22,685 bases of DNA from Nitrospinae bacterium RIFCSPLOWO2_12_FULL_45_22 (GTDB taxonomy: Bacteria; 2-12-FULL-45-22), in the NCBI GenBank assembly GCA_001803565.1, contig MHDQ01000130.1:1-22685 (forward strand), given 5' to 3'. The number at the start of each line of letters is the position of its first letter. Position 1 is the first letter of the stretch. Below, piece after piece: positions 1 through 22,685 of this stretch. Under the pieces are notes generated by a model. The model was given only the letters and a program-made list of their open reading frames with translations. It did no database searches and was not told the origin of the DNA. Position numbers and translations under genes: made by a program.

Positions 1-156
1 ACCTATCCTCCATTGGGCATCCACCAGGTAAGTCTCATAAGAGAAGCCTTCAGTCGTCTGGGTAAAGTTTGCCAGGGCAAGGCCCTGGGTCTCTGGGATA
101 TGGGAGTGTAGATAGGCTTTAACTCTATTTTCTAAGCTGCTGATTTGATCATTCAT
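1..156 (-). CDS. APH-like phosphotransferase, N-terminal 52 residues (partial)
   Basis: Reading leftward from an ATG at 156-154, the frame is open to the window edge and gives 52 residues. The segment around residues 35-46 (TTEGFSYETYLVD) resembles the first strands of the aminoglycoside phosphotransferase/choline kinase fold, where members usually read G-G-x-S-N-x-T-Y/W-L. The preceding residues (SLENRVKAYLHSHIP) match the usual leading helix. An AAGGA site lies just upstream of the ATG, and a promoter-like pair sits at 197-225. Catalytic motifs would lie outside the window, so substrate and activity cannot be judged. It is divergent from the DUF7065-like gene at 347, and I recall the two families as frequent neighbours. 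The family call rests on a short stretch. Confidence 0.6.
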   Translation of the reverse strand, partial: MNDQISSLENRVKAYLHSHIPETQGLALANFTQTTEGFSYETYLVDAQWRIG

Positions 157-196
157 AGGGAAATCCTTACCGCTTCCTTGGTGTAATATTCTGTCA

Positions 197-225
197 ATTT
201 TATCCGCATTAGCTTTTTAATTCAA
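197..225 (-). promoter_or_regulatory. Sigma70-like promoter for the leftward phosphotransferase gene
   Basis: On the minus strand TTGAAT (225-220) is followed after exactly 17 bases by TAAAAT (202-197). The predicted start of transcription is about 35 bases before the ATG at 156. The surrounding 200-300 region is very AT-rich. The call is by consensus only. Confidence 0.45.
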
Positions 226-262
226 CACTTTTTTTATATTTAGGTAACCGAAATAAAATCGC

Positions 263-291
263 TTGAATATTTATATTATTTTTGTTATAGA
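263..291 (+). promoter_or_regulatory. Sigma70-like promoter for the DUF7065-like gene
   Basis: TTGAAT (263-268) and TATAGA (286-291) are separated by 17 bases, about 55 bases before the ATG at 347. Together with the minus-strand promoter at 197-225 this makes a compact divergent promoter region of about 190 bases that could hold a shared operator. I saw no clear palindrome between them. Confidence 0.4.
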
Positions 292-346
292 CAATCATAA
301 ATAAGGCTGATGCCTCAATCTTTATAATTGATAAGGAGGAAAACCC

Positions 347-1219
347 ATGCTGACGGATAAAGATGAGTACCGACATAATCCCAGTAACGATCTTTGTTGG
401 CAAGAGAGCGTAGTCCTGATCTGGTATGATCCTGCTACCGAGTTAGGCGGTATCCATAGGATAGGGGTAGAGCCCAACCAGAATAAATGTAATACCCAAA
501 ATTATATTGCTAGAGGAAAAGAATTGCTCTATAAATATGACAACATGTATCTCCCTCTAAGTAATGCTGATTGGGACAATTATCAAGCCGGGGTCATTAC
601 CCGCAAGGCTATAGAGCCCCTCAAAAGTTTTCAATTCCTGATTGATGATCCATATTACAACTGTCAAGCAGAACTGACCTTTAAAGGCTTCCACCCGGCT
701 CATGATTATAGCCGGGGACTGGATCCGGCAGGCCAGATAGCTGCTAATCATTTCGAAGGGGCAGGGTTGGTCTCGGGTTGGGTGAAGAAAGGAAGTACTC
801 AATACAACTTAAAGCAAGGAGTAGGTATGAGGGACCACTCCTGGGGGGTACGCTACTGGAATGTCATTAATAATTGGCGATGGGTCTGTGGCATTTTTGG
901 GGATCAATTTGCCTTTAATGCCCTTACCGTAGTAACCGACTCGGGGATGATGCATGGCGGATTTGTCTTTGATGGACAAGAGACATTGGCGGTAAAAGAT
1001 TGTTGCATAAATGTTATACTGGAAGATAACGGTAAGGAGCATAAAGGGACTAATGTGTGGTTCAAAGATGAAAAAGATAGGACGGTTACCGTCTCTTCAG
1101 AGACCTTATTTGTCAGGCCCATTTATTTTTATGAAGTGAGAGCAAATGAGGGGTTGAGTAAATTTATTATGGATCAGCGGACAGGTCATGGTATAGTGGA
1201 ATTTGGTTATCGGCTCTAG
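347..1219 (+). CDS. DUF7065/DUF7064-type AttH/lipocalin-like protein
   Basis: A 290-residue soluble protein without signal peptide or membrane segment. The start (DKDEYRHNPSNDLCWQES, residues 4-21) and the central block with G158-x-G-x-R-D-H-S-W-G167 and a following VRYW are the hallmarks I associate with the DUF7065 (N-terminal) and DUF7064 (C-terminal) pair, related to the AttH/carotenoid-hydratase-like double lipocalin fold. Members are thought to bind hydrophobic small molecules, but no reaction is established. A strong AAGGAGGA site (333-340) fixes the ATG at 347. The gene stands alone on its strand, 59 bases before surE, and is divergent from an APH-like phosphotransferase. The pairing suggests a shared pathway for a lipid-like or hydroxylated substrate, which is inference. 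Confidence 0.65.
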   Translation: MLTDKDEYRHNPSNDLCWQESVVLIWYDPATELGGIHRIGVEPNQNKCNTQNYIARGKELLYKYDNMYLPLSNADWDNYQAGVITRKAIEPLKSFQFLIDDPYYNCQAELTFKGFHPAHDYSRGLDPAGQIAANHFEGAGLVSGWVKKGSTQYNLKQGVGMRDHSWGVRYWNVINNWRWVCGIFGDQFAFNALTVVTDSGMMHGGFVFDGQETLAVKDCCINVILEDNGKEHKGTNVWFKDEKDRTVTVSSETLFVRPIYFYEVRANEGLSKFIMDQRTGHGIVEFGYRL

Positions 1220-1278
1220 CCAAAAAAGCCCCTTTATGAGTCTGCAGGTTACAGCGGGGCATAAAAAGAAGGAGAAAG

Positions 1279-2133
1279 ATGCAGCAGATTTTAGTAGTTA
1301 ACGATGATGGGATAAATTCTCCCGGCTTACTAGCCCTTGCTGAAGCCGTGAAAGATTTGGGGAAAGTTACTATTGTAGCACCTCGTAACCAGAGATCTGG
1401 ATCTGGTGTTTCCCTTACTATACGTAGACCTCTTCGGGTAGAGGAGATAAAGGTTGCTGGATTTGAATCATTTGTAATTGATGGCACCCCGGCAGACTGT
1501 GTAATTTTAGGTCTCAATTACCTCTTAAAAGAAAAACCTAAAGTAGTATTGAGTGGATACAATATGGGAGCAAACCTTAGCCTAATGGCTCCCTTATCGT
1601 CTGGTACTATAGGGGCTGCTATAGAAGCGGCTCTTAACGGGATACCGGCCGCAGCCCTCTCCTTTGAGGTTACAACCCTGCAAGAAGCCCTTAAAGATAG
1701 ACCTTCTGGTATAGATTATGCTGGGGCTAGAAAGGCTGCCTGTATTATAACCCGCTATCTCTTGCAGGAGGGCTTGCCTCATGGAATCCATCTCCTTAAT
1801 GTATGCTTTCCTCCTAATGTAACTGAACAAACTGGCTTAGAGATAACTTCCCTGGCCCCTGATTTTTTTAAAAAAATGGTCTTAAGAAAGGAAGATCCTT
1901 ACGGAATGCCCTACTATTGGATTAAGATGATGCGGGGAGAAAATGATTGGAAAGATGGAACCGATGTCTATTGCCTTTATAAGGAAGGCAATATATCCAT
2001 TACTCCCTTAGCCATTGATCTCAGTGGTCTTATATCAGAAGCTAAAATAGCCGAGCTAAAAAAATCCCTCACCGCCGAGAGCACAGAGAACACTGAGATA
2101 GAATCAAACCGGAAGGGCATAACAGAATTATAG
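1279..2133 (+). CDS. surE: 5'/3'-nucleotidase SurE
   Basis: SurE is a divalent-metal nucleoside monophosphate phosphatase, also active on 3'-nucleotides and short polyphosphate. The metal-site residues are visible: N8-D9-D10-G11 at the N-terminus, S40 in NQRSGSG, and N95 in LSGYNMG, matching D8, D9, S39 and N92 of the E. coli enzyme. The SSGTIGAAIEA segment (107-117) is the expected next block. The start has an AAGGAG site directly upstream. The protein has 284 residues, longer than the usual 250-260. The family-like part ends near residue 262, and the last ~22 residues (TAESTENTEIES and beyond) are encoded inside an inverted-repeat element, so the tail is probably acquired and non-functional. 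Identification is secure. Confidence 0.93.
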   Translation: MQQILVVNDDGINSPGLLALAEAVKDLGKVTIVAPRNQRSGSGVSLTIRRPLRVEEIKVAGFESFVIDGTPADCVILGLNYLLKEKPKVVLSGYNMGANLSLMAPLSSGTIGAAIEAALNGIPAAALSFEVTTLQEALKDRPSGIDYAGARKAACIITRYLLQEGLPHGIHLLNVCFPPNVTEQTGLEITSLAPDFFKKMVLRKEDPYGMPYYWIKMMRGENDWKDGTDVYCLYKEGNISITPLAIDLSGLISEAKIAELKKSLTAESTENTEIESNRKGITEL

Positions 2134-2235
2134 TGAACTGTAAGGCGATACCTAAAGCCACGCAGCAAAGAGGACAAAAAGGAGAGAATTTGAGTTAACA
2201 ACTCTCGGTCTCAGATCTCGGTTCTCTGTTAACTC
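2071..2235. repeat. Inverted-repeat element overlapping the surE 3' end
   Basis: ACAGAGAAC at 2083-2091 has its exact reverse complement at 2221-2229. The match continues loosely (CTGAGAT against ATCTCGG). A second perfect inverted pair, GAGTTAACA at 2192-2200 and TGTTAACTC at 2227-2235, lies in the right half. The purine-rich CCGAGAGCACAGAGAACACTGAG style is typical of dispersed intergenic repeats I have seen in other uncultured bacterial genomes. The element supplies the last codons of surE. Confidence 0.5.
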
Positions 2236-2356
2236 TGTTCACACAAAGCCCACAGATGACTAATACCTCTCCTGGTATCAGAAAAACCAAATATTTCAAG
2301 GGCTAAGTTCATCGTAGAGGAATTTTCATTTTTTTTAATGCGGTTTTGTGGTAGTC

Positions 2357-2396
2357 GCCTGCCTGTGATCTGGCAGACAGGCAGGCTTTAGCCTGC
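2357..2396. repeat. GC-rich double hairpin (GCCTGCCTGT type)
   Basis: GCCTGCCTGT at 2357-2366 pairs perfectly with ACAGGCAGGC at 2377-2386 across a 10-base loop. GCAGGC (2381-2386) can instead pair with GCCTGC (2391-2396), so two exclusive hairpins share an arm. No T-run follows, so an intrinsic terminator is not indicated. The sequence resembles dispersed GCAGGC-type repeats of candidate-phylum genomes. Confidence 0.6.
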
Positions 2397-2420
2397 GTTA
2401 AGTTCTGAGGTTGCAAAAGA

Positions 2421-2483
2421 ATGGGGGTGGGCAAGATCAAAAACTGCCTTGACAAAGAAGGTTATCCGGTGATAATTATTTAA
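2421..2483 (+). CDS. Possible 20-residue leader ORF upstream of thi4
   Basis: An ATG at 2421 opens 20 codons to a TAA at 2481, encoding MGVGKIKNCL and ending YPVIII. Its initiation region (2403-2424) is a near copy of that of thi4 (2560-2584): TTCTGAGG, then TTGCAAAAGAATGG against TTACAAAAGAATGG. The copies differ by one base and a 3-base insertion, and a TGAGG site lies about 10 bases from each ATG. It may be a leader peptide or the relic of a duplicated start. No homologue is recognised. Confidence 0.25.
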   Translation: MGVGKIKNCLDKEGYPVIII

Positions 2484-2580
2484 TAACAATAGGATTAGGA
2501 GAAAAAGCCGCTTTTTGGTTAAAAGAGAGGTTTTTTTGAACCGCGGCACTAAATTGATTTTCTGAGGGGGTTACAAAAGA

Positions 2581-3375
2581 ATGGCAGAAAAAACACTGTT
2601 TAGTCAAGTGGGTGAAAAGGAAGTCACCAGGGCGATAATAGGCGAGTTTGCCAAGCAATTTCAAGAATATGTTGAGAGCGATGTAATCATTATTGGTGCT
2701 GGCCCCAGTGGTCTTATGGCCGGGAAAGAATTGGCCCATGAGGGCTTCAAGGTCTTACTGGTAGAGCGGAATAATTATCTGGGTGGAGGGTTCTGGATTG
2801 GCGGTTATTTAATGAACAAGGTAACCGTGAGGGCTCCAGCCCAGGAAGTCCTGACAGAGTTAGGAATTCCTTTCAAGGAAGCTGTCCCGGGCCTCTATGT
2901 AGCCGATGGCCCCCATGCTTGCTCTAAACTCATTGCTGCGGCTTGTGATGCTGGGGTAAAAATCATCAATATGACCAAATTTGACGATATTGTCTTGCGG
3001 GAAGGGAACCGGGTAGCTGGTGCAGTCATTAACTGGACTCCAGTATCCGCTATGCCCAGGGAGATTACCTGTGTAGACCCTATTGCTATTGTGTCCAGGA
3101 TGGTAGTAGATGCCACTGGACATGATGCCTCTGTAGTAAGCAAGCTGGAGGAACGGGGCCTGATCAAGACCGTTGGCTATGGGGCTATGTGGGTCGAGAA
3201 ATCAGAAGACCTGGTAGTAGAGCATACTGGCGAAGCACATCCGGGCTTAGTGGTTATGGGGATGGCAGTATCTACCCTGTATGGACTGCCCAGGATGGGA
3301 CCGACCTTTGGGGCTATGCTGCTCTCCGGCAGAAAAGGGGCCGAGGTTATTAAGACCCGCCTCCGCAAATCTTAA
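2581..3375 (+). CDS. thi4: Thi4-family thiazole synthase (ADP-thiazole from NAD+ and glycine)
   Basis: Thi4 makes the adenylated thiazole carboxylate precursor of thiamine from NAD+, glycine and sulfur, with iron. The 264-residue length is that of archaeal/bacterial Thi4. Visible are the dinucleotide-binding [10 protein letters not shown] (39-48), [14 protein letters not shown] (62-75), INWTPV (150-155), VVDATGHDA (175-183) and the C-terminal [16 protein letters not shown] (235-250). C164 lies directly before V-D-P, where Arabidopsis and yeast enzymes have the sulfur-donating cysteine (C-M-D-P) and sulfide-using methanogen enzymes have histidine. This suggests a cysteine-dependent, possibly single-turnover enzyme. 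TGAGGGGG lies about 10 bases before the ATG. It leads the cluster with the unknown gene and thiC; the operon arrangement is inferred. Confidence 0.92.
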
Positions 3376-3427
3376 TGGCTCTATTCATTCCTAAATCAAC
3401 AAACCCGGAAGGGGCAGGGGATAATGG

Positions 3428-4300
3428 ATGAAGAAGGGGAGGAGATTAGTTCGCCCCACCCATATATTACTTTATGCCCCGGAAAAAACTGGTGCTTTAA
3501 ATCTCGAAGAGAGTGTTGATTATCTCAGTTCTCTGCTTGATAAGGTCAAGATTGAAGTTAGAAAAGACTTTATATCGCATAGTTTGGAAGGGACAGCACC
3601 AGAGCAGAAAGAGGGTTTTATTGCCCGACTGGCCCATGACCTGGCAAGGACCAAGGTCAGGAATATCCTGAAGCCCGACTTCTCTTTCCCACCCCTTTAC
3701 GGCGAAATCCGGTATGAAGAAGAAAGGATTCGGGAACCTGGTAGCAAGCCCAGCGGTATCTTTTACGATGGTTTCCAATTGCAAGAAGTCTTCTGGAGCC
3801 TGATCCCTAGAGAAGAGGCTAATCTAAACCATATGCATATCATTTTTACTGGACAGTTAGTTGGCACCTGGGATGAGGACGACCTTAAGTATCATGCCCG
3901 AACCAGTATTTATGGGTACCCAAATATCCTTTCTACTACCGGTTTGGTAGAGGCACCAGCTAAGCCCAGAGAATACTATTTGTTAAAGCAGCAAATACCT
4001 GCGGCTGTCCTGGATGAAGTAGCTATATTGGCTCTGAAAGAGAAACTAAAGGGTCGTTTCCTCGATTATGACGATCCCGGAACTACCGAGGTCATGAAGG
4101 GTTATGTAGCCCAGGCCCTGGTAGGCCAGGCAACGGGGTTTCCTTTTTGCCAGGATGTAAACTGCCGCCTGTTCAATGCCCATTGGCAAGAAGAGATGCT
4201 CCAGGCCCAGTTAAAGAGTGATTATGAATTTTGTCCCTACCATAACGAAATCCTGGAAGAGATCAAGAGACAGGCAGCAATAATAACCAATAACCAATAA
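3428..4300 (+). CDS. Unknown protein with archaemetzincin-like Cys pattern, no HExxH (possibly DUF6775)
   Basis: A 290-residue soluble protein of no established function, lying between thi4 and thiC on the same strand. A conserved-looking core (HMHIIFTGQLVGTWDEDD at 135-152, HARTSIYG at 156-163, VEAPAKPREYY at 174-184) is followed by a C-terminal cysteine block: G237-x-x-F240-C241-x4-C246-x-L248, then C269-x-x-H272. The M54 archaemetzincin signature is HExxHxxGxxHCx4CxMx17CxxC. Spacing from the glycine through the second cysteine is identical, but HExxH reads A230-L-V-G-Q234 and the third histidine is F240, so proteolysis is unlikely. I think related proteins are labelled DUF6775 putative metallopeptidase, recalled and not checked. 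ATG 3428 follows a purine-rich GGAAGGGGCAGGGG. The last codons and the stop lie in a heptamer repeat. A thiamine role is inferred from position only. Confidence 0.6.
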   Translation: MKKGRRLVRPTHILLYAPEKTGALNLEESVDYLSSLLDKVKIEVRKDFISHSLEGTAPEQKEGFIARLAHDLARTKVRNILKPDFSFPPLYGEIRYEEERIREPGSKPSGIFYDGFQLQEVFWSLIPREEANLNHMHIIFTGQLVGTWDEDDLKYHARTSIYGYPNILSTTGLVEAPAKPREYYLLKQQIPAAVLDEVAILALKEKLKGRFLDYDDPGTTEVMKGYVAQALVGQATGFPFCQDVNCRLFNAHWQEEMLQAQLKSDYEFCPYHNEILEEIKRQAAIITNNQ

Positions 4301-4330
4301 CCAATAACCAATAACCAATAACCAATAACC
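4282..4330 (+). repeat. Seven tandem copies of AATAACC
   Basis: Seven exact 7-base units run from 4282 to 4330. The first units encode the ITNNQ end and the TAA stop (4298-4300) of the preceding gene. Copy-number change would alter only the thi gene spacing, because the stop falls within the third unit. This is a simple-sequence repeat prone to slippage, without spacers, so not CRISPR. Confidence 0.95.
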
Positions 4331-4391
4331 AACATAAGTTTTGTACTTTTCGCTTTAAGCTTTGCCTTTTACTAAGGATGGGTTAAGTATT

Positions 4392-5675
4392 ATGAGTACT
4401 CTAATAGAAAAAGCCAGAGAGGGTATTGTTACCCCGGAGATGGAATATATAGCCCAGGCTGAAGGGTTATCAGCGGAGACTATCCGAGAGGGAATAGCTC
4501 AAGGGGAAATTGTTATTACCCAGAATAACCGCCATAAAAATATTAAACCTTTAGGGATTGGCAAGGGGTTAAAGACCAAGCTGAATGCCAATATTGGAAC
4601 ATCAGTAGATCAAGTGGACCTGGCCCGGGAGTTAGATAAGCTGGAAATAGCTATCAAGGCCGGTGCTGATACTATTATGGATTTGAGTACTGGTGGGCCG
4701 TTGGATGAGATCAGGCGGGCTATTATCGAAAGGTCTACCGTGCCGATAGGAACTGTCCCCATCTACCAGGCAGCCGTAGAAAAGGTGCGCTCAGGGGCCT
4801 CCATAGTCCACATGGCAGCAGACGATATGTTCCGGGTCATAGAACAGCATGGGCAGGATGGGGTAGATTTTATCACGGTCCATTGTGGGGTCACCAAAGA
4901 AACTGTTACCCGGGTCCAGAGGGAAGGCCGGCTGCTGGATGTAGTTAGCCGGGGTGGGGTCTTTCTGGTAGAATGGATCATCTATAATAATAAAGAGAAC
5001 CCCCTCTACCAGGAATATGACCAATTGGTGGCTATTGCCAAGGAGTATGATATGACCCTGAGCCTGGGCGATGGCCTCAGACCCGGCTGCCTGGCAGATG
5101 CCACAGACCGGGGTCAGGTACAGGAGACCATCTTGCTAGGTGAACTGGTTGATCGGGCCAGGGAGGCTGGGGTACAGGTCATGGTAGAAGGACCGGGCCA
5201 TGTACCTATGCACCAGATCGAAGCCAATGTCCTGTTCCAGAAGCGGCTATGCCACGGGGCACCGTTTTATGTCCTGGGGCCACTGGTAACCGATATTGCC
5301 CCGGGTTATGACCATATTACCGGGGCTATTGGTGGGGCTATTGCAGCGGCCGCGGGGGCCGATTTCTTGTGCTACGTAACGCCATCTGAACACTTACGCC
5401 TACCCACCTTAGAAGATGTAAAAGAAGGGGTTATTGCCGCCAAGATTGCTGCCCATGCCGCTGATATCGCTAAAGGGGTCAGGGGTGCCATGGACAGGGA
5501 TATCAAGATGGCCAAGCTCCGCAAAGAATTGAACTGGGAAGGTCAGATCCAGATGGCCTTGGATCAAGAAAGGCCCCGACAGTATCGCCAGGAAAGCCCA
5601 CCGCATGATAAAGATGTTTGCACCATGTGTGGTGAATATTGTGCCATTAAGGTTTTGCATAAAGAAAGAACTTAA
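4392..5675 (+). CDS. thiC: Phosphomethylpyrimidine synthase ThiC
   Basis: ThiC is the radical-SAM enzyme that rearranges aminoimidazole ribotide to HMP phosphate, the pyrimidine half of thiamine. The frame also opens at a TTG at 4362, but the ATG at 4392 gives the usual MSTLIEKAREGIVTPEME start and 427 residues, normal for the shorter ThiC class. Visible blocks are KLNANIGTS (63-71), DTIMDLSTGG (93-102), VPIGTVPIYQA (117-127), DFITVHCGVT (159-168), LGDGLRPG (225-232), EGPGHVPMHQIE (266-277) and GPLVTDIAPGYDHIT (296-310). The C-terminal cluster motif is C410-x2-C413-x3-C417, one residue shorter in the second gap than the textbook CX2CX4C. It follows thi4 and the unknown gene. No TPP riboswitch was seen. 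Confidence 0.96.
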   Translation: MSTLIEKAREGIVTPEMEYIAQAEGLSAETIREGIAQGEIVITQNNRHKNIKPLGIGKGLKTKLNANIGTSVDQVDLARELDKLEIAIKAGADTIMDLSTGGPLDEIRRAIIERSTVPIGTVPIYQAAVEKVRSGASIVHMAADDMFRVIEQHGQDGVDFITVHCGVTKETVTRVQREGRLLDVVSRGGVFLVEWIIYNNKENPLYQEYDQLVAIAKEYDMTLSLGDGLRPGCLADATDRGQVQETILLGELVDRAREAGVQVMVEGPGHVPMHQIEANVLFQKRLCHGAPFYVLGPLVTDIAPGYDHITGAIGGAIAAAAGADFLCYVTPSEHLRLPTLEDVKEGVIAAKIAAHAADIAKGVRGAMDRDIKMAKLRKELNWEGQIQMALDQERPRQYRQESPPHDKDVCTMCGEYCAIKVLHKERT

Positions 5676-5694
5676 CCCCGACAGAAAGAACTCC

Positions 5695-5723
5695 TTGACT
5701 TTTTTACCACTCTACGCTACCAT
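5695..5723 (+). promoter_or_regulatory. Possible promoter for the acyl-CoA carboxylase genes
   Basis: TTGACT (5695-5700) and TACCAT (5718-5723) are 17 bases apart, in the 177-base gap after thiC and about 130 bases before the carboxyltransferase ATG. The -35 is good and the -10 weak. Confidence 0.3.
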
Positions 5724-5852
5724 CTCCTTAAATAGACTCCTTAGCATTTTGCCATCCTTACCTATTTGTCTAACATAGACGAACCGGGTTTATGACAAAC
5801 TTCCCCCTTACTATCCTTGTGGAATTTGATGACATAGGAGGGCGATAAGAGA

Positions 5853-7403
5853 ATGGCTATTGAGGCAAAACTGGCAGAATTGAGGGTGCGGGACCAACTA
5901 GCAGAACTAGGCGGCGGGGAAGAGCGCATCAAGAAACAACATGATGCAGGAAAACTTACGGCCCGGGAAAGGGTGCATAAACTACTGGATAAAGGGACTT
6001 TTATAGAGCTGGACAAATTCGTTACCCACCGATGTACTAATTTTGATATGGATAAGACCAGGATTTTGGGCGATGGGGTAATCACGGGTTATGGCAGGAT
6101 AAATGGCCGTCTGGTCTTCCTTTTTGCCCAGGATTTTACCGTATTTGGCGGCACGTTGAGCGAGGCATATGCCAGGAAGATTTGTAAGATTATGGATTTG
6201 GCCATGAAGATGGGTGCACCCGTCATCGGGCTGAATGATTCCGGTGGGGCCCGGATACAGGAAGGGGTAGTGAGTTTAGGGGGTTATGCCGACATATTCT
6301 TACGTAACACCTTGGCCTCGGGAGTAGTACCTCAAATATCAGCTATCATGGGCCCCTGTGCTGGTGGAGCAGTATATTCGCCGGCTATTACTGATTTTAT
6401 TATCATGGTAAATAAGACCAGCCATATGTTCATCACTGGCCCCAACGTAATCCGTGCTGCTACCCATGAAGAGATAACCATGGAAGAGCTAGGCGGGGCC
6501 ATGGTTCATAACTCCGTTAGCGGGGTAGCCCATTTTTTAGCCGAAGAGGAGGAGGAGTGCCTGGCCACGATCCGGGAACTCCTTTATTTTATTCCACAGA
6601 ACAATATGGAAGACCCTCCCAGAGTTCCTACCAAAGACAGCCCCAACCGTATAGATGAGGGATTACAAACCCTGGTACCAGAAAATCCTAATAAGCCTTA
6701 CAATATAAAAGATCTGATCGAGCCGGTAATGGATGATGGTTATTTCTTTGAAGTACAGCCCCATTATGGCCAGAATATGGTGGTGGGCTTTGCCCGGCTG
6801 GATGGTCGGCCTGTAGGCATAGTGGCTAATCAACCGGCACATCTAGCTGGTTGCCTGGATATTGCGGCCTCATTGAAAGGGGCCCGGTTTGTCAGGTTCT
6901 GTGATGCCTTTAATATACCCCTGGTGGTCTTTGAAGATGTTCCGGGTTTTTTACCCGGGGTGAGCCAGGAGCATGGTGGCATTATCAAGCATGGCGCTAA
7001 ACTCCTCTATGCTTTCTGTGAAGCGACAGTACCTAAGATAACTGTTATTACCCGGAAGGCCTATGGCGGAGCATACTGTGTCATGAACAGCAAACATATC
7101 CGGGGTGATATGAATTATGCTTACCCTACCGCAGAGATTGCGGTAATGGGCCCAGATGGTGCCGTTGATATAGTATATAGGCGAGAGATATCCCAGGCCA
7201 AAGACCCCCTTTCCTTCAAGGAGCAAAGGGTCAAGGAATATAATGATAAATTTGCTAACCCATATGTGTCGGCGGAATTAGGGTATATAGATGAGGTTAT
7301 AGAGCCTAAATATACCAGGCCCAAACTGATCCAGGCACTAGAATTAACAGAAAATAAGCGCGATAGCAATCCCCCTAAAAAGCATGGTAATATTCCCTTA
7401 TAG
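5853..7403 (+). CDS. Acyl-CoA carboxylase carboxyltransferase (PccB/MmdA family)
   Basis: The carboxyltransferase moves CO2 between carboxybiotin and an acyl-CoA such as acetyl- or propionyl-CoA. Its 516 residues contain two crotonase-like halves. The N-half shows KLTARERV (34-41), [12 protein letters not shown] (128-139) and [12 protein letters not shown] (167-178). The C-half shows the [19 protein letters not shown] block, [22 protein letters not shown] and the typical KKHGNIPL end. The start is set by AGGAGGG about 10 bases before the ATG. Genes for biotin carboxylase and biotin carrier follow within 15 and 1 bases, so this is a soluble three-protein carboxylase. No membrane decarboxylase beta subunit is present here, which makes a sodium-pumping methylmalonyl-CoA decarboxylase less likely. 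Substrate is unresolved between acetyl- and propionyl-CoA. Confidence 0.9.
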
Positions 7404-7418
7404 GATTGAGGTGATAAT

Positions 7419-8939
7419 ATGTTTCGTAAGGTGATGGTGGCTAATCGGGGAGAGATAGCAGTACGAATTTTACGGGCTTTAAAAGAGGTGGGTATCCCTA
7501 CTCTTACTATCTATTCAGAAGCAGACCGCAATTCCCTCCATGTCCGCATGGCGGAGGAGGCATATTGTATTGGTCCTCCCCCTGCGGAAGAGAGCTATCT
7601 TCAAATTAAAAAGATCATTAGCCTGGCAAAAGACAAAGGGGTTGATGGTATCCATCCGGGTTATGGCTTTTTAGCGGAAAATCCTGTATTTGCCCAGGCC
7701 TGTCAGGAAGCAGGTATCAATTTTATCGGCCCCCCAGCCTATGCCATTGAAGCTATGGGGAGTAAGACCCGCTCCCGAGAAATGATGCAAGATGCTGGAG
7801 TACCAGTAGTCCCCGGTACCACAAAACCAGTACGGGATGAAGCAGAAATATTCAGGCTGGCGAGCGACCTCGGTTATCCGATTGTGCTAAAGGCAGTAGC
7901 AGGCGGGGGCGGTAAAGGCATGCGTGTAATAAAGCGGGCGGCAGAAATCAAGAGTGCCTTCCGGGCTACACAATCAGAGGCCCAATCAGCCTTTGGTGAC
8001 TCTGCGATTTATGTTGAAAAATATCTGGAGAACCCCCGACATATTGAGGTCCAGATACTGGGTGATAAATTTGGCAACCTGATCCACCTGGGGGAGAGAG
8101 AGTGTACTATCCAGCGACGCCACCAGAAGGTTATTGAGGAATCCCCTTCGGTACTGGTAGACGAAGAGATGCGGCGTCAGATGGGTGAGACTGCTATAAG
8201 GGCGGCCCGGGCAGTAGGGTATTTCAGTGCCGGGACAGTCGAGTTCCTGGTTGATAAACATAAGAACTTCTATTTCCTGGAGATGAATACCCGCCTCCAG
8301 GTTGAACACCCCGTCACCGAGATGGTCACGGGTATAGACCTGGTAAAAGAGATGCTCAAGGTGGCTGCGGGCCACAATCTTACCTATAGGCAAGAAGATA
8401 TCAAATTCCGGGGGGCGGCCATCGAATGCCGGGTCTACGCTGAAGACCCCCTGAACAATTTCTTCCCCTGTCCAGGAAAGATACTCTCCCTCCGTACTCC
8501 TGGTGGTCCCGGGGTACGGGATGATACCGGGGTCTATCCCGGTTTCGAGATCCCTATCTATTATGACCCCTTGATCTCAAAAGTGATCACCTGGGGTAGG
8601 GATCGGGAAGAGGCCATTCATCGCATGGCCCGCGCTTTACAGGAATATGTTATTAATGGGGTCAAGACCATCATACCTTTCCTGCAAGGGGTTATGGAGG
8701 ATAAACATTTCCTGCAAGGGGACATTACCACGGAATATATTGACCAGAAATTGCACCGCGGATCATTGGTTGATGCTGGTTATTTCAAGGAGGTAGCGGT
8801 CCTGGCAGCAGCCCTGGATGCGTATCGTACCGAGATTAGTAGAGGGACTAACTCTTTTCCCAAAATTAATGGCCTGAAAATGGTGGATAATCCCTGGAAG
8901 ATGACAGGACGACGAATGCTTCTGGATAGCAGGTTATGA
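7419..8939 (+). CDS. accC: Biotin carboxylase subunit
   Basis: This subunit uses ATP and bicarbonate to carboxylate the biotin on the carrier protein. The 506-residue sequence begins with the biotin-carboxylase N-domain ([14 protein letters not shown], residues 4-17). It has [10 protein letters not shown] (79-88), the glycine-rich ATP-grasp loop AGGGGKGMR (161-169), [12 protein letters not shown] (226-237) and the catalytic [14 protein letters not shown] (288-301). It is slightly longer than E. coli AccC (about 450) because of a C-terminal stretch that may contact the carrier or the carboxyltransferase. It starts 15 bases after the carboxyltransferase stop with a GAGGTGAT site, and ends 1 base before the carrier ATG, so the three are almost surely one transcript. 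Confidence 0.95.
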
Positions 8940-8940
8940 T

Positions 8941-9441
8941 ATGGCGTATGAAGTAAAGATTGACGACCAGATCTATCGGGTAGAAGTAGAAGAGGATGCT
9001 GGGGCATATCAGATCAAAGTGGGGGATAGGGTTTATTGGGTAGATGTTGCCCAACCCCAGCCTTATTTTTATTCCCTGATCATTAATGGGCATTCCTACG
9101 AAGTAGATATTAGCCCCCAGAATGACCAGAGAGATATCTTGGTCGAGGGAAAGGCCTTCCATACAGAGGTTTATGATGAAACCAGGAAGCCCTTGCTCAG
9201 CAAGAAGAAGTTAGAGTTCCTGGAAGGAGAACAGAAAATCGTTTCTTCCATGCCGGGTAAGGTCATCAGTATCCTGGCCCAGCCAGGCCACCAGGTGAAG
9301 AAAGGTACGGGGGTTATTGTTATCCAGGCGATGAAGATGGAAAATGAGATCAAGGCCCCAAAGGATGGAGAAATTAAAGAGATCCGGGTAACCGAGGGAA
9401 AGACTATAGAGGCTGGGGAAGTGTTACTGGTCATTGCCTAA
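8941..9441 (+). CDS. Biotin carboxyl carrier protein of acyl-CoA carboxylase
   Basis: This 166-residue protein carries biotin on a lysine. The last ~70 residues form the biotinyl domain with the A130-M-K-M133 motif, biotin expected on K132, preceded by SSMPGKVISI (102-111) and closed by EGKTIEAGEVLLVIA. Residues 1-80 form a beta-rich N-terminal domain (repeated Y-x-V-x-V strands) like that of acyl-CoA carboxylase and decarboxylase carriers. It probably docks on partner subunits. A charged linker (TRKPLLSKKK, 81-90) joins them and is short, without the Pro/Ala-rich tether of many AccB proteins. It begins 1 base after the biotin carboxylase stop. Confidence 0.93.
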   Translation: MAYEVKIDDQIYRVEVEEDAGAYQIKVGDRVYWVDVAQPQPYFYSLIINGHSYEVDISPQNDQRDILVEGKAFHTEVYDETRKPLLSKKKLEFLEGEQKIVSSMPGKVISILAQPGHQVKKGTGVIVIQAMKMENEIKAPKDGEIKEIRVTEGKTIEAGEVLLVIA

Positions 9442-9787
9442 ATAGCGAGAGAAACGCCTCCATGATCTAGAAATACTGCTCTATCTGGTTATTGTCTTGC
9501 CTCTGTCACAACCAATCCCGGGGTGATAGACCTGATTCGCCAGATCTTCAAATTAGACCCCACCAGCAAACAATAAACGGTGCAGATGCTGGTTTCATGA
9601 TAGTATTAAAGGGGAGAAGAGGAAAGGCATAACTATATGGTGGCAGAGCTTGCTCTGCACGTTGTTTGAGGGGAGTAACGACGAATATCAAACGACAAGA
9701 GTTTTTTACAAATAACTGCCATAGGGGGTATAGTCATTCTTGGAACCAGTAAGTACTCCCTGGCACAACCGACAAGGAGGAGTAAAG
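9442..9787. other. Intergenic region between the biotin carrier and superoxide dismutase
   Basis: About 346 bases without an intact gene. They hold a short open remnant (9466-9576), a perfect small hairpin GCAGAGC/GCTCTGC (9643-9649 with 9652-9658), and an inverted pair GTTGTTTGA/TCAAACGAC (9661-9669 with 9688-9696, one mismatch) that could be an operator or a transcript hairpin. The region ends in the strong AAGGAGG site of the dismutase gene. I could not choose a promoter with confidence. Confidence 0.5.
9466..9576 (+). pseudogene. Possible C-terminal gene remnant
   Basis: Between a TGA at 9463 and a TAA at 9574 one frame is open without an ATG, and reads like the end of a folded protein (SVTTNPGVIDLIRQIFKLDP, then TSKQ). 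It may be the tail of a gene whose 5' part was deleted. The stretch is only 36 codons, no family was recognised, and chance is a real alternative. Confidence 0.2.
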
Positions 9788-10366
9788 ATGGCTTATACAG
9801 CAAAAGACTATAATAATTTAATTGGGATGGAGGGATTCAGCGAGACCTTGCTCAAAAACCATTTCACCCTCTACCAGGGCTATGTTACGAATACCAATAA
9901 GGTCTTGGATGCTCTGGACCAGATGCTCAAGGATGGCAAGACCGGTACCCCGGAATATGCCGAGCTGAAGAGGAGGCTGGGCTGGGAGTTTAATGGGATG
10001 CGGCTTCATGAGTATTATTTCGAAAACCTCGGTGGCAAAGGCGGTATAGATAAGGCGGGTAAGCTGGCTAAAAAAATAGGGGCAGACTTTGGCAGCTACG
10101 AGGTCTGGGAGAAGGATTTTAAGGCGGTAGGGGCCATGCGGGGTATTGGGTGGGTGGCCTTATACCAGGACACCCTTAATGGTAGGCTGATAAACTTCTG
10201 GATTAATGAGCATGATGTTGCCCATCCCGCGGGCGGCAACCTGATATTAATAATGGATGTTTTTGAGCATGCCTTTATGATTGACTATGGCCTCAAGCGG
10301 GCCGACTATATTGATGCCTTCTTCAAAAATATCAACTGGCCCAGCGTAGAAACCAGGTTGAAGTAG
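9788..10366 (+). CDS. sod: Fe/Mn-family superoxide dismutase
   Basis: This enzyme converts superoxide to oxygen and hydrogen peroxide in the cytoplasm. The frame extends up to 9740, but AAGGAGG lies just before the ATG at 9788, giving the usual 192 residues. All four metal ligands are visible: H25 (KNHFTLYQ), H74 (RLHEYYFENLGG, 72-83), D157 and H161 (DVFEHAF, 157-163). The active-site water-binding position that is Gln in MnSOD appears to be H142 (NEHD), as in mycobacterial and some archaeal iron enzymes, so iron or cambialistic use is likely. Having a dismutase means the host meets oxygen even if otherwise anaerobic. It is a single-gene unit followed by a terminator. There is no signal peptide. 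Confidence 0.95.
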   Translation: MAYTAKDYNNLIGMEGFSETLLKNHFTLYQGYVTNTNKVLDALDQMLKDGKTGTPEYAELKRRLGWEFNGMRLHEYYFENLGGKGGIDKAGKLAKKIGADFGSYEVWEKDFKAVGAMRGIGWVALYQDTLNGRLINFWINEHDVAHPAGGNLILIMDVFEHAFMIDYGLKRADYIDAFFKNINWPSVETRLK

Positions 10367-10385
10367 GCTCTAAAAAAATTAGAGT

Positions 10386-10459
10386 AGGGGTCTCTTTCCC
10401 GTAACAACTTATTTGAAAACTCTACTACTCGATCGCAAAAAAGAGACCCCTCTTTTTTT
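10386..10459 (+). terminator. Terminator after superoxide dismutase
   Basis: AGGGGTCTCTTT (10386-10397) pairs perfectly over 12 bases with AAAGAGACCCCT (10440-10451), and a run of seven T follows (10453-10459). The loop is long (42 bases), unusual for an intrinsic terminator, but arms and T-run are well formed. Confidence 0.7.
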
Positions 10460-10591
10460 AGGAGTATGTCCGTAATTGTCAAATATCTTGTGGGCAGAAA
10501 TCCTGAATAAATCTCTACCTGCGTGCCCGCCTGAGTGATAACGTTTGCCAATCAGGCTTCCTCACGCATAGGCATAAATGACATCAATAAG

Positions 10592-10605
10592 GTAATTGCT
10601 CAATA
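10592..10605 (+). promoter_or_regulatory. Half-site copy of the 10634 palindrome
   Basis: GTAATTGCTCAATA matches GTAATTACTCAATA of the palindrome (10643-10656) with one change, 51 bases away, close to five helical turns. It may be a second operator copy. Confidence 0.35.
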
Positions 10606-10633
10606 CCCTGCGGTTCAATGGTCATTTTCCACA

Positions 10634-10659
10634 ACTTATTGAGTAATTACTCAATAAGT
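10634..10659. promoter_or_regulatory. Perfect 26-bp palindrome, candidate operator of the Mrp operon
   Basis: ACTTATTGAGTAA followed by TTACTCAATAAGT is identical to its own reverse complement over 26 bases with no spacer. It lies about 285 bases before mrpE, in a gap with no intact gene. A spacer-less AT-rich dyad is typical of a dimeric repressor site rather than a terminator, and no T-run follows. The cognate regulator is not in the window. Confidence 0.55.
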
Positions 10660-10712
10660 GTTGATACTGTTGGATTTTGGTATTGTTTAGAGTTTAGAAT
10701 TTTCCACTTTTT

Positions 10713-10823
10713 ATGGAGCATGTTCTGTTAGTGGCTTTGATGGCATCCCTAGTGGCAGTAATTTTATTGGATTCCAGTTGGAAATGGCTGAAGACCGCGG
10801 TAATTGGTGCGGCAGCGAGCTGA
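10713..10823 (+). pseudogene. 36-codon hydrophobic ORF, possible DUF4040/MbhD fragment
   Basis: ATG at 10713 to TGA at 10821 encodes a start MEHVLLVALMASLVAVILLD and a further WKWLKTAVIGAAAS. The pattern of one hydrophobic helix followed by a basic turn and A-V-I resembles the first helix of the intact MbhD-like subunit at 12078 (LLLFVVICGIAAI...LLSAVILLG). It stops where the next helix would begin. It could also be a genuine single-helix small protein. No strong Shine-Dalgarno is seen. Confidence 0.25.
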
Positions 10824-10845
10824 CCCCTCAAACTCCTAAACTCCT

Positions 10846-10923
10846 ATGAGTATCTATATCGATGGGTTGAGTCTGCATTTTGGATTACTGAGCAGTGGTA
10901 TGGGGATCCCTTTGATAAAATGA
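10846..10923 (+). pseudogene. 25-codon ORF resembling an antiporter subunit fragment, coupled to mrpE
   Basis: ATG at 10846 to TGA at 10921 encodes a peptide with IYIDGLSLHFGLLSSGMG. This resembles the conserved early segment of MrpA/MrpD-type subunits, usually F-R-x-D-G-L-S-L-L-F-A-L-L-x-S-G-I-G, and compares with FKVDTFGIFFGVLAS in the second D-type subunit here. Its stop overlaps the mrpE start as ATGA (10920-10923), so translating ribosomes could reinitiate on mrpE. It may be a relic used as a leader. Confidence 0.3.
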
Positions 10924-11393
10924 GCTTTTTAATTACTTTTATCCACTTATACGTATTCTGGATTTTATTATCAGGCCATTTTGACATATTTCATTTATCC
11001 CTGGGGGTTATCTGCTGTGCCCTAGTAGCCTATGGAACCCATGATCTGGTGTTGGAAGGCTTGCCTATAGATATGCATACAGAAGTCATCCGATTTATTA
11101 AATATCTCCCATGGCTTGTGTACCAGATCATATTGGCTAATATTCATGTAGCTTATCTGGCATTGAGTCCTAAAATGCCTATAGAACCTAGAATTATAAA
11201 GATCAAGACAAAGTTAAAGAGAGATCTTGCTTTGGTAACCTTTGCCAACTCCATCACCCTCACCCCTGGTACTATCACGGTAGATATTAAAGAAGGGGTA
11301 TACGATGTACATGCTTTAAGTGAGAAGGTTAGTGAGGATCTGTTGAGCGGCGAGATGGAAAACCGGGTAGCCCATATATTTATGGAGGATTAA
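10920..11393 (+). CDS. mrpE: Mrp antiporter subunit E (MnhE/MbhA)
   Basis: A membrane subunit of the multisubunit Na+/H+ antiporter complex, 157 residues. Two or three hydrophobic helices (residues 3-40, and 60-84 after RFIKYLPW) precede a cytoplasmic domain with the family signature NSITLTPGTITVDI (110-123). E subunits are structural or assembly partners and do not themselves carry the proton path. It heads the antiporter operon, and its ATG overlaps the stop of a 25-codon ORF. A 104-base gap with a hairpin repeat separates it from mrpF. Confidence 0.9.
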   Translation: MSFLITFIHLYVFWILLSGHFDIFHLSLGVICCALVAYGTHDLVLEGLPIDMHTEVIRFIKYLPWLVYQIILANIHVAYLALSPKMPIEPRIIKIKTKLKRDLALVTFANSITLTPGTITVDIKEGVYDVHALSEKVSEDLLSGEMENRVAHIFMED

Positions 11394-11394
11394 G

Positions 11395-11441
11395 TGTCAG
11401 TTGTTAGTTGTCAGTTGTTTTTGGTCTACGGACTACTGACA
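11395..11441. repeat. Hairpin repeat after mrpE
   Basis: TGTCAGT (11395-11401) pairs with ACTGACA (11435-11441). The left arm holds short GTCAGTTGTTAGTTGTCAGTTG direct repeats. TGGTCTACGGACTACTG (11422-11438) recurs exactly at 16439-16455. There is no T-run, so it is not a standard terminator. Confidence 0.65.
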
Positions 11442-11497
11442 GCATGCAAGGCAAACCATTTTACTACCGGGGCATTATTCCGGGAGGTTAGTATAGT

Positions 11498-11764
11498 ATG
11501 AGAGAGTTCTTTTTGGTAGCTAGTATGATAATAGGTTTGCTGGTTCTACTTACTTTTTATCGGGCTATCTCCGGACCAGGGTTATTGAATAGGATATTAG
11601 GTGTTAACGTTATTGGCACTAAGACAGTGATTATTCTCCTCCTTATGGGATTTATCTATGGCAGGGTGGATATGTTTGTGGATATTTCTATGGTTTATGC
11701 GATGTTGAATTTTATTGCTACTCTGGCTGCGGCAAAATATCTGGAAAGAAAGGTGAGTATATAA
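11498..11764 (+). CDS. mrpF: Mrp antiporter subunit F (MnhF/MbhB)
   Basis: An 88-residue protein with three hydrophobic helices. The family block YRAISGPGLLNRILGVNVIGTK (about 22-43) corresponds to the usual Y-R-x-x-x-G-P-x-x-x-D-R-I-L-x-x-x-x-x-G-T. The normally conserved Asp of that block is Asn here (LNRIL). D-x-S-x-V-Y-A-x-L-N-F (65-75) matches the last helix. GGGAGG lies about 10 bases before the ATG. The stop overlaps the next start as TAATG, so mrpF and mrpG are translationally coupled. Confidence 0.88.
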   Translation: MREFFLVASMIIGLLVLLTFYRAISGPGLLNRILGVNVIGTKTVIILLLMGFIYGRVDMFVDISMVYAMLNFIATLAAAKYLERKVSI

Positions 11765-12081
11765 TGGTGGCCATATCTATATTTATTATTCTGGTTGGAC
11801 TCTTTTTCTTGCTCGCAGGAACTATTGGGCTGTTGCGTTTCCCCGATTTTTATACCAGGATGCACGCTGCGGGAAAATGCGATACGCTAGGGGTCTTATT
11901 ATGTCTTATAGGTATGGCCTTGTATAATGGATTTTCCTTAATTAGTATAAAAATAATGTTTATCGCTGTCTTTATCTTTTTAACTAGTCCTACTGCCACC
12001 CATTCTATAGCTAGGGCAGCAATGAACTGTGGTATCACCCCTTGGTCAAAGGATGAGGAAGGGGGAAGGATAGAGGGATGA
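11764..12081 (+). CDS. mrpG: Mrp antiporter subunit G (MnhG/MbhC)
   Basis: A 105-residue three-helix subunit. The signature G-T-I-G-L-L-R-F-P-D-F-Y-T-R-M-H-A-A (19-36) followed by DTLGV is diagnostic of the MnhG/MrpG family. FLTSPTATHSIARAA (72-86) is the other conserved block. It overlaps mrpF by one base and the next gene by four (ATGA). Together E, F and G form a set conserved between Mrp antiporters and membrane-bound hydrogenases. Confidence 0.93.
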   Translation: MVAISIFIILVGLFFLLAGTIGLLRFPDFYTRMHAAGKCDTLGVLLCLIGMALYNGFSLISIKIMFIAVFIFLTSPTATHSIARAAMNCGITPWSKDEEGGRIEG

Positions 12082-12323
12082 TATGGCAACTGGATCTTAT
12101 ATTGCTCCTCTTTGTGGTTATATGCGGGATAGCTGCTATTAGTGTAAAGGACCTTTTGAGTGCCGTCATTCTCCTTGGCCTTTATAGTTTCCTTATGTGC
12201 CTGCTATGGACAGAGATGGGGGCAGTGGATGTGGCCTTCACAGAGGCATCTGTAGGGGCCGGTATCGGTACAGTTTTATATATAGCTGCCGTATATAAAA
12301 CTACAAGGAGGTCAAAGGATTGA
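12078..12323 (+). CDS. MbhD-like subunit (DUF4040, MrpA C-terminal region)
   Basis: An 81-residue membrane protein equal to the stretch fused to the C-terminus of MrpA in conventional antiporters, and to MbhD in Thermococcales hydrogenase. The helix LLSAVILLGLYSFLMCLLW (26-44) and the block GAVDVAFTEASVGAGIGTVLYIAAV (48-72) are typical. The acidic D51 and E56 lie in or near the membrane on the proposed ion path. It starts on the stop of mrpG (ATGA), and its own stop overlaps a TTG start. Its presence as a separate gene, with no full-length MrpA, shows an Mbh-type split architecture. Confidence 0.88.
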   Translation: MIWQLDLILLLFVVICGIAAISVKDLLSAVILLGLYSFLMCLLWTEMGAVDVAFTEASVGAGIGTVLYIAAVYKTTRRSKD

Positions 12324-12595
12324 GATTTCTCAATTTTATCTTGGTAGCTATAGCTGGAGGAATACTCATTTACTCTACGGTAGATATGCCTCCTTGGGCT
12401 GATCCAAGCTCTCCGGCCAGTGTTCATGTATCGCCTAGATATATCGAAAAAACGCTGGAAGAGACAGCCACACCCAATGTGGTCACCTCAGTCCTTGCTG
12501 ATTACCGGGGATATGATACCTTGGGTGAAACTACGGTCATTTTTACCGCAGGGATGTGTTGTATATTACTACTGCGGAGGGTTAGCAAAAGATGA
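12320..12595 (+). CDS. MbhE-like subunit, TTG start
   Basis: A 91-residue protein with an N-terminal helix, an extracytoplasmic loop and a C-terminal helix. The loop has the MbhE pattern DMPPWADPSSPASVHVSPRY (22-41), then TPNVVTSVLADYRGYDTLGETTVIFTAG (51-78), among the best conserved stretches in this family and in MrpA C-termini. The start is TTG at 12320, overlapping the preceding stop TGA. It is supported by a full AAGGAGG (12305-12311) eight bases upstream, and no in-frame ATG lies near. The next gene overlaps as ATGA. Confidence 0.88.
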   Translation: MRFLNFILVAIAGGILIYSTVDMPPWADPSSPASVHVSPRYIEKTLEETATPNVVTSVLADYRGYDTLGETTVIFTAGMCCILLLRRVSKR

Positions 12596-13029
12596 TATCC
12601 AGATATGAAAGTATAATTATAACTACCCTTTGTAAGCTACTCATACCGGTTATTCAACTCTATGGCCTCTATGTGATCATGCATGGACATAGCAGCCCAG
12701 GCGGAGGTTTTCAAGGAGGGGTTATTTTGGGGGCAAGCTTCATCTTGTTGGTTATCTCTCATGGATTGGATGAAGTAAAGAAGCGGATGAGCGAAAAGTT
12801 GAATACTATATTTTGCAGCTTTGGGCTATTGATATATGCTGGGCTGGGAGTGTTAGCCTTAATCTTCGGGGGAAACTACCTGGATTATGGTCATCTTCCC
12901 ATTCCTGTGACTATAGCAGAGGCAAGATATTTAGGTATTTTGGGCATCGAGATTGGGGTAGGGATTACGGTAATGGCCGTTATGATCTCTATTTTCCTGG
13001 ATATATCTTCTGTTGGAGAGCAGGAATGA
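12592..13029 (+). CDS. mrpB: Mrp antiporter subunit B (MnhB/MbhF)
   Basis: A 145-residue four-helix subunit. The hallmark H-G-H-S-S-P-G-G-G-F-Q-G-G-V (32-45) leaves little doubt. The following helices include LLIYAGLGVLALIFGG (79-94) and ILGIEIGVGITVMAVMISIF (115-134). It begins by ATGA overlap with the MbhE-like gene and ends by the same overlap with mrpC, an arrangement that keeps subunit amounts balanced. Confidence 0.93.
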   Translation: MISRYESIIITTLCKLLIPVIQLYGLYVIMHGHSSPGGGFQGGVILGASFILLVISHGLDEVKKRMSEKLNTIFCSFGLLIYAGLGVLALIFGGNYLDYGHLPIPVTIAEARYLGILGIEIGVGITVMAVMISIFLDISSVGEQE

Positions 13030-13409
13030 TAGAATACATAATTAGCAAGTATAATTACTGGATTTATATAGTGCTTATGATGATAGGCTTTTATGCTATG
13101 ATTAGCAAAAGGAATTTGATGAAGAAGCTTATCGGGATGACCATATTCCAGACAGCCATAATTCTCTTCTACATCTCCATTGGTGTGAAGAGGGATGCAA
13201 CTATACCTATCGTCCCGGAGCATTCCCATGAGGCTATTAAGGCCCTTGAATATGTCAACCCCTTACCTCATGTGCTTATGCTTACTGCTATAGTAGTAAT
13301 GGTAAGTACTAGTGGGGTTGCCCTAGCGCTATTGATAATGATTTATAAGAGGTATAAGACCATAGAAGAAGATGAGATTTTGAAGCTCAGGCAAGAGGCG
13401 GGGGCTTGA
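13026..13409 (+). CDS. mrpC: Mrp antiporter subunit C (MnhC/MbhG, NuoK-like)
   Basis: The frame is open far upstream inside mrpB, but the ATG at 13026 overlaps the mrpB stop (ATGA), follows a GGAGAGCAGGA stretch and gives 127 residues, normal for MrpC. Three helices are seen: YWIYIVLMMIGFYAMIS (11-27), KKLIGMTIFQTAIILFYISIG (33-53) and PHVLMLTAIVVMVSTSGVALALLIMIY (81-107). The DPLPHVL-type block (NPLPHVL) is the family mark. MrpC is homologous to NuoK of complex I. A basic and acidic tail of about 20 residues ends the protein. Confidence 0.9.
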   Translation: MIEYIISKYNYWIYIVLMMIGFYAMISKRNLMKKLIGMTIFQTAIILFYISIGVKRDATIPIVPEHSHEAIKALEYVNPLPHVLMLTAIVVMVSTSGVALALLIMIYKRYKTIEEDEILKLRQEAGA

Positions 13410-13413
13410 GAGC

Positions 13414-14907
13414 ATGAGCCATTCCCCCATCTTAATAATAATTATACCCCTCATATCCTCCTTTTTTGTCCCACTGATTGGATGGCGGAAGAAAAATCTT
13501 TGCTATCCTCTGGTGGTTCTAGCCCTTTTCATCTCCTCAATTTTATCCTTGTATATTATGGGTTCTGTAATAACGCACGGGTCTATTTATTATCGCCTAG
13601 GGGGTTGGGAACCTCCCTGGGGTATAGAGTATAGAATCGATTACCTGAACGGATTCATGGCAGTCATAGTATCATTTATCAGCTTTCTGGTAGCCATTTA
13701 TTCCCGGAGAAGCGGTGAGCAAGAATTGCCTGATCGGATTGTCCACTTCTATTGTATATTTCTTTTACTGGTCACTGGACTTTTAGGGATGGTAGTTACA
13801 GGAGATATGTTTAATCTCTATGTTTTCTTAGAAATAGCCTCTTTAGCTGCCTATGCCCTCATAGCCATAGGAGAGGACGGGGCCCTTATGGGCAGTTTTA
13901 ATTACCTAATTATGGGGACTATCGGTGCCTGTTTCTATCTTCTGGGTGTAGGATACCTCTACATAGTTACTGGTTCTCTTAATATGAATGACCTATCTCA
14001 GATATTACCTGGACTATATCATTCCAGAGTGGTACGGACGGCCTTTGCCTTATTTATAGTTGGTTTAGCCCTAAAGATGGGCCTTTTCCCTTTACATACA
14101 TGGCTACCAGATGCTTATACCCATGCCCCATCCGCTGTGAGTGCATTGCTGGCTTCAGTGATGAGCAAAGTTTCAGTTTATATAATGATAAGGATTATGT
14201 TTACAGTATTTAACCCTTATTTTTCCATAGAGCTTATTCCTATAACCACTATGCTAAGTTGGACGGCCGGGATTGCTATCCTTTTCGGAGAAATCATGGC
14301 TATTGTCCAACCCGATTTAAAAAGAATGCTGGCTTATTCCTCCGTCGCCCAGATAGGCTATATAGTGTTAGGCATAGGATTGGCTAATACTATGGGCCTC
14401 ACAGGCAGCCTCCTCCATGTCCTTAATCATGCCCTTACGAAGGGCTGTCTATTCTTAGGGGCCGGGGCAATAACTTATAGGAGGGGGACGAGGGATATCC
14501 GTCAATTGGGGTATTTACATGTAGAAATGCCTTTTACTATGGCTGCCTTTACTATAGCTGCCCTTTCCATGATAGGGATACCCCCTACCTGTGGTTTTTT
14601 CAGTAAATATTATTTAATCCTTGGGGCAATAGATGCAAGACAATGGATATGGGTGATAATTCTGCTATTAAGTAGCTTACTTAATGCTATATTTTTCTTT
14701 AGGGTTATAGAGAATGCATACTTTAAGCCCTTAGGGGTGATTCATGAATCTTCTTACGATAGAGGAGAACAAGAAGAGGCCAATGAAGTTCCCCTAGGTA
14801 TGCTTATCCCTATACTTGCATTGGCAGCAGCAATCATTCTCACAGGTATCTTTAGTGGCAAAATCATCTCTACTATAATACAGTTTGCTATCCCGGAAGG
14901 GATATAA
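13414..14907 (+). CDS. mrpD: Mrp antiporter subunit D, first copy (MbhH-like, NuoN/M/L family)
   Basis: A 497-residue polytopic membrane protein with the proton-conducting antiporter fold. Key charged residues are visible: E140 in NLYVFLEIASL (TM5), K221 in LALKMGLFPLHTWLPDAY (TM7) and K252 in ASVMSKVSVY (TM8), matching the essential Glu and Lys of MrpD. HVLNHALTKGCLFLGAGAI gives the TM12 lysine. It starts 4 bases after mrpC, and no clear Shine-Dalgarno is present, so coupling is expected. It is the positional equivalent of MbhH and most likely the true MrpD. Confidence 0.93.
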   Translation: MSHSPILIIIIPLISSFFVPLIGWRKKNLCYPLVVLALFISSILSLYIMGSVITHGSIYYRLGGWEPPWGIEYRIDYLNGFMAVIVSFISFLVAIYSRRSGEQELPDRIVHFYCIFLLLVTGLLGMVVTGDMFNLYVFLEIASLAAYALIAIGEDGALMGSFNYLIMGTIGACFYLLGVGYLYIVTGSLNMNDLSQILPGLYHSRVVRTAFALFIVGLALKMGLFPLHTWLPDAYTHAPSAVSALLASVMSKVSVYIMIRIMFTVFNPYFSIELIPITTMLSWTAGIAILFGEIMAIVQPDLKRMLAYSSVAQIGYIVLGIGLANTMGLTGSLLHVLNHALTKGCLFLGAGAITYRRGTRDIRQLGYLHVEMPFTMAAFTIAALSMIGIPPTCGFFSKYYLILGAIDARQWIWVIILLLSSLLNAIFFFRVIENAYFKPLGVIHESSYDRGEQEEANEVPLGMLIPILALAAAIILTGIFSGKIISTIIQFAIPEGI

Positions 14908-14915
14908 AACAGATT

Positions 14916-16397
14916 ATGGACATTATTTCTATAAGACCCCTATTAGCGGTTCTGATGGGTATGATAGGTGCTTTTTTTATATTGCTTGCTGGAGAGAGGC
15001 ATAAAAATATTAGGGAATTCTCCACCATTCTGGCCTCTGTGGCCAAATTCTTGCTGGTTTTTTCCATGGTTCCTTTTGTTTTTGAGGGAAAGACTTTAGT
15101 ATATGACCTCATTACCCTGGCCCCTGGACTTTTACTGGAGTTCAAGGTGGATACTTTTGGTATTTTCTTCGGGGTTTTAGCTTCTTTTCTCTGGATTATT
15201 ACCTCTATATACTCCATTGGCTACATGAGAGGTCTCCAGGAACATGCCCAGACCAGGTATTTTTTCTGTTTTGCTATGGCCCTTTCTGCTACTATGGGAA
15301 TTGCCTTTGCCGGGAACCTCCTTACCCTTTTTATCTTTTATGAGATATTAACTATAACCACCTACCCCCTTGTGGTTCACAAAGAGACGGCTGAAGCCAT
15401 AAAAGCCGGCAGGAAATATCTTGTTTATACCCTTACTGGCGGAGTAACTATCCTCTTCTCCATTGCCTTCACTTATCATCTCACCGGGAGCCTCGATTTT
15501 GTGGGGGGAGGATTTTTGCAGGATCATGGGTCGAAGAATGTTCTCACCTTGCTTTTTATCACTTTTATCTTAGGCTTTGGGGTAAAGGCTGCGATTATGC
15601 CTTTACATGAATGGCTACCCACAGCCATGATCGCTCCCATTCCTGTTAGTGCCTTACTGCATGCGGTAGCCGTAGTCAAGGCCGGGGTATTTGGATGTCT
15701 AAGGGTCATCTTATATGTCTTTGGTCCTGCACTCCTCCATGAGTTAGACCTTTGGTGGATGTTGGCTTATTTTGTCTCCTTCACTATAGTTGTATCAGGT
15801 ATATTTGCCTTAGTTCAGGACAATTTGAAGGTAAGGCTTGCCTTTTCTACCATAAACGCTTTATCCATTATTATTTTAGGGGCAGCTTTGCTTTCCCCCA
15901 GTGCGGTAAAGGGTGGAATCCTTCATATAGCCAATCATGGCTTTATGAAGATTACCCTCTTTTTCTGTGCCGGTGCCATTTATGTAAAAACTCATAAAGA
16001 AAAGGTAAGTGAATTAGATGGTTTAGCCAGGCAGATGCCCTTTACCATGGGTTCCTTTGCTATAGGAGCTATGGGATTGGCTGGAATACCACCTATATGT
16101 GGATTTATAAGTAAGTGGTACCTATGCCTAGGGGCTTTAGAGGCTCACGAAATCACCTTTCTTTTTGTATTACTTATAAGTGCTATGCTGGATGCGGCTT
16201 ACTTCTTCCCCATAATATATAATTCCTTATTTAAAAGGTCTCAAGAAATTAATCCAACCTTTAATGAGGCCCCCTGGCTTATATTAGTACCAATGTTGAT
16301 AGCAGCCATCATATCTATAATCCTGGGGATTGCTCCTGATGCCTTTGTCCACTTTTTTAAGATGGCCGCCCTCATAGGGCAGAATACATTACATTAG
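14916..16397 (+). CDS. Second MrpD/NuoN-type antiporter subunit
   Basis: A 493-residue polytopic protein of the same family as the preceding gene but clearly a divergent paralogue. TM5 glutamate E143 (FIFYEILTITTY), TM7 lysine K224 (FGVKAAIMPLHEWLPTA) and TM8 lysine K255 (AVAVVKAGVFG) are all kept, so proton translocation is plausible. HIANHGFMKITLFFCAGAI supplies the TM12 lysine. It starts 8 bases after the first copy. A GGAAGG lies 15 bases from the ATG, so initiation probably depends on coupling. In a standard Mrp operon this role belongs to the N-terminal part of MrpA. A 136-base gap with a long hairpin repeat follows. Confidence 0.9.
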   Translation: MDIISIRPLLAVLMGMIGAFFILLAGERHKNIREFSTILASVAKFLLVFSMVPFVFEGKTLVYDLITLAPGLLLEFKVDTFGIFFGVLASFLWIITSIYSIGYMRGLQEHAQTRYFFCFAMALSATMGIAFAGNLLTLFIFYEILTITTYPLVVHKETAEAIKAGRKYLVYTLTGGVTILFSIAFTYHLTGSLDFVGGGFLQDHGSKNVLTLLFITFILGFGVKAAIMPLHEWLPTAMIAPIPVSALLHAVAVVKAGVFGCLRVILYVFGPALLHELDLWWMLAYFVSFTIVVSGIFALVQDNLKVRLAFSTINALSIIILGAALLSPSAVKGGILHIANHGFMKITLFFCAGAIYVKTHKEKVSELDGLARQMPFTMGSFAIGAMGLAGIPPICGFISKWYLCLGALEAHEITFLFVLLISAMLDAAYFFPIIYNSLFKRSQEINPTFNEAPWLILVPMLIAAIISIILGIAPDAFVHFFKMAALIGQNTLH

Positions 16398-16401
16398 TTA
16401 A

Positions 16402-16472
16402 TGTCCGTTGTCCGTATTTAGTTGTCCGTATTAATTGATGGTCTACGGACTACTGGCAACGGACCACGGACA
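16402..16472. repeat. Long imperfect hairpin repeat in the antiporter operon
   Basis: Left arm 16402-16430 and right arm 16444-16472 (29 bases each) pair with about six mismatches across a 13-base loop. Both arms consist of TGTCCGT/GTCCGTA units. A 17-base core (16439-16455) is identical to 11422-11438. There is no T-run afterwards, so termination is not indicated. RNA processing or a mobile repeat remnant are possible. Confidence 0.75.
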
Positions 16473-16533
16473 CTATCAAAAAAGGGTGGGCCCTTGTAGC
16501 CGTAAAAAAAGGAAATTCCTATACGCTTAAGCT

Positions 16534-16740
16534 ATGAAAAAAGTATTATTTTTTATCAGTATTATTCTGGCTTGTTTAGCAGATCTTTTTATCTCTCATC
16601 ATGACCATGCCCCTTTTTGGTGGCATAAACTGCCGGCATTTGATGCCCTTTATGGATTCATAGGGGGCATTTTGCTTATAATAGTAGCTCAGGCATTGGG
16701 CCGTTATTGGCTTCAGAAGGATGCGGATTATTATGATTAA
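16534..16740 (+). CDS. 68-residue membrane protein of Mrp clusters
   Basis: A small protein with an N-terminal hydrophobic helix (VLFFISIILACLADLFI, 4-20), a His/aromatic-rich loop (SHHDHAPFWWHKLPAFDALYG, about 21-41), a second helix (FIGGILLIIVAQALG, 42-56) and an acidic end, DADYYD. I recall similar small proteins with an FDALYGFIG block and a DYYD end beside D-type antiporter subunits in anaerobic bacteria, but no name or function. The position between two antiporter subunits, and the overlap with the next gene, make it a likely accessory subunit. The two-helix hairpin may fill a gap left by the missing MrpA. Confidence 0.75.
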   Translation: MKKVLFFISIILACLADLFISHHDHAPFWWHKLPAFDALYGFIGGILLIIVAQALGRYWLQKDADYYD

Positions 16741-18553
16741 ACCACTACCCCCGGCGGCTATATTCATTCTAGGAGCTCTCCTTATTCCCCTGGCAAGGAC
16801 TAAGAGACTGAAGCAATTAATCCTGCTCCTGGTTCCAGCGGTGGCTTTTTTGGATCTTCTGTATATGTCCCATGGCATCTACTGGATCTATCCTTTTTTA
16901 GGATATGAGCTTGTCCTTGGCAAGGTGGATAAACTGAGCATGTGTTTTGGATACATTTTTGTTATCGTAGCTTTCCTGGGAATGATCTATGCCATCCATG
17001 TAAAAGAAGATGGACAACATATAGCCACATTCTTCCACATAGGAAGTAGCCTGGGGGTTGTCTTTGCCGGAGATCTTTTTACCTTGTTAATTTTTTGGGA
17101 GATCATGGCGGTCTCTGGGGTATTCCTTATCTGGTATCAAAGGGACAAAGCTGCCCTTGATGCAGGATTCAGATATATCTTGGTACACCTATTTGGTGGG
17201 TCTTGTTTACTGGCTGGCATTATAATCCATGTGGTGAACAGGGGAGCTATTGAATTTGGGCCCATAGAATATGAAGGATTAAGCTCTCAACTTATCCTCA
17301 TTGCTTTTATAATAAATGCGGCTGTACCTCCCCTTCACGCCTGGTTAACTGATGCCTACCCTGAGGGAACGGTCACAGGAAGTGTATTTTTGACCGCCTT
17401 TGTTACAAAAAGTGCGGTATATGTGCTAGCCAGGGCTTTCCCAGGGGTTGAGCTTCTTATGTGGCTAGGGGCAGTAATGGCGGTATATGGTGTTGTCTTT
17501 GCGGTACTGGAAAATGACATTCGACGGCTTCTAGCTTATCACATCGTTAGCCAGGTAGGGTATATGGTATGCGGGGTTGGAATAGGGGGAGAGATGGCCA
17601 TAGATGGTGCTACTGCCCATGCCTTTTGCCATATCTTATATAAGGCCCTGCTTTTCATGGGTGCTGGTGCGGTAATCTACACCACAGGAAAGAAAAAGCT
17701 TAACCAACTAGAAGGGATAGGCTTGTATAAGAAAATGCCCATTACTCTTACCCTTTATATGATAGGTGCCTTCTCCATCTCTGGTGTACCATTTTTTAAC
17801 GGATTTATAAGCAAGTCAATGGTAGTCTCAGCAGCAGCCTTGAAACATGAGCCTGTCATAGAGCTTATGCTATATCTGGCCTCCATAGGAACATTCCTCC
17901 ATACAGGCCTGAAACTTCCTTACTATACCTTTTTCGGTAGACCTTCTGAAAAGGGAGAGATAGAGGCTAAAGAGCCGCCTTTCAATATGTTACTGGCTAT
18001 GGGTTTGACTTCCTTTTTATGCATCCTTATAGGTTGTTATCCAAAGATACTCTATGATATTCTCCCCTATCCAGTGGATTACCATCCTTATACACCTGAC
18101 CATGTGATAGGGGCGATCCAGTTGCTGTTATTGACTGGGGCAGCATTTTGGTTGTACATAGACAAACTTCGCGGCGAGCCAACCATCACCCTTGACACAG
18201 ATTGGTTCTACAGAAAGCCAGCTAAAGCTTTTCTATGGCTATGTGATATCCCCTTGAACAACTTTAGACTCACAGTACAGGATTTTCTTTCCAAGGCAGT
18301 AGGCTTCTTAACGGAATTAAGTAAGAATCCTTATACTGCTCCCACGGTATTGGTTCTATCAACCCAAATAAGTATTACCAAAGCCCTTAATGGCTTGCGG
18401 GGACAACCATATCCGGATAAAGTGGTGGAATTAAAAAAGAAGCTAAAGGGTATAAATGGTATCATTTATATTGAAAATAGGTATAAAAATCCCCTCGCTT
18501 TAAACATCTCTTTAGTCCTAATATTTCTTTTATTATGTACATTGTTTGTGTAA
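16733..18553 (+). CDS. Third MrpD/NuoL-type antiporter subunit with C-terminal extension
   Basis: The frame also starts at an ATG at 16721, but AGAAGG (16715-16720) is properly spaced only for the ATG at 16733, giving 606 residues and an 8-base overlap with the small protein. The antiporter core shows TM5 glutamate E123 (LIFWEIMAVSG), TM8 lysine K226 (AFVTKSAVY) and TM12 lysine K304 (HILYKALLFMGAGAV). The TM7 lysine is missing: the aligned residue before AAVPPLHAWL is N195. After the core comes an extension from about residue 480 (DTDWFYRKPAKAFLWL, then a soluble stretch and a final helix), like the tail of NuoL-type and Mrp subunits. It may be the distal, altered proton channel. Confidence 0.88.
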   Translation: MIKPLPPAAIFILGALLIPLARTKRLKQLILLLVPAVAFLDLLYMSHGIYWIYPFLGYELVLGKVDKLSMCFGYIFVIVAFLGMIYAIHVKEDGQHIATFFHIGSSLGVVFAGDLFTLLIFWEIMAVSGVFLIWYQRDKAALDAGFRYILVHLFGGSCLLAGIIIHVVNRGAIEFGPIEYEGLSSQLILIAFIINAAVPPLHAWLTDAYPEGTVTGSVFLTAFVTKSAVYVLARAFPGVELLMWLGAVMAVYGVVFAVLENDIRRLLAYHIVSQVGYMVCGVGIGGEMAIDGATAHAFCHILYKALLFMGAGAVIYTTGKKKLNQLEGIGLYKKMPITLTLYMIGAFSISGVPFFNGFISKSMVVSAAALKHEPVIELMLYLASIGTFLHTGLKLPYYTFFGRPSEKGEIEAKEPPFNMLLAMGLTSFLCILIGCYPKILYDILPYPVDYHPYTPDHVIGAIQLLLLTGAAFWLYIDKLRGEPTITLDTDWFYRKPAKAFLWLCDIPLNNFRLTVQDFLSKAVGFLTELSKNPYTAPTVLVLSTQISITKALNGLRGQPYPDKVVELKKKLKGINGIIYIENRYKNPLALNISLVLIFLLLCTLFV

Positions 18554-18649
18554 TTGTCCAGAATATACTCTTGTACTAAGAAACCGCTGTAAGGATCTTG
18601 GAAGTTGTATAGGCATTGTAACAAAGGATAGGCATCCCTTGAGCGAATA

Positions 18650-19237
18650 ATGTTGAAGAAATTATACCATTGGGTTTTACATTGGGCAGATACACCTTAT
18701 GGCTCCTGGGCCTTGGCCCTGAATGCCTTCTCTGAATCGTCTTTTTTCCCTATCCCACCGGATGCCTTATTGATAGCCATGGGGATTGCGGCCCCCAAGA
18801 GGTCTTTGCGATTCGCCTTTATTTGTTCCCTCTCCTCGGTCTTAGGGGGTATCTTTGGCTATTATATAGGCCTGTATTTCATGGAGCTTATTGGGTTCTA
18901 TATCCTTAACGTTTATGGCTTTAAAGCCCTGGATAAATACCACTATGTCCAGCAACTATACCAGCAGTATGATGCCTGGGCAGTAGGGATAGCCGGCTTT
19001 ACCCCTATACCGTATAAAGTCTTTACTATTGCTGCGGGGGCCTTCAAGATAAATTTTGCTGTCTTTGTCCTGGCCTCAGTCATCAGCCGTTCCGCCCGGT
19101 TCTATCTGGTAGCAGGATTGCTCTACTGGTTTGGGGAACCTATTAAGACCTTTATTGATAAATACTTTAACCTCCTCTCTATCCTGTTTATTATTTTGCT
19201 TATCCTGGGCTTTCTGCTAATACGCTGGGTATTATAA
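18650..19237 (+). CDS. YqaA-family VTT/DedA-like membrane protein
   Basis: A 195-residue integral membrane protein of the SNARE-associated/VTT superfamily. The N-terminal amphipathic segment LYHWVLHWADTPYG (5-18) and ESSFFPIPPDALLIAMGIAAP (29-49) are characteristic of the YqaA branch. GGIFGYYIGLYFME (66-79) and FTPIPYKVFTIAAGAF (117-132) give the two re-entrant-loop motifs. Relatives are thought to move phospholipids or undecaprenyl phosphate across the membrane. That is suggestive with uppP 1.3 kb downstream, but unproven for YqaA. The start has only a weak GAGCG site. It stands 96 bases after the antiporter operon and may be separate. Confidence 0.85.
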   Translation: MLKKLYHWVLHWADTPYGSWALALNAFSESSFFPIPPDALLIAMGIAAPKRSLRFAFICSLSSVLGGIFGYYIGLYFMELIGFYILNVYGFKALDKYHYVQQLYQQYDAWAVGIAGFTPIPYKVFTIAAGAFKINFAVFVLASVISRSARFYLVAGLLYWFGEPIKTFIDKYFNLLSILFIILLILGFLLIRWVL

Positions 19238-19255
19238 TTAGGTTGTAATCGTTCA

Positions 19256-19390
19256 GCCACTAGGGCACTAAATCACCAAGGAGCGAAAAATGAGATGGAA
19301 AGAGTCGAGCAAGCTCTGCAATATGTATGCAGCTTACGCCATATACTGGCTAAATGATCTTGTGGTTTGGTGTCTTCGTGCCTTAGTGGC
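19256..19390. repeat. Inverted-repeat element between yqaA-like gene and manC
   Basis: GCCACTAGGGCACTAAATCACCAA (split: first half GCCACTAGGGCA, 19256-19267; second half to 19279) pairs with 19367-19390, matching 20 of 24 positions. The 87 bases between hold a small GAGC/GCTC hairpin. The GGTGTCTTCGTGCCTTAGTGG style is that of dispersed non-coding repeats in other bacterial genomes. It fills most of the 200-base gap. Confidence 0.7.
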
Positions 19391-19437
19391 AGAGAAAGGT
19401 TACCCAAGTGAACGGTTAGTCATAAAGTTTATATTCC

Positions 19438-20526
19438 ATGAATGAGAAGAAAAACTTATATGTAGTTATTATGGCTGGGGGAAAAGGAACCCGTTTCTGG
19501 CCCCGTAGTCGAGAGAAGTGCCCCAAACAATTCTTGAATATAGTTGGCCAGAAGAGTATGCTGCAACAGACCGTAGACAGAGTCCGGCCAGTGATAGACT
19601 TCGATAAAATCTTAGTGGTAACCTCGCAGGAGCAGTCCCTGTTAGTCCAGGAACAATTACCAGACTTGCCTGCTAGCAATATCCTGGTAGAACCGATGGG
19701 CAAAAATACCGCCCCCTGCCTGGGCCTAGCAGCCGTCTATATTAGCCGGATGGAACCAAAGAGCTTGATGTGTGCCCTACCCGCAGATCATCTTATCGAG
19801 GAAGAGGAAGAGTTCAGGAAAATTTTAGGTATAGCACAGCAATTCCTGGAGGGCCATGACTATTTGGTTACTCTGGGTATCCAGCCTACGCGGCCTGAGA
19901 CCGGGTATGGTTATATTCAGGCAGGAGAGGAGTTGCTGAGTTTAGCAGATAAAAAGATCTTTCGGGCTGCCCGCTTTATTGAGAAACCCGAAGTAAGCGT
20001 GGCTGAAAGGCTTTTTAGTAGTGGTCAGTATCTATGGAACAGTGGCATGTTTATCTGGCGTACCAATACCCTTCTGCACGAGATACAGAAACATCTACCA
20101 AATTTGTGCCAGGGCTTAGAGGCAATCGGCTTAGCCCTTGGTACCCCGAAGGAGGCTGATGTTATCAGGGAGGTATATGCGGAGCTGGAAGCAGTATCTA
20201 TAGACAAGGGGGTAATGGAAAAGACCTCCAGGGTAGCAGTCATCCCCGGTCAATTCGGCTGGAGTGATGTAGGTAGCTGGAATTCGCTCTACGATCTCCT
20301 ACCAACTGATGCCTCCAGCAATATTATTATGGGTAAGCACCAGGGTATAGAGTCCCAGGGCTGTTTGATCTTCAGTCCCGATAAACTGGTAGCTACTATT
20401 GGTCTGCAGAATATTATCATTATCAATACCGAAGATGCCTTACTGATCTGTCCCAAAGAGCAGGGACAAAAGATAAAGGACCTGGTAGAAAAACTAAAAC
20501 AAAAAGGTCTGGATCAATATTTATGA
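19438..20526 (+). CDS. manC: Mannose-1-phosphate guanylyltransferase (GDP-mannose pyrophosphorylase)
   Basis: This enzyme makes GDP-mannose from mannose-1-phosphate and GTP for polysaccharide or lipid-linked glycan synthesis. The 362 residues are the monofunctional length, without the isomerase cupin domain of bifunctional ManC/AlgA. The N-terminal nucleotide loop AGGKGTRFWPRSREKCPKQF (13-32), the VEPMGKNTAPC block (84-94), the ETGYGYIQAG block, FIEKPE and WNSGMFIWR follow in the expected order, ending with SWNSLYDL and IINTEDALL. The predicted start at 19438 lacks a strong Shine-Dalgarno. It overlaps uppP by four bases (ATGA), so the two are co-expressed and tied to envelope glycan supply. 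Confidence 0.95.
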   Translation: MNEKKNLYVVIMAGGKGTRFWPRSREKCPKQFLNIVGQKSMLQQTVDRVRPVIDFDKILVVTSQEQSLLVQEQLPDLPASNILVEPMGKNTAPCLGLAAVYISRMEPKSLMCALPADHLIEEEEEFRKILGIAQQFLEGHDYLVTLGIQPTRPETGYGYIQAGEELLSLADKKIFRAARFIEKPEVSVAERLFSSGQYLWNSGMFIWRTNTLLHEIQKHLPNLCQGLEAIGLALGTPKEADVIREVYAELEAVSIDKGVMEKTSRVAVIPGQFGWSDVGSWNSLYDLLPTDASSNIIMGKHQGIESQGCLIFSPDKLVATIGLQNIIIINTEDALLICPKEQGQKIKDLVEKLKQKGLDQYL

Positions 20527-21332
20527 TGGATACTGCACAAGGTATTATTCTGGGGCTAATACAGGGGCTAACCGAGTTTCTGCCTATCAGCAGCTCTGCC
20601 CACCTGGTTATAGTGCAACATTTACTGGGCTTAAAAGAGCCCATGCTTCTGTTCTATATTATACTTCACCTGGGCACTCTAGGGGCAGTAATAGCGGTCT
20701 TTTGGCCAGATTTAAAAAAGCTATGGCAGGAAGAACTATTGCCTGTGGTTGAGGGTTTTAACAGTAATCCCGGGTTTCGATCAGCCTTATGCCGGGCACG
20801 GATGACTATCCTTATCCTGCTGGCTACTATACCCACGGGACTCATAGGCTATCTCTTTAAAAAGCCGCTAGAATCCCTCTTTACCTCTCCGCATGCCGTT
20901 GGATTTGCCCTGTGTCTCACTGGGACCTTACTCTGGTTTACTAAATATTGCAAAAAGAAGGATGGTACCATAAAGACTTATCAGGCGCTGCTTATTGGTC
21001 TGGCCCAGGGCATAGCCATTACTCCAGGAATATCTCGCTCCGGCACTACTATTGCCACGGGCCTCTTCCTGGGATTATCCGGCGAATTGGCTGCCCGCTT
21101 TTCTTTCCTTTTATCTATTCCAGCTATCCTGAGTGCGGTATCACTGGAGCTAAGTAGTTCCACTATCTCTACCCATACTCCATTCTTGCCTACTCTTCTC
21201 GGTACCCTTACAGCCGCCCTGATGGGCTACCTGGCCCTGAGATACTTGCTCAAGGTCATCAGTCACGGCAAATTATACCATTTCTCTTACTATTGCTGGT
21301 TATTAGGGGCTCTTGCACTTGTTCTGTTATAA
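20523..21332 (+). CDS. uppP: Undecaprenyl-diphosphatase UppP (BacA)
   Basis: This membrane phosphatase recycles undecaprenyl pyrophosphate to the monophosphate carrier used for peptidoglycan and polysaccharide export. The 269-residue polytopic protein has the first motif G-L-I-Q-G-L-T-E18-F-L-P-I-S-S-S-A-H27 and the second motif ITPGISRSGTT in the second half, the catalytic Glu, His and Arg regions. The first glutamate of the E. coli motif (E17) is Q14 here, a variant I associate with several non-proteobacterial lineages. Either of two adjacent ATG codons (20523 or 20526) could start it. The first overlaps the manC stop, and a strong independent site is absent, which favours coupling. Bacitracin tolerance is a family trait. 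Confidence 0.95.
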   Translation: MMDTAQGIILGLIQGLTEFLPISSSAHLVIVQHLLGLKEPMLLFYIILHLGTLGAVIAVFWPDLKKLWQEELLPVVEGFNSNPGFRSALCRARMTILILLATIPTGLIGYLFKKPLESLFTSPHAVGFALCLTGTLLWFTKYCKKKDGTIKTYQALLIGLAQGIAITPGISRSGTTIATGLFLGLSGELAARFSFLLSIPAILSAVSLELSSSTISTHTPFLPTLLGTLTAALMGYLALRYLLKVISHGKLYHFSYYCWLLGALALVLL

Positions 21333-21411
21333 AGATATCTCCCTATCCCCATAATCTCCAAATCTCCTTTTCTTACCCAGACCTTTCCTGCCAGATTGAG
21401 GATTAAGGCAG

Positions 21412-21440
21412 TTGCATAACACTGGCTAATAGCATATTAT
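21412..21440 (+). promoter_or_regulatory. Sigma70-like promoter for the phosphofructokinase gene
   Basis: TTGCAT (21412-21417) and TATTAT (21435-21440) are separated by 17 bases, about 60 bases before the ATG at 21502, in the 169-base gap after uppP. This is a good consensus match and suggests that the kinase is its own unit. Confidence 0.5.
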
Positions 21441-21501
21441 GATCAACTAGGATAGGCCCAGGGACAATCAATATTTAATCTTTTCTGGAGGTGGTATCAA
21501 C

Positions 21502-22685
21502 ATGGTAGAGAAGAATGGGCGGCTAGGCATAGTGGTAGGTGGCGGGCCGGCACCCGGCATAAATGGGGTGATAAGTGCAGCAACCATTGAAGCCCTTAAC
21601 GAAGGAATTAAGGTAATAGGTATCTATGATGGGTTTCACTGGTTAGCCCAGGGCGACATCAGCCATATTACCGACTTGACTATCAAAGATGTATCCCGCA
21701 TCCATACTACCGGCGGTTCTATCTTAAGGACATCCAGAGAAAATCCGGCTAAAAACCCGGAAAAACTAAGCCGGGCATTGGATGCCCTGCAAAGATTAAA
21801 TATTCGATATTTACTGATTATTGGTGGTGACGATACTTGCTTTACTGCTGCCCGGATAGCAGAGACGGCTCAAGGGGTTATCTCAGTGGCTCATGTGCCT
21901 AAAACTATTGATAATGACCTGCCTCTGCCTGATAACGATGTCACCTTTGGCTTCCAATCCGCCCGCCATGTAGGAGTGACCTTAGTTCAAAGCCTGATGG
22001 AAGATGCTAAAACTACTGGCCGTTGGTATTTTATCGTAACTATGGGCAGGCAGTCCGGGTTTCTGGCCCTGGGTATTGGTAAGGCCGCAGGGGCTACCCT
22101 AACTATCATTGCGGAGGAATTCAAGGAAGAACATATTAGTCTGCGACACCTGTGTGATATTATCGAGGCAGCTATTATAAAGAGGAAGTCTATGGGCCAT
22201 GACCATGGCGTCCTTATCATCTCCGAGGGGATAGGCGAGAGATTGGCCCCAGAAGAACTTGATGGGCTAGAGAGTATGGAGCGGGACGAGTTTGACCATC
22301 CCAGACTCTCAGAACTGGATCTAGGAAAGGTGGTAAAAGAAGAGATAAAAAAACGCTGGGCTAATCGGAGTCACAAGGTTACTATTGTAGAAAAAGATAT
22401 TGGCTACGAATTGAGGAGCTGCCCCCCTATCCCTTTCGATTGTGAGTATACCAGAGATTTAGGTTATGGGGCGGCAAGATTTCTTTTAAAGGGCGGCACC
22501 GGGGCCTTGATAACCCTGCGGGGTGGTAATCTGGAACCCATCCCTTTTAATAAGATCATAGACTCACAAACCGGCAAAATAAGGGTCCGGATGGTAAATA
22601 CTAATACAGAATCTTATCAGGTAGCATTAAAATACATGATTAGACTGGAGAGAGAAGACCTGGAAGACCCGGAAACCCTCAGGGG
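21502..22685 (+). CDS. pfp: PPi-type 6-phosphofructokinase (partial, 3' end outside window)
   Basis: The ATG at 21502 follows GGAGG by 10 bases and the frame stays open to the window edge, about 394 residues. The phosphofructokinase fold is clear: VVGGGPAPGINGVI (11-24), IGGDDT (107-112), VPKTIDND (132-139) and TMGRQSGF (180-187). Two positions decide the phosphoryl donor. D111 after GGD, where ATP enzymes have Gly, and K134 before TIDND, where they have Gly, both point to pyrophosphate. D137 is the catalytic base. The reaction, fructose-6-phosphate plus PPi to the 1,6-bisphosphate, is reversible and saves ATP, common in anaerobes. The enzyme is longer than ATP-type PFK (about 320), as expected for PPi types. 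Donor prediction is by motif only. Confidence 0.9.
   Translation, partial: MVEKNGRLGIVVGGGPAPGINGVISAATIEALNEGIKVIGIYDGFHWLAQGDISHITDLTIKDVSRIHTTGGSILRTSRENPAKNPEKLSRALDALQRLNIRYLLIIGGDDTCFTAARIAETAQGVISVAHVPKTIDNDLPLPDNDVTFGFQSARHVGVTLVQSLMEDAKTTGRWYFIVTMGRQSGFLALGIGKAAGATLTIIAEEFKEEHISLRHLCDIIEAAIIKRKSMGHDHGVLIISEGIGERLAPEELDGLESMERDEFDHPRLSELDLGKVVKEEIKKRWANRSHKVTIVEKDIGYELRSCPPIPFDCEYTRDLGYGAARFLLKGGTGALITLRGGNLEPIPFNKIIDSQTGKIRVRMVNTNTESYQVALKYMIRLEREDLEDPETLR

Follow-up and report, generated by a model that had tools for sequence, protein, structure and literature searches.

The window, that is the whole 22,685-nucleotide stretch of DNA analysed, carries a gene for a DUF6775/DUF7001 protein with thi4 upstream and thiC downstream on the same strand (Table 1). 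Both neighbours were identified with Pfam and NCBIfam profiles, which bears out the position between thi4 and thiC given in the original prediction. The DUF6775 gene starts 52 bases after the end of thi4 with an ATG preceded by a purine-rich stretch, and it is present in a single copy in the source genome. The open reading frame is judged from its homologues to be a real gene because it has relatives in many phyla, with 36-51% of the aligned positions identical; the source phylum was represented by one further genome in the searched set. The thiC frame was listed from a TTG at 4362, and the ATG at 4392 is its likelier start. The motif ITCVDP, read from the Thi4 sequence, contains C164 at the position of yeast Cys205. 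A TPP riboswitch was sought in the window and none was detected; one is present ahead of the operon in four relatives. The roughly 450 bases before thi4 (2134-2580) hold no listed plus-strand gene and include a strong promoter-like site (11/12) at 2449-2476. A perfect tandem repeat of the heptamer AATAACC (7.3 copies, 4282-4332) covers the final codons of the DUF6775 gene together with its stop codon and extends into the spacer ahead of thiC. A DUF7065/DUF7064 protein is encoded at 347-1219, upstream of surE.

Table 1. Genes of the thi4-thiC locus and features within the DUF6775 gene (window positions).
Feature	Position	Strand	Evidence
thi4, thiazole synthase, Cys type	2581..3375	+	PF01946 1.6e-69, TIGR00292 5.6e-74
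DUF6775/DUF7001 protein, predicted archaemetzincin-fold pseudo-peptidase, 290 aa	3428..4300	+	PF20565 2.1e-84, PF22529 5.2e-74; AlphaFold2 pLDDT 89.7; archaemetzincin structures Z 12.6-14.2
H156-A-R158, predicted strand, putative equivalent of the substrate-side edge strand	3893..3901	+	
Helix 219-236, equivalent of the metzincin active-site helix; A230-L-V-G-Q234 in place of HExxH	4082..4135	+	
C241-x4-C246, first two zinc-type ligands	4148..4165	+	invariant in 53/53 relatives
N250-A-H-W-Q254, after the Met-turn position L248; core-specific motif	4175..4189	+	
C269-x2-H272, second zinc-type ligand pair, Cys-His against Cys-Cys of archaemetzincins	4232..4243	+	invariant in 53/53
thiC, HMP-P synthase	4392..5675	+	PF01964 2.5e-200, NF009895 2.6e-200

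The protein matched the DUF6775 profile with 283.5 bits against a curated cut-off of 27, covering profile positions 3-258 of 259, and the overlapping DUF7001 profile with 249.3 bits against a cut-off that is also 27. A single scan recovered 21 relatives at 38-55% identity over the best segment. Conservation was read from an alignment of 20 rows and from a wider set of 53 aligned sequences that included members from the genome survey. F240, C241, C246, C269 and H272 were invariant in the 20 rows, L248 nearly so, while G237 was common and not invariant; further invariant residues of the alignment include H156, R158, E175, K224, Y226, Q229 and N250-A-H-W-Q254. The quartet C241, C246, C269 and H272 was conserved in all 53 sequences, even in members from which most other motifs are gone, which makes the pattern more than a chance resemblance, and the three cysteines in it are the only invariant ones of the family. 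HExxH was found neither in the window protein nor in any relative examined. Hydrophobic residues occupy most of its positions, and Phe (F240) takes the place of the third histidine; at position 234, which corresponds to the second histidine, 21 of the 41 core members have His but the residue varies freely, so that from its distribution this His looks like a relic. The residues named in the original prediction (ALVGQ at 230-234 for HExxH, G237, F240, C241-x4-C246-x-L248 and C269-x2-H272) were all found as described. No plasmid homologue of DUF6775 was found, and the literature search returned no paper on DUF6775 or DUF7001. COG4900 was tried as an alternative name and dropped, the sole paper containing it giving only a crenarchaeal protein listing.

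The AlphaFold2 model built from the 20-sequence alignment had a pLDDT of 89.7 and a pTM of 0.88. A plain Foldseek search against the PDB gave no match below 0.001, and the archaemetzincins emerged only when the candidates were realigned with VIA-align 2, which scored 3lmc at Z 14.2, 2x7m at 14.1 and 4axq at 12.6 over 156-168 residues. These three solved archaemetzincins were followed by metzincins of other families, TACE being the best at Z 9.2. Searching solved structures by sequence, with the protein or with its alignment, gave nothing meaningful. HMM-HMM comparison with genuine archaemetzincins from carrier genomes aligned C241, C246, C269 and H272 with the four cysteines of the archaemetzincin metal site, and F240 with their third His. 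This register is weak by itself (E 0.036, probability 1.4%). The profile comparison proposed in the original prediction came out in two parts: DUF6775 was matched clearly, and the M54 profile PF07998 gave no match to any of 20 members with E values of up to 10 allowed. A single-sequence model of the divergent member L058 reached a pLDDT of 41. Because fold, register and conserved ligands agree, the DUF6775 protein is, on the predicted structure, an archaemetzincin relative that has lost catalysis, a pseudo-peptidase; it was not filed as an archaemetzincin because it lacks the HExxH that defines that family and does not match the M54 profile. This is in accordance with the earlier proposal of a protease-derived fold that keeps only the structural-zinc scaffold. 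No true archaemetzincin was found in the source genome, which also gave no M54 profile match.

The predicted overall fold is like that of the archaemetzincins (M54; AfAmzA 4axq, MkAmzA 2x7m, MlAmzA 3lmc), in whose structures the Cys4 metal site is structural (PMC3427221). Common to both groups is G-x-x-x-C-x4-C-x-(M/L) followed by C-x2-C/H, the structural metal site by the Met-turn (PMC3427221), which in DUF6775 is a predicted one. The archaemetzincin pattern CX4CXMX17CXXC reads Cx4CxLx20CxxH in the window protein, a variant site of three cysteines and one histidine; 20 residues instead of 17 separate the Met-turn position from the CxxC/H pair, and only the Gly-to-second-Cys spacing is identical. 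The window protein further differs in the absence of HExxH and of the third His, in Leu for the Met of the Met-turn, in being encoded with thi4, and in its size of 290 residues, reached through insertions, against 160-190. An archaemetzincin without proteolytic activity, CarG of Myxococcus xanthus, forms part of a transcriptional regulator and requires its four cysteines for function and stability (PMC3427221). The likeness lies in an inactive archaemetzincin with a non-proteolytic role; CarG carries a Glu to Gln change inside HExxH, whereas the DUF6775 protein has lost the site entirely and its apparent partner is Thi4.

The genomic context of the family was analysed in 56 deduplicated loci other than the window, and 27 of these had thi4 immediately ahead of the DUF6775 gene in the same orientation. 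Most of the gene pairs ranged from a 29-base overlap to a 40-base gap; several overlapped by 4 bases, and such an overlap or a gap of under 30 bases was a frequent arrangement. The loci, assigned to taxa by record title or surveyed phylum, came from Latescibacterota, Desantisbacteria, Nitrospirae, Chloroflexota, Clostridia, Armatimonadetes, Hadesarchaea and Thermoplasmata. By comparison, thiC adjoined DUF6775 only in the window, in L006, L007 and L008 and in some Chloroflexota. The thiamine link of DUF6775 is therefore to thi4 rather than to thiC, and the predicted association with a thiamine operon stood for the former gene and fell for the latter as a general partner. A TPP riboswitch precedes the thi4-DUF6775 operon in L006, L007, L008 and L018, which places the DUF6775 gene under thiamine control in these four. 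ThiG occurred in 0/36 carrier genomes against 8/14 control genomes. Thi4 was present in 13/14 Thermoplasmatota carriers against 54/180 other genomes (Fisher p 4e-6) and in 21/26 Armatimonadota carriers against 4/20 sampled others (Fisher p 7e-5), p values that ignore relatedness and include many fragmentary assemblies. The five Armatimonadota carriers that show no Thi4 perhaps reflect incomplete assemblies. Distances of DUF6775 and Thi4 were correlated (Mantel r 0.80, computed without species-tree control), as expected for a unit moving together. An unrelated fold, a differing cysteine spacing and a lack of association with thiamine genes had been named as outcomes contrary to the original prediction, and none of the three occurred.

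The distinction between Cys and His types of Thi4 is published (PMC4215014, PMC8454699), the methanogen-type motif being LHVDP against ITCVDP in the window. Thi4 adjoining DUF6775 was of the Cys type (yeast-like, suicide) in 28 of 29 deduplicated cases, the other having Tyr (in L025 Tyr replaces the active-site Cys, yet DUF6775 still follows). The newly found Chloroflexota neighbours were of the Cys type in 4/4, which brings the readable cases to 32/33. The six further core carriers with thi4 elsewhere all had the Cys type, and 24 sampled Thi4 genes that do not adjoin DUF6775 were non-Cys. No core DUF6775 stood beside a non-Cys (His-type clade) Thi4 among those examined. In the Thi4 tree a branch with full support divides the Cys from the non-Cys kind, and core DUF6775 is confined to the Cys side; in several Thermoplasmatota genomes that hold both kinds DUF6775 adjoins the Cys kind. 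Cys-clade Thi4 was present in 12/14 Thermoplasmatota carriers against 7/180 others, the clade of some genomes being judged by score alone.

Chloroflexota (301 genomes) were examined as a fresh phylum. Five carriers were found, and in 5/5 DUF6775 lay directly downstream of a Cys-type thi4. Seven other Chloroflexota Thi4 genomes had no DUF6775, five of them with the LHVDP or LHIDP type. The other two, L128 and L129, have Thi4 proteins that group together inside the Cys clade but have lost the cysteine, Leu or Ala standing at its position (PREVALLDP, PREIAALDP), and DUF6775 is absent from both; the loss counts as one evolutionary event, in the predicted direction. In both of these thi4 directly follows thiC. 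Together, the comparison of motifs and trees suggests that core DUF6775 is specifically tied to Cys-type Thi4, a link that was found in no paper in the literature search and that was unforeseen by the original prediction. The independence test gave one supported independent contrast out of three in all and is underpowered. A single deep split and few changes underlie the tie, and relatedness could explain much of the statistic.

Published work describes Cys-type Thi4 as a self-destroying enzyme that reacts only once, and estimates the resulting cost in plants at 2-4% of biomass (PMC8454699). At slightly better than even chances, the favoured reading is that DUF6775 is a pseudo-peptidase with a structural Cys3His metal site and no catalytic zinc site, acting as a dedicated partner of Cys-type Thi4. 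The archaemetzincin-type fold would be held together by the predicted Cys3His site. Topology and strand order of the model suggest that the former peptide-binding cleft is relined by H156 and R158, whose strand corresponds to the edge strand lining the metzincin substrate cleft, and by N250-A-H-W-Q254, which follows the Met-turn position where the cleft wall lies. The relined cleft may bind Thi4, most likely its Cys loop or the spent Thi4-product complex. Bound DUF6775 would then assist the cysteine-dependent sulfur step or handle the dehydroalanine form of the enzyme together with the product bound to it, the candidate chemistries being sulfur reloading, product release or clearing of the spent enzyme. 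Because the pairing follows the Thi4 cysteine, the favoured role lies at the cysteine-dependent sulfur step or later than it. The bolder form, in which DUF6775 makes the suicidal enzyme reusable, either returning sulfur to its dehydroalanine or removing the product that the enzyme holds tightly, was considered rather improbable.

A divergent DUF6775 subfamily, present in twelve Armatimonadota genomes (L053-L065), keeps the four metal ligands along with P165, S169, E175, D216 and G225. It lacks H156, which is invariant in the core family, as well as T147, Y184, H252 and W253. Its genes were not beside thi4 in the loci examined, and the host genomes mostly have a non-Cys Thi4. The residues lost in this subfamily are therefore candidates for the Thi4-related function.

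The release of thiazole phosphate from ADP-thiazole (ADT) has no assigned enzyme (PMC4215014), and DUF6775 might be the missing hydrolase that gives thiazole phosphate and AMP, with a new site formed by H156, R158, K224, Y226, Q229, H252 and neighbours. The co-operonic arrangement with thi4, the TPP riboswitches of the four relatives, the many invariant polar residues and the want of ThiG in carriers would all fit such an enzyme. However, organisms with non-Cys Thi4 need the same step yet lack the core family, several genomes with Cys-type Thi4 have no DUF6775, and the fold matches no known phosphohydrolase. ADT hydrolysis was thus less favoured, since such an activity should accompany Thi4 of either type, and it was regarded as unlikely. 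Delivery of metal or sulfur to Thi4 would be analogous to the TRASH proteins, Cys-containing metal-site proteins whose genes are published as neighbours of non-Cys THI4 in prokaryotes (PMC8454699). Sulfur genes do neighbour several DUF6775 loci: ThiF, ThiS, a PALP of the cysteine synthase type and HcyBio near L004; PALP, Cys_Met_Meta_PP and PAPS reductase near L005; ThiI-type proteins near L009 and L012, with a NifU-type protein and a class V aminotransferase also near L009. They are also found beside Cys-type Thi4 without DUF6775 and so attach to Cys-type Thi4 in general. The TRASH proteins are a separate family whose association is with non-Cys Thi4, in contrast to core DUF6775, which accompanies the Cys type; a regex scan for TRASH-like motifs near carrier loci gave only scattered, chance-like matches. 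Sulfur carriage on a conserved free cysteine was rejected and the original idea that the protein itself delivers sulfur given up with it, as only ligand cysteines are conserved and no conserved free thiol is at hand. Delivery by DUF6775 was accordingly rated quite unlikely.

A regulator of transcription or of the enzyme, analogous to CarG (PMC3427221), would suit the dead active site. The operon already lies behind a TPP riboswitch in four relatives, which disfavours a primary role for the regulator offered in the original prediction, and the tight coupling to thi4, like the dependence of the pairing on Thi4 type, suggests a role at the enzyme and not in transcription; this role was held to be very unlikely. 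The metzincin fold and the Pfam title of DUF6775, 'Probable metallopeptidase family', would speak for an active peptidase, but no member has HExxH and the third His is Phe, so that this scarcely credible reading was rejected. The Pfam name is at odds with the members examined, which lack the catalytic residues, and is corrected here as misleading.

As a conserved protein paired with Cys-type Thi4 in bacteria and archaea, the pseudo-peptidase DUF6775 is a candidate for easing the single-turnover cost or for the ADT step. The pairing suggests a possible unrecognised helper in the making of vitamin B1, and a biosynthetic role would join the short list of repurposed metzincins. Cys-type Thi4 also occurs without DUF6775. 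Haloferax volcanii, for which use of a Cys-type Thi4 has been reported (PMC4215014), was included as a control genome and lacks DUF6775, and the same arrangement was found in L078-L084 (Thermoplasmatota) and in L101 (one Armatimonadota genome). At several of the L078-L084 loci Thi4 stands beside ThiF, a ThiI-type protein with an NFACT-R_2 domain, NifU/NifS-type genes and a small HTH protein, and these neighbours are perhaps another solution to the same need.
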